A stretch of DNA of 56,501 nucleotides, from contig MEKT01000025.1 of NCBI GenBank assembly GCA_001767435.1, positions 1 through 56,501 of the forward strand, in the 5' to 3' direction. Of the stretch, positions 1 through 56,501 are shown piece after piece. Within the stretch, counting starts at the first letter, position 1, and the number at the start of each line of letters is the position of its first letter. The notes beneath the pieces were generated by a model, which worked only from the letters and a program-made list of their open reading frames with translations, did no database searches and had not been told where the DNA came from. Made by a program: the position numbers and the translations under genes. Source of the DNA: Acidobacteria bacterium RIFCSPLOWO2_02_FULL_65_29 (lineage in GTDB: Bacteria; Acidobacteriota; Vicinamibacteria; Vicinamibacterales; CAVVIG01).

Positions 1-1
1 C

Positions 2-262
2 GCCGTCGCATTCATCCAGCAGACGATTCCAGCGCCGCCGCCGGGCGCCGCCATCGAGGTGTGGTCCGCCGGAGGCGTAGACGTCATCACGCGCACGTCG
101 CAAGGCGCCCTGGTCCTCGGGTTGCTGCCGGTCGTGCCCATGACCGTCGTTTCCTCGCTCTTGATGATTGTGGTTTCCCGACTGACCGCCCGATCCGCGC
201 CGGCGCCTGCGACAATGAACCGTTATTTCGACGGCGAGGTATCGCACAGAGCTGACAGCTGA
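2..262 (+). CDS. C-terminal end of a probable sodium/solute symporter (partial)
   Basis: The frame is open from the window edge and ends at 262, giving the last 86 residues of a membrane protein. It has a hydrophobic segment (roughly residues 36-60 of the fragment) followed by a short polar tail, T-x-N-R-Y-F, that resembles the tail of sodium:solute symporter family proteins, which often end with a P-x-x-x-T-x-x-R-F-F-like motif. The assignment rests on this tail and one membrane segment only, so it is tentative. It lies 24 bp upstream of the next transporter on the same strand and may be co-transcribed with it. The start lies outside the window. Confidence 0.5.
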   Translation, partial: AVAFIQQTIPAPPPGAAIEVWSAGGVDVITRTSQGALVLGLLPVVPMTVVSSLLMIVVSRLTARSAPAPATMNRYFDGEVSHRADS

Positions 263-285
263 TCGCTGACAGCTGAGAGCTGACT
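247..285. repeat. Short imperfect tandem repeat of AGCTGA-type units
   Basis: The stop region of the first gene and the leader of the MFS gene consist of overlapping copies of GAGCTGACAGCTGA/TCGCTGACAGCTGA. The units are imperfectly palindromic because AGCT lies at their centre. The array covers the expected ribosome-binding region of the next gene, where no good Shine-Dalgarno sequence is visible. Confidence 0.6.
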
Positions 286-286
286 T

Positions 287-1618
287 ATGTCCACCCCATC
301 CCTCCCCCCGCTGACGCGAGTGCAGTGGCTGATCTGTACGATCGCCGCCATCGGCTTCGCCTTCGATTCCTACGAGCTGCTGATGGCGCCGCTCGTCGTG
401 CCCCCCGCGCTCACCGCACTGCTCGGCGTTGCGCCGAACAGCCCCGCGGTGAACGCCTGGGTGGGCTACATGCTCTACATCCCGGCCGTGGCCGGCGGCA
501 TCTTCGGGCTGATCGGCGGGTACTTGACGGATCTGCTCGGCCGTCGCCGCGTGCTCGTGTGGAGCATTCTCTTGTATGCCTTCGCGGCGCTCGCCGCGGG
601 CTTTGCGACCTCGGTGGGATGGCTGCTCTTCTGGCGCTGCTGCACGTTTGTCGGCGTGTGCGTCGAGTTCGTGGCCGCTGTCGCCTGGCTGGCCGAGCTC
701 TTCCCCGAGCCCAAACGGCGCGAGACGATCATCGGATACACCCAGGCGTTCGGATCGCTTGGCGGCGTGATGGTCACGGGCGCCTATTACCTGATCGTGA
801 CCTACGAGGAGTCGTTCCCGGCGGTCCGCGGCGCACACGAAGCGTGGCGCTACACGCTGATGTCGGGCGTCATTCCCGCCATCCCGCTGATCGTGATTCG
901 CCCGTTTCTCCCGGAGTCGCCCGCCTGGCGCGAGAAGAAGGCCGCCGGCACGCTGAAGCGTCCGAGCCTCGGCGAGCTCTTCGACCCGCGCTTCCGCCAG
1001 ACAACCATCGTCACGACGGTGATGATGGCGTGCGCGTTTGCGGCCGCATTCGGCGCCATTCAGCAGGTGCCGCGCATCGTGCCGGGGCTGCCCGAAGTGA
1101 GCGGCCTCGCCCGCCCGGCGCAGCAACAGGTCGTGAGCGCCGTGCAGTCGTTTCAGGAGTTCGGTGGCCTGAGCGGCAGAATCCTGCTGGCGTTTCTGGC
1201 CGTGCGCATCCTGAGCCGTCGCAAGCTCGTGCGCGTGTTCCAGGTGCCGGGCCTGATCCTGTTGCCGTGGGTGTTCCTGGTCGCGGCCACGACCAACGTG
1301 ACCCTCCTCCAGTGGGGCACGTTCCTGGTCGGGATGGCGACGATCGCGCAATTCAGTTTCTGGGGAAACTACCTGCCGCGCGTGTATCCCGTGCATCTGC
1401 GCGGCACCGGCGAAAGCTTTGCCGCCAACGTCGGCGGCCGCATGCTCGGGACATCGGCTGCCCTCATCACGACGCAGCTCGTGCCCTACATGCCTGGCGG
1501 CGCGTTGCCGACCCGGCTGGCGTACGCGTGCGCGCTCGTCGGCACGACGGTCTACGTGATTGGTTTTGCCGCCAGTTTCTGGCTGCCGGAACCGAAGCGT
1601 GAGGACCTGCCGGAGTGA
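287..1618 (+). CDS. MFS transporter
   Basis: A 443-residue integral membrane protein with about twelve hydrophobic segments, the usual size for the major facilitator superfamily. The N-terminal segment (residues 12-35) holds a D-S-Y-E motif typical of sugar/organic-acid MFS carriers. A loop between the second and third helices, around residues 80-90, carries G-x-x-x-D-x-x-G-R-R, the MFS A-motif. The second half has a longer central loop rich in charged residues (about 205-235). The protein should be a secondary carrier in the inner membrane; its substrate cannot be read from sequence. The ATG at 287 is used because it begins just before the first membrane segment. It is convergent with the thioredoxin-like gene downstream, with a repeat array between them. 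Confidence 0.85.
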   Translation: MSTPSLPPLTRVQWLICTIAAIGFAFDSYELLMAPLVVPPALTALLGVAPNSPAVNAWVGYMLYIPAVAGGIFGLIGGYLTDLLGRRRVLVWSILLYAFAALAAGFATSVGWLLFWRCCTFVGVCVEFVAAVAWLAELFPEPKRRETIIGYTQAFGSLGGVMVTGAYYLIVTYEESFPAVRGAHEAWRYTLMSGVIPAIPLIVIRPFLPESPAWREKKAAGTLKRPSLGELFDPRFRQTTIVTTVMMACAFAAAFGAIQQVPRIVPGLPEVSGLARPAQQQVVSAVQSFQEFGGLSGRILLAFLAVRILSRRKLVRVFQVPGLILLPWVFLVAATTNVTLLQWGTFLVGMATIAQFSFWGNYLPRVYPVHLRGTGESFAANVGGRMLGTSAALITTQLVPYMPGGALPTRLAYACALVGTTVYVIGFAASFWLPEPKREDLPE

Positions 1619-1630
1619 GGGGGTACCCTT

Positions 1631-1710
1631 GAGGATTTGAGGATTTGAGGATTTGAGGATTCGAGGATTCGAGGATTCGAGGATTCGAGGATTTGAGGAT
1701 TTGAGGATCT
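1631..1710. repeat. Tandem repeat, ten copies of an 8-bp unit GAGGATTY
   Basis: Ten contiguous 8-bp units fill 80 bp between two convergent genes: three GAGGATTT, four GAGGATTC, two GAGGATTT and a final GAGGATCT. The C/T variation falls in blocks, as expected from slippage or unit-by-unit duplication. There is no dyad, spacer or coding potential, so it is a simple sequence repeat and not a CRISPR or an origin iteron array. Confidence 0.95.
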
Positions 1711-1724
1711 GGCGTTTTTTCGTG

Positions 1725-2576
1725 TCAGGGTTTCGCGCTCGCGATCTTCTCGACGATGGCCTTCGCCTGAGGCAGGCTGATCGCGCACGCGGGATCATCC
1801 ATGCGGCACCTCGCCACCGTGAGGTGGCAGCCGCAGTTGCACTCTTCCTCGTTGAGCGCCAGGAGCGCCGTTGTCCGCTGCTCGGGCGACAGCGTGGCAA
1901 GGTCGACGCCGGGAATCGACTTCAGCTGCGCCACGTTCTCGACGCCGACCGCTTTCTCCTTCAGATCCACCCGCACGATCTCGGCGTTCGTCGTCATTCC
2001 GGCCAGCAGGCGCGTGCTCGCTTCGGTTGCGCGCGCGTTCAGCATGCCCACGTTCTTCTGCGCAAGCTTCCCGTCGCGATCCAGCACGAACGTCGTGGGC
2101 AGCGCCATCACGCCTGGAAAGATCTCCCGAAGCGAGGCCGTCGCCATGACGACGGGATAGTTGACGTGGTGTTCTTCGGCAAAGCGCTTGACGACGTCGA
2201 CCGACGCCTCGTCTTCCGAAATCCCGACAATCACCAGGTTGTCACGATACTTTTCCTGGAGCGCGACCAAATCGGGAATCTCGGCTCGGCACGGCGCACA
2301 CCACGTGGCCCAGAAATTGACGATGACGACCTTGCCGCGCCAGTCTGCCGAGGAGAACGATCGGCCGTCCAGGTCCGTGACGGTAAAGGCAGGCACGTCG
2401 AGCGGCTCTTTCAGCAAGCGGACGGTGACCGGTTCGCCCGAGGCCTCTTCGGTGTTGATTCCCGAGACGCCCCGGCATCCGGCGCTCGAGACCGCCGCCA
2501 GCACGCATGCCAAGACCGCCGCCGGACCGCCGACGCGGGGAGCGCGCCAGGGCCGGGTTCCGTATGCCCATTCCAT
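1725..2576 (-). CDS. TlpA-family thiol-disulfide lipoprotein with Cys-rich C-terminal tail
   Basis: A 283-residue protein with a hydrophobic N-terminus ending in a lipobox-like S-S-A-G-C (C34), so it is probably a membrane-anchored periplasmic lipoprotein. Residues 58-195 form a thioredoxin/redoxin fold with the active site W-C-A-P-C (C93, C96) and the conserved cis-proline region A-L-P-T-T. TlpA/ResA proteins reduce periplasmic disulfides, often for cytochrome c maturation. The C-terminal extension (about 200-283) ends in a cluster C246-x-C248-x-C250-x6-C257-x6-C264 that is not part of a normal thioredoxin and could bind metal. The gene is monocistronic and convergent with the MFS gene. Function beyond thiol redox is inference. 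Confidence 0.85.
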   Translation of the reverse strand: MEWAYGTRPWRAPRVGGPAAVLACVLAAVSSAGCRGVSGINTEEASGEPVTVRLLKEPLDVPAFTVTDLDGRSFSSADWRGKVVIVNFWATWCAPCRAEIPDLVALQEKYRDNLVIVGISEDEASVDVVKRFAEEHHVNYPVVMATASLREIFPGVMALPTTFVLDRDGKLAQKNVGMLNARATEASTRLLAGMTTNAEIVRVDLKEKAVGVENVAQLKSIPGVDLATLSPEQRTTALLALNEEECNCGCHLTVARCRMDDPACAISLPQAKAIVEKIASAKP

Positions 2577-2705
2577 GATCCCATCCTAACAGTTCTAGAC
2601 ATCTTCTAAGGCCATGATCGTGACACATGAAGCACGTTTCTGTCGGTGAGAAGCTGGAAAAAGGGGTACGACCGCTTTCGCACATCGGAGTAAGATCTGC
2701 CCGCC

Positions 2706-3155
2706 ATGCTGACACAACCCATTCGCGCGGCGCTCCTCGTGGGGCTCGCGCTCGCCACGGCCGCTGCGCTTCAGGCGCAGGCGGTCAGAACCTATAAGAC
2801 GCGCCTGGCGCCGGTGCCGGTCCCGACATTCACGCCCTCGATCACCGGCGCGGGTTCGGTCACGGCGACGCTCGCCGGAACGAAACTCACTGTTGCCGGC
2901 ACGTTCGAGGGACTGGCCTCGCCCGCGACCGTCGCCCGCCTTCACAAGAGCCCGAAGCCCGGCATTCGGGGCGACGTGCTTTTCAACCTGACGACGACCG
3001 GCGGGACGAGCGGAACAATTGGAGGCACGTTCGACTTGACGCCGGCGCAGATACAGGAGATCGCGGCAAGCCGCTACTACGTGCAGCTTCACAGCGAGAA
3101 GGCGCCCGACGGCAACTTGTGGGGATGGCTGCAGGCGCAGGAGATCCGAAAATGA
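2706..3155 (+). CDS. Exported CHRD-domain protein
   Basis: A 149-residue protein with a Sec signal peptide (hydrophobic core residues 8-21, probable cleavage after A-Q-A at 24-26). The rest matches the CHRD domain seen in bacterial secreted proteins and in animal chordin: an alternating beta pattern, G-x-F-x-G-L near the middle and a final Y-V-x-L-H-S-x-x-x-P-x-G-x-x-x-G. CHRD domains are beta-sandwich modules of uncertain biochemical role. Its stop codon overlaps the next start codon (ATGA at 3152-3155), so it is translationally coupled to the quinoprotein dehydrogenase downstream and may be its partner. Confidence 0.85.
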
Positions 3156-5356
3156 GAGCTCGAATCGCGGTGACGACCATGTTGGGAGCGTTCGTAGCCG
3201 CGCTGCTCGGGGCCCAACAGCCGGCCCCCACCGCCGTGTTCAACGCGCAGCAGGCGGCGGCCGGACGCACGGCGTACGACGCCAGCTGCGCGGCCTGCCA
3301 CCTCGCCGACCTGGGCGGCCGAAACGAAGCGCCGCCGCTCGCCGGCACCGACTTCATGAACACGTGGCGCACGCGCACCACGCAGGATCTGTTCGAGTTC
3401 ATGCAGGGCACGATGCCGCCGGGCGGCCCGACGCTGCCGGCCGAGACCTACCTGAGCATTGCCGCCTACCTGCTTCAGCAGAATGGCGCCCCTGCCGGGA
3501 CGGAGGCGTTTGCCGCCACGACCGCGATGCCCATAGGCACGGTGGCCACCGGTCAGCGTCCGGTCGCTGCCGCGCAAGCCGCGGCCGGCGGGCCCGAGCG
3601 CGGCGCGGGTGGACGCGGGCAGGCGCCCGGCGGACGCGGAGGTCGAGGCGGCGCCGATGGTGGTCCGCCCGCCGGGCGTGGACAGGCGCTCCCCGCGCGC
3701 GGGGTCACGGTCGCCGGCGAGGTCAAGAACTACGTTCCGGTAACCGACGCCATGCTGCGCAACCCGCCAGCCGGCGACTGGCTGATGGCCCGCCGAACTT
3801 ACCAAGGCTGGAGCCATAGCCCGCTCAGCGAGATCACGCGCGACAACGTGAAGGATCTGAAGCTCGCGTGGGTGTGGTCGATGCGCGACGGGCTCGGCGC
3901 CAACCAGCCCATGCCGCTCGTGCACAACGGCATCGTCTATCTCTTCAATCCCGGCAACATCGTGCAGGCGCTCGACGGCCGCACGGGCGATCTGATCTGG
4001 GAGAACGAGGTCGGCCCGATCCAGCAGATCGGCATGGGCTCGATGCGCAGCATCGCGATCTTCGAAGAGAAGCTGATCGTCTCCACGACCGACGCCCGGA
4101 TAGTCGCGCTCGACGCGCGCACCGGCAAGCCGATCTGGGAAACCGTCGTCGCCGAGCGCGCCAAGGGCTTCGGCCAGACGAGCGGACCAATCGTTGCGCG
4201 AGGCAAGGTCATTTCGGGGATGCAGGGATGCGCACGCTACGGCCCGGATCGCTGCTTCATCAGCGCGTACGACGTGAACACGGGGAAGCTCGTCTGGAAG
4301 TTCCATACGATTGCGCACGCTGGCGAGCCCGGCGGCGATACGTGGGGAAAGCTGCCCGACATCTTCCGCAAGGGCGGGGAGACGTGGATCACCGGCAGCT
4401 ACGATCCGGATCTGAACCTCACATACTGGGGCGTCGCACAGGCCAAACCCTGGATGCCGGCGTCGCGCGGCAACTCGATCTTCGATCAGTCGCTGTATAC
4501 CACATCCACCGTCGCGCTCAACGTGGACGATGGCAAGCTGGCGTGGCACTTCCAGGAGATTCCGGGCGAATCGCTCGACCTCGATGAAGTGTACGAGCGC
4601 GTGCTCGTCGACGTCGGCCCCGAGAAGTACGTGTTCAACATCGGGAAGTCGGGCATTCTCTGGAAGGTCGATCGCCGCAACGGCAAGTTCGTCGGCGCGA
4701 AGGAAACCGTCTATCAAAACGTCTACGATCGGATCGACCCAAAGACCGGCCTCATCAGCTACAGGAACGACATCGTCGAGCAGCAGGTCGAGACGTGGAT
4801 CCAGTCGTGCCCGAGCACCGAGGGCGGCCACAACTGGCAGGCGATGAGCTATCACCAGCCGACCAATGCGCTGATCATTCCGCTCAGCCAGTCGTGCATG
4901 GAGATTTCCGGACGCCGGTTGAACCTCACGGAAGGCGCCGGCGGCACGAACGCCGATCGGCGCTTCTTCGAGATGCCAGGCAGCGACGGCAACATCGGCA
5001 AGCTGGCGGCGTACGACGCGGCGTCGATGAAGGAGCTGTGGAGCTACCAGCAGCGCGCGCCGTTTCTCACGGCCGTTCTGTCCACGGCGGGCGGTCTCGC
5101 CTTCGTCGGGGATCTCGATCGCCGGTTCAGGGCTTTCGATGCGCGGACGGGCGCCATTCTGTGGGAGACGCGCCTCGGGACGTCGGTGCAGGGCTTCCCG
5201 GTGTCGTTCAGCATCGGGTCGAAGCAGTACGTTGCGGTCACGACGGGGCTTGGCGGTGGCAGTCCGCGCGCCGTGCCGCGCGCGATCGCGCCAGAGATTC
5301 GATACACGGACACGGGCCACGCGCTGTACGTCTTCGAGCTGCCGGAGAAGAGATAA
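3152..5356 (+). CDS. PQQ-dependent dehydrogenase with fused N-terminal cytochrome c domain
   Basis: A 734-residue exported enzyme. A signal peptide (residues 1-22) is followed by a cytochrome c domain with the haem motif C-A-A-C-H (C46-H50) and a distal methionine in a T-M-P-P-G segment. A Gly/Pro/Arg-rich linker (about 150-190) leads to a PQQ beta-propeller (about 205-734) with repeated W-x-W-x-x-x and A-x-D-x-x-T-G-x-x-x-W signatures. Periplasmic quinoproteins of this type oxidise alcohols, aldehydes or sugars and pass electrons through the attached haem. The order haem-then-propeller reverses that of type II alcohol dehydrogenases, where haem is C-terminal. The start at 3152 overlaps the CHRD stop by 4 bp and gives a clean signal peptide; an upstream in-frame ATG at 3119 would not. 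The substrate is unknown. Confidence 0.9.
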
Positions 5357-5360
5357 AGGC

Positions 5361-5888
5361 CTACTGTTGGAGCGTCTTCAGTCCTGGCGGAATGGGATTG
5401 GGAATCGGATTGAGCGGATCGACGTAGATGGTGCCCGGCGTGTCGGTGGCGAAGTGCCGCGTGCCCGTCTTTCCCCACGTGACCGGCACCGCGCTGCCGA
5501 AAAACGAGCTGGCGCGCGGCGACGCCGCGCCGTTGCACGAAGCTACCAAGACGTCGACCGTGTCCGGCTGATTGTTCTTCTCGATCGTGAAAACATACCC
5601 GCTCTTGACGACGCCGTTCACGCTCAGATCGGGACTGATGAACCCGAACGTCGTGGCCGGCGGCGGCTTGACGAGATCGGCCAGGTCGGTCGCGTAGCCG
5701 CCCCCCCCGCACGTCGAGTAGTAGTTCGCTTCGCTGCTCGAGATCGTGCGAAGCGCCGCCGCCGCGGCGCCCTCCTGGGCGTTCATCCTCGCCTTGAGTA
5801 GCCCCGGCACCGCGATGGCCGCGATGATCCCGATGATCGCCACGACGATCAAGAGCTCGATGAGCGTGAATCCTCGTGCCTTGCGCAT
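5361..5888 (-). CDS. Type IV pilin-like prepilin
   Basis: A 175-residue protein with a textbook class III (type IV) prepilin leader: a short basic leader M-R-K-A-R-G, cleavage before Phe7, Glu at mature position 5, and a long hydrophobic helix ending near residue 28. The globular part contains a cysteine pair (near residues 60 and 117) that could form the usual pilin disulfide loop. It would be processed by a PilD peptidase and assembled into a type IV pilus or a type II secretion pseudopilus. No pil genes are adjacent, so it is an orphan pilin transcribed convergently with the quinoprotein gene. A sigma-54 type promoter and upstream repeats precede it, consistent with PilS/PilR control of a major pilin. 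Confidence 0.9.
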   Translation of the reverse strand: MRKARGFTLIELLIVVAIIGIIAAIAVPGLLKARMNAQEGAAAAALRTISSSEANYYSTCGGGGYATDLADLVKPPPATTFGFISPDLSVNGVVKSGYVFTIEKNNQPDTVDVLVASCNGAASPRASSFFGSAVPVTWGKTGTRHFATDTPGTIYVDPLNPIPNPIPPGLKTLQQ

Positions 5889-5915
5889 AGACGTCTAAGA
5901 GACTCTATCGGACGA

Positions 5916-5930
5916 GCAAGCCAGGTGCCG
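5916..5930 (-). promoter_or_regulatory. Sigma-54 (-24/-12) promoter of the prepilin gene
   Basis: Read on the minus strand the site is CGGCACCTGGCTTGC: GG at -24, GC at -12 and the correct 5-nt gap between CGGCAC and TTGC (consensus TGGCAC-N5-TTGC). It ends 28 bp upstream of the ATG, leaving room for a short leader. Sigma-54 control is the rule for pilA genes in several proteobacteria. Confidence 0.75.
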
Positions 5931-5992
5931 TATTGTCCATCGTGTAATTCCGTGTATTTTCGCGCGAGATGCAGGGAAAGCGCAACAAATCT

Positions 5993-6019
5993 TGACACTT
6001 CGGTGACAGAAAATGTCAC
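5993..6019 (-). promoter_or_regulatory. Probable enhancer-binding (PilR-like) sites upstream of the pilin promoter
   Basis: Three TGACA/TGTCA pentamers lie at 5993-5997, 6004-6008 and 6014-6018. The last two form a perfect inverted repeat, GTGACA-5 nt-TGTCAC (6003-6019). The spacing of 10-11 bp puts them on one face of the helix. They sit about 100 bp upstream of the predicted transcription start, the normal place for an NtrC-type activator. The minus strand reads CTGTC and GTGTC, like the (C/G)TGTC elements described for PilR. Confidence 0.55.
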
Positions 6020-6119
6020 TGCCGCAGCGCCGGACGCTTCTGCTGCCTGGCGCGGGGCGCCGTACGACCGACGGCGAGTCTAAGTTCTAGGCCGGTCGTG
6101 GGGCGGAGCCCCACGTTAG

Positions 6120-7556
6120 TTAAGCCAGGGGCGCGGGCAGGTCGGACCGGCCCATCAGGTACTGATCGACCCCGCGCGCGCACGATCGGCCCTCGGCGAT
6201 CGCCCAGACGATGAGCGACTGGCCGCGCTGCATGTCGCCGGCGGCGAAGACGCCGGGGACGCTCGTCATCCAGCGCGCGTCACGCCAGACGTTGCCGCGT
6301 TCGGTGATCTTCACGCCCAGCTGGTCCAGCATGCCGCCGCGCTCGGGCCCGAGGAACCCCATGGCCAGGAGCACGAGGCCGGCCTGGAGCGAGAACTCGC
6401 TGTTCGGCACCGGCTTGAAGGAGCCGCCGACGAGCTCGACCTTGCTCGCGTGGAGCGAGGCGACCGAGCCGCGATCGTCGCCGCTGAACTTCTGCGTCGC
6501 GATGGAGTAGAGCCGATCGCCGCCCTCTTCGTGGGCCGTGGATACGCGGAAGATATTCGGCCAGAGCGGCCACGGATTGCCGTCCGAACGGTCGTCGGGC
6601 GGACGCGACAGGAGCTCGAGCTGATGCACGCGTGCCGCGCCCTGCCGGTGTGCCGTGCCGAGGCAGTCGGCGCCGGTATCGCCGCCGCCGATGATGATGA
6701 CGTGCTTTCCGCTTGCGGTGATGAAGCCCTCGTCGGTGATGGCATCTCCCTCGCAGCGCTTGTTCTGCAGCGTCAGGTAGTCCATCGCGAAGTGAATGCC
6801 CGAGAGCTCGCGCCCCGGCACGGGCAAATCGCGTGGACGCGTGGCGCCGCCGGCCAGCACGATGGCCTCGAAGTCGCGACGAAGCTCGTCGACGGGCACG
6901 GTGACGCCGACGTTCGCGTTGGTGCGGAACATGACGCCCTCTTCGGTGAGTAGCGCCAGCCGGCGGTCGACAAATTTCTTTTCGAGCTTGAACTCGGGAA
7001 TGCCGTAGCGCAGCAGCCCGCCGATGCGATCGGCGCGCTCGAACACCGTCACCCAGTGTCCGGCGCGATTGAGCTGCGCGGCCGCCGCCAGGCCCGCGGG
7101 TCCCGAGCCGACCACCGCCACGCGTTTGCCGGTCCGGATCTCGGGGGGATCGGCGGTGACCCAGCCCTCGTCGAACGCCCGATCGATGATCGACACCTCG
7201 ACGGCCTTGATGGTGACCGGGTCGCTGTTGATGCCGAGCACGCACGCGCCCTCGCACGGGGCGGGGCACAAGCGGCCCGTGAACTCGGGAAAATTGTTCG
7301 TCGCATGCAGCCGCTCGATCGCCGCCTGCCACCGGTCGCGATACACCAGGTCGTTCCAGTCGGGGATGAGATTCCCGAGCGGACATCCGCTGTGGCAGAA
7401 CGGGATGCCGCAGTCCATGCACCGCGCCGCCTGGTCCTTCAGCGGACCTTCGGGGTAGGGCAGGTACACCTCGTGCCAGTCGCGGACGCGTTCGCCCACG
7501 GGCCGCGTCGGGTGCTTCTGTCGCGTGATTTCGATGAAACCGGTGACCTTACCCAC
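6120..7556 (-). CDS. gltD: Glutamate synthase small subunit (NADPH, GltD)
   Basis: A 478-residue flavoprotein that passes electrons from NADPH to the large subunit for synthesis of glutamate from glutamine and 2-oxoglutarate. The N-terminal domain holds two cysteine clusters for [4Fe-4S] binding (C46, C49, C54, C58 and C97, C101, C105). An FAD-binding G-S-G-P-A-G lies at 150-155 and a nucleotide-binding G-G-G-D-T-G near 290. The C-terminal G-D-M-x-x-G segment completes the FAD site. Length and order match the beta subunit family. Its start overlaps the end of gltB by 8 bp, so the two are translationally coupled in the order gltB-gltD. Confidence 0.97.
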
Positions 7557-10500
7557 CGACCGCGGCTCCCACGAGCTCGGTGAAGGACGCGTTCCGGCCG
7601 GCCGCGGCGGCCCGCGCCTCGGCCTCGAGCACGCGCTTGTAGTCGCGCGGCATGATCTTCACGAATTGCCGGGCGCTGTCGGCCCAGTCGGCCAGTACCC
7701 GCGTGCCGAGCTCGCTGCCCGTGTACCGCACGTGCTGTATGACGAGTCGCCGCACGAGCTCGAGATCGTCGCGCTGGTCGAGCGGCTCGAGGTCCACCAT
7801 CTGCCGGTTGCAGCGCTTCGCGAACGTGCCTCGAGCATCGAGCACGTACGCCACGCCGCCGCTCATGCCCGCCGCAAAGTTCCGCCCCGTGCGGCCGAGC
7901 ACGACGACGCGCCCGCCGGTCATGTACTCGCAGCCGTGGTCTCCCACGCCCTCGACGACCGTGTGGGCGCCGCTGTTGCGAACGGCAAAGCGCTCGCCCG
8001 CCACGCCCCGGAAGTACGCCTCGCCGCTCGTCGCGCCGTAGAGCGCGACATTGCCGACGAGAATGTTCTCTTCGGCGACAAACGTGGACGCCGCGGGCGG
8101 AAAGACGATGATCTTGCCGCCCGAGAGGCCTTTCCCGATGTAGTCGTTCGAGTCGCCTTCGAGCGTGAGCGTGATGCCCCGCGGCACGAACGCGCCGAAG
8201 CTCTGGCCGGCCGACCCGGTGAACCGCAGCCGGATCGTGTCGTCGGGCAGCCCTTCGCCGCCGTACCGCTTCGTGACCTCGTAGCCGAGCATCGTGCCGA
8301 CGGTGCGGTTGATGTTGCGGATCGGCAGCGTGAGCGAGACGGGCGTGCCGCGCGCCAACGCGTCCGCGCACTGCTCGATCAGACGGTTGTCGAGCGCCTG
8401 CGCGAGGCCGTGGTCCTGCGCCACGACCCTGCGCCGCGGCGCGTCGGCGGCCACCGGCGGCTCGTAGAGGATGTTCGAGTAGTCCAACCCTTTCGCCTTC
8501 CAGTGGTCCACGGCCTTGCGGAAGCTCAGCCGGTCCACGCGACCGATCATCTCGTCCATCGTGCGGAAGCCGAGCGCCGCCATGTGCTCCCGCACTTCCT
8601 CGGCGACGAACCGGAAGAAGTTCTCCACGAACTCCGGCTTGCCCGTGAACTTCTTGCGGAGCTCCGGATCCTGCGTGGCGACGCCCACGGGGCACGTGTT
8701 GAGATGGCAGACGCGCATCATGATGCAGCCCGACACCACCAGCGGCGCCGTCGCGAAGCCGTATTCTTCGGCGCCCATGAGCGCCGCGACGACGACGTCG
8801 CGCCCGGTCTTGAGCTGCCCGTCCACCTGGACCGTGATGCGATCGCGCAGCTTGTTGAGCATCAGAACCTGCTGCGTCTCGGCCAGGCCGAGCTCCCACG
8901 GCACGCCGCCGTGCTTGATGGAGGTGAGCGGGGAGGCGCCCGTGCCGCCGTCGTGGCCCGAGATGAGCACGACGTCCGCGTGCGCCTTCGCCACGCCGGC
9001 GGCGACCGTGCCGACGCCCGCCACCGCGACGAGCTTCACGTGAATCCGCGCGAGCGGGTTGGCGTTCTTCAGGTCGTGAATGAGCTGCGCGAGGTCTTCG
9101 ATGGAATAGATGTCGTGATGCGGCGGCGGCGAAATGAGCCCCACGCCGGGCGTCGCGTACCGCACCTTCGCGATCCACGGATAGACTTTGTGGCCCGGGA
9201 GCTGTCCGCCTTCCCCCGGCTTGGCGCCCTGCGCCATCTTGATCTGCAGATCGCTGCAGTTGACCAGGTACTCGCTCGTCACGCCGAACCGCGCCGAGGC
9301 GACCTGCTTCACGGCGCTCCGCCGCCAGTCGCCGTTCGGGTCTTTCGTGTAGCGCGCCGGATCCTCGCCGCCCTCGCCCGTGTTGGATTTCCCGCCGAGG
9401 CGGTTCATGGCGATGGCCAGCGTCTCGTGCGCCTCCTGTGAAATCGATCCGTAGGACATCGCGCCGGTGGCAAACCGCTTGACGATCGACTCGACCGGCT
9501 CGACGTCGTCCAACGGAATCGGCGTGGGCGCGTTCTGGATGTCGAGGAGCCCTCTGAGGGTCGCGAGCCTCCGGCTCTGATCGTCCACGAGCCGCGAGTA
9601 CTCCTTGAAGATCGTGTACTGGCCGCTCCTCGTCGCGTGCTGCAGCTTGAACACGGTCTCGGGGTTGAAGAGGTGGTACTCGCCGTCGCGGCGCCACTGG
9701 TACTCGCCGCCCCACTCGAGGTCGTGCTCGCCGACCGGCCGCGTGGGAAACGCCTTCTCGTGCCGCCGGCGCACCTCTTCCGCGATGACGTCGATCCCGA
9801 CGCCCGAGATGCGCGAGGCCGTACGCGTGAAGTACCGGTCGACCAGCGACTGTTGCAGACCGACGGCCTCGAACACTTGCGCGCCGCAATAGCCCTGAAG
9901 CGTCGAAATGCCCATCTTGGACATCACTTTGAGGATGCCCTTGTTGAGCGCCTTGATGTAGTGGACGACCGCTTGCTCGTGCGTGACGCCGACGAGGAGC
10001 CGGTTGCGGATCATGTCGTCGAGCGTCTCGAACGCCAGATACGGGTTCACCGCACCGGCGCCGTAGCCGAGCAGCAGCGCGCAGTGGTGCACCTCGCGCG
10101 CGTCGCCCGACTCGACGATGAGCGCGCAGCGCGTGCGGGTGCCCTGCCGCACCAGGTGATGGTGCACGCCCGAGGTGGCGAGCAGGCTCGGAATCGGCGC
10201 ACGATCGCGATCGGCGTCGCGGTCCGAGAGAATGAGAATGGTGTAGCCGGCCTCGACCGCCGCCGACGCCCTCCGGTTGAGATCCTCCATCGCGCGTTCG
10301 AGCCCGGTCCCGCCCAGCGCCACGTCGAAGAGCATCGGAATGCGAATGGCGCGAAAGCCCGGGTCGTAGACGTGCCGCAGCTTCGCCAGCTGATCGTTGT
10401 CGATGACCGGGTACTTGATCTTGATCTGCCGGCACGATTCCGGCCGCGGATCGAGCAGGTTGCCTTCGGGCCCGATCGTCGATTCCATCGACGTCACCAG

Positions 10501-12186
10501 CTCCTCGCGGATCGCGTCGAGCGGCGGGTTGGTGACCTGCGCGAACACCTGCTTGAAGTAGTCGTAGAGCAGGCGCGGCCGATCCGAGAGCGGCGCGAGC
10601 GCCGTGTCGGTGCCCATCGATCCGATCGGCTCTTCGCCCGCCGTGGCCATGGGCCCCATGAGCAGGCGCAGGTCCTCGTGCGTGTAGCCGAAGAGTTGCT
10701 GGCGCCTGAGCACGGTCTCGTGGCTGGGCGCCGGCAGATACGGCGCCGGGTCGAGATCCTCGATGTCGATGAGGTGCGACAGCCACGCCTTGTACGGACG
10801 CGCCGAGGCGAGCTCGCGCTTGATCTCGTCGTCCGACACGATGCGCCCGCGCGACGTGTCGACGAGGAAAATGCGGCCCGGGTGCAGGCGCTCCTTGAGC
10901 ACGATGTCTTCGGGCGGAATGTCGAGCACGCCGACTTCCGACGCCATGATCACCAGGTCGTCCTTGGTGACGCAGTACCGCGACGGCCTGAGGCCGTTCC
11001 TGTCGAGCACCGCCCCGATCACCGTGCCGTCACTGAACGCGATCGACGCCGGGCCGTCCCACGGCTCCATCAGCGACGAGTGGTACTCGTAGAACGCCTT
11101 CAGCTCCTCTGACATCGTCTCGTGGCTCGACCACGGCTCGGGAATCATCATCAGGATGGCGTGCGGCAGCGACCGCCCGGTCATCACCAGGAACTCGAGG
11201 ACGTTGTCGAAGGTGGCCGTGTCGCTCCCGCCTTCGCGGATGACCGGCAGGACTTTCTTCAGGTCGTCGCCAAGGACGTCGGAGCGGAGCAGACCTTCGC
11301 GCGCGCGCATCCAGTTGATGTTGCCCGTGAGCGTGTTGATCTCGCCGTTGTGCGCGATGTAGCGGTACGGGTGCGCGAGCGGCCACGACGGGAAGGTGTT
11401 GGTGCTGAAGCGCTGGTGCACGAGTGACAGCGCCGACTGGAGGTCCGGATCGATCAGGTCCGGGAACATCGTCTCGATCTGGCTGGCCGTGAGCATGCCC
11501 TTGTAGATGAGCGTGTTCGACGACAGGCTCACGACGTAGAACGCCTTGCGCGCCTCGGCGGGGATGGCCAACGCGTCCACGGCGCGCTCGACGCGCTTTC
11601 TGATCACGTACAGCTTGCGCTCGAAGCGCGCGCGGGTCTCGGCGTCGGTCTGGCCCTCGACGTCAACGGGATAATCGACCGGGGCGCGGCCGCGGCCGAT
11701 GAAGAGCTGCCAGAACGCCGGCTCGACGGCCACCGCGCTCGGCCCGACCGGTGCGTCGTTGGTCGGCACGAGGCGCCAGCCGAGAAACAGCTGATCCTCG
11801 TCGGCCACGATGTCGGCGATGACCTGCTGAATGGCCTTCCGCGCACCCGCCTCGCGAGGCAGGAAGACGAGGCCCGCGCCGTACTCGCCGACGGGCGGCA
11901 GGGGTGCGGGCGCGACCTTGCGCAGAAATCGGTCGGGCATCTGCACGAGGATGCCGGCGCCGTCGCCCGTGTTGACCTCGCAGCCGCACGCGCCCCGGTG
12001 CTGCAGGTTCTTGAGGACCTGCAGCGATTTCTTCACGATGTCGTGCGACTTCCGGCCCTTGATGTCCACGACGAAGCCGACGCCGCAGGCGTCGCGCTCG
12101 TCGGCCGGGTCGTAGAGCCCCTGGGCGTCCGGGGGGCCTGGGGAATACGACGTCTCCGAGCGCTGGTGTTCAAGTTCGTTCGGCAT
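7549..12186 (-). CDS. gltB: Glutamate synthase large subunit (GltB)
   Basis: A 1545-residue enzyme of normal length for the alpha subunit. A class II glutamine amidotransferase domain follows a short propeptide: D-A-C-G-V-G-F puts the nucleophile at C34, which should become the N-terminus after cleavage. The central domain is followed by the FMN-binding TIM barrel ([10 protein letters not shown]-x-K) with the [3Fe-4S] cluster region C-x5-C-H-L-N-T-C-P-V-G. A right-handed beta-helix GXGXG domain ends the protein. It produces ammonia in the N-terminal domain, channels it to 2-oxoglutarate and works with GltD in the cytosol. An AT-rich stretch with a 15-bp palindrome lies about 80 bp upstream. 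Confidence 0.97.
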
Positions 12187-12262
12187 ACGGCTGTCCGGGA
12201 TCCCGCTGAACGGAGCGCTCAGGGGAGGCTATGGTTATCGCGCAGAACGACGTAGAAGTAAA

Positions 12263-12277
12263 ATACAATCATCGTAT
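12263..12277 (-). promoter_or_regulatory. AT-rich palindrome upstream of gltB
   Basis: A 15-bp near-palindrome, ATACAATCATCGTAT, sits in the only AT-rich stretch of the gltB upstream region (about 12250-12300), 77 bp before the gltB start. It may be an operator overlapping the gltBD promoter; the binding protein is unknown. Confidence 0.35.
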
Positions 12278-12316
12278 CTCATCTATCAGTAAATTAGATG
12301 TGTGCTGGGCTCTGGG

Positions 12317-12413
12317 TTCGGCTTGCCCGCCGAAGCTCACGATGAGCGTTCGAGCGTAGGCGGGGGCTCGGCTTGCCCGCCGAAGCTCGCGCGATGAGGG
12401 TGCGAGCGCGGGC
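12317..12413. repeat. Two tandem REP-like imperfect palindromes
   Basis: Two related units (12317-12364 and 12367-12413) each contain the same 20-mer, CGGCTTGCCCGCCGAAGCTC, followed by GAGCG...GGCGGG or GCGAGCGCGGGC, which can fold back on the CCCGCC part. This is the architecture of a repetitive extragenic palindrome pair. The second unit directly abuts the end of the kinase-like remnant. Confidence 0.6.
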
Positions 12414-12414
12414 T

Positions 12415-12525
12415 AGACGGCCGCGCCCTCCAGTCTGGCTCGTCGCGCAGCACGGCCACGATCGTGTCGCTGAGATCGTCGCCCACGAAGGGACGCTTCC
12501 CGGTGAGCACCGGGTAAGAGTCGGC
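12415..12525 (-). pseudogene. Remnant of a Ser/Thr protein kinase
   Basis: The minus-strand frame starting near 12525 reads L-T-G-K-R-P-F-x-G-D-D-L-S-D-T followed by a V-L-R-D-E-P-D-W segment. This is the subdomain IX-X region of bacterial PknB-type kinases, usually E-M-L-T-G-x-x-x-F-x-G-E-D-x-S-D-T...L-x-x-E-P-D-W. Only about 37 codons survive; both flanks are unrelated, and no start codon or catalytic loop is present. It is therefore a leftover of a lost kinase gene. Its 5' part now supplies the upstream region of the Uma2 gene. Confidence 0.55.
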
Positions 12526-12530
12526 GCGAT

Positions 12531-12536
12531 TATAAT
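12531..12536 (+). promoter_or_regulatory. -10 box for the Uma2-family gene
   Basis: A perfect TATAAT lies 12 bp before the ATG at 12549. No convincing -35 is seen. A transcription start near 12543 would leave a leader of only about 6 nt, so the message is close to leaderless. Confidence 0.45.
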
Positions 12537-12548
12537 CGAGCCGTTGCC

Positions 12549-13121
12549 ATGAGCGCAGTGCAAGTCAGGCGGTGGACTCGGCACGAATACGACCACATGA
12601 TCGAGGCCGGCGTCTTGACGCCTGAAGACCACCTCGAACTGATCGACGGAGAAATCCTGGCAACGACTCCGCAGGGAAGCGCGCACGCGACCGGTGTCTC
12701 CCTGGCCCAGGAGGCGCTGCGGGCCGCTTTTGGGTCTGAGGCCCACATTCGCGCGCAACTGCCTCTGGCCCTGGGGTCGGACTCCGAACCCGAGCCCGAC
12801 GTCGCGGTTGTGGCTGGGTCGACGCGCGACTATCGCGATGCCCATCCGCGAGCCGCGATGCTCGTCGTCGAAGTCGCCGACACGACGCTGGCGCACGACA
12901 GGGACGTGAAGGGCAGCCTGTATGCTCGCGCAGGCGTGCCGGAGTACTGGATTCTCAATCTCACAGAGCGGCACCTGGAGGTGTACCGCGATCCGAAGCC
13001 GGTGGCCAAGGCCCGCTTCGGATGGCGCTACGAGACCGTGGAACGCCTCGGCCCCGGCCGCTCGGTCTCGTCGTTGGCCCTTCCATCCGCCTCTTTCGCG
13101 GTTGCCGATCTTCTGCCCTGA
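12549..13121 (+). CDS. Uma2 family (DUF820) PD-(D/E)XK nuclease-like protein
   Basis: A 190-residue protein of the Uma2 family, restriction-endonuclease-fold proteins that are abundant in cyanobacteria, Chloroflexi and Acidobacteria and of unproven role. Diagnostic features are the N-terminal W-T-x-x-E-Y segment, E-L-I-D-G-E-I (about residues 33-39), E-P-D-V-A-V-V as the catalytic Asp strand, and L-V-V-E-V-A-D-T-T-L-x-x-D-R-D-x-K with the E-V-x and K that complete a PD-(D/E)XK site. The Y-x-x-x-G-V-P-E-Y-W-I motif follows. It stands alone between the glutamate synthase genes and a PadR-controlled permease. A nuclease activity is inferred from the fold, not known. Confidence 0.85.
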   Translation: MSAVQVRRWTRHEYDHMIEAGVLTPEDHLELIDGEILATTPQGSAHATGVSLAQEALRAAFGSEAHIRAQLPLALGSDSEPEPDVAVVAGSTRDYRDAHPRAAMLVVEVADTTLAHDRDVKGSLYARAGVPEYWILNLTERHLEVYRDPKPVAKARFGWRYETVERLGPGRSVSSLALPSASFAVADLLP

Positions 13122-13250
13122 CAAGGGTCACCGAATCCAGCCGGCCCCGCTATTGGTCTCCAGGCAATTTCGAGGCGTGGGACTCGGCCTGCCGCCGTCG
13201 CTCGGCCAGCGAGCGGAGGTGGGGACTCGGGGCCGGAGGATTCGACCCGC

Positions 13251-13277
13251 TTGATTTCACCTATGGCGTTGTAATAT
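13251..13277 (+). promoter_or_regulatory. Promoter of the padR-permease operon
   Basis: TTGATT (13251-13256) and TAATAT (13272-13277) are separated by 15 bp. The expected start point, about 7 nt past the -10, coincides with the ATG at 13284, and there is no Shine-Dalgarno sequence, so the message is probably leaderless. Confidence 0.5.
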
Positions 13278-13294
13278 GTGGCTATGCGACATAT
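13274..13294 (+). promoter_or_regulatory. Probable PadR operator overlapping the start codon
   Basis: A perfect inverted repeat, ATATGT-9 nt-ACATAT, is centred on the ATG and overlaps the -10 box. PadR-family repressors bind ATGT-N8-ACAT-like dyads, so this is probably the autoregulatory site, with a spacer one base longer than the classical one. Confidence 0.6.
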
Positions 13295-13631
13295 CAGGCG
13301 ACTCGACCGCGAGCTGAAGAAGGGCAGCGCCGAGCTCCTGGTCCTGTCGCTCGTCGAGCCGCAGCCTCGCCATGGCTACGAGATTGGCAAGCTCATCGAG
13401 CGCCGCTCGCAGGGCGCGCTGCGGTTCAACGCCGCGTCGCTCTATCCGCTCCTGTATCGCCTTGAAAAGCGCGGCTGGCTGCACGGCCGCTGGGTGGAGA
13501 AGGCCGGGCAGCGCCGCCGCCGCTACTATCGCCTGACGCCGGAAGGGCGACGGGTCCTCGGACGGCAGCGCCGCGGATGGGCGGCCTTCGTCGAAGCCGT
13601 TCGCCTCATCACGGGATTGGAACATGCCTGA
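13284..13631 (+). CDS. PadR family transcriptional regulator
   Basis: A 115-residue winged-helix repressor. The K-K-G-S-A-E-L-L-V-L-S-L-x-x-x-x-x-x-H-G-Y-E-I segment and S-L-Y-P-L-L-Y-R-L-E-x-x-G-W-L are hallmarks of PadR proteins; the wing carries R-R-R-Y-Y-R-L-T-x-x-G. These proteins repress a neighbouring transporter until an effector is bound. The ATG at 13284 is preferred over GTG at 13278 because it fits the promoter position. The end overlaps the permease gene by 8 bp. A PadR-ADOP permease pair is a characteristic arrangement of Acidobacteriota. Confidence 0.92.
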   Translation: MRHIRRLDRELKKGSAELLVLSLVEPQPRHGYEIGKLIERRSQGALRFNAASLYPLLYRLEKRGWLHGRWVEKAGQRRRRYYRLTPEGRRVLGRQRRGWAAFVEAVRLITGLEHA

Positions 13632-16428
13632 TTTCAAGGCTGACATCTCGAGAAGGCTGGCCGACAGCCGACTGTCGCCGGCCCGCGAAGCCGAGATCCT
13701 CGAGGAGGTGAACGCCCACCTCGAGGATCGCTACCGCGAATTGCAGGCCTCCGGCCTCGGCGCCGAGGAAGCCCGGCGTGGCGCGCTCGAGGAATTGCAA
13801 GACGAGGAAGGCCTGGCCGAACGGCTGCGCGCCATCGAACGGCCAGCCCGCGTCGAACCGTCTCCCCCGGGGGCGCCGGGCATCGGGAAACGAACCCTCA
13901 CACGTCTCATCGACGAAACGGCGGCCGACCTCCAGTACGGCGTGCGTCAACTCCGCGCGACGCCGGCGTTCACCGCCGTCGCGGTGCTGACGCTCGCCAT
14001 CGGCATTGGCGCCAACACGGCGATCTTCACGCAGGCCAACGCCGTCTTTCTCAAGACGCTGCCGGTCGGCAATCCCGAAGAGCTCAGGCGGCTCGAGTGG
14101 ACCTCGCCCACGCGAACATTCGCCACACCGGCCCGCAGCGACCTGTTTCGCACGGGTGCACGCGACATCTTCGAGTACTTCTCCTATCCCGCCTATCAAT
14201 TCCTCCGCGAGCACACGTCGGGTTTCTCCGATCTGGCGTGTTTCGCGGGCGCCACCATCAATCTGAGCATCGGCGGCAGCGCCGAGTCGGTGCGGGCCGA
14301 GCTCATATCGGGCAACTACCTTCGCACGCTCGGCGTTGCCGCGTTCGCGGGGCGCACGATCACTCCCGACGACGATCGGCCGGGCAGCGTGGCCTCCGTG
14401 GCCATGCTCGGTCATGGCTTCTGGCTGCGTGCGTTCGGCGGCGACACGTCGGCAATCGGTCAGACTGTTGCGGTCAACGGGGAGGCGTTCACCGTCGTCG
14501 GCGTGGCGCCGAAGGGATTCTTCGGAGCCGATCCGCGCTTCTCGCCGGACCTGCTCGTGCCGATGGCCAAGCACGAGGTCGTAACGGCCACGCCCAAGGG
14601 CCTGGCGAATGCCCGCAACTGGGCCACGGTGCAGGTCATCGGGCGACTGCGGCCAGGGGTGTCCGATGAACAGGCCAGGCTGGATACCGAAGCGCTTCTT
14701 GGTCAGGCCATCCGCGCCGATCCCCCACCACGAGAGTACGTGTCGCCCAGGGTCCTGCTGTTCGGCATCGAGCACGGGATCGACGTCCTCCGCCGACAAA
14801 CCTCGTTGTCCTTGTACGTGCTGATGTCGGTGGTGGGCGTGGTCCTGCTCCTGGCGTGCACCAACATTGCCAGCCTGTTGCTGGCACGTGCGGACGCGCG
14901 CGGTCGGGAGATGGCCACGCGCCTGGCCTTGGGTGCTCGACGCGGGCGGCTCGTCCGGCAGCTCCTGACGGAAAGCCTCCTGCTCTCCGGCCTTGGGGGA
15001 AGCCTGGGCGTCCTTCTCGCCTACACGCTCGGTGGACTCCTGCCGACACCGCTGACGAGCCCGATGAGCGCGGCCCGCCCCGCGCCCACTGGTCTCGACC
15101 TGGCGCCCGATCTTCGCGTGCTGGCATTTGCCGTCGGTGTGGCCGTGGCGACCGGGCTCGTGTTCGGGATCGCGCCGGCGCTTCGTGCGACACGAGTGGA
15201 CGTGCTGTCGATGATGAAACAAGCCCCAACGAGTTCCGGCCGCGGCCGCAGGCGGAAGGTCGGAGTCCTGGTGACGGTGCAGATAGCGCTTTCATTGCTG
15301 CTGCTCATCGGTACTACCCTGTTCATCCGGACCCTCGCCAACCTGAGGTCCGAGCCATTGGGATTCGATCCGGACGGCGTGCTCGTGTTTCAAGTCAATC
15401 CGAGCCTCAACGGTTACAGAGACGAGCGCCTCTCGAACTTCTTCGAAGAGGCCTTGACGCGTTTCGAGCAGCTTCCCGGCGTCGTCTCGGCGTCGCTTTC
15501 CGGCCCGGGGCTCGTGAGCGGCGCTTTTTCCGGGAGTTGGGTGTGCGTGCCCGATCGGCAGCCGGATCGCGACCGGGATACAGCTTGGCTCCATCGGGTC
15601 GCGCCACGACTGTTCGAAACCATGAGGATTCCGCTGCTGCTGGGGAGGGACATCGACTGGCGTGATCGCGAACGCGGGCAGAAGGTCGTGATCGTCAACC
15701 AGGCGTTCGTGAACAAGTACTATCCTGGGGTCAACGCTGTCGGGAAGACCATCGGGCTCGGTCAGGCGAAATGCGATGCGCACGAAATGACCATCGTCGC
15801 CGTCGCGGCCGATACCAAATACTGGACCGTCAGGAACCCCATTTCTCCGACGATGTACCTTCCGTATCGACAGCTGGACATCAACGGCCGTGCCATGACC
15901 GTCGCGCTGCGCGCCAAGGGCGATCCGACAGCGCTCGCGCCCGCCGCGCGCCAAGCCATGCGGGATCTCGATCCGAATGTGCCGATCTTTCAGGTGTCAA
16001 CCCAGGTCAGCCAGATCGATCGCGGCCTTCAGCAGGAGCGAATGCTGACGAGTCTGCTGGTGTTGTTCGGCCTCGTCGCTCTGCTGCTCGCAGCGATCGG
16101 CATCTACGGAACGCTCTCGTACTCGGTCGCCCGGCGGACGCCTGAGATCGGCCTGCGCATGGCGATTGGCGCGCAGAGAGTGGACGTGGTCCGCCTCGTG
16201 GTCGGGGAATCGCTGGCTCCAGTGACGTTCGGGATGCTCGTCGGACTGGGCGGGGCGTTTGGGCTGACGCGCCTCGTCCAGGGCCTGCTCTTCGGCGTGG
16301 CGGCGAACGACCCGTTGACGATGGCGGGCGCCGCGTTCGTCCTGTTGGCGGTCGCGGCCGTCGCGGCGTCGCTACCCGCTCGGCGCGCCTCGCGCATCGA
16401 TCCGATGACGGCGCTGCGCTCCGAGTAG
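13624..16428 (+). CDS. ADOP-type ABC transporter permease (FtsX/MacB-like)
   Basis: A 934-residue permease of the acidobacterial duplicated orphaned permease type. Residues 1-70 form a soluble helical N-terminal domain typical of this family (R-E-x-E-I-x-E-E-V-x-x-H-L-E-D-R). Two MacB-type modules follow, each a MacB periplasmic core flanked by FtsX-like transmembrane helices: first TM near residues 118-140, a TM block near 395-530 with A-R-x-x-x-R-E-M-A-T-R-L-A-L-G-A, a second core at about 565-800 and a final block at about 805-930 with R-T-P-E-I-G-L-R-M-A-I-G-A. No ATP-binding subunit is encoded nearby, hence orphaned. It is likely an inner-membrane mechanotransmission or efflux component. 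Regulation is by the overlapping padR gene. Confidence 0.93.
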   Translation: MPDFKADISRRLADSRLSPAREAEILEEVNAHLEDRYRELQASGLGAEEARRGALEELQDEEGLAERLRAIERPARVEPSPPGAPGIGKRTLTRLIDETAADLQYGVRQLRATPAFTAVAVLTLAIGIGANTAIFTQANAVFLKTLPVGNPEELRRLEWTSPTRTFATPARSDLFRTGARDIFEYFSYPAYQFLREHTSGFSDLACFAGATINLSIGGSAESVRAELISGNYLRTLGVAAFAGRTITPDDDRPGSVASVAMLGHGFWLRAFGGDTSAIGQTVAVNGEAFTVVGVAPKGFFGADPRFSPDLLVPMAKHEVVTATPKGLANARNWATVQVIGRLRPGVSDEQARLDTEALLGQAIRADPPPREYVSPRVLLFGIEHGIDVLRRQTSLSLYVLMSVVGVVLLLACTNIASLLLARADARGREMATRLALGARRGRLVRQLLTESLLLSGLGGSLGVLLAYTLGGLLPTPLTSPMSAARPAPTGLDLAPDLRVLAFAVGVAVATGLVFGIAPALRATRVDVLSMMKQAPTSSGRGRRRKVGVLVTVQIALSLLLLIGTTLFIRTLANLRSEPLGFDPDGVLVFQVNPSLNGYRDERLSNFFEEALTRFEQLPGVVSASLSGPGLVSGAFSGSWVCVPDRQPDRDRDTAWLHRVAPRLFETMRIPLLLGRDIDWRDRERGQKVVIVNQAFVNKYYPGVNAVGKTIGLGQAKCDAHEMTIVAVAADTKYWTVRNPISPTMYLPYRQLDINGRAMTVALRAKGDPTALAPAARQAMRDLDPNVPIFQVSTQVSQIDRGLQQERMLTSLLVLFGLVALLLAAIGIYGTLSYSVARRTPEIGLRMAIGAQRVDVVRLVVGESLAPVTFGMLVGLGGAFGLTRLVQGLLFGVAANDPLTMAGAAFVLLAVAAVAASLPARRASRIDPMTALRSE

Positions 16429-16526
16429 CCCGCGTCCGTGCTCGTGAAGGCTCAACGCCCTGCCGAATTCCGCCCGCCTGATCCGGTCAGCCGGCCCGGC
16501 GCGGAACCCGATCCAGGACCGGAACG

Positions 16527-16549
16527 GGTATATACTTCGAATATATACC
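16527..16549 (+). promoter_or_regulatory. Operator-like inverted repeat upstream of vapBC
   Basis: GGTATATA-7 nt-TATATACC is a perfect 8-bp inverted repeat ending 22 bp before the antitoxin start, in an otherwise GC-rich region. It should be the VapB/VapC autoregulatory operator and also contains the likely -10 sequence. Confidence 0.65.
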
Positions 16550-16571
16550 AGGCGCTTGACTGGAGGCTTCG

Positions 16572-16811
16572 ATGGCGACCACCGCAAGGTTGTTCCGCAA
16601 CGGGCGCAGCCAGGCTGTCCGATTGCCCCGCGAGTTCAGGTTCGAGGGCGAGCGCGTGCGCGTGAGCCGTGTCGGGCGCGGCGTGCTCGTCGAACCGATG
16701 TTCACCGACCTCGTCCGGTGGTTTGCCGCGATCGACGAGCTCGGCCTGGAGCCATTCATGGCTGAGGGACGTGACCAGCCCCCGGCGCCCGTGCGAAAGC
16801 TCTTTCGATGA
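16572..16811 (+). CDS. vapB: VapB-type antitoxin (AbrB/SpoVT fold)
   Basis: A 79-residue protein beginning with T-A-R-L-F[14 protein letters not shown], the swapped-hairpin AbrB signature of VapB/VagC antitoxins. The C-terminal half (W-F-A-A-I-D and the R-K-L-F tail) would wrap the toxin. It should bind the upstream palindrome and neutralise the PIN toxin encoded by the overlapping gene (ATGA, 16808-16811). The preceding sequence has a weak G-A-G-G ribosome-binding site. Confidence 0.93.
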
Positions 16812-17230
16812 CGAGCTACTGCCTCGACACCAACGCGTGCATCGCGCTCATCAACGGGACGCCCAAGGAGGTTCGCCGGCGCTTCGCACGCGCGGCTCGG
16901 CGCGGAGCGACACTCCAGATATCCTCGGTGGTGGCATTCGAGCTCTGGTATGGGGTCGGCAAGAGCGAGCGCAAGGACCTCAACACCCGGCGTCTGGAGG
17001 CGTTCCTAGCCGGGCCGCTGGAGCGGATGCCGTTCGATGACGAGGATGCCCGCCAGGCGGGAGCCGTGCGCGCCGAAGCGGAGAGGGCCGGTAAACCGAT
17101 TGGCGCGTACGACGTCTTGATCGCCGCGCAGGCGCGTCGGCGTGGCGCGACCTTGGTCACCGCGAACGTATCAGAGTTCAGCCGCGTGGCTGGGTTGAAG
17201 TGGGAAGACTGGGCCGGCACGCGAAAGTAG
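16808..17230 (+). CDS. vapC: VapC toxin (PIN-domain ribonuclease)
   Basis: A 140-residue PIN protein of normal length. The acidic active-site residues are visible: D8 in C-L-D-T-N, E45 in F-E-L-W-Y-G, D106 in G-A-Y-D-V-L-I-A and D/N near residues 124-128 in T-A-N-V-S-E-F. VapC enzymes cut specific RNAs, often initiator tRNA or 23S rRNA, when the antitoxin is degraded. The gene overlaps vapB by 4 bp. The C-terminal W-E-D-W is typical of the VagD/VapC subgroup. Confidence 0.94.
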
Positions 17231-17271
17231 CGTCTCAGCGCTCCGAGCGGCTGTGGCCCGACGTCTCAGAC

Positions 17272-17727
17272 ATGCCCGCCAACATCTACGACGCGTTGAT
17301 GAACGCGGCCCTTAACGAAGCGCGCCGCGCGCGGGACGCGGGTGAGGTGCCGATCGGTGCCGTCGTGGCCATCGACGGCGAAATCGTCGGGCGCGGGTTC
17401 AACCAGCCGATTTCCTCCGGCGATCCGACCGCGCACGCCGAGATCGTCGCCATCCGCGCCGCCGCGAAGGCGGCCGGCAACTATCGGCTGACGGGCGCGA
17501 CGCTGTACGTGACGGTCGAGCCGTGCCTGATGTGCGTCGGCTCACTCGTGCACGCGCGCATCGGCACGCTGGTGTACGGCGCGGCCGAACCCCGGACCGG
17601 CGCCGTCGTGTCCACTGTGCGCGGGCTGGAGTTGCCTGGGCATTTTCATCAGGTCGCGGTCGTCGGTGGCATCGCCGAAGAGGAATGCCGCGCGCTCATG
17701 CAGGCGTTCTTCAGGGCGAAGCGATGA
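17272..17727 (+). CDS. tadA: tRNA-specific adenosine deaminase TadA
   Basis: A 151-residue zinc deaminase that converts A34 to inosine in tRNA-Arg(ACG). The active site H55-A-E57 and the zinc cysteines C85 and C88 in the P-C-x-x-C motif are intact, as are the N-Y-R-L and T-L-Y-V-T-x-E-P-C segments that distinguish TadA from cytidine deaminases. The start at 17272 matches the family N-terminus; the reading frame is open further upstream (to 17200) but that part shows no family similarity. It lies 41 bp after vapC on the same strand and is probably the only housekeeping gene in this stretch. Confidence 0.95.
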   Translation: MPANIYDALMNAALNEARRARDAGEVPIGAVVAIDGEIVGRGFNQPISSGDPTAHAEIVAIRAAAKAAGNYRLTGATLYVTVEPCLMCVGSLVHARIGTLVYGAAEPRTGAVVSTVRGLELPGHFHQVAVVGGIAEEECRALMQAFFRAKR

Positions 17728-17761
17728 CATTCTGCGGGATGCAATGAAATCCCCGATGCAT

Positions 17762-17794
17762 TCACGTCATGAATGATTATCATTCATGGCGTGA
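17762..17794. terminator. Long dyad between convergent genes
   Basis: A near-perfect 15-bp stem (one mismatch) with a TTA loop: the arms extend from 17762 to 17794 around ATGAATGA-TTA-TCATTCAT. It lies between the ends of tadA and the minus-strand PIN gene and would terminate or insulate both. There is no U-run. The core also resembles a Fur box, but no start site follows it. Confidence 0.5.
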
Positions 17795-17831
17795 CGACCC
17801 GCCCCGGGCTGGTCGCACCGTGTGACCGCGA

Positions 17832-18248
17832 TCATCCGACCATGCGGAATCCTGCCGTGGCGAAGTGGCTGTCGAATGCAAACGCCACGCGGATGCGCCG
17901 CTCGGTCATCAGCACGAAGCTCACGGCATCGACCGCCGAGAGCTTGTGGAGATCGGGACGCTCGAAGTACTTCCAGACCCGGTCCAGATCACGCGGGGTG
18001 CACGGAAGCACTCGAAGCTTCGGGACGCCTTTCAGCGAATCCTTCCAGGTGAGTGCGACGCTCCGAGTCGTATTCCGGTCGAGGAACGTAAACGTTTCAA
18101 CAACGATCGAGACCGACGTGTGAACCTTGGCGCCAGAGCCGGTCAGAAGGCCCCAGGTTTCGGCCGCCCGCGGGTGCAGCGGATCGCGGGTCAGGGCCAT
18201 GGCGATCCAGGCGCCCGTATCGACGAAAACGGATTCGCCCGCGCGCAT
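17832..18248 (-). CDS. PIN-domain toxin (VapC-like)
   Basis: A 138-residue PIN protein with F-V-D-T-G-A-W at residues 8-14 (first catalytic Asp D10), E51 in the V-V-E-T-F segment, D102 in S-A-V-D-A-V-S-F and D125 in F-A-F-D-S-H-F. This spacing and the D-T-G-A-W start place it among the PIN proteins sometimes labelled type II VapC of the COG2402 kind. It is the second gene of a two-gene unit; its ATG shares one base with the antitoxin stop. Confidence 0.9.
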   Translation of the reverse strand: MRAGESVFVDTGAWIAMALTRDPLHPRAAETWGLLTGSGAKVHTSVSIVVETFTFLDRNTTRSVALTWKDSLKGVPKLRVLPCTPRDLDRVWKYFERPDLHKLSAVDAVSFVLMTERRIRVAFAFDSHFATAGFRMVG

Positions 18249-18466
18249 CAGGGCTCGTCGTAGATGCTATCGTGATCGATCGACGTGCGCCTCGGCTCTC
18301 CGTCCCAGATGCCGACGGGACCTTCTTGCGAGGGCCGAATCCACACGCGCCGGATCGCCTCGCGGATCAGGTCGGCAACGCTCCGATTCGATCGTTCGGC
18401 CACCCGATGCAGCGCCTCGAGCTCCTCGTCGCCCAGATAGACCTGCGTCTTGATCACGGGTGTCAT
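18248..18466 (-). CDS. Ribbon-helix-helix antitoxin
   Basis: A 72-residue protein. Residues 5-38 (K-T-Q-V-Y-L...L-x-x-x-A-x-x-x-x-R-S-V-A-D-L-I-R-E-A-I-R) fit the ribbon-helix-helix DNA-binding fold, and the acidic C-terminus (S-I-D-H-D-S-I-Y-D-E-P) is the usual toxin-binding tail. The ATG at 18466 lies inside a perfect 14-bp inverted repeat that is most likely its own operator. A longer open frame upstream runs into the tRNA-Ser gene and is not real. Confidence 0.9.
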   Translation of the reverse strand: MTPVIKTQVYLGDEELEALHRVAERSNRSVADLIREAIRRVWIRPSQEGPVGIWDGEPRRTSIDHDSIYDEP

Positions 18467-18490
18467 CTTACATGCCAAGATGACACCCGT
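18456..18490 (-). promoter_or_regulatory. Operator overlapping the antitoxin start codon
   Basis: Perfect inverted repeat: ACGGGTGTCATCTT (18456-18469) and AAGATGACACCCGT (18477-18490) with a 7-bp spacer. The antitoxin start codon is inside the first arm, so binding would block translation-proximal transcription directly. Such dyads are typical of ribbon-helix-helix antitoxins. Confidence 0.75.
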
Positions 18491-18590
18491 CAATCGAGCG
18501 CGAGCGGCCACGTGTTGTTGTGGCCACATGCCTGGAGGGTAGAGCGGGCCCCGGTGTGACGCGGGCGGGGATCGGCCATAATCTCGCAAT

Positions 18591-18779
18591 CCAGAGACAT
18601 CCACGGGCGACGTGCTGTATCGCTTCAACACGGGCGGCCCGATGGGCGGCGGCGTCGTCACCGATGCGGCGGGCGGCCGGCAGTACGTGGCGGTGTCGTC
18701 GGGAAGCCCGTCGGATTTCTGGGTAATCGGCCACAGCGGATCGCCGACGATCGTCGTCTTCGCCCTCCCGCGACGTTGA
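18591..18779 (+). pseudogene. C-terminal remnant of a PQQ-dependent dehydrogenase
   Basis: The frame ending at 18779 reads G-D-V-L-Y-R-F-N-T-G-G-x-M-G-G-G-V-V, then G-R-Q-Y-V-A-V-S-S-G-S and finally S-P-T-I-V-V-F-A-L-P. This is the last propeller blade of PQQ alcohol dehydrogenases. No more than 60 codons remain and there is no start, so the rest of the gene has been deleted. It lies between the antitoxin promoter and the tRNA gene. Confidence 0.65.
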
Positions 18780-18790
18780 ACGCTTTGCGC

Positions 18791-18831
18791 CGGCGTGTAG
18801 TGCAGGACTTCAGTCCTGCCTACGGCGGCGC
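18791..18831. repeat. Dispersed palindromic repeat, copy 1
   Basis: The core GCAGGACTTCAGTCCTGC (18802-18819) is a near-perfect palindrome flanked by TGTAGT and CTAC. About 39 of 42 bases match the copy at 39407-39450, including the outer CGCCGGCG and GCGGC. It belongs to a REP-like family. Confidence 0.75.
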
Positions 18832-18861
18832 GCCCCCCTTCAAGCGGTGAAGACGGCGGGC

Positions 18862-18867
18862 TATAAT
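18862..18867 (+). promoter_or_regulatory. -10 box of the tRNA-Ser gene
   Basis: Perfect TATAAT 31 bp upstream of the mature tRNA 5' end; the matching -35 position (18839-18844, TTCAAG) is only partly conserved. Confidence 0.5.
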
Positions 18868-18898
18868 GAAAGGTCCGCTTCAGACACGCGTCGCCAAC

Positions 18899-18989
18899 GG
18901 AGAGGTACCGAAGTGGTCGTAACGGGCGCGCCTCGAAAGCGTGTTGTCGGGTAACCGGCACGTGGGTTCGAATCCCACCCTCTCCGCCA
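18899..18989 (+). tRNA. tRNA-Ser(CGA)
   Basis: A 91-nt class II tRNA. The acceptor stem GGAGAGG (18899-18905) pairs with CCTCTCC (18979-18985), followed by G and an encoded CCA. The anticodon loop contains CTCGAAA, giving anticodon CGA, which reads UCG serine codons. A long variable arm (TTGTCGGGTAACCGGCAC region) is present as expected for tRNA-Ser, and the T-loop is TTCGAAT. A T-rich stretch follows at 18991-18999. The 3' end of this tRNA is duplicated near 37.86 kb. Confidence 0.93.
18969..18989 (+). other. Putative attachment site (left) in the tRNA-Ser 3' end
   Basis: The 21 bp at the tRNA 3' end, from the T-loop CGAATC to the CCA, recur with one mismatch at 37848-37868 in the same orientation. 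Integrases of the tyrosine family commonly recombine at exactly this part of tRNA genes, keeping the tRNA intact on one side. Confidence 0.45.
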
Positions 18990-19149
18990 TTCTGTTTTTT
19001 TCGCAATACTTACGGGCTTTGATCGTCGATCTTTCGCCTCCGCGAAAAACTTGACAGCCGTGATACCGGCGCGCTCGATGCGCAGCACTCTATGGCGATC
19101 TCGTGGTGCGTGGCCGCAAACCAAGTCAGGGCCCCGGTGTTCTGTGACC

Positions 19150-19180
19150 TTGACCTTGGAACCGTTCAAGGGTGGACGAT
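19150..19180 (+). promoter_or_regulatory. MerR-type promoter/operator 1
   Basis: TTGACC (-35, 19150-19155), a 19-bp spacer holding the dyad ACCTTGGAA-CCG-TTCAAGGGT (19153-19173), and GACGAT (-10, 19175-19180). The over-long 19-bp spacer with an internal dyad is diagnostic of MerR-family activated promoters. The arms have two mismatches. It drives the metal-binding protein gene and probably merR itself. Confidence 0.75.
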
Positions 19181-19219
19181 GTCCGAGTATGTTCCAGCTA
19201 CGCCCTTAGGAGGCCAGAG

Positions 19220-19780
19220 ATGCCACGTCACATTCGAAGTATTGCCGTCATCGTCATGGTTGTCGCGTGGTGGGCGTTCCCCATCGGTGCGCAGCCGCCG
19301 GCCACCACACCGGCACAGTCCCACGAGCAAGAGCACGCCGGCGGTCAGCATCAAGGCATGATGGGCGCCGGGCACGACGCCGGCATCATGACGGGTGTCC
19401 ACGAGATGTTCATGGGTTACGAGCAGCTGACCCGCTCGGTGACGGTGCTCCCCGATGGCATCAGGACCGTCACCGAGTCGGCCGACCCGAAACTCGCGCA
19501 GCTCATCAAGGACCACGTGACCGCCTCCAACGCCCACGTCGCCAAGGGCGTGGATCCCGGCCTGCCGATGGAGAGCGACGCCCTACACGCGATCTTCAAG
19601 TATCAGACGGAGATCCGCACGACCGTGGAGACGACGCCGGCGGGTATCATCGTTACCCAGACTTCGAGCAATCCCGAGGCGGTCGCGGCCCTCCAGCAGC
19701 ACGCGGCGGAAGTGACCACGTTCGTCAGGGAGGGCATGGCCGCGATGCACACCGCCATGATGAAGAAGCGCGGACAGTAG
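19220..19780 (+). CDS. Exported His/Met-rich protein, MerR-regulated, unrecognised domain
   Basis: A 186-residue protein. Residues 1-24 form a signal peptide ending A-Q-P. A linker rich in His, Met and Gly (about residues 32-60: E-Q-E-H, Q-H-Q-G-M-M, H-D-A-G-I-M) looks metal-binding. The remaining 120 residues form an alpha/beta domain with M-G-Y at its start and T-P-A-G-I-I-V-T-Q-T-S-S-N-P-E-A-V near the end. I do not recognise the family, but the same domain forms the N-terminal half of the methyltransferase protein encoded 550 bp downstream. AGGAGG lies 7 bp before the ATG at 19220. A MerR-type operator precedes it, so a role in binding or sensing a metal ion in the periplasm is inferred. 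Confidence 0.75.
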   Translation: MPRHIRSIAVIVMVVAWWAFPIGAQPPATTPAQSHEQEHAGGQHQGMMGAGHDAGIMTGVHEMFMGYEQLTRSVTVLPDGIRTVTESADPKLAQLIKDHVTASNAHVAKGVDPGLPMESDALHAIFKYQTEIRTTVETTPAGIIVTQTSSNPEAVAALQQHAAEVTTFVREGMAAMHTAMMKKRGQ

Positions 19781-19816
19781 GCGCGTCGACCGGGCCGCCG
19801 ACGGTATCATGTCCGC

Positions 19817-20287
19817 ATGAGCGAGCCGTTCCTGCGCATCGGCGAGCTGGCCGCGCGTGCCGGAGTCAGTCCCGATTCGATCCGCCACTACGAGCGGCTG
19901 GGGCTGCTGCCGGCACCGGGCCGTACGGACGGCGGCTACCGGCTGTTCCCGCCCGCGGCGGTCGAGCGGGTGCAGCTCATTCGCAGCGCCGTACGGGTGG
20001 GCTTCTCGTTGCGCCAACTGGCCGCCTTCCTTCGCGAGCGCCAGGCCGGCGGGGCCCCGTGCCGGAAGGTGCGGGATGCCGCCGAGCGGATTCTGGCGAG
20101 TGTCGATGGCCAGATCGCCGAACTGCAGGCCACCAAGGTATCACTGCGCACGATGCTCCACGATTGGGACGAGCGCCTGGCCCGGACACCCGCGAACCAG
20201 CCCGCGCGACTGCTCGACGCGATGGGGCCCGCGAGCACCCGCGCGACCCGCACGTCCCATCCCAAAGTCACGCGCGCCGCGCGGTGA
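19817..20287 (+). CDS. MerR family transcriptional regulator (metal-sensing type)
   Basis: A 156-residue MerR protein. The N-terminal winged helix reads I-G-E-L-A-A-R-A-G-V-S-P-D-S-I-R-H-Y-E-R-L-G-L-L (residues 8-31) and is followed by G-G-Y-R-L-F. The dimerisation helix carries a single cysteine, C82, in A-P-C-R-K-V-R, the position used for metal ligands in ZntR/CueR-like proteins, but the typical C-terminal second cysteine or histidine loop is missing. It sits between two genes that each follow a MerR-type operator, so it is almost certainly their activator. The inducer cannot be predicted beyond a thiophilic metal or thiol-reactive compound. Confidence 0.9.
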   Translation: MSEPFLRIGELAARAGVSPDSIRHYERLGLLPAPGRTDGGYRLFPPAAVERVQLIRSAVRVGFSLRQLAAFLRERQAGGAPCRKVRDAAERILASVDGQIAELQATKVSLRTMLHDWDERLARTPANQPARLLDAMGPASTRATRTSHPKVTRAAR

Positions 20288-20296
20288 CGCGGGGCC

Positions 20297-20327
20297 TTGA
20301 CCCTGGAATCGTTCCAGGGTCTAGCAT
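20297..20327 (+). promoter_or_regulatory. MerR-type promoter/operator 2
   Basis: TTGACC (20297-20302), 19-bp spacer, TAGCAT (20322-20327). The spacer region contains a perfect dyad ACCCTGGAA-TCG-TTCCAGGGT (20300-20320). The predicted start point falls on or next to the ATG at 20334, so this message is probably leaderless. Confidence 0.85.
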
Positions 20328-20333
20328 GCTCCC

Positions 20334-21509
20334 ATGACATCACTCACCCGTATCGCGCTCGCTACCGCGCTCGTCAGCGCCTTCGCCTCTGCCGCATCCG
20401 CCCAGCACTCGGCCATGCCTGGCGGCATGACGCACGAGCAGCACATGAAGCAGATGAAGAAGGACGCCGAGATGAAGCAGCACGGCAATGTCGCCATGGG
20501 TTTCGACCAGGACGCGACGACGCATCACTTCACCATGACCACTGATGGCGGCGCGGTCGCCGTCGCTGCCAACGATCCGGCCGACACAACGAGCCTCAGC
20601 CAGATTCGCAGCCATCTGCAGGAGATTGCCGTGGCCTTCAAACACGGCGATTTCGGGAAGCCGCTGGCGACGCATAGCGAGTTTCCCCCGGGCGTGCCGG
20701 TCATGCAGCGGCTGAAGAGCGAGATTGCCTACACCTATGAGCAGACGCCGACCGGCGGGATCGTCCGCATCGCGACGTCCAACGCCGAAGCGCGAACGGC
20801 GATTCACGAGTTCCTGGCCTATCAGGTGACGGAGCACAAGACTGGCGATCCGCTGAGCCCTTCGAACCACGCCGCGGCGAACCAGGGCCACGACCAGGCC
20901 GGAGCACACAACCCGAGCGGCGCGCAGGCCGACCACTTCGGGCGCCACTTCGAAAACGCTGCCGACTGGGTCAAGACCTTCGACGATCCGGCGCGCGACG
21001 GCTGGCAGATGCCCGACCGCGTCATCGAGACGCTGCAGCTGAAGCCCGGCCAGCGTGTGGCGGACATCGGCGCCGGCACGGGCTACTTCACGACGCGCCT
21101 GGCGAAGTCGCCGGCGGCCCCAAAGGTCTACGCGGTGGATATCGAGCCCTCGATGGTTGAGCACCTGACCCATCGTGCGAAGGGGGAGGGGCTCACCAAC
21201 GTGACCGCCGTGCTGGGCGGCGCCGACAAGACGAACCTGCCCGAGGCCGTGGATGCGGTGCTGGTCGTGGATACCTTCCACCACATCCCGAACCGTGTCG
21301 CCTACTTCACCGCGCTGAAGGCCCACTTGAAGCCGGGCGCCCGGCTCGCGATCGTCGACTTCCGCAAGGAGGCGCCGCAAGGTCCACCGGTGGAGTTCCG
21401 CTTCACGCCGGATCAGATCAGCGCCGAGCTCGCACAGGCTGGATTCCGGCTGCAGGCCCGCCACGAGTTCCTGCCGCAGCAGGTCTTTCTCATCTATGGC
21501 GTGAAGTAG
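20334..21509 (+). CDS. Exported class I SAM-dependent methyltransferase with N-terminal metal-binding-type domain
   Basis: A 391-residue fusion. Residues 1-23 are a signal peptide with an A-S-A cleavage site. A His/Met-rich stretch (about 24-52) is followed by the same unrecognised domain as in the 19220 gene (about 53-165; shared T-P-x-G-I-V and S-N-x-E-A motifs). A linker leads to a Rossmann methyltransferase domain (about 215-391) with the SAM motif V-A-D-I-G-A-G-T-G at 242-250, an acidic residue at the end of strand 2 (V-D-I-E-P) and V-V-D-T-F-H-H-I. A secreted SAM enzyme is odd, since SAM is cytosolic. Under MerR control it may methylate a metal(loid) or an envelope component; both are inference. 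Confidence 0.8.
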   Translation: MTSLTRIALATALVSAFASAASAQHSAMPGGMTHEQHMKQMKKDAEMKQHGNVAMGFDQDATTHHFTMTTDGGAVAVAANDPADTTSLSQIRSHLQEIAVAFKHGDFGKPLATHSEFPPGVPVMQRLKSEIAYTYEQTPTGGIVRIATSNAEARTAIHEFLAYQVTEHKTGDPLSPSNHAAANQGHDQAGAHNPSGAQADHFGRHFENAADWVKTFDDPARDGWQMPDRVIETLQLKPGQRVADIGAGTGYFTTRLAKSPAAPKVYAVDIEPSMVEHLTHRAKGEGLTNVTAVLGGADKTNLPEAVDAVLVVDTFHHIPNRVAYFTALKAHLKPGARLAIVDFRKEAPQGPPVEFRFTPDQISAELAQAGFRLQARHEFLPQQVFLIYGVK

Positions 21510-21685
21510 GCACCCCCGTGGGCGGTAGCCAGTCCGCGGTGGCTGCGCGGGCCTCGCTGTCACCACGGCGCTGAATGCTGCATCTCTCCAGTAATGAGGC
21601 TTACGGCCGGTCGTCCGGAAGGCCCTCTTCGGGGCCTTCGGTCTCGCGCTGCTGCTGGCCCTTGGCTTGACGCAGTGACGCGGCT
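21510..21685. other. Intergenic region with a short hydrophobic open frame
   Basis: No gene is supported. The plus strand at about 21609-21680 can encode a short hydrophobic segment ending L-A-L-G-L-T-Q before a stop, which might be the relic of a membrane protein's last helix, but the frame has stops just upstream. Confidence 0.3.
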
Positions 21686-22771
21686 TCACTTTGGTTTCCG
21701 CGCCTCCAGGATTATCTGCTGATCGATCAAGCGCTGCGCCTCCGCCTCGAGCGCGGCCGCGCGCTTGTGATCGTTCTCGAGACCCGCGAGGTCCCTGAGG
21801 ACGAGCGCCTTCGTCAGCAGTGCGAGCTGCGACTCCGGATCGAGCGTGAGCGCTTCGTCCAGCCCGGTGCGCGCCTCGGCCAGCAGCGTCCGCTGTCGGG
21901 CCTCGGGAGTCTTCGGATTCACTTTGATTGAGTCGCGCAAGGCCGACGCGACCAGGGCTCGCACCTCGGCATCCTTCGGAAAGCGCGTCCCGACCCGGCG
22001 CATCGCGTCGATGTACGCGTCCATCGTCTTTTCGCTGTACAGCAGGCTCGCCAGCACCATGTGTGCCGCCGGTTCGTTCGAATAGCGTTCGGCCGCGCTC
22101 TTGAAGAACGCGTCGGCTTCAGCGCGCCGCGCGGGGTTGTCGGACAGGTAATAACCGTGCAACCGATGCATCGCGTCGCTCCGCTGAGCGGGATCGGGCG
22201 CGAGCTCGATGGCGCGCTTGAAATGATCTTCGGCGCTCGCGAGATTCCGCGCGCGCTCGGCCGCGCTCGCAAGCGGCGCGGTGTCGGCGAGCGCCCTGCC
22301 CAAGGCCAGATGCTCCGCCGCGGTCCGGGCCATCGGCTCTGCTTCGGCGAATCGCAAAGCCGCGATCAGCGCGTCGAAGCTCGGCGGCGGCTCCGCCGGC
22401 TTGGCGGGCGCAGCGGAGTCCAGCGCGAAGTTCACGGTCACCGTCATGATGACGGCGACCGGCTTGCCGTGGATGATCGTCGGCTCGTAGACCCACTGCT
22501 TCACGGCGTCGACTGCGGCCTGATCGAGCATCGGGATCGACCGTATGACCTTCGTATCGGACACGGTGCCGGCAGGGCTGATCGTCGCCTCGATCACGAC
22601 GCGGCCTTCGATCCGCGCAGCCCTGGCATCCGGCGGATATACGGGCGGAACATTCTTGATGATGGTCGGCGGCTTCATTGTGTCCGCCGCGGCGGGCGCC
22701 TGACCTCCGGACGATTGCACGGCGAAAGCGGCGCCAGTCACGGCGACGACGAGTGTCGCGAGCATCTGCAT
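21686..22771 (-). CDS. TonB C-terminal domain protein with TPR-like repeats
   Basis: A 361-residue exported protein. A signal peptide (residues 1-23) precedes a TonB-type energy-transducing C-terminal domain at about 30-125 (V-Y-P-P-D-A-R-x-A-R-I-E-G-R-V-V-I-E-A, K-V-I-R-S-I-P, A-V-K-Q-W-V-Y-E-P). The remainder is helical with tetratricopeptide-like pairs (about 155-350; A-x-x-H-F-K-R-A-I-E-L-A-P-D, L-D-E-A-L-T-L-D-P-E-S). The domain order is reversed relative to classical TonB and there is no proline-rich spanner, so it may be a periplasmic scaffold and not an energy transducer. The ATG at 22771 is chosen because GGAGG lies 7 bp before it; an upstream ATG at 22831 gives no signal peptide. 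Confidence 0.8.
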   Translation of the reverse strand: MQMLATLVVAVTGAAFAVQSSGGQAPAAADTMKPPTIIKNVPPVYPPDARAARIEGRVVIEATISPAGTVSDTKVIRSIPMLDQAAVDAVKQWVYEPTIIHGKPVAVIMTVTVNFALDSAAPAKPAEPPPSFDALIAALRFAEAEPMARTAAEHLALGRALADTAPLASAAERARNLASAEDHFKRAIELAPDPAQRSDAMHRLHGYYLSDNPARRAEADAFFKSAAERYSNEPAAHMVLASLLYSEKTMDAYIDAMRRVGTRFPKDAEVRALVASALRDSIKVNPKTPEARQRTLLAEARTGLDEALTLDPESQLALLTKALVLRDLAGLENDHKRAAALEAEAQRLIDQQIILEARKPK

Positions 22772-22836
22772 ACAAGGCCTCCAGGACGTCGCGTCACGGT
22801 ATCGGTTTTTCTCAAAGGAGTCGCACGTCATGAACT

Positions 22837-23105
22837 CTACTCGTCGATTGTCGAACGAGAACGACGACGGGGAAGCGTCCAGTTCTCGACGATCAGCCCT
22901 TTCACGCGGCCGAACTCGGCGGTGTTGTTCGTGACGAGCCTGAGCCCGAGACTGCGTGCGTGGGCGGCAATGAAGAGATCGTTGGCGCCGATCATTTCGC
23001 CCCGGTTCTTCAGATCTGCACGGATCTGGGCATCGTGGGTCGCGGCGTCGTCGGGATACTCGAGAACCGCGACGTGGGGAAGGAAGGCCATGCCATATAC
23101 GCTCG
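22837..23105 (-). pseudogene. Truncated VapC toxin (C-terminal half) fused to a vap-type operator
   Basis: The frame encodes H-V-A-V-L, D-D-A-A-x-H, I-G-A-N-D-L-F-I-A-A-H-A-R-S-L-G, T-N-N-T-A-E-F and V-E-N-W, the second half of a VapC PIN domain with catalytic D of A-N-D and the last acidic residues. The first third, including the catalytic D near residue 7, and the whole antitoxin gene are missing. Directly upstream is the palindrome TATACGCTCGTATA (23096-23109), which resembles a vapBC operator, so an internal deletion seems to have joined the operator to the 3' half. An open frame continues further upstream to 23484 but looks non-coding. Confidence 0.65.
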
Positions 23106-23270
23106 TATATAGCATCCGCGTGCTTGAACGACTTGTCAAAAGGCGGCCTCGTTCCACGGCGGGCTGCGGCGGGGCCTGTGTGTGGATCGTGACCGCGAGA
23201 GGCGGGATCAGCAAGGCGCCGCGCATACGCGGGAATACGGACGGGCGGCGATAGCCTCGTGAGTCTTCGA

Positions 23271-24437
23271 TCAGTGTTCCTGAACCGGCGGCTTCACGCT
23301 CGACGCCGGCTTGGTTCCCTTGAGAATCCAGCGCTGCATGCGCCGGCCATTGCCGGCCTCGCCGGTGTACATCCGGCTCTTCGAGTCGATGGCGATCATG
23401 TGCGCGCGGATGAACTCGCCGGCCTGGCGCCCAGGTTTGCCGAAACGGTCGAGAATGGCCAGGTCCTTCCGGCGGAGGATCCACACGCGTTGGTTCGTGC
23501 CGTCGATGAGGTAGAGCAGGCTCTGCTCCGCGTCACGCGAAAACTGCAGGCTGAAACCGCTCCCCGAACCGCCGGTTTCCGGACGGACGAATCTTTCCAT
23601 CAGGTACTCGCCGTTCTGACGGAACACCTGGATGCGGTTGCCGCGGCGATCCGAGACGTAGATGAGTCCGTCCTTGGAACCGACGAGGCCGTGCAGCGTG
23701 GAGTACTGCCGCGGCGGTTTGGCCGGGTTCACCGGATACGCGTACTTCTCCGCATCGTCTGGACGCTTGCCGTACGCGCCCCAATGCCGCTTGTACTTGC
23801 CGGTCGCGGCGTCGTACACCACGACACGCTTGTTGATGTAGCCGTCGGCGATGAAAATCTCGTTCGTCTTCGGTTCGACGTAGAAGTTGGCCGGCCCGCC
23901 CAGATGATCGGGATCGTTGCTGCCCGAGTTTATGCCCGGCCGACCGATGGTGAGCACGTGCTTGCCGTCCTGCGTGAACTTCATGACGTGCATGCCGTTG
24001 CTCGTGCCCATCCACACGAAGCCGTTGTGGTCGATGTAGATGCCGTGCTCCTGGTCGAACCACGTGTAGCGCTCGCCGGGCCCGCCCCAGGCGCGCAGCA
24101 CCCTGCCCTCCGGGTCCAGCTCCAGAACGGGCGGAGCGGGAACGCAGCAGTCGGCGATGGGCGGCTTGACGGCCGCGCCGATCTCCTGCGGGGTGAGGCT
24201 CGATGGCATGTGGATCACCCACAGGTGATCCCGGTCGTCCACGAACAGCCCGCGGATGTCGCCCAGGATCCAGTCATTCGGCAGCGTCGGCGGCCACGTG
24301 GGATCGACCTCGTAGATCGGCAGCCGGTCGGCCGTTGGCGACCCGGGGGCAACCTTGGCGGTCGCCCCTTGCGCGTCGGCTACCACCGGCAGGAGCAACC
24401 CGACAACCAGACCCCCGAAGGCGCGTGCATGGAGCAT
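23271..24437 (-). CDS. Exported six-bladed beta-propeller (NHL-type) protein
   Basis: A 388-residue protein with a signal peptide (residues 1-22, ending A-D-A-Q). The rest consists of NHL/6-bladed propeller repeats such as D-x-x-G-F-V-W-M-G-T-S-N-G, N-E-I-F-I-A-D-G-Y-I-N-K-R-V-V-V-Y-D and G-L-I-Y-V-S-D-R-R-G-N-R-I-Q-V-F. A C-C-V segment near residue 97 could form a vicinal disulfide. Related proteins are annotated as peptidyl-glycine monooxygenase-like or SMP-30-like but mostly lack catalytic data. The ATG at 24437 is preferred to a GTG at 24458 because it starts the signal peptide; neither has a clear ribosome-binding site. Confidence 0.8.
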   Translation of the reverse strand: MLHARAFGGLVVGLLLPVVADAQGATAKVAPGSPTADRLPIYEVDPTWPPTLPNDWILGDIRGLFVDDRDHLWVIHMPSSLTPQEIGAAVKPPIADCCVPAPPVLELDPEGRVLRAWGGPGERYTWFDQEHGIYIDHNGFVWMGTSNGMHVMKFTQDGKHVLTIGRPGINSGSNDPDHLGGPANFYVEPKTNEIFIADGYINKRVVVYDAATGKYKRHWGAYGKRPDDAEKYAYPVNPAKPPRQYSTLHGLVGSKDGLIYVSDRRGNRIQVFRQNGEYLMERFVRPETGGSGSGFSLQFSRDAEQSLLYLIDGTNQRVWILRRKDLAILDRFGKPGRQAGEFIRAHMIAIDSKSRMYTGEAGNGRRMQRWILKGTKPASSVKPPVQEH

Positions 24438-24517
24438 GACCGGAGGATTATCCCGCACTCGAGCTGCGAATTGACAGTGGCCCTAGAGGCCGCACCGTGA
24501 ACGCGTCAATCCGACGT

Positions 24518-25057
24518 TTATCTAGAGCTTTTTCGGCGTGACTCGAGAAAGGCAATGTCTTCGGCGTCGCCCGGTGCCGAACGCGCCGCTTTGGCGATCC
24601 TTTTCAGCCGCAGGAGGTCCTGCTCAGAGGCGACGTCGAACACCTGACGGCGAATCCTGATTCGCGTCGCATGCTCGGCGAGCGTCGCGGCAGGGATGGG
24701 GAAATCGAACAGGAGGTCGACGCGAAGGCCTGTCTCCGCGTTGAAGAAGTACGCGCTCGCCGGCGCATCGAGGCGAAGCCGGATGGCCGCCACCTTTCGA
24801 TTGCCGATCGTCGAGATCACCTCTCCTATGCCGTTCAGACGTGAGACGAGTTGGAGTCCGCGGTTGTAGAAGAGACCGATCGTTCGAGCGAGACGGTCTC
24901 CGGGATGCGCGATCACGAAATCGAAATCGCGCGTCACTCTGCGTGATCCCAGCACCACAAGGGCCATGCCTCCCACGAGCACTGGGTCGAGGCCGAGGGC
25001 GCGTAGATCCTGGACGATTCCGCCGACCGTTTGGAGATGATCACCTGGGTCGAGCAT
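24518..25057 (-). CDS. Nucleotidyltransferase-fold protein (AbiEii/DUF1814-like)
   Basis: A 179-residue protein. L-V-G-G-M-A-L-V-V-L-G-S-R-R-V-T-R-D-F-D-F (residues 27-47) is the G-G-x-A...D-x-D core of minimal nucleotidyltransferases of the AbiEii/MNT kind; the third acidic residue could be D113 in V-D-L-L-F-D-F. The C-terminal S-E-Q-D-L-L-R-L-K-R-I-A segment (L-x-x-x-K) is also typical. Such proteins are toxins of type IV or MNT-HEPN-like systems, adding nucleotides to tRNA or proteins. The gene starts directly after the stop of the small upstream gene (no gap), which supports a toxin-antitoxin pairing. Confidence 0.75.
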   Translation of the reverse strand: MLDPGDHLQTVGGIVQDLRALGLDPVLVGGMALVVLGSRRVTRDFDFVIAHPGDRLARTIGLFYNRGLQLVSRLNGIGEVISTIGNRKVAAIRLRLDAPASAYFFNAETGLRVDLLFDFPIPAATLAEHATRIRIRRQVFDVASEQDLLRLKRIAKAARSAPGDAEDIAFLESRRKSSR

Positions 25058-25318
25058 TTACGATCCCGCCGGATAGATCCCTGGCAACGGGCCGGCGAAG
25101 GTGCGCAGGTGCCGGACGGCGGTCGGCTGCCCGCGAAGGTCGCCGAGGACGGCGGCATATCGGAAGTTGTCGGCAATGCGGCGGGCGGCCTGGAGTGACT
25201 GACGCCGAGCCTTGCCTCCCAGGGACGCAATTCGTTGCTTCTCCGCGACGGACAACCGCTTGCCACGTGCTCGTCCCCCCCTGTGCCCCAGGGCTCTGGC
25301 CATTTCAGATGCGTTCAT
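25058..25318 (-). CDS. Small basic protein, probable antitoxin partner
   Basis: An 86-residue protein of no family I recognise with certainty. The first half is basic and glycine-rich (L-G-H-R-G-G-R-A-R-G-K-R-L-S and L-G-G-K-A-R-R-Q-S), two similar motifs separated by a short helix, as in some DNA-binding antitoxins; the second half is helical and hydrophobic. The stop is immediately followed by the nucleotidyltransferase start. The ATG at 25318 agrees with the predicted transcription start, so the unit is likely leaderless. Role as antitoxin and repressor is inferred from position and the operator-like palindrome in the promoter. Confidence 0.65.
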   Translation of the reverse strand: MNASEMARALGHRGGRARGKRLSVAEKQRIASLGGKARRQSLQAARRIADNFRYAAVLGDLRGQPTAVRHLRTFAGPLPGIYPAGS

Positions 25319-25325
25319 GGCACAT

Positions 25326-25354
25326 ATGTTACTTAGCGCTAAGCACAAAGTAAA
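25326..25354 (-). promoter_or_regulatory. Promoter with a palindromic operator in its spacer
   Basis: On the minus strand: TTTACT (-35), 17-bp spacer, TAACAT (-10). The spacer contains the perfect 12-bp palindrome CTTAGCGCTAAG (25332-25343). A repressor bound there would cover the promoter completely. Confidence 0.7.
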
Positions 25355-25404
25355 CGCGACCAACATCGCTCAAGACACGAGTGCCGCTCGCGAGCCGTGG
25401 CACA

Positions 25405-25575
25405 ATGGCCCGACAATTGAGGGTGAGTCAGACGCCGACGCTGTTTGAAAAGCCGTCCGGGTCCGGCGAGAGGCCGCGAACCGGCTTCGGCCTTCCGCCC
25501 GATCTGCTCGAGAAGTCCCGACCCCAAACCGGTATTGTGGGTCTGCTGGCGCTCATCGCCTCTGGAATAGCACTC
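25405..25575 (+). pseudogene. N-terminal remnant of a signalling or membrane protein
   Basis: From the ATG at 25405 the frame reads about 55 codons including G-F-G-L-P-P-D-L-L-E-K-S-R followed by a hydrophobic G-I-V-G-L-L-A-L-I-A-S-G-I-A-L segment. The L-P-P-D-L-L-E then membrane-helix pattern occurs at the start of some acidobacterial sensor kinases and cyclases. Downstream the frame runs antisense through the radical SAM gene, so only the 5' end of the original gene remains. The identification is weak. Confidence 0.35.
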
Positions 25576-25602
25576 AAGGCCCCTCGCCCGGGGCCTCGCC
25601 GC

Positions 25603-27081
25603 TCATGCCTTCGCCTCCCGGAACGAAAACGTCACCGGCCTGGGCTCGAAGCGCCGCCCCTCCGCTCGAGCACGCCGGCGCTCCGGCTCCATCGCCTCGA
25701 GCTGCGCGCGCGCCTGCTCTCGATAGCCGATCGTGTTGTACGCGCAGAACGGAATCTGTTTGCCTCCGGGCAACAAAAACTCCTTGCAGCACTTCATCAG
25801 GTTCTTCTGGTTGAAGGTCCACGGGTCCATGAAGTCCTGCGCCATGATCATCAGCATGTGATCGGCGACGTCGCCGACCGTCAACGCGTCCGGAAGCCCG
25901 CACGCCTGGCAAGACAGTGACAGCTCGTCGAGCGACTTCTGCGAGCCCGCGACCGACGAAGACGACCACAGCCCCTCGAGCGCGCCTCGAATCTCGAGGC
26001 TGAAGTCCGGCACGACGCGGTTGGTGAGGTAATCGAGGTATTCGTACACGTTCACGATGCGCGGGAGCGGCGTCACGTTGTCCCCGTCCACGAACGCATA
26101 CGTCACCGCATTGCAGGTCGGGAAACAGCACGGCACGGGGATGAAGTCGCTCACTACGAGCCTTCCCGCGGTCTGTTCTTCAATCAATCGGAGAATATCC
26201 GGGATCGTCATCCGCTGCATCGGGTCGTGACCGGGATGGCGGCCCGCGTGGAACGCCGGCTGGAAGTTGATCCCGCGAACGGCTGGATGCGAGATCGCGA
26301 AATCGACGATCCGACCGAGCTCATGCTCGTTGACGCCTCGTTCGATCGCAGGCACCAACGTCACGTGCAGCCCTGCCGAGGCCAAACGGTCGAGGGCTCG
26401 AATGCGCTGCTCGACGATGTCGGCTTCGCCGCGCAACGTGAGCGACGTCCGGCGCTCGAATCCGTCGAATTGAAAGTAGAACGCCGGCTTGACCTCGGCC
26501 AGCTGCTCGACAAACGTGTCGTCGCGCGCAATCCGCTTGCCGTTCGTGTTGATCATCACGAAGCGAATGCCGCGCGTCTTGGCGGCCTTCACGAAGTCGA
26601 TGATCTGCGGGTGAATGGTCGGCTCGCCGCCCGAGAACTGCACGACCTCGGGTACCCCCTCCGTCCGCACGAAGTCGTCGAGCATGGCTTCGACTTCCTC
26701 GAGCGTCAGGCTGAAGCCGGGACCGGCCGTGGAAAAGCACAGCGGACAGTCCATGTTGCAGACGCTGTTGACCTCGATGATGCCGAGACACGTGTGCTGC
26801 TGGTGGTCGGGGCACAATCCGCAGTCGTGCGGGCAGCCATGTTCGACCTGCGTGCCGAGCGCCAGTGGAATGGTGCCCGGCTTGTTGTACTTGCCGTTGG
26901 CGACGTACGCCTCGGCGTCCCCATACACGAGGGCCTCGAACGGGCCGCATGCCGGGCATCGCTTCCGCATGTAGACCTTGTTGTCGCGAAGGATCACTTG
27001 CGCGTCGATGACCCGACGGCACTCCGGGCAGATGCTCCGCGTCAGCTCGTAGAAGACGTAGTTGGCGTCAGTTTTATGCAT
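25603..27081 (-). CDS. Radical SAM enzyme of the Tes/MJ0619-like family
   Basis: A 492-residue protein with the radical SAM cluster motif C108-N-M-D-C112-P-L-C115, S-G-G-E-P-T at 150-155 and G-I-R-F-V-M-I-N-T-N-G. The N-terminal region has extra cysteine pairs, C18/C21 (S-I-C-P-E-C), C42/C45 (R-C-P-A-C) and G-C-P-H-D-C-G-L-C-P-D-H (C83-C90) plus H-T-C98. This layout is that of the MJ0619-like methylase and archaeal tetraether synthase (Tes) family, whose bacterial members are linked to membrane-spanning lipid formation. A C-terminal cysteine set (S-C-Q-A-C, K-C-C-K-E) may bind a further cluster. It is the last gene of a four-gene minus-strand operon, 21 bp after a flavoprotein reductase. Substrate is inferred, not known. 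Confidence 0.85.
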   Translation of the reverse strand: MHKTDANYVFYELTRSICPECRRVIDAQVILRDNKVYMRKRCPACGPFEALVYGDAEAYVANGKYNKPGTIPLALGTQVEHGCPHDCGLCPDHQQHTCLGIIEVNSVCNMDCPLCFSTAGPGFSLTLEEVEAMLDDFVRTEGVPEVVQFSGGEPTIHPQIIDFVKAAKTRGIRFVMINTNGKRIARDDTFVEQLAEVKPAFYFQFDGFERRTSLTLRGEADIVEQRIRALDRLASAGLHVTLVPAIERGVNEHELGRIVDFAISHPAVRGINFQPAFHAGRHPGHDPMQRMTIPDILRLIEEQTAGRLVVSDFIPVPCCFPTCNAVTYAFVDGDNVTPLPRIVNVYEYLDYLTNRVVPDFSLEIRGALEGLWSSSSVAGSQKSLDELSLSCQACGLPDALTVGDVADHMLMIMAQDFMDPWTFNQKNLMKCCKEFLLPGGKQIPFCAYNTIGYREQARAQLEAMEPERRRARAEGRRFEPRPVTFSFREAKA

Positions 27082-27102
27082 ATGAGGTTGCGTCTCGAGG
27101 AA

Positions 27103-28524
27103 CTAACGAGGTCGTCCAAATCCCAGCAACCGGGCGATGACGCGGCCGGCGGCGCTCGAAGTCCATCGTGCGGTCGCCGCCTGGCTGGTCATTTGCTGGA
27201 GTGCGGTGGCGTACGTCGGATAGGCGTGGACGGCCGTCGCTACGTCGCCGACGCTCAGGCCCTTGGCAATGGCGAGGCTCAACTCACCGCTCATTTCGCC
27301 AGCGCGGCCCGCCACGATCGTCGCGCCAATCAGCACGCCTCGCCGATTCGACACGAGCTTGATGAACCCGTCCTCGTCGTCATCACACGTGGCGCGATCG
27401 ACGCGGGCGATGTCCCACTTGGTGACGCTAATCGTCTCGCCGAGCTGCTCGCGCGCGGCCTTCTCGCTCAGCCCGACTTGCGCGACTTCCGGGTCGGTGA
27501 ACGTCACCCACGCCATCGGATTGACGCGGCCGGAGGAGCTCCCCGGCAGCAACGCGTTCCGAGCCGCCTCGAATGCCTGCCACCCGGCCACGTGCGAGAA
27601 CTGCTCGCCCCCCAGGACGTCGCCGGCTGCGTAGATGTGCGAAACGTTCGTTCGCAATCGGTCGTCAACGGAGATCCCTCGCGCGGAGTGGACGACGCCT
27701 GCTCGGTCGAGTCCAAGACCCTCCACGTTCGGTCGACGTCCGGCCGCCACCAGGATCGTCTCCGCGTGGGCCTCACCTCCAGCATCCGACGACACGACGA
27801 TCCCGTGGGACTCCTGCCGCACCGCAATCGCGCGACCCCTGAGCCACCGCACGCCTTCGCGTTCGAAGACGCGCTGAAGGATGCCCGCCGCGTCTGGGTC
27901 GTCGTGAGGCAATAGCCGGGATGCCAGAATCGTGACCTGGCTGCCCAGACGCTGAAAGGCTTGGGCCAGTTCCATCCCCAGCGGGCCACCTCCAACGATG
28001 GTGAGAGACGCCGGCAGGTGGGAGAGGTCGAAGATGTTGTGATAGGTGCAATGCGGCGTCTCTTCCAGTCCCGCGATGGCGGGCATCACAGGCGTCGCAC
28101 CTGTGCACACCAGAAACCGACGCCCAACGACGGAACGCTCTCCGATTCGCAACGTACGAGCGTTCTCGAACGCCGCCGGCCCCAGAGCCACGTCGATGCC
28201 TTCGCGCCCGAGCGCCTCGGGTGAGGTCGGCTCGTAGATCTCCTGCACCTTGCGTTGCACGTACTCACGAACGCGGGACATGTCGACCGTGCAGGACGCC
28301 GCCTGGAGGCCAAAGCGCTGAGCGCTCCGAACTTCGTGAGCAGCCTTGGCGACTCGAATCAAGGACTTGCTTGGGACGCAGCCTGTCCACGTGCAGTCGC
28401 CACCGATGCGATCGCGCTCGACGAGCATCACGCGGGCGCCCAGTCGCGCGGCAAACCTCGCGGCAATCAGGCCGGCCGCACCGGCACCGATGATCACGAA
28501 GTCGTAGCTGGTGCGTGGCCTCAT
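27103..28524 (-). CDS. FAD-dependent pyridine nucleotide-disulfide oxidoreductase (MerA/Lpd-like)
   Basis: A 473-residue flavoenzyme. The FAD-binding G-A-G-A-A-G (residues 13-18), redox-active C44-T-W-T-G-C49-V-P-S-K, NAD(P)-binding G-G-G-P-L-G and A-A-G-D-V-L-G-G segments, and the C-terminal dimerisation domain with H-A-Y-P-T are all present. The C-T-x-x-G-C variant is found in mercuric-reductase-like and YkgC-type enzymes. The Hg-binding C-C pair at the MerA C-terminus and the N-terminal NmerA domain are absent, so it is not a standard mercuric reductase. It overlaps the MFS gene by 4 bp and precedes the radical SAM gene by 21 bp, and may supply electrons to it. Confidence 0.88.
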   Translation of the reverse strand: MRPRTSYDFVIIGAGAAGLIAARFAARLGARVMLVERDRIGGDCTWTGCVPSKSLIRVAKAAHEVRSAQRFGLQAASCTVDMSRVREYVQRKVQEIYEPTSPEALGREGIDVALGPAAFENARTLRIGERSVVGRRFLVCTGATPVMPAIAGLEETPHCTYHNIFDLSHLPASLTIVGGGPLGMELAQAFQRLGSQVTILASRLLPHDDPDAAGILQRVFEREGVRWLRGRAIAVRQESHGIVVSSDAGGEAHAETILVAAGRRPNVEGLGLDRAGVVHSARGISVDDRLRTNVSHIYAAGDVLGGEQFSHVAGWQAFEAARNALLPGSSSGRVNPMAWVTFTDPEVAQVGLSEKAAREQLGETISVTKWDIARVDRATCDDDEDGFIKLVSNRRGVLIGATIVAGRAGEMSGELSLAIAKGLSVGDVATAVHAYPTYATALQQMTSQAATARWTSSAAGRVIARLLGFGRPR

Positions 28525-29843
28525 GCGTGCAACACCGGCGTCAGGGGAGGTACCGGTCCCAGTCGCGGCAGGAGGGCCAGCGCCACAACCGCCAGAACGA
28601 GCGTGGCGTACGTAAGGCCGTCAATGGCCAACCATCGACCAGCCATCCCGGCCGCCACGCTGCCGATCAGCGCGCCGACACTCAGCAGGAACGAATAGAT
28701 GCCCATCGCTGCTCCGGGGCCGACTCCGGGACCGACCGCACCGGCCAGCAGCGACAGCGCCGCAGGCGTGAAACCGCTCTCGATCATGATCAGGACCGCG
28801 ATGACTGCCGTCAGGGTCCAACGAAGCTGAATGGGTTGGTTGCCCATGTGGTTGAGCAGCAACAAGCCGACCGACACGGCCAGCATCGCGAGCAGCGACA
28901 CGCCAAGCGCCCGGCGCAAGTCGACGCGAGGCAGGATCCGGCTCCATACCAGGACCCCGGTGCCGAACACGAGCGCGTATGCGAAGAGCAGCCCGCCGAG
29001 TCCGGACGGATCGTCGGCCAATAGGCCAGCGAGCATTTGTGAACCGTCCGATCGATTCGTCAGCAGGAAGTACAACGTGGGGCCCAGCCAGAGCCCGATG
29101 ATCGCGTTCATGCAGATCCAGATTGGCGCCAGCCGTCGCAATTGGGGCGTGGCGAGAGCCCGTGCAAGACCCTGCCAGACGTCAGCCCCGCGATGAGTCA
29201 CACTGCCGACGCTGCCCACGAAGAGTAGGAGTGCGGCGACTACGTACATGAGGGCAAGCGCTGTGAATGCGCCCGTGTGGAGCCCGGCCCAGAGACGGCC
29301 TCCAACGATCCCACCGAGCGCCAAGCCTGCCAGCAACGAGAGCTCGAAATAGCTCATCGCCCTGGCTCGCAGGCGGGAATCGCCCGCGGTCGCGTCCGTC
29401 AGATACGCCAGAAGCGCTGGAACGCCAGCCGCGGCGGCGAGCCCCTCGAGGGCGCGGCTTACAACGAAGAGGCTCACGTCTTGGGTCAGGCCGAAGAGCA
29501 GGGTGGCGACGCCGGCCAGCAATGCGCCACCCGTCATCAGTGCCCGCGCCGACACGGCATCCGACAGCATGCCCAGCGGTAAGGCACCCAATAGCTCGGC
29601 GCCAAACGAGATCGCTGCGAGGGTGCCCACCAGTCCGGCTCCGATGTCTCGTCCGCGATTCGCCAGGTCTGCGATGTACACGCCCACCAGCACGCTGCTC
29701 GCGCCACCGGCCACACGGAGCATCCCGTTGCTGGCGACGACGAGCAGGAGCCGATCCGACGGCCGCGGATCACGCGTGCGCGACCCGCGGCTCCGGCGCG
29801 CTGGCGATGATCCCGAGGAGACTTCCGTAGAGGACGTGGCCAA
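28521..29843 (-). CDS. MFS transporter
   Basis: A 440-residue protein with twelve predicted membrane helices after a cytosolic Ser/Arg-rich N-terminus (1-30). The A-motif region reads G-x-L-S-D-A-V-S-A-R near residue 97, and the N-terminal half has the usual R-A-L-E-G-L-A-A-A segment. It belongs to the drug/metabolite efflux type of MFS. The gene's end overlaps the start of the oxidoreductase by 4 bp (ATGA), and its start overlaps the upstream membrane protein gene by 74 bp, which is unusually long and indicates tight coupling. It may export the product of the radical SAM pathway, but that is inference. Confidence 0.85.
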   Translation of the reverse strand: MATSSTEVSSGSSPARRSRGSRTRDPRPSDRLLLVVASNGMLRVAGGASSVLVGVYIADLANRGRDIGAGLVGTLAAISFGAELLGALPLGMLSDAVSARALMTGGALLAGVATLLFGLTQDVSLFVVSRALEGLAAAAGVPALLAYLTDATAGDSRLRARAMSYFELSLLAGLALGGIVGGRLWAGLHTGAFTALALMYVVAALLLFVGSVGSVTHRGADVWQGLARALATPQLRRLAPIWICMNAIIGLWLGPTLYFLLTNRSDGSQMLAGLLADDPSGLGGLLFAYALVFGTGVLVWSRILPRVDLRRALGVSLLAMLAVSVGLLLLNHMGNQPIQLRWTLTAVIAVLIMIESGFTPAALSLLAGAVGPGVGPGAAMGIYSFLLSVGALIGSVAAGMAGRWLAIDGLTYATLVLAVVALALLPRLGPVPPLTPVLHA

Positions 29844-30213
29844 TCAGTGATCCCATCGCGGCCATCACGCCGCCCATCGCGCTGCTGAACAGACCGGCGC
29901 CCATCATCGGCATCACGACCGTTTGCGCAACGAGCCAGAGCACCACGCCCCAGACCGTGCCCCGAACCGCTGGCGAGCCAGGAAGGTGAGCATACAAGGC
30001 ATAGACATAGATCGCGGGAAAGATCACCGAGCGGTTCACAGAATGCATCATCAGCCCGGCGGTCCAGCTGCCGCCGAGCATCGAGCCCAGCATCGCAGCG
30101 ATGTCCATGCGCAAGCCCATCATGGGCGCGACGAGGTACATCATGCCCGTCATGACAAGGGTCGCCACAAAGCCTCCCAGCGCGGCGCGTGCGAATGTCG
30201 GATGCGTACCCAT
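29770..30213 (-). CDS. Small four-helix membrane protein
   Basis: A 147-residue protein with about four hydrophobic segments (residues 9-30, 40-57, 82-105, 113-137), rich in Met and Gly (M-T-G-M-M-Y, M-M-G-A-G-L-F). The pattern resembles small membrane proteins of the DUF6789/DUF2938 kind, but I cannot assign a family firmly. GGAGG 7 bp before the ATG at 30213 fixes the start. It is the first gene of the operon that continues with the MFS carrier, the flavoprotein and the radical SAM enzyme. Confidence 0.7.
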   Translation of the reverse strand: MGTHPTFARAALGGFVATLVMTGMMYLVAPMMGLRMDIAAMLGSMLGGSWTAGLMMHSVNRSVIFPAIYVYALYAHLPGSPAVRGTVWGVVLWLVAQTVVMPMMGAGLFSSAMGGVMAAMGSLIGHVLYGSLLGIIASAPEPRVAHA

Positions 30214-30267
30214 CTGTTCCTCCTTCACTTGTGCGGCGGTCAGTGCGGATGTGTCCCCGCCTCTCAT

Positions 30268-30585
30268 ATGTGAGTGCGGGACGGCCGCAGAAGATTACTG
30301 ACGCATCACGCCGACGCGGCGCGCGATGAGGTGGTCCACCGACAGGGCTCCACCGCCGCGAGTTGGAGGGGCTCTCCAGACGAAATGCCCGTCCGAGTCC
30401 GTCCTGAACCTCGGCGAGCTGGTCGGAGACGATCCTCAAGGTCTCCTCGTCGTAGGGCAAGCGTACCCTCGCGAGATGGCGCCGCTGTAAGATTTCGGCC
30501 GTCCGCGCCACTCATCGATCAGGGGCGGCTACGGCATAACGCCACGATCGAGGAAGCGCTCGCAGAGGAACCCCTATGATAGGAC
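30268..30585. other. Upstream region between divergent operons
   Basis: About 318 bp with no supported gene. On the minus strand from about 30511 a frame of some 53 codons (A-E-I-L-Q-R-R-H-L-A-R...Y-D-E-E-T-L-R-I-V-S-D-Q-L-A-E-V) has plausible codon use and amphipathic character and could be a gene remnant; I do not recognise it. Divergent promoters must lie here but no clear -35/-10 pair stands out. Confidence 0.3.
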
Positions 30586-31170
30586 GTGGCGTTTCGAGAA
30601 CGAGACCTGCTCGAGGGCCTGCGTGGACGCGATCCCGCAGCTATTCGCGAAGTGGTCGACCAGCAAGGACGCCGGATCTTTCGAGCGGCGCGTGGCCTGG
30701 GCTTCTCGCCGAGCGACGCCGAGGATCTGGCACAGGAGGTATTTCTGACGTTTCTGGAGACGCTCGACCGTTTCGAGGGTCGCTCTGCAGTCGGCACATG
30801 GCTGTTTGGCATCCTTCACCACAAGGCCCAGGAGCGCCGGCGCTCGCACGCGCGCGAGGATTCGACGGATGCTCTGGAGGAGGCCTTCGAGAAGCGCTTC
30901 GACGCGAATGGTTCCTGGCTTCGGCCGCCTGTCGACGCTGATCGGCTCGTGGAATCGCGAGAAACGGGAGAGGCCCTGCGCGACTGTCTCGCGGGGCTTC
31001 CCGCTCAGCAACGTGAGGTCTTTCAGCTGCGTCAGGTCGAGGATTTGTCGGCGACTGACGTCGCCAGAATCGTCGGCGGCACGACGAACCACGTGGGCGT
31101 GCTGTTGCACCGAGCGCGTGTGAGGCTGCGTGCGTGTCTGGATGGGAAGGGGGTTGGGCGTTCGCGATGA
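30586..31170 (+). CDS. ECF sigma factor
   Basis: A 194-residue sigma-70 family factor. Region 2 (about 15-85) contains R-x-A-R-G-L-G-F-S-P-S-D-A-E-D-L-A-Q-E-V-F-L-T-F and V-G-T-W-L-F-G-I-L-H-H-K-A-Q-E-R-R-R; region 4 (about 130-185) contains C-L-A-G-L-P-A-Q-Q-R-E-V-F-Q-L-R and N-H-V-G-V-L-L-H-R-A-R-V-R-L. The only suitable start is GTG at 30586. The stop overlaps the start of a small zinc-finger gene, the expected anti-sigma factor, so this is a complete sigma/anti-sigma unit. Confidence 0.92.
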   Translation: MAFRERDLLEGLRGRDPAAIREVVDQQGRRIFRAARGLGFSPSDAEDLAQEVFLTFLETLDRFEGRSAVGTWLFGILHHKAQERRRSHAREDSTDALEEAFEKRFDANGSWLRPPVDADRLVESRETGEALRDCLAGLPAQQREVFQLRQVEDLSATDVARIVGGTTNHVGVLLHRARVRLRACLDGKGVGRSR

Positions 31171-31403
31171 TGACCTGCAAGGAAGTATCGACCCTCATGT
31201 CGATGGGAGGTCCAGCTGACGCGCGCTGGAGGGTGCGGCTGGCCGTGAGGCTGCACCTCTCGATGTGCCGACATTGCCGGGCGTTCAAGAGGCAACTCGA
31301 GGCGCTCACGAAGACGGCACGCACCCTGTCCGCGTCGCTCGATGCGGATCTCCCGAAGGATTTTGAGGCGACGCTCTCAAAGTCCCTGCATCGCAAGCCG
31401 TGA
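31167..31403 (+). CDS. Small zinc-finger anti-sigma factor (ZAS type)
   Basis: A 78-residue protein. C4 plus H-L-S-M-C-R-H-C (about residues 31-38) supplies the H-x3-C-x2-C motif of zf-HC2 anti-sigma factors, which bind zinc and release the sigma factor on oxidation. It has no membrane helix and therefore acts in the cytosol. It starts within the ECF stop codon (ATGA at 31167-31170). Confidence 0.85.
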   Translation: MMTCKEVSTLMSMGGPADARWRVRLAVRLHLSMCRHCRAFKRQLEALTKTARTLSASLDADLPKDFEATLSKSLHRKP

Positions 31404-31442
31404 CCGTGACTGCGGTGTATCAACCAGAGCGGTCGGGGATTC

Positions 31443-31667
31443 TCAAATACCAACGAATGGACAGTGCTTGTCTCCGTACGAGCAGAAGACGCAACAGTCG
31501 CCCGCCTTCGGCTTCACAGTGCTGCGGCATGAGGGACACTCGTAGAAGTACACACACCGGTCGGTCGGCATGACCTCGACGGCCGAATGACCACACATCG
31601 GGCACGTTAGCGTGGCTGCGAGGTCAGTCACCGACGTGTTCTTTCCCGCCAACGTATCTGCCTCCAC
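31443..31667 (-). CDS. GDCCVxC-domain small protein
   Basis: A 74-residue cysteine-rich protein with a zinc-ribbon-like arrangement: C22-P-M-C25, C38, C44-P-S-C47 and the signature G56-D-C58-C59-V-F-C62-S-Y-G followed by H-C-P. This matches the GDCCVxC domain family, whose members can be selenoproteins and often lie near mercury-resistance genes. All positions are cysteine here. The GTG at 31667 keeps the frame longest, but a TTG at 31652 with GGAGG 8 bp before it is an equally good start. A CACTT-6 nt-AAGTG palindrome (31665-31680) overlaps the start region. Function unknown; metal or thiol handling is likely. Confidence 0.8.
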   Translation of the reverse strand: MEADTLAGKNTSVTDLAATLTCPMCGHSAVEVMPTDRCVYFYECPSCRSTVKPKAGDCCVFCSYGDKHCPFVGI

Positions 31668-31698
31668 TTCACGAAAAGTGTTTACTCAGGTCGGCTCG

Positions 31699-32355
31699 TC
31701 AGCTTCCCAGCTGGTAGCTGTCAATCACCAGGGCTCGCGAGTTCCGAAACAGACGGCCCCGCACGACCACGTTCTTCCCCAACAGGCTTTCGTCGTGGAT
31801 CAGCGTCGCCGAGGTCTGCTGCTCGACGATGTTCCAGATGCGCCCATCGGCGGTCGCGATGGCGCCATGGTGGCCGATGACCTTGCAGCTAGCTTTGACG
31901 CCGTAGCGATGCTCCAACTCGCAGTCGCGGCACAAAATCCGGCCTTCCAGGACCACGGGGCTGGTGTCGTCGAGACGCAGCGCCAGCCGATCCATCGCGT
32001 TTGCTGCACTGATATCAATCGGTGCTCGCGTACTGACCGTCACGGCCAGGATGCACACCGCCACGGCCGCCAGCGCGAGCACCGAACGCCTCGGCCCGAA
32101 CGACCTGATGGTGTCGAACGGGCGCATCCAGGGAGTGGCCACCGCTGTGCGAATCCGCGCTTCGAGGTCGGCCGGTGGCGTGGCCACACTCACGGTCCGC
32201 CTGACGGCTGTCTTGAGTTCCTGGAGGCGCGCCACCGCCCGGTCACATTGAGGGCAGTCCTTGCGATGGGCATCAGCCGCTGCGGATGCGGCTGAGGACA
32301 ATTCGCCATCAAGGTAGCAATCCAGGGACTCGCGAAACTGTTTGCAGTTCATCAT
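31699..32355 (-). CDS. Transmembrane anti-sigma factor
   Basis: A 218-residue protein. The N-terminal zf-HC2 domain has C4 and H31-x3-C-x2-C (H-R-K-D-C-P-Q-C), followed by a single membrane helix at about 90-108. The periplasmic domain (about 110-218) contains a C-R-D-C pair (near 142-145) and a third cysteine in S-C-K-V-I-G-H-H, which may sense redox state or bind a cofactor. It follows the ECF gene by 6 bp and should hold that sigma factor at the membrane. Confidence 0.87.
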   Translation of the reverse strand: MMNCKQFRESLDCYLDGELSSAASAAADAHRKDCPQCDRAVARLQELKTAVRRTVSVATPPADLEARIRTAVATPWMRPFDTIRSFGPRRSVLALAAVAVCILAVTVSTRAPIDISAANAMDRLALRLDDTSPVVLEGRILCRDCELEHRYGVKASCKVIGHHGAIATADGRIWNIVEQQTSATLIHDESLLGKNVVVRGRLFRNSRALVIDSYQLGS

Positions 32356-32361
32356 GTGTGG

Positions 32362-32901
32362 TCACCGCTCACGGGCAACGATTCTGATCGCTGGCCGGTC
32401 TGTGCTCCTCCGCTCGTTCAGGAGCCGTCCCAGCATACGACGGCCCCGGCTGATCCGAGACATCACCGTGCCAACCGGACAGTCCATGGTGGCGGCAATC
32501 TCCTGATACGTGAATTCCTCGACGTCTGCGAGCAACACCGCCCACCGATAGGCCTCCGGGAGTTGTTCGAGCGCCCATTGCATATCCGCCGACAGGTCGC
32601 TCTCCGTTCGCTGACGCTCCCAGTCGTACCAGGGCTCTGCAGGCACGTCCTCGATGTCGGCGACCGGCAGCTCGAGCCGGGTCTTGCGCCACTGGCTGAC
32701 CCAGGTGTTGCGCAAGATCCGGCACAACCACGCGCGACAGTTGGTCGCCGGGTCGAACTGATCGAAGTGTGCCCACGCGCTGAGGAACGTCTCCTGCGTC
32801 AGGTCGTCCGCCCGGTCAGGTCCGGCCAGCTGGCGAGCGAGCCGGTAGACTGCTGCCAGGTGCGGGAGGGCGAGCGTTCTGAAGCGGCTGCGCGCGCGCA
32901 T
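32362..32901 (-). CDS. ECF sigma factor
   Basis: A 179-residue ECF factor with region 2 (R-A-D-D-L-T-Q-E-T-F-L-S-A-W-A-H-F and R-A-W-L-C-R-I-L-R-N-T-W) and region 4 (L-P-E-A-Y-R-W-A-V-L-L-A-D-V-E-E-F-T-Y-Q-E-I-A and P-V-G-T-V-M-S-R-I-S-R-G-R-R-M-L). It is of the RpoE-like type. It lies 42 bp after a gene for a small exported protein and 6 bp before its anti-sigma gene on the minus strand. The three genes may form one stress-response operon. Confidence 0.92.
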   Translation of the reverse strand: MRARSRFRTLALPHLAAVYRLARQLAGPDRADDLTQETFLSAWAHFDQFDPATNCRAWLCRILRNTWVSQWRKTRLELPVADIEDVPAEPWYDWERQRTESDLSADMQWALEQLPEAYRWAVLLADVEEFTYQEIAATMDCPVGTVMSRISRGRRMLGRLLNERRSTDRPAIRIVARER

Positions 32902-32943
32902 CGGTTATTGCCAGTCTCACCTCGATGGGGACCCGACGGCAAA

Positions 32944-33312
32944 CTACTGCAGCTGGATACTGGCGACGGTGATCATGTCCCCGGACACGCTACCATTCAC
33001 GGCCACGGTCCAGTTGCTTTCGCGCTCGGTCTTCTTGATGAGGTCGAGCGCCAGCTGGGACCCCTTGGCGTCCAGCTTGAGCACCTTGCCTTCGGCCGTG
33101 ACCAGACTGTAGCCGCTCTTGACGCACCCCTCCATGAGCAGGCACTTCTTGTCGTGCTTCGCGATGTAGTCGCCTTCGGTGGCGTGCTTGGTCGCACACA
33201 TCACGTCGACCAGGTGACCCTTCATTGCCTGCGTCTGCTGCGCCTGCGCCGCTCCACCGACCGCGAACCCTGCGACCACCAGCATCGCCGCCGCGATTCC
33301 CAACATCCTCAT
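32944..33312 (-). CDS. Small exported protein, family not recognised
   Basis: A 122-residue protein with a signal peptide (residues 1-24, A-Q-A). The mature part has conserved-looking cysteines C39, C57 and C63 in V-D-V-M-C-A, K-K-C-L-L-M-E-G-C-V-K-S-G-Y and ends in a beta-rich section V-A-V-N-G-S-V-S-G-D-M-I-T-V. Similar small proteins occur in Acidobacteria without known function. GAGGAG precedes the ATG at 33312. It is the first gene of the ECF/anti-sigma operon, so it may be part of the signal or response of that sigma factor. Confidence 0.75.
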   Translation of the reverse strand: MRMLGIAAAMLVVAGFAVGGAAQAQQTQAMKGHLVDVMCATKHATEGDYIAKHDKKCLLMEGCVKSGYSLVTAEGKVLKLDAKGSQLALDLIKKTERESNWTVAVNGSVSGDMITVASIQLQ

Positions 33313-33512
33313 ACCGCTCCTCCTCAGGAAGACCGCCGGTTTCGTCCGGCTGGTGCTACAAACGCTCGAGGAGGCCCCGATTATTCCAGCGGGCGACGAC
33401 GACCTGGCCCAGGATGGAATATTTCTGACCTGTCGTGCGTTTACGAAGAGCGCCGTTCGCTCGCCGCAAGGGGGGACCCTGGCAAGCGCTGCTGACGCAC
33501 TGGAGGCTCGAA

Positions 33513-34472
33513 ATGAAGTCTGTCTGTCTCGTGCTGCTCGGGGTCCTGCTCGCGGCTCCGGTTGCAGGCCAGACGACGGCTGCCGCAGACGTCGTGTCGG
33601 AGGTGCGCGCTGCCATTGGCGCACGCGATCTCGATCGCGCCGACGAGATCTTCACCAAGCGTCGCGCCGAGCGCGGCAACGTCCCCGAGATCATCGAGGC
33701 GCTGTCCTGGCTCGGCCGTGGAGCCCTCGCGGAAGGACAACTGGACCGAGCCGACCGCTACGCGCGAGAAGCGCAGCAACTCGCCGCGGCGTCACTTGGC
33801 AACCGTGCGCTCGATAGCGAGCCCCGCCTGGCGACGGCCGTGGGCGCTGGCATCGAAGTGCAGGCACAGGTACGGGGTCAACGAGGGCAGCGCTCAGACG
33901 CCGTGTACTTTCTGCAGCGACAGCTCGAGATCTACAAGGACACATCGATCCACAAGCGAATTCAGAAGAACGTCAACCTTCTCAGCCTCGACGGACAGCG
34001 CGCCCCCGCCCTCGATCGGTCTGAATTCCTCGGGTCTCCCCCGCCAACACTCGAGGCCCTGAAGGGGAAGGTGCTCGTGCTCTTCTTCTGGGCGCACTGG
34101 TGCCCGGACTGCAAGATTCAAGGACCGATTCTTTCGGAACTGCTCGCCAGATACCAGACACAGGGACTCACCGTCGTCGCGCCAACCCAGCGCTTCGGGT
34201 ATGTGGCGGGCGGCGCGCCGGCCGGTCCAGACGAAGAGCTTCGCTACATCCAACAGGTACGCGACACGTACTACCGGTTTCTTGCCGATGTACCAGTACC
34301 GGTGAGCGAGGCGAACCACAAGTTGTACGGCGTGAGCTCAACGCCAACCGTCGTCGTGGTTGACCGGCAGGGAATCGTCAGGCTGTACCATCCGGGCCGA
34401 ATGACGAAGGAAGAACTCGAGCAGCAGCTTCGCCCGCTTCTTGTTCCATCGAGCGCCGCTGCCAGAAATTGA
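33513..34472 (+). CDS. Exported TlpA-like thioredoxin with helical N-terminal domain
   Basis: A 319-residue protein. A signal peptide (1-20) is followed by a helical, TPR-like domain (about 25-155) and a redoxin domain (about 165-310) with active site W-A-H-W-C197-P-D-C200 and the cis-proline motif S-S-T-P-T-V-V-V. The W-C-x-x-C site is reduced or oxidised in the periplasm. TGGAGG 8 bp before ATG at 33513 fixes the start. It is followed 34 bp later by another thiol-redox gene, so the two likely work together, possibly in protein disulfide or copper-thiol chemistry. Confidence 0.85.
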   Translation: MKSVCLVLLGVLLAAPVAGQTTAAADVVSEVRAAIGARDLDRADEIFTKRRAERGNVPEIIEALSWLGRGALAEGQLDRADRYAREAQQLAAASLGNRALDSEPRLATAVGAGIEVQAQVRGQRGQRSDAVYFLQRQLEIYKDTSIHKRIQKNVNLLSLDGQRAPALDRSEFLGSPPPTLEALKGKVLVLFFWAHWCPDCKIQGPILSELLARYQTQGLTVVAPTQRFGYVAGGAPAGPDEELRYIQQVRDTYYRFLADVPVPVSEANHKLYGVSSTPTVVVVDRQGIVRLYHPGRMTKEELEQQLRPLLVPSSAAARN

Positions 34473-34506
34473 AGACTGGGGATTCCCGCTCACATTGAGG
34501 CGTCTG

Positions 34507-35568
34507 ATGATCATGAGATCGATGAGCTCTACACTCGCATTGCTCCTGTTCGTGAGTCTGCCCGCGCGGGCGCAGCAGGCTCCGCAGAAAATCGATGTGT
34601 CACGACTCGGCCCGCAGGCAGGTCAGGCGGTGCCCGATTTCCGGTTGCAGGATGCGCAAGGAAAGGTGTGGACGCGCGATTCAATCATGGGCCCAAGGGG
34701 CGCCATGCTGGTGTTCTCCCGATCGGTCGACTGGTGCCCGTACTGCAAGACACAGGTGATCGAGCTGCAGAGCCGCCTCGGCGAGCTGAAGGCGCAGGGG
34801 CTCGGCCTCGCGGTGATTACCTATGACTCGCCGGCCATCCTGGCCGACTTCAGCCGTCGTCGCGGCATTGCGTTCCCGCTCCTGTCGGATCCCGGCTCTC
34901 AGACGATCAACGCATACGGCATCCTGAACACCACAGTGGCCGCGGGCACCAGCAACTACGGCATCCCGTTTCCAGGCACATTCCTGATCGACCGGACCGG
35001 CAAGGTGACGTCGCGCTTCTTCGAGGAAGCCTACCAGGAGCGGAACACCATCTCGACGATCATGATCGCGCTTGGAAACGCGAAGACGCCGGCGGCGGCA
35101 AAGCGCATCGAGACGGATCATCTCGATATCACGAGCTATGTCAGCGACGAGGTGGTGGCCCCCGGATCCCTGTTCTCCGTCGTCTTCGACGTGAAGCCGA
35201 GCGCCGGCATCCACGTGTACGCCCCAGGTGCCGAGAATTACAGAATCATCACTTTCCGGATCGACGCCAACCCGATCCTGTCCACGAGGGCTGTGCAGTA
35301 TCCGGCATCTGAGATCTACCACTTCAAGCCGCTCGATGAGCGCGTGCCCGTGTTTCAGAAGCCGTTCCGACTCGTGCAAAGCATGGCGGTCAGCACGTCC
35401 ACTGAGGCCCGGGCGGCTCTGAAGGGCGTCGATACGGTCACGATTTCGGGCTCGTTCGAGTATCAGGCCTGCGACGATCGACTGTGTTTCACGCCACGCT
35501 CGATACCTGTGTCATACACCGTCAAGTTGCGGCAACTGGACACCGAGCGCGCAACGGTACCGAAGTGA
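34507..35568 (+). CDS. Peroxiredoxin-like/DsbD-N-terminal-domain fusion
   Basis: A 353-residue exported protein. After a signal peptide (1-22) comes an AhpC/TSA-Redoxin domain (about 40-190) with W-C77-P-Y-C80 and P-G-T-F-L-I-D. The C-terminal part (about 210-350) resembles the DsbD alpha (N-terminal) domain: V-K-P-S-A-G-I-H-V-Y-A-P-G, F-Q-K-P-F and the cysteine pair in Y-Q-A-C-D-D-R-L-C-F. In DsbD this domain receives electrons from the membrane module and passes them to periplasmic partners; joined to a redoxin it would make a self-contained relay. The ATG at 34507 follows a TGAGG site; nearby ATGs at 34513 and 34522 are alternatives. Confidence 0.8.
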   Translation: MIMRSMSSTLALLLFVSLPARAQQAPQKIDVSRLGPQAGQAVPDFRLQDAQGKVWTRDSIMGPRGAMLVFSRSVDWCPYCKTQVIELQSRLGELKAQGLGLAVITYDSPAILADFSRRRGIAFPLLSDPGSQTINAYGILNTTVAAGTSNYGIPFPGTFLIDRTGKVTSRFFEEAYQERNTISTIMIALGNAKTPAAAKRIETDHLDITSYVSDEVVAPGSLFSVVFDVKPSAGIHVYAPGAENYRIITFRIDANPILSTRAVQYPASEIYHFKPLDERVPVFQKPFRLVQSMAVSTSTEARAALKGVDTVTISGSFEYQACDDRLCFTPRSIPVSYTVKLRQLDTERATVPK

Positions 35569-35572
35569 AGCC

Positions 35573-35993
35573 GTGACTAGCACTAGCCGGCGCGTGTTTA
35601 TTCACGCCGCACTTGCGGGCGTCGCGCACGCGGCCGGTGTCGCTCGCCGGTTCGCCGCGACGCAAGGAGATCGCCGCATGCCTCGCGTCACGTCTGTGAC
35701 GTCAACGAGACCCTGTTGGACGTCGGCGCGTTGGAGCCGCACTTCAAGCAGGCGTTCGGAGACGGTCGCGTGCTGCAGGATGGTTTGCGAATTCTTGGTG
35801 GATACCGTGCGTCGGTTCAAACCAGCCGCCGAGGCGTACCGCTCGGTCGCGGACTCGCTTGGACTGCCTGTCGATCGCCTTCGACTCGTGGCAGTGCATG
35901 CGTGGGATATCGTGGGCGCGCTCCGTGCGGGATGCGTCGCAGCCTTCGTTGCCCGACCGGGGAAGGTCCTCTATCGGCATCGCGCAGTGTCTC
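35573..35993 (+). pseudogene. Decayed haloacid-dehalogenase-type gene
   Basis: The first segment (35573 onward) encodes a twin-arginine-like leader S-R-R-V-F-I-H-A-A. Near 35697-35785 a different frame reads C-D-V-N-E-T-L-L-D-V-G-A-L-E-P-H-F, the catalytic start of type II haloacid dehalogenases. Near 35815-35970 the first frame resumes with R-F-K-P-A-A-E-A-Y, L-V-A-V-H-A-W-D-I-V-G-A-L-R-A-G and A-F-V-A-R-P-G-K-V, the end of the same enzyme. The middle hundred or so codons are missing and two frameshifts separate the pieces. The gene is therefore dead. Confidence 0.75.
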
Positions 35994-36558
35994 TGCGCTC
36001 AGCGTGCTGAGCACGTTCCAGTGCTTCGCCTCGAGCGAGCAATGCGAGGCCAGCCAGCGGTGTTCGGCGTCCGTCAGGGCGCTCCGCGAAAAGCTGTCAC
36101 TTCGCAACAGCCGTGACGGTTCGAGCCGCTGCTCCCAGGCGCGAAGGACCGCGGTCGCCTTGTTGTCTTGACGGGCTTCCGCCAGACCGCGGGCGAGCGA
36201 CACCAGAAAGCCCAATCGATTCTGCAGGTCCTCTTGTTTGACCAGTCGGACCAGCCAATCCCACCGCAGTTCCGGATACCGCACCAGCAGCCAAGGCAGG
36301 GCTCCCACGACGCGGCCGTCCACGAGATGGAAGAAGTCCGGGTCGGCGCCGAAGATGCCGGCCTCGCGCATGCGCCGGCCGAGCGCCCGTGCCCACTCGG
36401 GCATGGGCCGGCCGGGCTCCACATAGGTTTCCAGGCGATGTCCGTCAAAGCTGCCGCCAGACCAGGACACGTGGGCGGCGATCCACGCGGCGATCTCCTC
36501 CCGCTCCTGGGGGGTGACGAAATCGGGCAGCAGCCGGAGTCCGCGCGGGGCGCGCTCC
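35985..36558 (-). pseudogene. AlkB-like N-terminus fused to an unrecognised domain (probably non-functional)
   Basis: Reading from about 36558 the frame gives G-L-R-L-L-P-D-F-V-T-P-Q-E-R-E-E-I-A-A-W-I, like the start of AlkB-type 2-oxoglutarate dioxygenases, but without an in-frame start codon before GTG at 36470 and without the H-x-D...H iron ligands. The following about 130 codons (L-V-D-G-R-V-V-G-A-L-P-W-L-L-V-R-Y-P, N-R-L-G-F-L-V-S-L-A-R, H-R-W-L-A-S-H) look coding but belong to no family I recognise. It overlaps the end of the propeller lipoprotein gene region and the dead dehalogenase. I judge it a scrambled remnant; a real short protein from 36470 cannot be excluded. Confidence 0.45.
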
Positions 36559-36568
36559 GCCGGCTGCG

Positions 36569-37738
36569 CTACTTCGCGGAGTACTTGGTGAACGCGCCGC
36601 CCGCCTGGACGAAGGAGTTCGGTCCCTCGGCGGCGAAGACGTCGCCGTCGCCGTCGACCGCCACGCCTTCACCCGCGACGCCCTGGTAGGCGCGATCCTC
36701 ACGATCGAACGGCGGGATGAACGCCGTGACGCGGTCCTCGTCGACCGGGCCGATGCGTACGCCGTCGCGCCAGTTCGGATGGTTCAGCGGCCCCGACTCC
36801 GAGTCGATCGCGTAGAGCGTCTCGCCCTTGATGAAGAGCCCGCTGACGCGGCTGAACGTGTAGCGCGACTCGAGGTAGTTCCCCTCCTGGTCGAAGATCT
36901 CGAGGCGATGGTTGCCGCGATCGGCCACCCATAGCCGTCCCTTCGAGTCGAATACCATGGCATGCGGCGTCCGGAACTCGCCGTGACGCACGCCGATCTT
37001 CCCCCACGACTTGATGAACTTGCCGTCGGGCGAGAACTTGCTGATGCGGCTCGTCGCGCCCCTCGCGAGGCCTTCGGTGATCGCGGCGTTCGTCGTCATG
37101 CCCTGGGCATCGTGTCCGTCGGACACGTAGATGCTGCCGTCCGGGCCGATGACGACATCGTTGGGCTGGTTGAACTGGCCGTCGCCGTTGCCCGGCTTGC
37201 CGGCGATCCCGAGACTCAGCAGCTTCTCACCCTTGGGGCTGAACTTGTGGACCTGGTGCCCCTTCGTGCCGGCCTTGTTGCCCGAGAAGTCGGCCACCCA
37301 CACGTTGCCGTCCTTGTCGGCCGCGATGCCGTGCGGCGTCACCATCACGCCCTTGCCGATGTTCGCCAGCACCGCACCGGTCTTGCGGTCGAACTTGAAG
37401 ACCGGATCGACCAGGTTCGTCTCGCAGTTGACCGCGCCGCCGCCTGCGCCACCGCCGGCACCAGCGCCGCAGCGCTCGTACGCCCAAATGTTGCCGTCGA
37501 TCGGGTCGATGTCGATGCCGGCCGTCGTACCCCAGGATCGCCCGGCGGGCAGCTGGCCCCAGTTGCGCGTGACGTTCGGGGCCGGATTCGGCAACCCGGC
37601 ACCGGTGATTGGATTCCCCACACTCGGCGGGGCGGCTGGCGCGGCTGTTTCAGCGGGGCCACCCGCGCCCCCGCACGCCGCCAGCAGTAGCGTGGCGCAG
37701 GCGCCGACGGTGGAAAACACCATTCGTGACGAAGACAT
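36569..37738 (-). CDS. Beta-propeller (NHL-type) lipoprotein
   Basis: A 389-residue lipoprotein: the signal peptide ends in a lipobox L-L-A-A-C22. A low-complexity Ala/Pro/Gly region and a G-A-G-G-G-A-G-G-G stretch (about 90-102) are followed by NHL repeats such as T-P-H-G-I-A-A-D-K-D-G-N-V-W-V-A-D, Q-P-N-D-V-V-I-G-P-D-G-S-I-Y-V-S-D-G and R-L-W-V-A-D-R-G-N-H-R-L-E-I-F-D. This is a six-bladed propeller like that of peptidylglycine amidating lyase, but function is unknown. GGAGGAGG precedes the ATG at 37738. It is the last gene inside the tRNA-Ser-bounded segment. Confidence 0.88.
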   Translation of the reverse strand: MSSSRMVFSTVGACATLLLAACGGAGGPAETAAPAAPPSVGNPITGAGLPNPAPNVTRNWGQLPAGRSWGTTAGIDIDPIDGNIWAYERCGAGAGGGAGGGAVNCETNLVDPVFKFDRKTGAVLANIGKGVMVTPHGIAADKDGNVWVADFSGNKAGTKGHQVHKFSPKGEKLLSLGIAGKPGNGDGQFNQPNDVVIGPDGSIYVSDGHDAQGMTTNAAITEGLARGATSRISKFSPDGKFIKSWGKIGVRHGEFRTPHAMVFDSKGRLWVADRGNHRLEIFDQEGNYLESRYTFSRVSGLFIKGETLYAIDSESGPLNHPNWRDGVRIGPVDEDRVTAFIPPFDREDRAYQGVAGEGVAVDGDGDVFAAEGPNSFVQAGGAFTKYSAK

Positions 37739-37847
37739 CAGACCTCCTCCTTGACGCTGTTAAGTAGACAGGACGAGCGGCGCCCGCTGCAAGAGAAAAC
37801 CTGCGGACCGTCGGGCCGCGGGAGCAGCCGCGTCACCCGCAGTGGTG

Positions 37848-37868
37848 CGAATCGCACCCTCTCCGCCA
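37848..37868 (+). other. tRNA-Ser 3'-end fragment, putative attachment site (right)
   Basis: The sequence CGAATCGCACCCTCTCCGCC plus a final A matches 20 of 21 bases at the 3' end of the tRNA-Ser(CGA) at 18969-18989, in the same orientation. The 5' part of a tRNA is absent: no GGAGAGG acceptor strand, D-arm or anticodon arm precedes it. An isolated tRNA 3' end 19 kb from the intact gene is the classical attR remnant of an integrated element. Confidence 0.55.
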
Positions 37869-37974
37869 ATCATCGATCCTTTGTTTTCAATATCTTAGCC
37901 GGCGTAGTGATTGCTCAGCGGGCGACGCCGCTCAGCCGACGCTCCATTTGTTCAGACAGGTTCGCGCCAGCAGG

Positions 37975-38643
37975 TCAGCCTCGTAGTGCCTGGTAGGCGA
38001 TCATCGCGAACAGACCGGCCGTGAGGAAGATCAGCACGAGCAAGCCCTTGTACAGGCGATTCAACGCAGCAAACTTGGCCAGGTTGACCAAGCTCATTTG
38101 TTGGGACTGCTGAACCAGCTCGCGGTTCAACTGATCGAACCTCGCTTGCCGCCACCTCTCGTTGTATTCGTCGACGCTTTGAGCGGCGACGTCACGCATG
38201 AAGCAGAGGCCGGCCGATTCCGTTCCGGAGGATTCCATTCCATGCGCCCTCTGAAGCAAAGACTGAAGCCGCGGCTTCAGTTCGTCGATGGCTTCGATGA
38301 AGACGTACAGCGACAAGGCCAAGTAGCTGCCCGCATAGGTCCACAACCAGGATCGGTCGATGCCTGACTGGAACACCTCGGGCCGCATGAGGACCAGAAC
38401 GTTCACTGCGTTGAGGGTACCGAGGATGATGAGCCCGAACCGTGTCTTGCGGTCCTGCAACTCGGCACACTCCATGTACCGATCGAGGAGGTCCGTGAGC
38501 GCTCGATAGCGCTCCCAAGGATCCAGGACGCGCGTCTCGAGGGACTTCTCGAGCTTCTTCCGTTTCTTTGCAGCCTTCTTGTCCGCCCTCTTCTCGTCCT
38601 CCGACAGAGGCGGCGCTTCCTGTTGGTTCGGCAGGTCTACCAT
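37975..38643 (-). CDS. Three-helix membrane protein, unrecognised
   Basis: A 222-residue protein. Residues 10-35 are highly charged (K-K-A-A-K-K-R-K-K-L-E-K), followed by an amphipathic helix and a likely hairpin of two membrane helices (about 68-88 and 101-121), a cytosolic helical section of about 70 residues, and a final membrane helix (about 195-218). The layout of two helices, soluble helical core and C-terminal helix loosely resembles PycTM/DUF5706-type effectors, but there is no cyclase gene nearby and no family motif I can confirm. The start is set at ATG 38643. Confidence 0.6.
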   Translation of the reverse strand: MVDLPNQQEAPPLSEDEKRADKKAAKKRKKLEKSLETRVLDPWERYRALTDLLDRYMECAELQDRKTRFGLIILGTLNAVNVLVLMRPEVFQSGIDRSWLWTYAGSYLALSLYVFIEAIDELKPRLQSLLQRAHGMESSGTESAGLCFMRDVAAQSVDEYNERWRQARFDQLNRELVQQSQQMSLVNLAKFAALNRLYKGLLVLIFLTAGLFAMIAYQALRG

Positions 38644-38694
38644 CACGAGCCCCCGGCCGCCAGGCCGATCGGAAGAGAGCGATGCGGATGCCAC

Positions 38695-38999
38695 CGACCG
38701 TGGCTCAGGTCGGGCACGTCTCCGCGTCGGTCAGCCGTGCCCTGAGAGGTCTTTCGGCGAGTGCGACTCGGAGCGTCCCTCAACTCGAACCCCTTATCTT
38801 CAGAGCCGTCATTGTATTCCGAGCGCTCTGGCTCCGTTTCGGTTGTCGTCCCTGTTTGTAGGTAGCTACGCGAGTCTTGTCACGGAGGCAGGAAATCCCG
38901 CTCTGCTGCGCCGCACGGAGCCGACCGAAACGGGCACGTCGAAAAGGCCGAGTGGCACGGCCTTTGCGAACGCGACGCGCGGTGCATGTCGGGCGGGCG
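38695..38999. other. Region without a supported gene
   Basis: About 300 bp upstream of the membrane protein gene. The plus strand is open in one frame but shows no family similarity before the VIT-like remnant. Nothing else is seen. Confidence 0.4.
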
Positions 39000-39130
39000 A
39001 CGCAGGCATCACGTTGCTCACAGGGCGGAGCGTGTCGGTGTCGGGCGGACGACAGGTCGTCTTCGGCCTCGGCGCTGCCGCACTGACGTTCGGCGTGGGA
39101 CGACTGATTGGAGCCGCAGGTGACGTCGGT
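39000..39130 (+). pseudogene. C-terminal remnant of a VIT1/CCC1-like transporter
   Basis: The frame reads L-L-T-G-R-S-V-S, R-Q-V-V-F-G-L-G-A-A-A-L-T-F-G-V-G-R-L-I-G, the last helix and preceding loop of VIT1/CCC1 family iron/manganese transporters. The remainder of the gene (about 200 codons) is absent upstream and the frame continues without a stop into the next small membrane protein frame. Confidence 0.5.
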
Positions 39131-39175
39131 GTCGCGCGAGACGCCGTGTCACTCTCGATCGCGTGGAGGGCAACC

Positions 39176-39430
39176 GTGTGGAAGAACATAGCGGCTCGCG
39201 CGTCGGCTCTCGCAGGCCTCCTGTTTGGCGCACTCTCCGTCGTCGTGGGAACCCGTGTGTTGACCGGCATCGATCGCCCCGACTACGTCGTGCTGCCGTG
39301 GCTCGTGCGCTACAACGTCGCCGCCGGAATTGTTGGCGTCGTCGTCGGGGTGGGATTGTGGACGTTGCGGATGTGGTTCGAGGTTGGCCAGATAGAGCGC
39401 TTTTCGCCGGCGTGTAGTGCAGGACTTTAG
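39176..39430 (+). CDS. Small membrane protein truncated by a palindromic repeat
   Basis: From GTG 39176 (GGAGGG 7 bp before it) the frame encodes 84 residues with two hydrophobic helices (about 8-26 and 41-62). The last residues (F-S-P-A-C-S-A-G-L) are encoded by the dispersed palindromic repeat, not by the original gene. The protein is therefore shorter than its ancestor. Family unknown; whether the product is made or functional is open. Confidence 0.5.
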   Translation: MWKNIAARASALAGLLFGALSVVVGTRVLTGIDRPDYVVLPWLVRYNVAAGIVGVVVGVGLWTLRMWFEVGQIERFSPACSAGL

Positions 39431-39478
39431 TCCTGCCTACCGCGGCACGCGTGCAGGTCTAAAGACCTGCGCTACACC
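39407..39478. repeat. Dispersed palindromic repeat, copy 2, with an inverted partner
   Basis: Two palindromes lie head to head: GCAGGACTTTAGTCCTGC (39419-39436) and GCAGGTCTAAAGACCTGC (39453-39470). The outer ends GTGTAG and CTACAC also pair, so the whole 67-bp element can fold as one large cruciform. The left unit matches the copy near 18.8 kb. It separates two truncated genes. Confidence 0.8.
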
Positions 39479-39483
39479 ATTCT

Positions 39484-39780
39484 GAAAACTGCCGTAGTGG
39501 TACGCGCCTGCCCGCATCGCCTCAACGGCCGTGGGCAGGCTCTTATGGGCCGTGAGCATCACCACGACGGTGTCTGGGCAACACTTCCTCAGCTCCCGGA
39601 GCAACGTGAGGCCGTCTCCGTCAGGCAGCTGATAGTCCAAGAGCGCAAGGTCCAGGTCGTCTCCAAAAAGGGCGCGAGCATCTGCCGCCGACTCGGCGTC
39701 GACGAGGTCGTACCCGGCCTCGGCGAGGTCTTTCCGCAGCGCAGTCGTCCCGCACAGGTCTTGGTCAGGCGGCCGTCGAG
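39484..39780 (-). pseudogene. Truncated receiver domain of an NtrC-type response regulator
   Basis: The minus-strand frame reads A-E-A-G-Y-D-L-V-D-A-E-S-A-A-D-A, L-D-L-A-L-L-D-Y-Q-L-P-D-G-D-G-L (phosphoacceptor Asp in L-L-D-Y), V-V-V-M-L-T-A-H-K-S, T-A-V-E-A-M-R-A-G-A-Y-H-Y. This is the receiver domain of an acidobacterial NtrC-like regulator. The N-terminal D-D pair is missing, and at A-Y-H-Y the coding sequence runs into the palindromic repeat, losing the conserved lysine, the AAA+ and the DNA-binding domains. Confidence 0.75.
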
Positions 39781-39787
39781 GCGCCGC

Positions 39788-40355
39788 TCACCGACCGCCG
39801 ATCACGGCGCGGAAGACGATCTCGAACGGACGCAGCAGGTCGGGATCTTCCTTGAGCTCGGCGAACTCCCGGCCCCAGCGTCGAACGCGCTCGACATCCA
39901 GCCGGGCGCCCTGCCGGCGCACGATGCTCTCCATATCGCTTAAGTCGTGCGTTCGCGCGGCCACGAGCTTGTAGACGATGAGGTGCTCGGCGGGGCACGT
40001 GCGCAGTGGCAGACTCGGGACAATCTCCCACGAGGACGCCATCTCGATCGCCTCGATCTCGAATGGAAACGCGGCGAGCGCGACGTCGATCTCGACGCCG
40101 TCACGGGTTTTCAACAGCAGGACGCGATTGGCGAGGGCGAAGGCCTCGGCATCCGGGCGTCTGGCCTCAAAACCGTCCGAGCAGCGCGTCAATCACGGGA
40201 CGCTCGTCGCCATACGACGCCAGCGCCGAAAAGTATGCGTCGCTCGTCGCGCGCGGCTGCCCCCAGCGGTGGACGGCCCGAGCCACTGCTTCAATCGGGC
40301 GCGAGTCTCGGCGTCGAGAGGCGGCGGCGAGAGGCGGCGGCGAGTCCGGCGACAA
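39788..40355 (-). pseudogene. Frameshifted DUF6036-like nucleotidyltransferase
   Basis: Two frames together make one protein. The first (40355 to about 40170) encodes H-R-W-G-Q-P-R-A-T-S-D...D-A-L-L-G-R-F; the second (about 40170 to 39788) continues E-A-R-R-P-D-A...N-R-V-L-L-L-K-T-R-D-G-V-E-I-D-V-A-L and A-E-H-L-I-V-Y-K-L. This is the arrangement of small nucleotidyltransferase-fold proteins of the DUF6036 kind. Removing one base from the A4 run at 40170-40173 (plus strand) restores the frame. The start is unclear (TTG at 40355). It may be a true pseudogene or a homopolymer sequencing error. Confidence 0.7.
40317..40345. repeat. 13-bp tandem duplication
   Basis: The unit GAGGCGGCGGCGA occurs twice in succession upstream of the nucleotidyltransferase frame. 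It is a simple duplication in GC-rich DNA. Confidence 0.6.
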
Positions 40356-40359
40356 TGGA

Positions 40360-41205
40360 TTACTTGGCCATCGCGGCCGGAATCGGCAAGGTGACCTTCC
40401 CTGTGGCGGCCCACTCAGCTCCGCGCGCGAACGTCGTCATGAACGCCGGCGTCTGCACGGTCTCCACGTCGTGCCCCAGCGCCGTGGTGAAGACGCGCCC
40501 CTTGCCGTAGTCGACCGTCCACAGCATCGGCTGGTGCGCACCGGCGCCCTCGAGCGGCTGCGGCGCTTTCGCATCGGTACGGCTGGCTTTGTAGAGCTCA
40601 TGATCGTCGTAGGCCGTGGCCAGCACATGGTAGGAGCCCGCCGGCTGCCAGCGCAGGTTTCCGTAGAGCTCATCGTTCGTCTGAGGGAACGACAGCTTCA
40701 GCCCGTTGGTGATCGGGTGGCTCGGATCCTTGATGTCGACCACGAAGTTGTGGCGAGCCGAATGGTGGCCGTTGTTCGGTCTCCAGTTGCCTGCCGACAT
40801 CTTCTCGTATTCCGTCCAGCCATTGAACGCCGCCATCGAGAAGTGGTAGACGACCAGACCCTTGCCGGCGCGCACGAAATCGAGCAGCGCGTTGTCCGAT
40901 CGGTCTCCCCAGCGCAGTTCGGGCCTGCCGCGCTCGAAGTAGTTCACGACCACCAGGTCGTACGGCGCCAGGGTTTCCGGGCCAGCTCCCCGGAATTCTT
41001 CCGTGACGCGGACCTCGAACCTTTTCGTGTCTTCCAGAATCTTGCGCAAGAGCGGCGTCGTGCCCTTCCAGTCGTGCCCGTTCTGGCCGGTCACGATCAG
41101 GACGGCAATCTGTGCCGGTCCAGGAGCGGGAGTGGGCTGCTGGGCGTACGCCAGAATTCCAAAGGCGCAGATCAATGATGCGATAACAGTCAGTCGTCTT
41201 CTCAC
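40360..41205 (-). CDS. Exported ThuA-domain protein
   Basis: A 281-residue protein with a signal peptide (1-21, ending A-Y-A-Q). The ThuA-like glutamine-amidotransferase-fold domain spans about 30-270: V-L-I-V-T-G-Q-N-G-H-D-W, D-L-V-V-V-N-Y-F-E, G-K-G-L-V-V-Y-H-F-S-M-A-A-F and H-P-I-T-N-G-L. ThuA proteins are associated with trehalose/sugar use or unknown hydrolysis. The GTG at 41205 with GGAGGTG 5 bp before it is the likely start. It is transcribed away from the ATPase gene. Confidence 0.88.
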   Translation of the reverse strand: MRRRLTVIASLICAFGILAYAQQPTPAPGPAQIAVLIVTGQNGHDWKGTTPLLRKILEDTKRFEVRVTEEFRGAGPETLAPYDLVVVNYFERGRPELRWGDRSDNALLDFVRAGKGLVVYHFSMAAFNGWTEYEKMSAGNWRPNNGHHSARHNFVVDIKDPSHPITNGLKLSFPQTNDELYGNLRWQPAGSYHVLATAYDDHELYKASRTDAKAPQPLEGAGAHQPMLWTVDYGKGRVFTTALGHDVETVQTPAFMTTFARGAEWAATGKVTLPIPAAMAK

Positions 41206-41400
41206 CGGCTCACCTCCGTCCAAAGGCCTTCACGACGCGCAGTATGACTCACCGGGGCAGGTTTTGTCAGCCGATGGTGGCCGCGGAACCCTTGCCTTGC
41301 CCCTATTGGGGCGTCTCGGGAAACAACCCCGGCATCCAGCGTGACGCCAACGTCGCCGGGAAGACAAGGGGAGTGACCAGCGCGAATCGCCAGAAATGGA

Positions 41401-41435
41401 TTGACAACACTCCAAATTCGCTGAAAATGGAGTGT
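41401..41435 (+). promoter_or_regulatory. Promoter and dyad of the DUF4143 ATPase gene
   Basis: A consensus TTGACA (41401-41406) is followed by the perfect inverted repeat ACACTCCA-13 nt-TGGAGTGT (41407-41414 and 41428-41435). The second arm runs into the GTG start at 41434. A protein bound to the dyad would cover promoter and start codon. Confidence 0.6.
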
Positions 41436-42621
41436 GCCATCAATCGCTCGACTCGTCGAGCCCCGAATTCGCCGGGCACTGGAACGCCAGAAGTCGGTGC
41501 TGTTGCTGGGGCCGCGCCAAACCGGCAAGACCACGCTCGTGGAGAGGCTCGAGCCCGACGTGCTGCTCAACTTCCTTCGACCGGAGGTGCGGCAACGTTA
41601 CGAGCGTGCGCCGCATCTGTTGGGCGCGGAAGTGGAAGCGCTCGCGCCGAGGTCGCGCGGCCGCCGGCCGTTGGTGGTCCTCGACGAGGTGCAGCGAGTA
41701 CCGGATCTGTTGAACGTCGTGCAGGACCTGGTGGACCGGCGGCTCGCCCGGTTCGTGCTGACCGGGTCGTCCGCACGCAAACTGCGGCGGGGTGGCGGGG
41801 TCAACCTGCTGCCGGGTCGGCTGCTGCCGCTGCGACTCGACCCGCTGTCGCTGGCCGAGCACCTCCCGGCGACCCTGGAGGCGGCGCTCCTCGACGGTAG
41901 CTTGCCGGGAATCGCGCTCGAGGCCGACGCCGCGACACGCGAAGAGGACTTGCGAGCCTATACCACGCTGTACCTGGAAGAGGAAGTACGGGCCGAAGCG
42001 CTGGTGCGCAATCTTGGACGCTTCTCACGCTTTCTGCAGCTCGCGGCGCTCGAAGCCGGCAACATCAGCCATTTTCGAGGCATCGCCCAGGAGCTCGGCG
42101 TACCGCACACGACCGTGGCCGGTTACTACGAGATCCTGGAAGACTGCCTGATTGCCGAGCGGATCGACGCGCTGTCGCAAAGCCGCACGCGGAAGAAGCT
42201 CACCAAATCGCCGCGGTATCTGTTCTTCGACCTTGGCGTGCGCCGGGCTGCAGCGGAGGAAGGCCGTTACGTGCGTGCCTCGGTACTTGGCGCACTGTTC
42301 GAGCAGTTTGTCGGGTTGGAACTGCTGCGCGCCACGCGGCAGGCCGCGGGCGGTCTTCGGCTGCGGTTCTGGCGCGACCCCGACGGCCCTGAAGTCGATT
42401 GGATCGTGGAGGCCGACGACCGCTGGCTGCCGGTAGAAGTCAAATGGAGCCATGCGCCAGCGGAGCGGGACACGAGACATCTCCAGACATTCCTCGACGA
42501 ATATCCGAAGGCGCGTGACGGCGTGGTGGTCTGTCGCACGCCACGACGTTTCAAACTCGCTCCTCGAGTCACCGCGGTGCCCTGGCAGGAGATTCCGATG
42601 CTGGCAGAGAGCCTGACCTGA
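41434..42621 (+). CDS. AAA_14/DUF4143 family ATPase
   Basis: A 395-residue P-loop ATPase. The Walker A motif G26-P-R-Q-T-G-K-T33, Walker B L-V-V-L-D-E-V-Q (about 79-86), sensor motif F-V-L-T-G-S-S-A-R-K-L and the C-terminal DUF4143 domain (about 190-345; G-x-L-F-E-Q-F-V, W-R-D-P-D-G-P-E-V-D-W-I-V, P-V-E-V-K-W) are clear. The E-V-D...E-V-K pattern in the last domain resembles a PD-(D/E)XK nuclease site. These proteins are widespread, mobile and of unknown role, perhaps in defence or stress. Its last codons are duplicated beyond the toxin-antitoxin module that follows. Confidence 0.88.
   Translation: MPSIARLVEPRIRRALERQKSVLLLGPRQTGKTTLVERLEPDVLLNFLRPEVRQRYERAPHLLGAEVEALAPRSRGRRPLVVLDEVQRVPDLLNVVQDLVDRRLARFVLTGSSARKLRRGGGVNLLPGRLLPLRLDPLSLAEHLPATLEAALLDGSLPGIALEADAATREEDLRAYTTLYLEEEVRAEALVRNLGRFSRFLQLAALEAGNISHFRGIAQELGVPHTTVAGYYEILEDCLIAERIDALSQSRTRKKLTKSPRYLFFDLGVRRAAAEEGRYVRASVLGALFEQFVGLELLRATRQAAGGLRLRFWRDPDGPEVDWIVEADDRWLPVEVKWSHAPAERDTRHLQTFLDEYPKARDGVVVCRTPRRFKLAPRVTAVPWQEIPMLAESLT
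42601..42615 (+). repeat. Direct repeat flanking a toxin-antitoxin module (left copy)
   Basis: CTGGCAGAGAGCCTG, part of the ATPase 3' end, recurs exactly at 43540-43554 past the toxin gene. A nearby GGCGCGACC is also repeated (42623-42631 and 43568-43576). Confidence 0.7.
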
Positions 42622-42730
42622 CGGCGCGACCTTCCGACGTCCTCCTGCCGTATCGCAGGCGAGACCGATCACGCTGCTGCAGAATTGGAATCCCGAGGTG
42701 AAGAAATAGGTTTCCACCGACTAGCGTGAT

Positions 42731-42757
42731 TTGACCAACCATTGACCAATGTTGACC
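42731..42757 (+). promoter_or_regulatory. Three phased TTGACC repeats upstream of the Phd antitoxin
   Basis: TTGACC occurs at 42731-42736, 42742-42747 and 42752-42757, spaced 10-11 bp. The middle copy with TACTTT (42766-42771, 18-bp spacing) makes a promoter whose start point falls on the GTG at 42778. The repeats could be an iterated antitoxin operator. Confidence 0.55.
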
Positions 42758-42777
42758 CTCTGAAGTACTTTGGGCCC

Positions 42778-43086
42778 GTGAACCGGCAGGTCAATCTCTA
42801 CGACGCCAAGACTCACCTGTCTCGACTCGTGGACGAGGCAGCGAACGGGGACACCATCATCATCGCCAAGAGCGGGAAGCCCATGGCACGACTGGGTCCC
42901 GTGAGTGCAAGCCGGAAACAACCTCGCAAGCTGGGACAATTGGCTCGGCGCTCCCGAGGCGTTGACTGGAAGGAGTGGTGGCGTGACTGGAAGGCCGCCG
43001 ACAGGGAGATCGAGGCCGACTTCGAGACTGCGGCCCGCAGACCCTTCCCGACGGGGCGTCGCAAGCGGGCGAGGCCGACCGGCTGA
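42778..43086 (+). CDS. Phd/YefM-type antitoxin
   Basis: A 102-residue protein with V-N-L-Y-D-A-K-T-H-L-S-R-L-V-D-E-A, G-D-T-I-I-I-A-K-S-G-K-P-M-A-R-L, the Phd/YefM DNA-binding fold, followed by a long basic and acidic C-terminal helix region (about 45-102) that would bind the toxin. The GTG at 42778 is chosen because the family starts just before the V-N-L-Y segment and the promoter fits. It shares one base with the toxin start. Confidence 0.9.
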   Translation: MNRQVNLYDAKTHLSRLVDEAANGDTIIIAKSGKPMARLGPVSASRKQPRKLGQLARRSRGVDWKEWWRDWKAADREIEADFETAARRPFPTGRRKRARPTG

Positions 43087-43490
43087 TGCGAATCCTTCTC
43101 GATTCGCACGTCTTCGTTTGGGCGAAGTGTGCGCCGGACAACCTGAGTGACGAAGCTCGTTCGGCGCTGATCGAGCCAGCCAACGATGTGTTCGTCAGTC
43201 TCGCAAGCGCCTGGGAACTCTGGATCAAGCACGCAAAGAAGCCGATGAAGGAACTGGCGTCCGTGCTGGACGCGGGCGCGTCGGGGTTTGTCCACGCGGC
43301 CCGAGAGTCGGGCATTGAACTGCTCAACATCACGCTGGACCACGCGGCCACCGCAGCCGCACTTCCTCCGGTTCATCGCGACCCATTCGACCGCATGATT
43401 GCCGGCCAGGCGATCGCGGACCGGCTGACGCTGATGACCCGCGATCCCATATTCAAGCGATACGAGGGTCTTCGGGTGTTCCTCGCCTGA
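43086..43490 (+). CDS. PIN-domain toxin (VapC-like, partner of Phd antitoxin)
   Basis: A 134-residue PIN protein: L-L-D-S-H-V-F-V-W (catalytic D6), S-A-W-E-L-W-I-K (E44), H-R-D-P-F-D-R-M-I-A-G-Q-A (D98 and D101) and L-M-T-R-D-P-I-F (D118). This D-S-H-x-x-x-W subgroup is normally paired with Phd/YefM-like antitoxins, as here. RNA cleavage is the expected activity. Confidence 0.93.
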   Translation: MRILLDSHVFVWAKCAPDNLSDEARSALIEPANDVFVSLASAWELWIKHAKKPMKELASVLDAGASGFVHAARESGIELLNITLDHAATAAALPPVHRDPFDRMIAGQAIADRLTLMTRDPIFKRYEGLRVFLA

Positions 43491-43539
43491 CCGTCGACAG
43501 CGTTCGCCTCAACTCTGAACATGGTCAAGGTCAGGCGGC

Positions 43540-43554
43540 CTGGCAGAGAGCCTG
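43540..43554 (+). repeat. Direct repeat flanking a toxin-antitoxin module (right copy)
   Basis: Exact 15-bp copy of the ATPase 3'-end sequence found at 42601-42615. It lies 49 bp beyond the toxin stop codon and is not part of a gene. Confidence 0.7.
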
Positions 43555-43699
43555 GCCCTGGGAACCAGGCGCGACCGTCGAGGGCAGTCGACGATCGATG
43601 TCCACCTTCGCCGGTGCGCTCACGAAGGTTCCTCCCGACTGTCCGTGATGATAACTCGCCGCGCGAGATCGTCGTCGCGCTCAACTGGCTCCAGGGTGT

Positions 43700-44155
43700 C
43701 TATCTGGCCGTCTGCTTCTGCCAGGTCGCCATGTCGAAGTAGTCGCGCCAGGCCGCGATCTTCCCGTCCCGCAGGTCGAAGGCGCCCATCACCGGCAGGG
43801 CGACGTCCTTCCCATTGATCGCGAAGCGATCGATGCGCTCGGTCAGCACCGTGTTGCCGCTCTGGGCGATGCGCAGGATCTCCCAGTCCACCTTCGAAGC
43901 CGACGAGACGAACGCCGTAATGACCTTTCGCACCGCCTCGGTGCCCTGGACAGGCGCCGACGGCATGTTGTGGTACACGGCGTCGGCGGTAAAGAACGTC
44001 ATGACGGCGTCGATGTCCTTCACGTTGAATGCGGCGACGAACGCCCGGATGGTGTCCACGCCTCTCGCGTCCGCGCCCTGCGCGAACACGCGACCCTGGC
44101 TCGCCAGGCCGATCGCCACAACGCCTGCCACGCCGAATCGAAGCCACTCACGCAC
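43700..44155 (-). CDS. Exported limonene-1,2-epoxide hydrolase-like protein
   Basis: A 151-residue protein with a signal peptide (1-26, ending F-A-Q) and a SnoaL/LEH cone fold. The residues known from limonene epoxide hydrolase can be matched: Y-x-N (Y-H-N-M), R-x-D (E-R-I-D-R-F) and the acidic residue in W-R-D-Y-F-D. Such enzymes open small epoxides with water. Being exported is unusual for the family. It is followed in the opposite orientation region by MerR-controlled genes but has no obvious link to them. Confidence 0.82.
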   Translation of the reverse strand: MREWLRFGVAGVVAIGLASQGRVFAQGADARGVDTIRAFVAAFNVKDIDAVMTFFTADAVYHNMPSAPVQGTEAVRKVITAFVSSASKVDWEILRIAQSGNTVLTERIDRFAINGKDVALPVMGAFDLRDGKIAAWRDYFDMATWQKQTAR

Positions 44156-44266
44156 GGTCGCACTCCTTCCTCGAATCGACGAGACTCATCAAGGCAACGC
44201 GATGGTATCCAGCTCCTCGGCTCCAGCTCTCTATCGACATGCGAGGAATCTCGGAGCGAGTCCAAT

Positions 44267-44683
44267 TCATCGAGCATCGCTCGAATGCAGCGATGCGATG
44301 AGCGGGCACGTGACGGTTCCCCGTCCGGCGCAGCAGTCCGCAATCAACGCCTTCAATGCGGACTCCATCCGTCGAAGGTCGCGCAGCTTGGCGCGCACGC
44401 CGTTCAGCTTTTCTTCCGCCATGCCGCGCGCCTCGTCGCAGCGGGTCCCATCGTCAAGTTTCAACAACCCCGCAATTTCGTCGAGGCTGAAGCCCAATCG
44501 TTGTGCGGCCTTCACGAACTTCACGCGGGCGACATCCGCCGAACCGTACCGCCGAATCTCGCCATACCGGCGCTTGGGCTCCGCCAAGAGTCCCCTCCGC
44601 TGGTAGAAGCGGATGGTCTCGACGTTGACACCGGCGGCATTGGCCATGGCCCCAATCGACACCCGGAGTGGATCATGCGACAT
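44267..44683 (-). CDS. merR: Mercury-type MerR regulator
   Basis: A 138-residue MerR protein. The winged helix ([26 protein letters not shown]) is followed by the dimer helix and metal loop. The three Hg(II) ligands of classical MerR, C82, C117 and C126, are present at exactly those positions (T-R-C-D-E-A-R, A-D-C-C, T-C-P-L-I), plus an extra C118. It would repress and, with Hg(II), activate the divergent promoter by DNA distortion. merT, merP and merA are absent from this locus. Confidence 0.93.
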
Positions 44684-44691
44684 GAAACGCC

Positions 44692-44723
44692 TTGACTCCG
44701 TACCGAGGTACGGAGGCTAAGCT
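44692..44723 (+). promoter_or_regulatory. mer operator/promoter
   Basis: TTGACT (44692-44697), 20-bp spacer, TAAGCT (44718-44723). The dyad CTCCGTACC-GA-GGTACGGAG (44696-44715) is perfect and nearly identical to the merO sequence of Tn501/Tn21, where the spacer is 19 bp. Confidence 0.88.
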
Positions 44724-44760
44724 TACTACGTCTCGCGAAGAGGCCGATGAGGTGACGCGA

Positions 44761-45096
44761 ATGGGACCGGCGAGAGCACTCTGCCTTTCTCTGGGGCTTC
44801 TCGTAGTCCTGGCGGGCTGTTCCAAGGCGCCTGCACAGACCGCCGACGTCGCGCGTTCGATGAAGGATCTTGTATTTCTGACGCGTGACGGCTGCGTGAA
44901 TACGGAGACCATGCGCGTCAATCTGGACGACGCGCTCAACGCGCTCGGGCTGCCGAACGGCTATCAGTTCATCGACGCGGATACGCTGAAGGAATCGGAT
45001 CCGCGCGGCGGTTACGGTACCCCGACGGTGCTGTACGCGGATCGAGATCTCTTTGGGATGGCCATGCCATCGGTGCCGCACCCCGGCCCGACGTGA
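44761..45096 (+). CDS. MerR-controlled lipoprotein with thioredoxin-like features
   Basis: A 111-residue lipoprotein (lipobox L-A-G-C20). The mature part reads V-F-L-T-R-D-G-C45-V-N-T, then Y-Q-F-I-D-A-D-T-L and G-G-Y-G-T-P-T-V-L-Y-A. The strand-Cys-helix start and the G-T-P-T (cis-Pro) end suggest a thioredoxin-like fold with a single active-site cysteine. GAGGTG precedes ATG 44761. Its promoter is the mer operator, so it should be induced by Hg(II) and may bind or relay mercury at the envelope. The exact role is unknown. Confidence 0.78.
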   Translation: MGPARALCLSLGLLVVLAGCSKAPAQTADVARSMKDLVFLTRDGCVNTETMRVNLDDALNALGLPNGYQFIDADTLKESDPRGGYGTPTVLYADRDLFGMAMPSVPHPGPT

Positions 45097-45457
45097 CGGC
45101 TCTACCCGGGCGGAGTTCCGTCCTCGGCGGCAATTCAAGAGACATTGCAAGTAGCCATCAAACAGTAGGCTTGACCACGCGATCGCCGTGCGGGTTGGCC
45201 GACCCTGCGAGTTCGTCCCCGGACCGCCGAGCATCGATTCGGCCGGCTGTAGTCGCATGAGGAGCCGCGTGACCGGACCAGTAGCTTCTCAGTTCCACAT
45301 CCCGCAAAACCGTCCACTGGTCAGGCCCGCGCGCCCGCCTCTGGAAGAGGACGGGGTTGACGCTTTCCCAAGGATGCCACCGTTTCCGGGATGATTATGT
45401 TCTGTAAACATAATGTTTGCCAAGCATCAAGTCCTTGGGTACACTGCGACCGTGAAC
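45097..45457. other. Region without a supported gene
   Basis: About 360 bp. It contains a TTGACG hexamer at 45355-45360 and the palindrome at 45394-45414; no conserved coding frame is visible. Confidence 0.4.
45394..45414 (+). promoter_or_regulatory. Palindrome upstream of an AAA ATPase gene
   Basis: ATTATGTT-CTGTA-AACATAAT, a perfect 8-bp inverted repeat in AT-rich sequence, contains a possible -10 (CATAAT) and lies 43 bp before the ATG at 45458. It is a likely operator. Confidence 0.5.
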
Positions 45458-46723
45458 ATGGAATTCGTCAACCGGGACGCGGAACTGCGCGAACTGGACG
45501 CGGCAGCGAAGCGCGGCGGACTGTTGGTGGTGTTTGGCCGGCGGCGCGTCGGCAAGACGCGGCTGTTGCGTCAGTGGCTTGAGCACCGCGATGGCCTGTA
45601 CAGCCAAGCCATCGAGGCGCAGCGCGACTTGCAGATTCAGCAGGTCTTCGCCGACCTCCGCCCGCAGCTCGAAACCCAGCTTGTCCCCAAAACCTGGCTG
45701 GAGTTGCTCGAAATCCTCGCGCTGCAAAAACACCGTTGGGTGCTGTGCCTGGACGAATTTCCCTACCTGACGGCGGTGGACGCGTCGCTGCCGAGCCAGT
45801 TGCAGAAGTGGCTGGACCATTCGCTGCCGCGCGGCTGCCTGCTGATCGTGGCGGGTTCGAGCACGCGCATGATGAATCATCTCTTCCTCCACCGGGCGGC
45901 GCCGCTGTACGGCCGCGCGCGCAAGCTTCTTCAGGTCCGGCCGATGGACTACTCCGCCTTTTGTGACGCCTGCGACCTTCGGCCCGCTGACCCGGATTCG
46001 TTCGAGAAGTTCGCCTGTGTCGGCGGCATCCCCAAGTACTGGGAATTCGTCGAAGCGGAACAGGATGTCGTGGCGCTCGCCGAATCGCTCTACTTCGATT
46101 ACGCGCCCTACATGGAACAGGAGCCGCGACGCATTTTACGCGACGAAGGCGTCGCCGGCCTGAACGCCGTCGCCGTGCTGGAAGCCGTGGGACGCGGCGC
46201 CGAACGACCCTCGGAAATCGCCAGTCGGCTCGGCACGCCGCAGACGAACCTCTCGCGCCTGCTCCAGACGTTGCTCGACGCTTCCATTCTGACGCGCGAG
46301 CTGCCGTTCGGCGAAAGCCTGCGCTCCACCAAAAAGGTCCTTTACCGCATCCAGGACCCGACGATGCGATTCTGGTTCCGCGTCTATTCGCCGCACCAGA
46401 GCCTGTGGCGCACCTATGCGGCAGCGGACAAGCGGACGCTCATTCATGACCACGCCGCAACGGTGTTTGAGGACCTGTGCCGGGCCCGCTTTCCCGGCGC
46501 GCAGCGGTATTGGGAAGGCAACGTCGAGTTGGACCTGGTCGCCCCCGACCCCAACGACCCCCAGCGACTGCTCGTGGCGGAAGTGAAATGGCGGCGCCTG
46601 AGTGTCGCCGAGCGGAAGAACGTGCTTCGCCAACTGGAGAGCAAATGGTCGCGCTGTTCCCTGCGCACACGCCACCCCAGCGTCCGCCTCGACGTGCTCG
46701 ACGCCAGCGTTCTGAACGTCTGA
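45458..46723 (+). CDS. AAA ATPase with DUF234-type C-terminus
   Basis: A 421-residue protein of the archaeal-type ATPase family (ATPase_2 plus DUF234). It starts M-E-F-V-N-R-D-A-E-L, the usual opening, then has Walker A G-R-R-R-V-G-K-T-R-L-L, Walker B V-L-C-L-D-E-F-P-Y-L, a winged helix near the middle (P-S-E-I-A-S-R-L-G-T-P-Q-T-N-L-S-R-L-L) and a C-terminal nuclease-like E-L-D-L-V...V-A-E-V-K-W. An ATG at 45413 would extend it by 15 residues and lies inside the upstream palindrome; 45458 fits the family better. Its role is unknown; it is separate from the DUF4143 ATPase at 41.4 kb. Confidence 0.85.
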   Translation: MEFVNRDAELRELDAAAKRGGLLVVFGRRRVGKTRLLRQWLEHRDGLYSQAIEAQRDLQIQQVFADLRPQLETQLVPKTWLELLEILALQKHRWVLCLDEFPYLTAVDASLPSQLQKWLDHSLPRGCLLIVAGSSTRMMNHLFLHRAAPLYGRARKLLQVRPMDYSAFCDACDLRPADPDSFEKFACVGGIPKYWEFVEAEQDVVALAESLYFDYAPYMEQEPRRILRDEGVAGLNAVAVLEAVGRGAERPSEIASRLGTPQTNLSRLLQTLLDASILTRELPFGESLRSTKKVLYRIQDPTMRFWFRVYSPHQSLWRTYAAADKRTLIHDHAATVFEDLCRARFPGAQRYWEGNVELDLVAPDPNDPQRLLVAEVKWRRLSVAERKNVLRQLESKWSRCSLRTRHPSVRLDVLDASVLNV

Positions 46724-46748
46724 GTCGCCGCGCTCACGCCGCTTCGCG

Positions 46749-49010
46749 TCATGTCGGACTTGGGCCGCGGCCGTAGCACCACGCCGGGAAATTCAGCCGG
46801 CGCATCAGCTGCTCGAAGCGCGGATCGCCGCGCAGGGGATCCCACCAGCAGAAGCGGGGAAGCGATTGGAGAAACGGATCGCGTTGCCTCACGGCTCGGT
46901 CCAGCCACGCGAACGCCTGGTCGGCCTCGCCGAGCGCGATGTGCACCCAGGCAATCGCGGCAGCCGGCGCCGTGCCCGCCGCCCGCCTGGCCATGAGGTC
47001 GGCGAGGCACTGGCGGGCTTCGGCCGCTCTTCCAAGGCGGAGAAAGGATCGGGCCAGGCCGGCGAGCGCGACCGTCGCGCCGCTCGAGGCCACTGACAGT
47101 TGAAACGCCGCGACCGCTTGTTCGAAGGCGCCGGTCTCGTGGAGCGCGTAGCCCATCACGTAATTGGCGGACCCGTGGTTCGGGACGAGTTCGAGCGCCT
47201 TCCTTCCCTGCTCGATGGACGGCCCGTACTCGCCGGCCTGAAAGAGCGCATATTGCAGCGTGGCGTGTCCAACCACCCAGAGCGGGTCGAGCTCGATCGC
47301 GCGCCTGCCCTCGACGACCGCCTCCTCGACGCGTCCGAGATTGGCCAGGTACGCGCAATAGTAGCCATGGCCCTTGGACGAGTGGGGATTGAGCGCGATA
47401 GCGCGCGTGAACTCTTCTTCCGCACGGGCCCAGTCCCAGTCGAATCGGTTCAGGATGTGCCCCAGAATCGCGTGGGCGTCCGCCAACGAGTCGTCGAGCG
47501 CGATCGCTTGGAGCGCCATCTCTTTCGCCTGACCGAACAGGTCGCCGCCCTCGGTGACGAAGGCGAGCTGACACAACGCCTCCCCGAGTCCCATGTGGGC
47601 GTGCGCGTATTTGGGGTCGAGCGCAATGGCACGCTCGTACCATTCGACGCTCTTCTGATAGCCCTCGAGCGTACCGGTGTTCCAGTAGAACCGGCCGCGC
47701 AAGAAGGCTTCGTGGGCCTCCGCGTTCTCCGTCGGCCGCGGACGCGCGTCGTGCTGAGGCGCCAGCGCAGTCTGCAACCGCGCGGCGACCATGGTGGCGA
47801 TCTCGTCCTGGAGGGCAAACACGTCGTCGAGCTCCCGGTCGTACCGGTCGGACCACAGCTGGAGACCTGTCGCCACCTCGACGAGTTGGACGTTGATGCG
47901 AAGCCGCTTGCCGGATTTGCGCACGCTCCCCTCGAGCACGCTCCCGACGTTGAGCGTCCGCCCGACCTCCCGCACGTCACGATCGGTGTTCTTGAAAGCG
48001 AAGGCCGACGTCCGAGCGATCACGCGCAGGCCCTTGACATTCGTCAGCGCGTTGATGATTTCCTCGGTCATCCCGTCGCTGATGAACTCGTTCTCCGCGT
48101 CGGCGCTCATATTCCGGAACGGCAGGACCGCGACCGCCGCCTCGCCCTCTCCCGCGGATGAACCGGGGGGCGGCGCGGACGCCGACAGCGCCTCTTCGAG
48201 CGCGCGTGTGAAGTCGGCCATCGCGGCGAACCGATCCGCCGGCGCCCTCGCCAGCGCTTTGCACAGCACCTGGTCCACCGCGGCGGGAACGGCACCCCGA
48301 ATCGCGGTGATGTGGGGCGCCGGCTCGGTCAGCCGCTTTTCGATGACCGACTGCACCGTCGGGCCGCGGAACGGCTGTTCGCCTCCGAGCATCTCGTACA
48401 GCACGCAACCGAGACTATAGAGGTCGCTGCGTCCATCGAGAGAGTCGCCCACGCTCTGCTCCGGGCTCATATAGGCAGGCGTCCCGACGGTCATCCCGAT
48501 TTCCGTGAGCGTGTTCGCGCCGCTGATCGCCCGTCCGATGCCGAAATCCGCGACCACGGGCACTCCACTCTGTAGCAGAATGTTTTCGGGCTTGATGTCG
48601 CGATGAATCACGTCGTGGTCGTGCGCGTAGGCGAGGGCATGGGCGATGGCGCGAACGATCCCGACGGCTTCTTCGAGCGGGAGCTGTTTGGTCTGGCCGA
48701 GCCGCTCCCGCAGGGTTCCCCCCTCGACAAGCGGCATGACATAGAACAGGTGTTCGCCGGCTTGGCCGGAGTCGTACAGGGGCAGGATGTGCGGATGCGC
48801 GAGGCGCGCGACGACCTCGATCTCACGCAGGAAGCGCTCGGTCCCCATCGTGGAGGCGATCTCGGGCCGGAGCACTTTGATGGCCACGGACCGGTGGTGC
48901 TTCGGGTCGGTCGCCAGATAGACCGTGGCCATCCCGCCCTGACCGAGCTCGCGCTCGATCACATAGCGGCCTCGAAGCGCGTCTTGGAGTTGGGCAACCG
49001 TCACCGGCAC
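46749..49010 (-). CDS. Ser/Thr protein kinase with TPR domain
   Basis: A 753-residue protein. The kinase domain (about 15-280) has G-Q-G-G-M-A-T-V-Y, A-I-K-V-L, H-R-D-I-K-P-E-N, D-F-G-I-G-R and G-T-P-A-Y-M-S-P-E-Q, so it should be active. It is followed by a TolB-N/adenylate-cyclase-like segment (A-V-L-P-F-R-N-M-S-A-D, V-L-E-G-S-V-R-K-S-G-K-R-L-R-I) and at least eight TPR units (about 420-730). No membrane helix is seen, so it is cytosolic. GGAGG lies 5 bp before GTG 49010; the frame is open to 49118 but the extra part crosses the promoter repeat. A common signalling protein in Acidobacteria. Confidence 0.9.
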   Translation of the reverse strand: MPVTVAQLQDALRGRYVIERELGQGGMATVYLATDPKHHRSVAIKVLRPEIASTMGTERFLREIEVVARLAHPHILPLYDSGQAGEHLFYVMPLVEGGTLRERLGQTKQLPLEEAVGIVRAIAHALAYAHDHDVIHRDIKPENILLQSGVPVVADFGIGRAISGANTLTEIGMTVGTPAYMSPEQSVGDSLDGRSDLYSLGCVLYEMLGGEQPFRGPTVQSVIEKRLTEPAPHITAIRGAVPAAVDQVLCKALARAPADRFAAMADFTRALEEALSASAPPPGSSAGEGEAAVAVLPFRNMSADAENEFISDGMTEEIINALTNVKGLRVIARTSAFAFKNTDRDVREVGRTLNVGSVLEGSVRKSGKRLRINVQLVEVATGLQLWSDRYDRELDDVFALQDEIATMVAARLQTALAPQHDARPRPTENAEAHEAFLRGRFYWNTGTLEGYQKSVEWYERAIALDPKYAHAHMGLGEALCQLAFVTEGGDLFGQAKEMALQAIALDDSLADAHAILGHILNRFDWDWARAEEEFTRAIALNPHSSKGHGYYCAYLANLGRVEEAVVEGRRAIELDPLWVVGHATLQYALFQAGEYGPSIEQGRKALELVPNHGSANYVMGYALHETGAFEQAVAAFQLSVASSGATVALAGLARSFLRLGRAAEARQCLADLMARRAAGTAPAAAIAWVHIALGEADQAFAWLDRAVRQRDPFLQSLPRFCWWDPLRGDPRFEQLMRRLNFPAWCYGRGPSPT

Positions 49011-49035
49011 GAACGCCTCCGCCGAGACCCATCCT

Positions 49036-49131
49036 ATAGCAGCCCGCGGCGAAAGTCTGGCGTCGCACCGGGATGGGCGCGGGGATGCAACGCCCGTCGA
49101 ATGCAGGCAGACTTTCACCGCGGGCTGCTAT
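49036..49131. repeat. Long inverted repeat in a divergent promoter region
   Basis: Arms 49036-49059 and 49108-49131 are 24 nt each with one mismatch, separated by 48 bp. Each arm carries GCTATA or GCTATG at its outer end, positioned as -10 boxes (TATAGG for the kinase, TATGAT for the lipoprotein), so two mirrored promoters appear to face outward. Confidence 0.8.
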
Positions 49132-49145
49132 GATGCGTGGACTCG

Positions 49146-49550
49146 ATGACGGCACGCACGTGGTCCAGGACAGCGGTGACAATTCTGGTCGCGCTCGCCC
49201 TCGGGTGCACCGCGCAGCTCGGGCGACGCGAGGGGGCGCCTGCGGCGGCAGCGCCCGAGCGAGGCGGCCGCCTCTCAAGTATCGAACATCTGACGCCGCC
49301 GAGAGATTCGATCGGCGCCGTCCCGCCGCGCTTCGCGTGGACTCCTTTCGAAGGCGCCGACGCCTACGCGATCGGCATCTGGAGCGAGGTCGACGTGCTC
49401 TTGTGGCGAGCCGACGATGTGCGCGGCCCGTCGGTCGCGCCGCCCGTGGATCTGCGGCTCGAACCAGGCACGTACTTCTGGTCGGTCACGGCGTTACGCG
49501 AGAAGCAGGCCGTGGCCGAGTCCGGGCGCGCCGCGTTCATCGTCCGGTAG
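49146..49550 (+). CDS. Small lipoprotein with fibronectin-like fold
   Basis: A 134-residue protein. The signal peptide ends L-A-L-G-C (lipobox). The mature part has P-P-R-F-A-W-T-P-F-E-G-A-D-A-Y-A-I-G-I-W and P-G-T-Y-F-W-S-V-T-A-L, typical of fibronectin type III-like beta-sandwiches. No catalytic features. ATG 49146 is preferred over GTG 49137 because it lies closer to the lipobox-type signal peptide. Divergent from the kinase; function unknown. Confidence 0.7.
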   Translation: MTARTWSRTAVTILVALALGCTAQLGRREGAPAAAAPERGGRLSSIEHLTPPRDSIGAVPPRFAWTPFEGADAYAIGIWSEVDVLLWRADDVRGPSVAPPVDLRLEPGTYFWSVTALREKQAVAESGRAAFIVR

Positions 49551-49619
49551 ACGACGTTTCGCGCCCGAGCCCCGAGCTCTGAGCCCCGAATCCCAAGTCC
49601 CGTCCCGGGTCCCAGACGA

Positions 49620-52600
49620 TTACGGCATCGTGTCATCGACATTCGCCGGCTTGGTGTTCACGCTCGACGTTCGGCCTCCGTCGACCATGATCGTCACGTA
49701 GGGGAACTTCGCGGACGTCGACACCTGCACGGTTGCGATGTGCGACTGGTCTCCCGGATCCTTGCTCCACGTGCCGATGCCGCCAAACGACAGCGTGTCG
49801 TAGTCGCCCGGCGCGGCCGTGCGGGAATTGATGAACCCGGCCCAGAGCAGGCCCTGCATCCGGAAAGTCGCGTCTTTGGTGTGATTGACGTATTCGAACG
49901 ACGCCTGCCCATCTCCCGCCGGCAGGCGATAGCTGTACGAGAACTCGTCGCCGGTGGAGGCGACGACGCCTTTGGCGCTGCCCGCCCTCGCGAGGCGTGG
50001 CGCGTCCGATATCGACATGGCCTGCCACCGGAGAAACGGATCGAGCGCCGAGTCCGGACCGATGAGGATGTAGTTCGTGAGGTCGGTCGCGGGAAACTTG
50101 AAGCCTTCCGGAAACGGAATGTGGAGCTTCCCGTGGTAGCGAAAGACCATCTGACCGTTCACGCCTTTCTCGAATGACGCGGGACCCCGAAACGCGAAGG
50201 TCGCTTTGGGCGTCCGCGTCTCGATCCGCACCATGGCCAGCAGCCAGTTGGTGGTGATGAGACCTCGGCGAAGCAGCGGACCCGGCACCTTGCCGGTCTT
50301 GACGTCGACCACCCCGAGCGAAATGTCCAGCGGGTCGTCCAGGTACGTCACGCTGTCCATGACGTAGGTCGACTTCGGGAACCGGAGCATTTCGTTATGG
50401 CCCATCAGCCCGTCGGGGATGCGGTGCTTGAATGCGTCCGCGAACGACGACTGCTGGAGCGTGCGCAGCAACCCGCCGGGCGGCATCGCCTGAATGGCAA
50501 TCGGGACCGAATCGCCGAAACGCTCGCCGAACTGCACTTGAAAGCGCCCGACCAGATGCGATCGGCCCTTGGTGTGACCGCCGAGCTCTGGGGCGTTCAG
50601 CGAAAAATCGTCGCCGAACGAATTGTTGTGAACCGATGTGGTGAATTCACGAATGGCGTTGGTCGGGAACTCGGGCACCAACACGCCGGCGTCGGCCGCC
50701 TCCGGCGCCTTGGTGCTGATGCGAATGTGCGGATGAAGCGCGGTGCCGTCCGCCGGGATGCTGGCGAAGCTGCCTGATGGCCCGGTAAACGGCAGCGGGA
50801 ACCGGATCGGCACGTTGAGGACGCTCAGCGGGATGAAGGTCGTCGCGTAGCAGGTGTAGTCCAGCTTGCCGTCGGGCCGCTGTTCGAACTTCGCCCAGGT
50901 CGATCCGTACTCGCCCGGGAACTTGAGCGGATCCCTGGGCAGCGCGGGGTTGACGGCGGCGAGCGAGAGAATGGCGGAATTCAGGAAGAAGAACTTGTAC
51001 TGGAGGTTGGTGACCTCGCCCGTCACGAGGTTCAGATCGCCGGAGGAACGCTCCGCCGCCGAATCCATCACGCGATGCTCGATGGCCGGCAGCTTGAAGA
51101 ACTGCGGCGCCGACAGCCGCGAATCGTCTCCAGCGAGTCCGTTGCCGTGCGTCACCTCGAAGTGGCTGACGTCGTTCACGGGCGGAGAGAACGTGATCCG
51201 GACCGAGCCGCCGAGATGGGTGTCGAGCATCGCGAGCCCGCCGAACAGCAGCTGGCCCGTCAAGCCGTACTCGACTTCCGCCTTGTCGGTCGTGTGGACC
51301 GCGCGAAGCGCGTCGCCATAGTAGCTGGCCGCCTTGTTCAGCGGAAGCTCCTGCTCGAGGTCTGGCGGAAGCTTCAGCGTCCAGCGTTCCGGGGTCGACC
51401 CGCTGCTCGGCGGCGTGGCGGGCCGCTTGCGGAAAATGGCGCCGACCACCATGTTGACCAGGAAGCCGGCCATCGTGGACCAGACCTTGAGCGTGGCGAA
51501 GGCGGACGCGACGTAGCCGGCCAGCGTGCGGTACTCAGGCCCTTCGGCGCCTTGATACATCGCCACGGCGTCGCTCTGGATCGTCGTGCCGACGTCGATC
51601 GGCTCGAAGGCGGTGTCGTAGGTCCGGTTGATGAGATCGAGGAGCTCGTTGGCGATGAGCGCCTGGCCGGTCTTGCCGGGCGAGTATCCGTTGAGCGAAT
51701 AGAAGCCGCCCAGGAAATCCGCGGTGAGCGTTCGAGAGCCCACGGCGATGCCCTCTTTGCCGACCCGCCGGAAGAGACCGCCCAGGTCGTACACGATCGC
51801 CCCGTGCTCCACCGCGACGGAGGTCAGCGCGGCATTGAGCGACTGCACACGGCTGCTGATCTCGGCTGCGGCCGTCGCGCGGAGAACCGAGCCCGCAGGA
51901 AGCGGTCCCGACCGCCCGCTCATGAGCTGGTAGCCGATTTCCGTGAGGCCGTTGACCGTCACTCGGGCTCCGCTCGCCAGGCCGTACTCGCGGCCGAGCA
52001 CCTTGGGCGGAAGCTTGACCACACGCGCGGCCGCCGCGGCGGACGAGAAGTGCGCGGTGTCCATCGGATCGGGGATGGTCATCGCGACGACCTCGCACCC
52101 GGCGTCCCGAAGCGCCTTGACGATTCGGGCGTAGTTGGCGCGAAATGCCGCCGCGTCGGGAATCGACCCGGCGCTGCCGCTGATGGCCGCCTCGAGGACC
52201 TCGGCATAGCCCAGCTCGACGATCGCGAATGTCGGCTTTCGTTCGAGCGCGTACTCGAGCGCGGTCGGCAGGGAGGCATCGCCGCGGAGGAGGCCCGGCA
52301 TGCCCAGAATGAAGTTGATGGCGGTCTGCTGGGCGTCGCCCGAGTGGATGAGTGGAGGCACCGGGCGCCGTGCGACGGCGTCGGCGACCGTCAGGCCCGG
52401 CACCGAAAGGTTCGAGATCGGCGCCGAGGGCGGAAAGTCCTCGAGCACGGTCGTCTGATGATCGAACGGAATCCGGACAGGCAGCCGGGGAAAGCCATGA
52501 GCGTCGCCGAGTCCAGGCGCCTGAACGAGCGGCTGCCGGAACTCGACCTTCATCTGCCGCGCCATCTGCGCGGGGAAGCTTTCGCGCTGGTCGCCTTCCG

Positions 52601-52679
52601 ACACACTGAAGTTGGTCATCCCGGCCCCGAGGCTTTCGCCCAGCACCAGAAAGCTCGTGGCATCCAGCATCTTCGTCAT
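49620..52679 (-). CDS. Large GDSL/SGNH-like protein with beta-rich C-terminal region
   Basis: A 1019-residue protein. The first about 370 residues resemble an SGNH/GDSL hydrolase: V-L-G-E-S-L-G-A-G at residues 11-19 (G-D-S-L-like block with Ser), V-E-L-G-Y-A-E-V as block III and a final Y-S-L-N-G-Y-S-P-G-K-T-G where the catalytic D-x-x-H would be; the histidine is absent. Residues about 430-1019 are beta-rich with no recognised domain (S-F-G-D-D-F-S-L-N-A-P and W-S-K-D-P-G-D-Q-S-H). No signal peptide is visible. AGGAAAA precedes ATG 52679. It follows the lactate permease gene by 117 bp on the same strand. Hydrolase activity is doubtful. Confidence 0.7.
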   Translation of the reverse strand: MTKMLDATSFLVLGESLGAGMTNFSVSEGDQRESFPAQMARQMKVEFRQPLVQAPGLGDAHGFPRLPVRIPFDHQTTVLEDFPPSAPISNLSVPGLTVADAVARRPVPPLIHSGDAQQTAINFILGMPGLLRGDASLPTALEYALERKPTFAIVELGYAEVLEAAISGSAGSIPDAAAFRANYARIVKALRDAGCEVVAMTIPDPMDTAHFSSAAAAARVVKLPPKVLGREYGLASGARVTVNGLTEIGYQLMSGRSGPLPAGSVLRATAAAEISSRVQSLNAALTSVAVEHGAIVYDLGGLFRRVGKEGIAVGSRTLTADFLGGFYSLNGYSPGKTGQALIANELLDLINRTYDTAFEPIDVGTTIQSDAVAMYQGAEGPEYRTLAGYVASAFATLKVWSTMAGFLVNMVVGAIFRKRPATPPSSGSTPERWTLKLPPDLEQELPLNKAASYYGDALRAVHTTDKAEVEYGLTGQLLFGGLAMLDTHLGGSVRITFSPPVNDVSHFEVTHGNGLAGDDSRLSAPQFFKLPAIEHRVMDSAAERSSGDLNLVTGEVTNLQYKFFFLNSAILSLAAVNPALPRDPLKFPGEYGSTWAKFEQRPDGKLDYTCYATTFIPLSVLNVPIRFPLPFTGPSGSFASIPADGTALHPHIRISTKAPEAADAGVLVPEFPTNAIREFTTSVHNNSFGDDFSLNAPELGGHTKGRSHLVGRFQVQFGERFGDSVPIAIQAMPPGGLLRTLQQSSFADAFKHRIPDGLMGHNEMLRFPKSTYVMDSVTYLDDPLDISLGVVDVKTGKVPGPLLRRGLITTNWLLAMVRIETRTPKATFAFRGPASFEKGVNGQMVFRYHGKLHIPFPEGFKFPATDLTNYILIGPDSALDPFLRWQAMSISDAPRLARAGSAKGVVASTGDEFSYSYRLPAGDGQASFEYVNHTKDATFRMQGLLWAGFINSRTAAPGDYDTLSFGGIGTWSKDPGDQSHIATVQVSTSAKFPYVTIMVDGGRTSSVNTKPANVDDTMP

Positions 52680-52796
52680 GCGGTTTTCCTGTGCGTGCCT
52701 CTGAGCGTGGGCGTCGACCACGCGGTGAACGACTGGAACGGCGGTGCGATCCATGCGCTTGATCTCCGGGGCGCGCTCGCGCGCGATTCCAAACCT

Positions 52797-54482
52797 TTAT
52801 TTCGGCGGCACCACTGGCACCCAGCCGGGGACGACGTACGCGTAGAGCATCGAGATGATGCCCATCACGACCATCAGAATCACGCTGTGCTTGATCGTGA
52901 ACCGGAACAGCCGGCTTTCATCGGCCGAGGTCATCCCGGTGGCGGCCACGGCGACCGCAATGCTCTGGAGGGAGATCATCTTCCCCATGACGCCGGCCGC
53001 GGAGTTCACCGACGCGGTGAGAATGGGATTGAGTCCGAGTGCGTTCGCCGTCACGACCTGCAGGTTGCCGAAGAGCGCGTTGGCCGAGGTGTCGCTGCCT
53101 GTCAGGAATACGCCCAGCCAGCCGATGACGGCGCTGAAGAACGGGAAGGCGGCGCCGCTCGCCGCGAGCGCCAGGCCGAGCGTGGACGTCATGCCCGAAT
53201 AGTTCATCACGTAGGCCAGGCCCAGCATCGACGCGATCGTGGCCATCGCGAGCGACAGCTGCTTGAAGGTGGCCTTGTAGATGCCCACGAACTGCTTGGG
53301 CCTCACGCCGAGCAGCAGGCCCGCGGCAATCGTCGCCAGGAAGCACGACGTGCCCGACGCGCTCAGCCAGTTGAGCGTGAACACGGCCCCATATGGAGCG
53401 GGCGCCGTCGTGACCGGCGGGATTCGCGTAATCAGGTTGTGCAGGCCCGGCACGTTCAGCCCGTTCAGCACGTTGGCGTTCGTGGGCAGGAATGCGGGGA
53501 GCAAACCGTTGGTCCAGCGGTCGATCGCCGCCTTGGTCGACGGCTCCCCCCACGCGAGGACGAACACGACGAGCAGCGCGTACGGGAGCCACGCCATGAC
53601 GAGCTCCTGCCCGGAGTGCTTTTTCATCGCCGTGGTCGCGGCGTGTTCGCCGTCGAGCCGCATGATTGTTTTCGGCTTCCACAGCTTCATCACCGCCACC
53701 ATCACGATGATGCACGTCAGCGAGCTCAGGATGTCGGTCAGCTCGGGCCCGAGGGTGTTCGACACGAAGAACTGCATCCCGGCAAAGGAGATACCGCACG
53801 CGAGAATGGCCGGCAGGACCTCGAGCGCGCGCGCCGGGCCCGCCATGACCACGATCAGGTAGCCGGGAATAATCACCGACACCATCGCGCACAGGCGTCC
53901 CACCATGGCGCTCAGCTGCATCACGGGCAGACCCGTCACACCCGCGAGCGTGGTCACCGGAATGCCGATCGATCCGAACGCGACGGGCGCGGTGTTGGCG
54001 AGGAGGCAGATGCCCGCCGCGTAGAACGGATTGAAGCCGAGCCCGGCCAGCATCGCGCCCGACACGGCCACCGGCGCGCCGAAGCCCGCGGCGCCCTCGA
54101 TGAACGCGCCGAACGAGAACGCGATGAAGATGGCCTGCAGGCGCCGATCGTCGGTCAGGCTGCCGACCGAGTCCTTGATGATCTCGAACTTGCCGGTGTC
54201 CACCGCGAGACGGTAGAGCATGATCGACGAGAAGACGATCCAGGCGATGGGGAACAGCCCGAAGGCCGCGCCGTACACGGCCGAGATCACGGCGAGCTGC
54301 ACCGGCATGCCGTAGACGGTCAGCGACACGACGAGCGCCGAGCCGAGCGCCGCGAGGGCCGACTGCCAGGCTGGCTTGCGCCACACGCCCAGCATGAGGA
54401 ACAGCACGACAAGGGGAATGGCGGCCACGGGGGCCGAGAGGCCCAGGCTGCCGCCGACGGGCTCGTAGTTGTGCTGCCACAT
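52797..54482 (-). CDS. lldP: L-lactate permease (LctP family)
   Basis: A 561-residue membrane protein with twelve or more helices. It opens with M-W-Q-H-N-Y-E-P, a hallmark of LldP/GlcA permeases, and contains G-A-F-I-E-G-A-A-G-F-G-A-P-V-A-V and F-L-T-G-S-D-T-S-A-N-A-L-F-G-N-L-Q, both strongly conserved in this family. It imports lactate or glycolate with protons. A 17-bp imperfect hairpin lies in its leader, and the selenoprotein gene is located 274 bp upstream on the same strand. Confidence 0.96.
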   Translation of the reverse strand: MWQHNYEPVGGSLGLSAPVAAIPLVVLFLMLGVWRKPAWQSALAALGSALVVSLTVYGMPVQLAVISAVYGAAFGLFPIAWIVFSSIMLYRLAVDTGKFEIIKDSVGSLTDDRRLQAIFIAFSFGAFIEGAAGFGAPVAVSGAMLAGLGFNPFYAAGICLLANTAPVAFGSIGIPVTTLAGVTGLPVMQLSAMVGRLCAMVSVIIPGYLIVVMAGPARALEVLPAILACGISFAGMQFFVSNTLGPELTDILSSLTCIIVMVAVMKLWKPKTIMRLDGEHAATTAMKKHSGQELVMAWLPYALLVVFVLAWGEPSTKAAIDRWTNGLLPAFLPTNANVLNGLNVPGLHNLITRIPPVTTAPAPYGAVFTLNWLSASGTSCFLATIAAGLLLGVRPKQFVGIYKATFKQLSLAMATIASMLGLAYVMNYSGMTSTLGLALAASGAAFPFFSAVIGWLGVFLTGSDTSANALFGNLQVVTANALGLNPILTASVNSAAGVMGKMISLQSIAVAVAATGMTSADESRLFRFTIKHSVILMVVMGIISMLYAYVVPGWVPVVPPK

Positions 54483-54503
54483 GTGTGCGTCAGCTCCTTG
54501 GAC

Positions 54504-54571
54504 GGTAGCGAAGCTTCGCCTTTAACCGCCGAGTAACGGGCCCGTGGATGGACCGGCGAATCTTCGCTACC
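54504..54571 (-). promoter_or_regulatory. Hairpin in the lldP leader
   Basis: GGTAGCGAAGCTTCGCC (54504-54520) pairs with GGCGAATCTTCGCTACC (54555-54571), 16 of 17 bases, around a 34-nt loop. It starts 21 bp before the lldP ATG and could be an operator or an RNA switch element. Confidence 0.55.
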
Positions 54572-54756
54572 AGGCGAATTTCAACAGACCCGGCAAGTTA
54601 TACCCGAACCAGGCCTGTTGGACCCAGTGGTTTCGTGGATCTCGACGAATCTCGATCTGGATCGGGAGGTCGGTCCTGGAGGGTCCGCGGGACCTTCATC
54701 GTGGACGCGACGCGTTGAACGGACGTCTGGCGGTTCAGCAAGCGCGGACGCGTGGG

Positions 54757-54990
54757 TCAACGGCGCACGAGGGCCCGCCGCACGGCGGCCAGCACGTCCT
54801 GGTCGGTCGGGAAGAGGTCCCCGGTCTTCTCGGCGACCCGCTCGTCGCCCACCCACACGGAGAACTCCCCTCGCGCGCCTTCCACGAGCGCCGTGTGGGC
54901 GCCAGTCTCAGACTTGATCAACGCCGCCGCACGGGCAGCGCGAGGCTGGTAGTTTCACACTTTGCAGTAGCGAATGCGAATCGTTGGCAT
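54757..54990 (-). CDS. SelW/Rdx-family selenoprotein with in-frame UGA (CxxU)
   Basis: Reading from ATG 54990 gives 77 residues if the UGA at 54955-54957 is read as selenocysteine: R-Y-C9-K-V-U12-N-Y, then P-R-A-A-R-A-A-A-L-I, L-V-E-G-A-R-G-E-F-S-V-W-V and L-F-P-T-D-Q-D-V-L-A-A-V-R, ending at TGA 54757. This is the SelT/SelW/SelH (Rdx) thioredoxin-like fold with the family's C-x-x-U redox site in the right place after the first strand. AAGGA precedes the ATG by about 9 bp. Conserved sequence continues in the same frame after the UGA, which a dead gene would not need. A stem-loop follows the UGA at the proper distance. Standard gene finding misses it. Confidence 0.85.
54921..54943 (-). promoter_or_regulatory. 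Probable bacterial SECIS stem-loop
   Basis: On the minus strand GCGCTGCC-CGTGC-GGCGGCGT forms an 8-bp stem with a 5-nt loop containing GU. The loop begins about 22 nt after the UGA, within the 16-37 nt window known for bacterial SECIS elements. Confidence 0.6.
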
Positions 54991-55091
54991 CAGCGATCCT
55001 TTCTGGCACCGCGATACTAGCCGATGTCGCTGCGAATGAAGCAAGTGTGAATTCCATTGTTTGCTGGCGGAGCCGGCCTACTAGGAGACTA

Positions 55092-55128
55092 CTAGGAGCG
55101 TGTTCACATTTCTCGGACACGCTCCTAG
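55092..55128. repeat. Perfect 12-bp inverted repeat at the end of the DUF1111 gene
   Basis: CTAGGAGCGTGT (55092-55103) and ACACGCTCCTAG (55117-55128) with a 13-nt loop overlap the stop codon of the di-haem gene. A short direct repeat CTACTAGGAG follows. There is no U-run; it may still stop transcription or be a dispersed repeat. Confidence 0.6.
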
Positions 55129-56330
55129 AGGGACCGAAGGAAGGCGAGCAGGGCGGCGGCGTCCGAGGGCGTCAGCGCGGCGAACCCTTGTCTGGCGAGA
55201 TCCGCTTCGTTTCGATGCGCGCGGATGGCATCCTGAACATCCGCCGCCCGGCCATCGTGCAGAAGGGGACGCCTGAAGCGCAGCCCCCACAGGGCGGGCG
55301 TCCGGATCTCCTCGGGCTCGGCCGACTCCTGCCGGATCCCGTCGCCGGTGCCGACGTCGTGCAGAAGCAGATCGGAGAACAGCGGCACCGGTTTCCTGTT
55401 GAACGCCGGATGCGAGCTCGGTCCGGTGGTCAGCGACGGCACGTGACACGCGGCGCACCCGATGGCGGCGAATACGCGCTCGCCGCTTCTGACGGTCTCG
55501 TCGATGGCCGCGCGGCCCACGGGGGCGAGAAATTTCATGAACGCCTCGAAGTTGTCGATCCCACGTTTGCCCGTGAGCGGATCGCGTGCGTCTTCAGGAT
55601 CGGGCCGAGGATCGCAGAGCCGCATCTGGGGCGGCGTGACGCCCACGGCCGACTCCTGCGGGAACAGATCGTTGGTGATGCCCATCTCGTTGCGATACGC
55701 GTCGGCGCCGAACGTCAAGAGCGTCGCCTGCTGCGACTTCCACCCAAAGCGGCCGACGCGGCGTGCGCCGGTCCCAACGTCGGTGACGATCGCGGCGCGG
55801 CCGCTCACGCCGTCGCGGCTCAGATCCAACGGATCCTCGAGCGCCAGCAGCGTCTCGTCGGCAATGGCCTCGACCAGGCCGGCGCCAAACAGGGGAATCG
55901 GGGCGCGGCGTGCGACGATGTTGGTGTCGGGCGGCATGACGGCCTGGCACGTGTGATTCGGCGTCGAGAACATGTGCACGAGCGTGTCGCCCGCGGCGTT
56001 CAGCCCGCGCACCGTGTTCGACTGGTCGCGAATCGCGGCGCGCGTTTCGAGCATCACGCCGCCGCCGCCGATCGCCGGCAGATCGTGACACACGGCGCAG
56101 CTCGTGCCGTTGAACGCGGGCCCGAGGCCGTCTTCCGACGTTTCCACTTCGGTGAAGTCGTCCAGCCCCAGGCGAAACTCCGAGAACTCGACCGCCGAGA
56201 TGCCCGGCAGCGGGTCGCCAGGCTGAAGCGTCCGCTCCTGGCCCCGGACGGCAATCGCCCCGAGCCACACGCCGAGCCCGAATGCCGCGGCGCCGGCGGC
56301 CGTCGCCGCGGATCGTCGCGACGCGCTCAT
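55125..56330 (-). CDS. DUF1111 di-haem oxidoreductase-like cytochrome c
   Basis: A 401-residue exported protein. The Tat/Sec-like signal region (about 1-28) precedes two c-type haem motifs, S-C-A-V-C-H (about 78-83) and G-C-A-A-C-H (about 310-315), spaced as in the DUF1111/DHOR family. Conserved segments include G-L-G-P-A-F-N-G-T-S-C, F-G-A-G-L-V-E-A-I and L-L-H-D-G-R-A. The family is related to cytochrome c peroxidases and MauG. The ATG at 56330 overlaps the upstream cupredoxin gene stop by 4 bp, so both act together. Confidence 0.9.
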   Translation of the reverse strand: MSASRRSAATAAGAAAFGLGVWLGAIAVRGQERTLQPGDPLPGISAVEFSEFRLGLDDFTEVETSEDGLGPAFNGTSCAVCHDLPAIGGGGVMLETRAAIRDQSNTVRGLNAAGDTLVHMFSTPNHTCQAVMPPDTNIVARRAPIPLFGAGLVEAIADETLLALEDPLDLSRDGVSGRAAIVTDVGTGARRVGRFGWKSQQATLLTFGADAYRNEMGITNDLFPQESAVGVTPPQMRLCDPRPDPEDARDPLTGKRGIDNFEAFMKFLAPVGRAAIDETVRSGERVFAAIGCAACHVPSLTTGPSSHPAFNRKPVPLFSDLLLHDVGTGDGIRQESAEPEEIRTPALWGLRFRRPLLHDGRAADVQDAIRAHRNEADLARQGFAALTPSDAAALLAFLRSL

Positions 56331-56501
56331 CGGCGCCCATCCGTCGGACGGCCCGCTGCGGCAACCGTGATCACACCGCGCATGAAGTCGTGGCCCGCGC
56401 CGCACATCCGATCGCACGCGAACTCGTAACGGCCGGATCGTTCGAGTCGCACCCGCACGCTGACTTCGCCCTGGCCGCGCTTGGGCACGGCGGCTCTGAT
56501 G
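56327..56501 (-). CDS. C-terminal end of a CuA-type cupredoxin protein (partial)
   Basis: The last 57 or so residues of a protein that continues beyond the window. It contains F-A-C-D-R-M-C-G-A-G-H-D-F-M, the C-x3-C-x3-H-x2-M copper motif of cytochrome oxidase subunit II-like cupredoxins. It is translationally coupled (ATGA) to the di-haem protein, which suggests an electron-transfer pair in the periplasm. Confidence 0.75.
   Translation of the reverse strand, partial: IRAAVPKRGQGEVSVRVRLERSGRYEFACDRMCGAGHDFMRGVITVAAAGRPTDGRR

Follow-up and report, generated by a model that had tools for sequence, protein, structure and literature searches.

The stretch of DNA analyzed here (the window) comprises 56,501 nucleotides of contig MEKT01000025.1 from Acidobacteria bacterium RIFCSPLOWO2_02_FULL_65_29, and carries on its minus strand a short gene whose reading frame contains an internal UGA (Table 1). 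A sequence-only reading of this region had proposed a selenoprotein of the SelW/Rdx type in a frame running from the ATG through R-Y-C-K-V, the UGA and N-Y to a terminal TGA, and translation confirms this frame. Its first eleven codons read MPTIRIRYCKV and, past the UGA, it continues as NYQPRAAR... to the TGA at 54759-54757. The resulting read-through protein, MPTIRIRYCKV-U-NYQPRAARAAALIKSETG..., has C-K-V-U at residues 9–12, with the UGA in the Sec position of SelW-like C-x-x-U sites, as that reading had stated; the ribosome-binding site that it named is likewise recognizable by eye ahead of the ATG. Scans for a promoter and a terminator found nothing. The same-strand neighbors, namely a di-haem oxidoreductase gene upstream and an L-lactate permease gene downstream, hint at no function for the selW-like gene. 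A plus-strand open reading frame that overlaps it (54544-55020) was rejected as the true gene, given that it has no Pfam match and a GC3 of 0.67, as against 0.83–0.93 in five other ORFs of the window.

Table 1. Features of the selW-like locus (positions in the window)
Feature	Positions	Strand	Details
selW-like ORF	54757..54990	minus	ATG at 54990 to stop TGA at 54759-54757; 77 residues with Sec at position 12 (translation with TGA = U)
In-frame UGA for Sec12, completing the C-x-x-U redox motif	54955..54957	minus	UGA in 46/46 readable genomes and 10/10 other-lineage loci
Cys9 codon, first half of the C-x-x-U motif	54964..54966	minus	Column invariant in alignments A2 (24 rows) and A4 (11 rows)
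Ribosome-binding site AAGGA	about 54997..55001	minus	6 nt upstream of the ATG; by eye
Putative bacterial SECIS hairpin	54921..54941	minus	8-bp stem, 5-nt loop CGUGC at 54933-54929; from folds, covariation and loop codon

Other features of the neighborhood include two inverted repeats that were recognized by eye. The intergenic stretch 55055-55140, between the di-haem oxidoreductase gene and the selW-like gene, includes an inverted repeat that is long and perfect (CTAGGAGCGTGT / ACACGCTCCTAG); at an E of 1 or better, the source genome has 20 matches to this stretch, counting the stretch itself, so that some of it belongs to a dispersed repeat. The second (GTAGCGAAG ... CTTCGCTAC) lies at 54505-54570, in the gap between the selW-like and lactate permease genes. 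A 1153-codon open frame on the plus strand (51075-54536), antisense to the lactate permease gene and to part of the gene at 49620-52754, is probably a shadow frame of high-GC coding sequence.

With Cys substituted for Sec, the read-through protein matches the Pfam Rdx profile (PF10262) at 42.3 bits against a cut-off of 22.6 (E 9e-11), and the match spans residues 3–71, covering the UGA as well as the downstream region to which the sequence-only reading had assigned the Rdx domain. Over the whole source genome this profile has a single match, the window gene itself, with one TGA inside. Two NCBIfam models, also searched with Cys for Sec, are TIGR02174 (CXXU_selWTH), which is matched at 32 bits (E 1.1e-7) and does not reach its curated cut-off of 34.2, and NF041051 (SelTWH_Campy), which is matched at 54.5 bits (E 1e-14) and does not reach its cut-off of 88; the window protein, the one to which this comparison with curated cut-offs applies, is hence not filed under either model. 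At E 0.001 or better, NF041051 is matched by all 24 aligned members of the group and TIGR02174 by 23 of them. The AlphaFold2 model (mean pLDDT 94.9) adopts a thioredoxin-like fold, in which Cys9-Lys-Val-Sec12 follows a predicted strand at residues 4–8, placing the C-x-x-U site after the first strand as in Rdx/SelW proteins. Its PDB matches with an E of 0.001 or better number 22, including entries titled as selenoprotein W-related (2fa8 and 2p0g), MIEN1 and others with uninformative titles. TM values to the query range from 0.83 to 0.88 for 3dex, 2ojl, 2fa8, 2obk, 2oka and 2p0g, and mouse SelW (2npb; TM 0.67) ranks 23rd in the list of matches. The identity of the window protein to its 22 best PDB matches is 32% or less.

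The phyletic distribution of the gene was traced in a set of 198 genomes, which includes the source genome and reaches out to its phylum. An Rdx match is present in 53 of these, four of which (G022, G024, G060 and G084) possess a distinct Cys type with the motif C-T-Q-C. Among the remaining 49 genomes the active site is readable in 46, all of which show Y-C-x-x-UGA (47/47 when counted by readable locus) with an A directly 3' of the UGA (46/46); in the other three, either the N-terminal part is missing near a contig end (G113 and G132) or the match is partial (G106), and G083 contains two Rdx copies, of which one is readable and the other cut. A scan of GTDB genomes likewise recovered the UGA in each of the ten loci from MAGs titled as other lineages, namely Kofleriaceae, Deltaproteobacteria, Desulfobacteraceae, Desulfomonile, Denitrovibrio, "proteobacterium" and "bacterium". 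In a tree of 53 rows and only 76 columns, with 16 of the 48 inner branches drawn open and three Sec-type fragments of less than 70 residues omitted, the four Cys types group on one separate branch with a support of 100/100 and a length of 3.08. A check for Cys-containing orthologues at position 12, as suggested in the sequence-only reading, turned up none, in that no Cys version of the window gene's Rdx subfamily was found among the 198 genomes. With UGA at all readable sites, Sec is thus the norm for this subfamily and, as judged from these comparisons, the UGA of the selW-like gene is no local error. Genome G193 additionally encodes a second, divergent Rdx gene (L067; G193:C1:149510-149752) with Y-C-D-T-UGA and one additional residue past the site, and this gene also has a hairpin, with the loop AGUCU (by eye).

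Downstream of the UGA, the 8-bp stem that had been predicted at about 14 nt, with its loop at about 22 nt, indeed forms on folding: the stem starts 13 nt and the loop CGUGC 21 nt past the UGA, at -13.4 kcal/mol. These values conform to the published bSECIS rule which, as worded in the legend to Figure 2 of PMC13188914, specifies a loop of 3–9 nt with a G in its first two places, a stem of 4–16 bp, a spacing of 16–37 nt and an MFE of -7.5 or less. Taken alone, the fold is not beyond chance. When the 58 nt starting at the UGA were shuffled 200 times, 26 of the shuffled sequences equalled or surpassed the native fold (z -1.28), and simplified bSECIS rules are passed by 148 of the 1445 TGA triplets in the window, 13 of which reach -14 kcal/mol, as against -13.4 at the selW-like site. 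Single-sequence folding was accordingly rejected as proof of a SECIS. An Rfam scan of the locus returned three matches, all far under their gathering scores and none a SECIS.

For this hairpin it is the relatives that decide. The 46 stretches of 45 nt that follow the UGA were merged to 40 distinct sequences and aligned gap-free, leaving out the Rdx matches without a site (L056, L060, L065 and L072) and the G193 paralogue L067. Across the distinct sequences, which are related and uncorrected for kinship, the stem is paired in 86.6% of cells, as against 34–54% when it is slid by 1–3 columns. Two-sided changes are seen in 5 of the 8 pairs, a number reached by 1 of 500 shuffles, and the cells with such changes number 27 against a shuffled mean of 9.2, a count reached by none of 500 shuffles. 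The pair with the most two-sided changes, 18-36, links two codons at their third positions; it is GC in 22 sequences, CG in 14, GU in one and UA in one, and is unpaired in two. Weighing against the stem are mismatches at pair 22-32 in 24 and at pair 17-37 in 17 of the 40 distinct sequences, and in six of the 46 rows the best fold has another shape, with a three-pair base. A second constraint lies in the loop, the first three places of which form a codon that is AGT, CGT, GGT, AGG or CGG in all 46 genes; its third base is T in 40, G in six and never C or A, whereas C takes the third place in 59%, and T in 11%, of the remaining Arg, Gly, AGY and AGR codons in these genes (kinship again uncorrected). 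Thus, while the hairpin is unremarkable by itself, covariation and the loop codon among its relatives carry the evidence for a putative SECIS.

The machinery for selenocysteine incorporation, on which the sequence-only reading had made its proposal depend, is represented in the source genome by selA (462 bits), selB (362 bits) and selD (365 bits), all on contig C60; the fourth component named there, selC, was not found in the assembly, which is 97% complete. The match to selB is full length and that to selD covers positions 2–310 of 311 and retains a UGA. The selA match is partial (model positions 116–442) and extends to position 11311 of a contig that ends at 11312, its 5' part being missing since the contig breaks off inside the gene. 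Across the genome set, selA (E 1e-25 or better) accompanies a non-Cys Rdx match in 47 of 49 genomes and is detected in 109 of the 149 others (Fisher p 4.4e-4, relatedness uncorrected), the two that have the gene without a selA match being G114 (83% complete) and G158 (92% complete). In two genomes of one related genus the selW-like gene is situated beside selA-selB-selD. The order in G019 is selA, an ORF of the size and place of selB (assigned by position), selD, a peroxiredoxin-like piece and selW, and in G003 selD, selB and selA come after selW, on the opposite strand.

Contig C60 offers further observations on UGA-containing genes. The selD gene (L080/L073; C60:7132-8055) has one in-frame UGA, in the context G-U-A-A-K, followed by two strong hairpins (by eye), one with the loop CGCGA at 14 nt, which lies outside the published spacing of 16–37 nt, and one with the loop GUG at 33 nt, which lies within it. 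Near selD, selB and selA is an additional selenoprotein gene (L073:13-954, with the UGA at about L073:601), whose product combines a DUF1573-like domain with an AhpC/TSA-redoxin domain (Pfam AhpC-TSA, 53 bits) bearing a U-x-x-C site; 16 nt after its UGA a loop AGUUG sits on a 6-bp stem (by eye).

The search for tRNA-Sec in the source assembly employed Rfam RF01852 (150 of 777 first-look candidates scored), two patterns, a purpose-built model from the tRNA-Sec genes of 22 relatives (150 of 5062 first-look candidates scored) and BLAST, and recovered no such gene. The best RF01852 match (C12:3864-3949) exceeds the gathering score but is called tRNA-Ser(TGA) by ARAGORN; the match on contig C106 (L037:1501-1589) receives no ARAGORN call and resembles a tRNA-Ser, its variable arm being long and its anticodon, by eye, CGA; and the candidate L123 is a tRNA-Ser(GCT). 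All three were rejected. The C106 tRNA would be a second tRNA-Ser(CGA), the other being at window position 18899. The looser of the patterns has matches in 123 of the 198 genomes; in some, the matches are solely of the three-mismatch, chance-like kind. That a divergent tRNA-Sec escapes the present models, in a species that retains selA, selB and selD along with three or more UGA-containing selenoprotein genes yet has no recognizable canonical selC, appears very unlikely to us.

The missing selC and the incomplete selA would also be accounted for if the gene were an inherited selenoprotein in a genome where the pathway has been lost or is being lost, with selC gone, selA broken and no decoding today. 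Against this, selA stops where the contig does, selB is intact over its full length and selD is nearly complete and keeps its own UGA; furthermore, in the relatives G027, G121, G134 and G157 selC begins just past the 5' end of selA, in the very part that is lost from the source assembly. This last point is offset by members of the same family, in 13 of the 14 of which, among those with both places listed, selC and selA are on separate contigs, so that the break in C60 provides only a possible reason for the missing selC. On balance, we consider loss of the pathway highly improbable. The view that the UGA is a true stop, with the gene being a decayed SelW pseudogene or a Cys codon having been turned into UGA by a sequencing error, might likewise appeal to the missing tRNA-Sec gene. 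However, it is already contradicted by the retention of the UGA in 45 other genomes besides the ten loci of other lineages, and must also contend with the intact frame past the UGA and the constraint on the SECIS pairs and loop codon, leaving it an exceedingly slim chance. Decoding of the UGA by a suppressor tRNA that inserts a residue other than Sec (Trp or Cys, for instance), an option raised by the missing selC for which no evidence was found, has a negligible probability in light of the presence of selA, selB and selD, the conserved hairpin that obeys the bacterial SECIS rules and the two other C60 genes in which an in-frame UGA is followed by a rule-fitting hairpin (by eye).

Comparison with described systems places the window protein close to the bacterial SelW-like selenoproteins (PF10262; TIGR02174; NF041051), which it resembles in length, in the N-terminal C-x-x-U, in the SECIS just past the UGA and in the thioredoxin-like fold, and from which it differs in scoring under both NCBIfam cut-offs. 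The Cys-type Rdx proteins with CTQC share its family and the place of the motif, but have Cys where the window gene has Sec and belong to a separate branch. Campylobacter jejuni SelW, a protein of 80–81 aa with a UGA from another lineage, is similar to the window protein by its published description, and the accessible part of that report gives Ribo-seq and proteomic evidence for translation past the UGA (PMC11955535). In a survey of the Sargasso Sea, to go by the available sections, SelW-like proteins were the most abundant selenoprotein family, with 48 genes; their function is called unclear there, with the motif and an interaction with glutathione suggesting a redox role (PMC1088965). A bacterial survey of 2006, in its available part, reports 10 SelW-like selenoproteins and notes that Cys homologs are scarce or absent in Sec-containing organisms; for Acidobacteria it gives four selenoproteins in three families that are unspecified in that part (PMC1794560). 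In the accessible text of a 2025 tool paper, one Acidobacteriota genome has three known selenoproteins (PMC12013277). Neither the phylum nor SelW occurs in the main text of PMC5029168, PMC5330540 and PMC13188914, and a search for literature on Solibacter usitatus with a selenoprotein found none. The literature on selenoproteins of Acidobacteria or Acidobacteriota, so far as its accessible portions, mostly from outside subscription journals, extend, yielded no description of the clade of the window gene.

Taken together, these observations make it almost certain, in our assessment, that the product of the locus is a SelW-like selenoprotein of 77 residues, belonging to the Rdx family and dependent on SelB and a bSECIS, for which we infer Sec decoding and a redox role. 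The components seen directly in the sequences are the Rdx homology across the UGA, the conservation of the UGA, the covarying hairpin, and selA (in part), selB and selD. Under the preferred mechanism, SelA, together with selenophosphate from SelD, would generate Sec-tRNA-Sec, and SelB would bind the hairpin, with the G at the second place of its loop, and bring Sec-tRNA-Sec to the UGA. The product would fold into a small thioredoxin-like protein, in which the Cys9-x-x-Sec12 pair may cycle between selenenylsulfide and thiol/selenol states, and may act as an oxidoreductase on a low-molecular-weight thiol or a protein thiol. Its redox role is probably that of a thiol/selenol oxidoreductase. With the UGA most likely encoding selenocysteine, a gene finder that treats it as a stop would truncate the gene.

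The gene is a new addition to a bacterial family known since at least 2005, and the underlying biology of this SelW-like selenoprotein gene is as expected. It scores under the cut-offs of both NCBIfam models, and is present in readable form in 46 of the 198 surrounding genomes. The covariation at synonymous sites, along with the loop codon, puts the bacterial SECIS rule to a neat test on evolutionary grounds.
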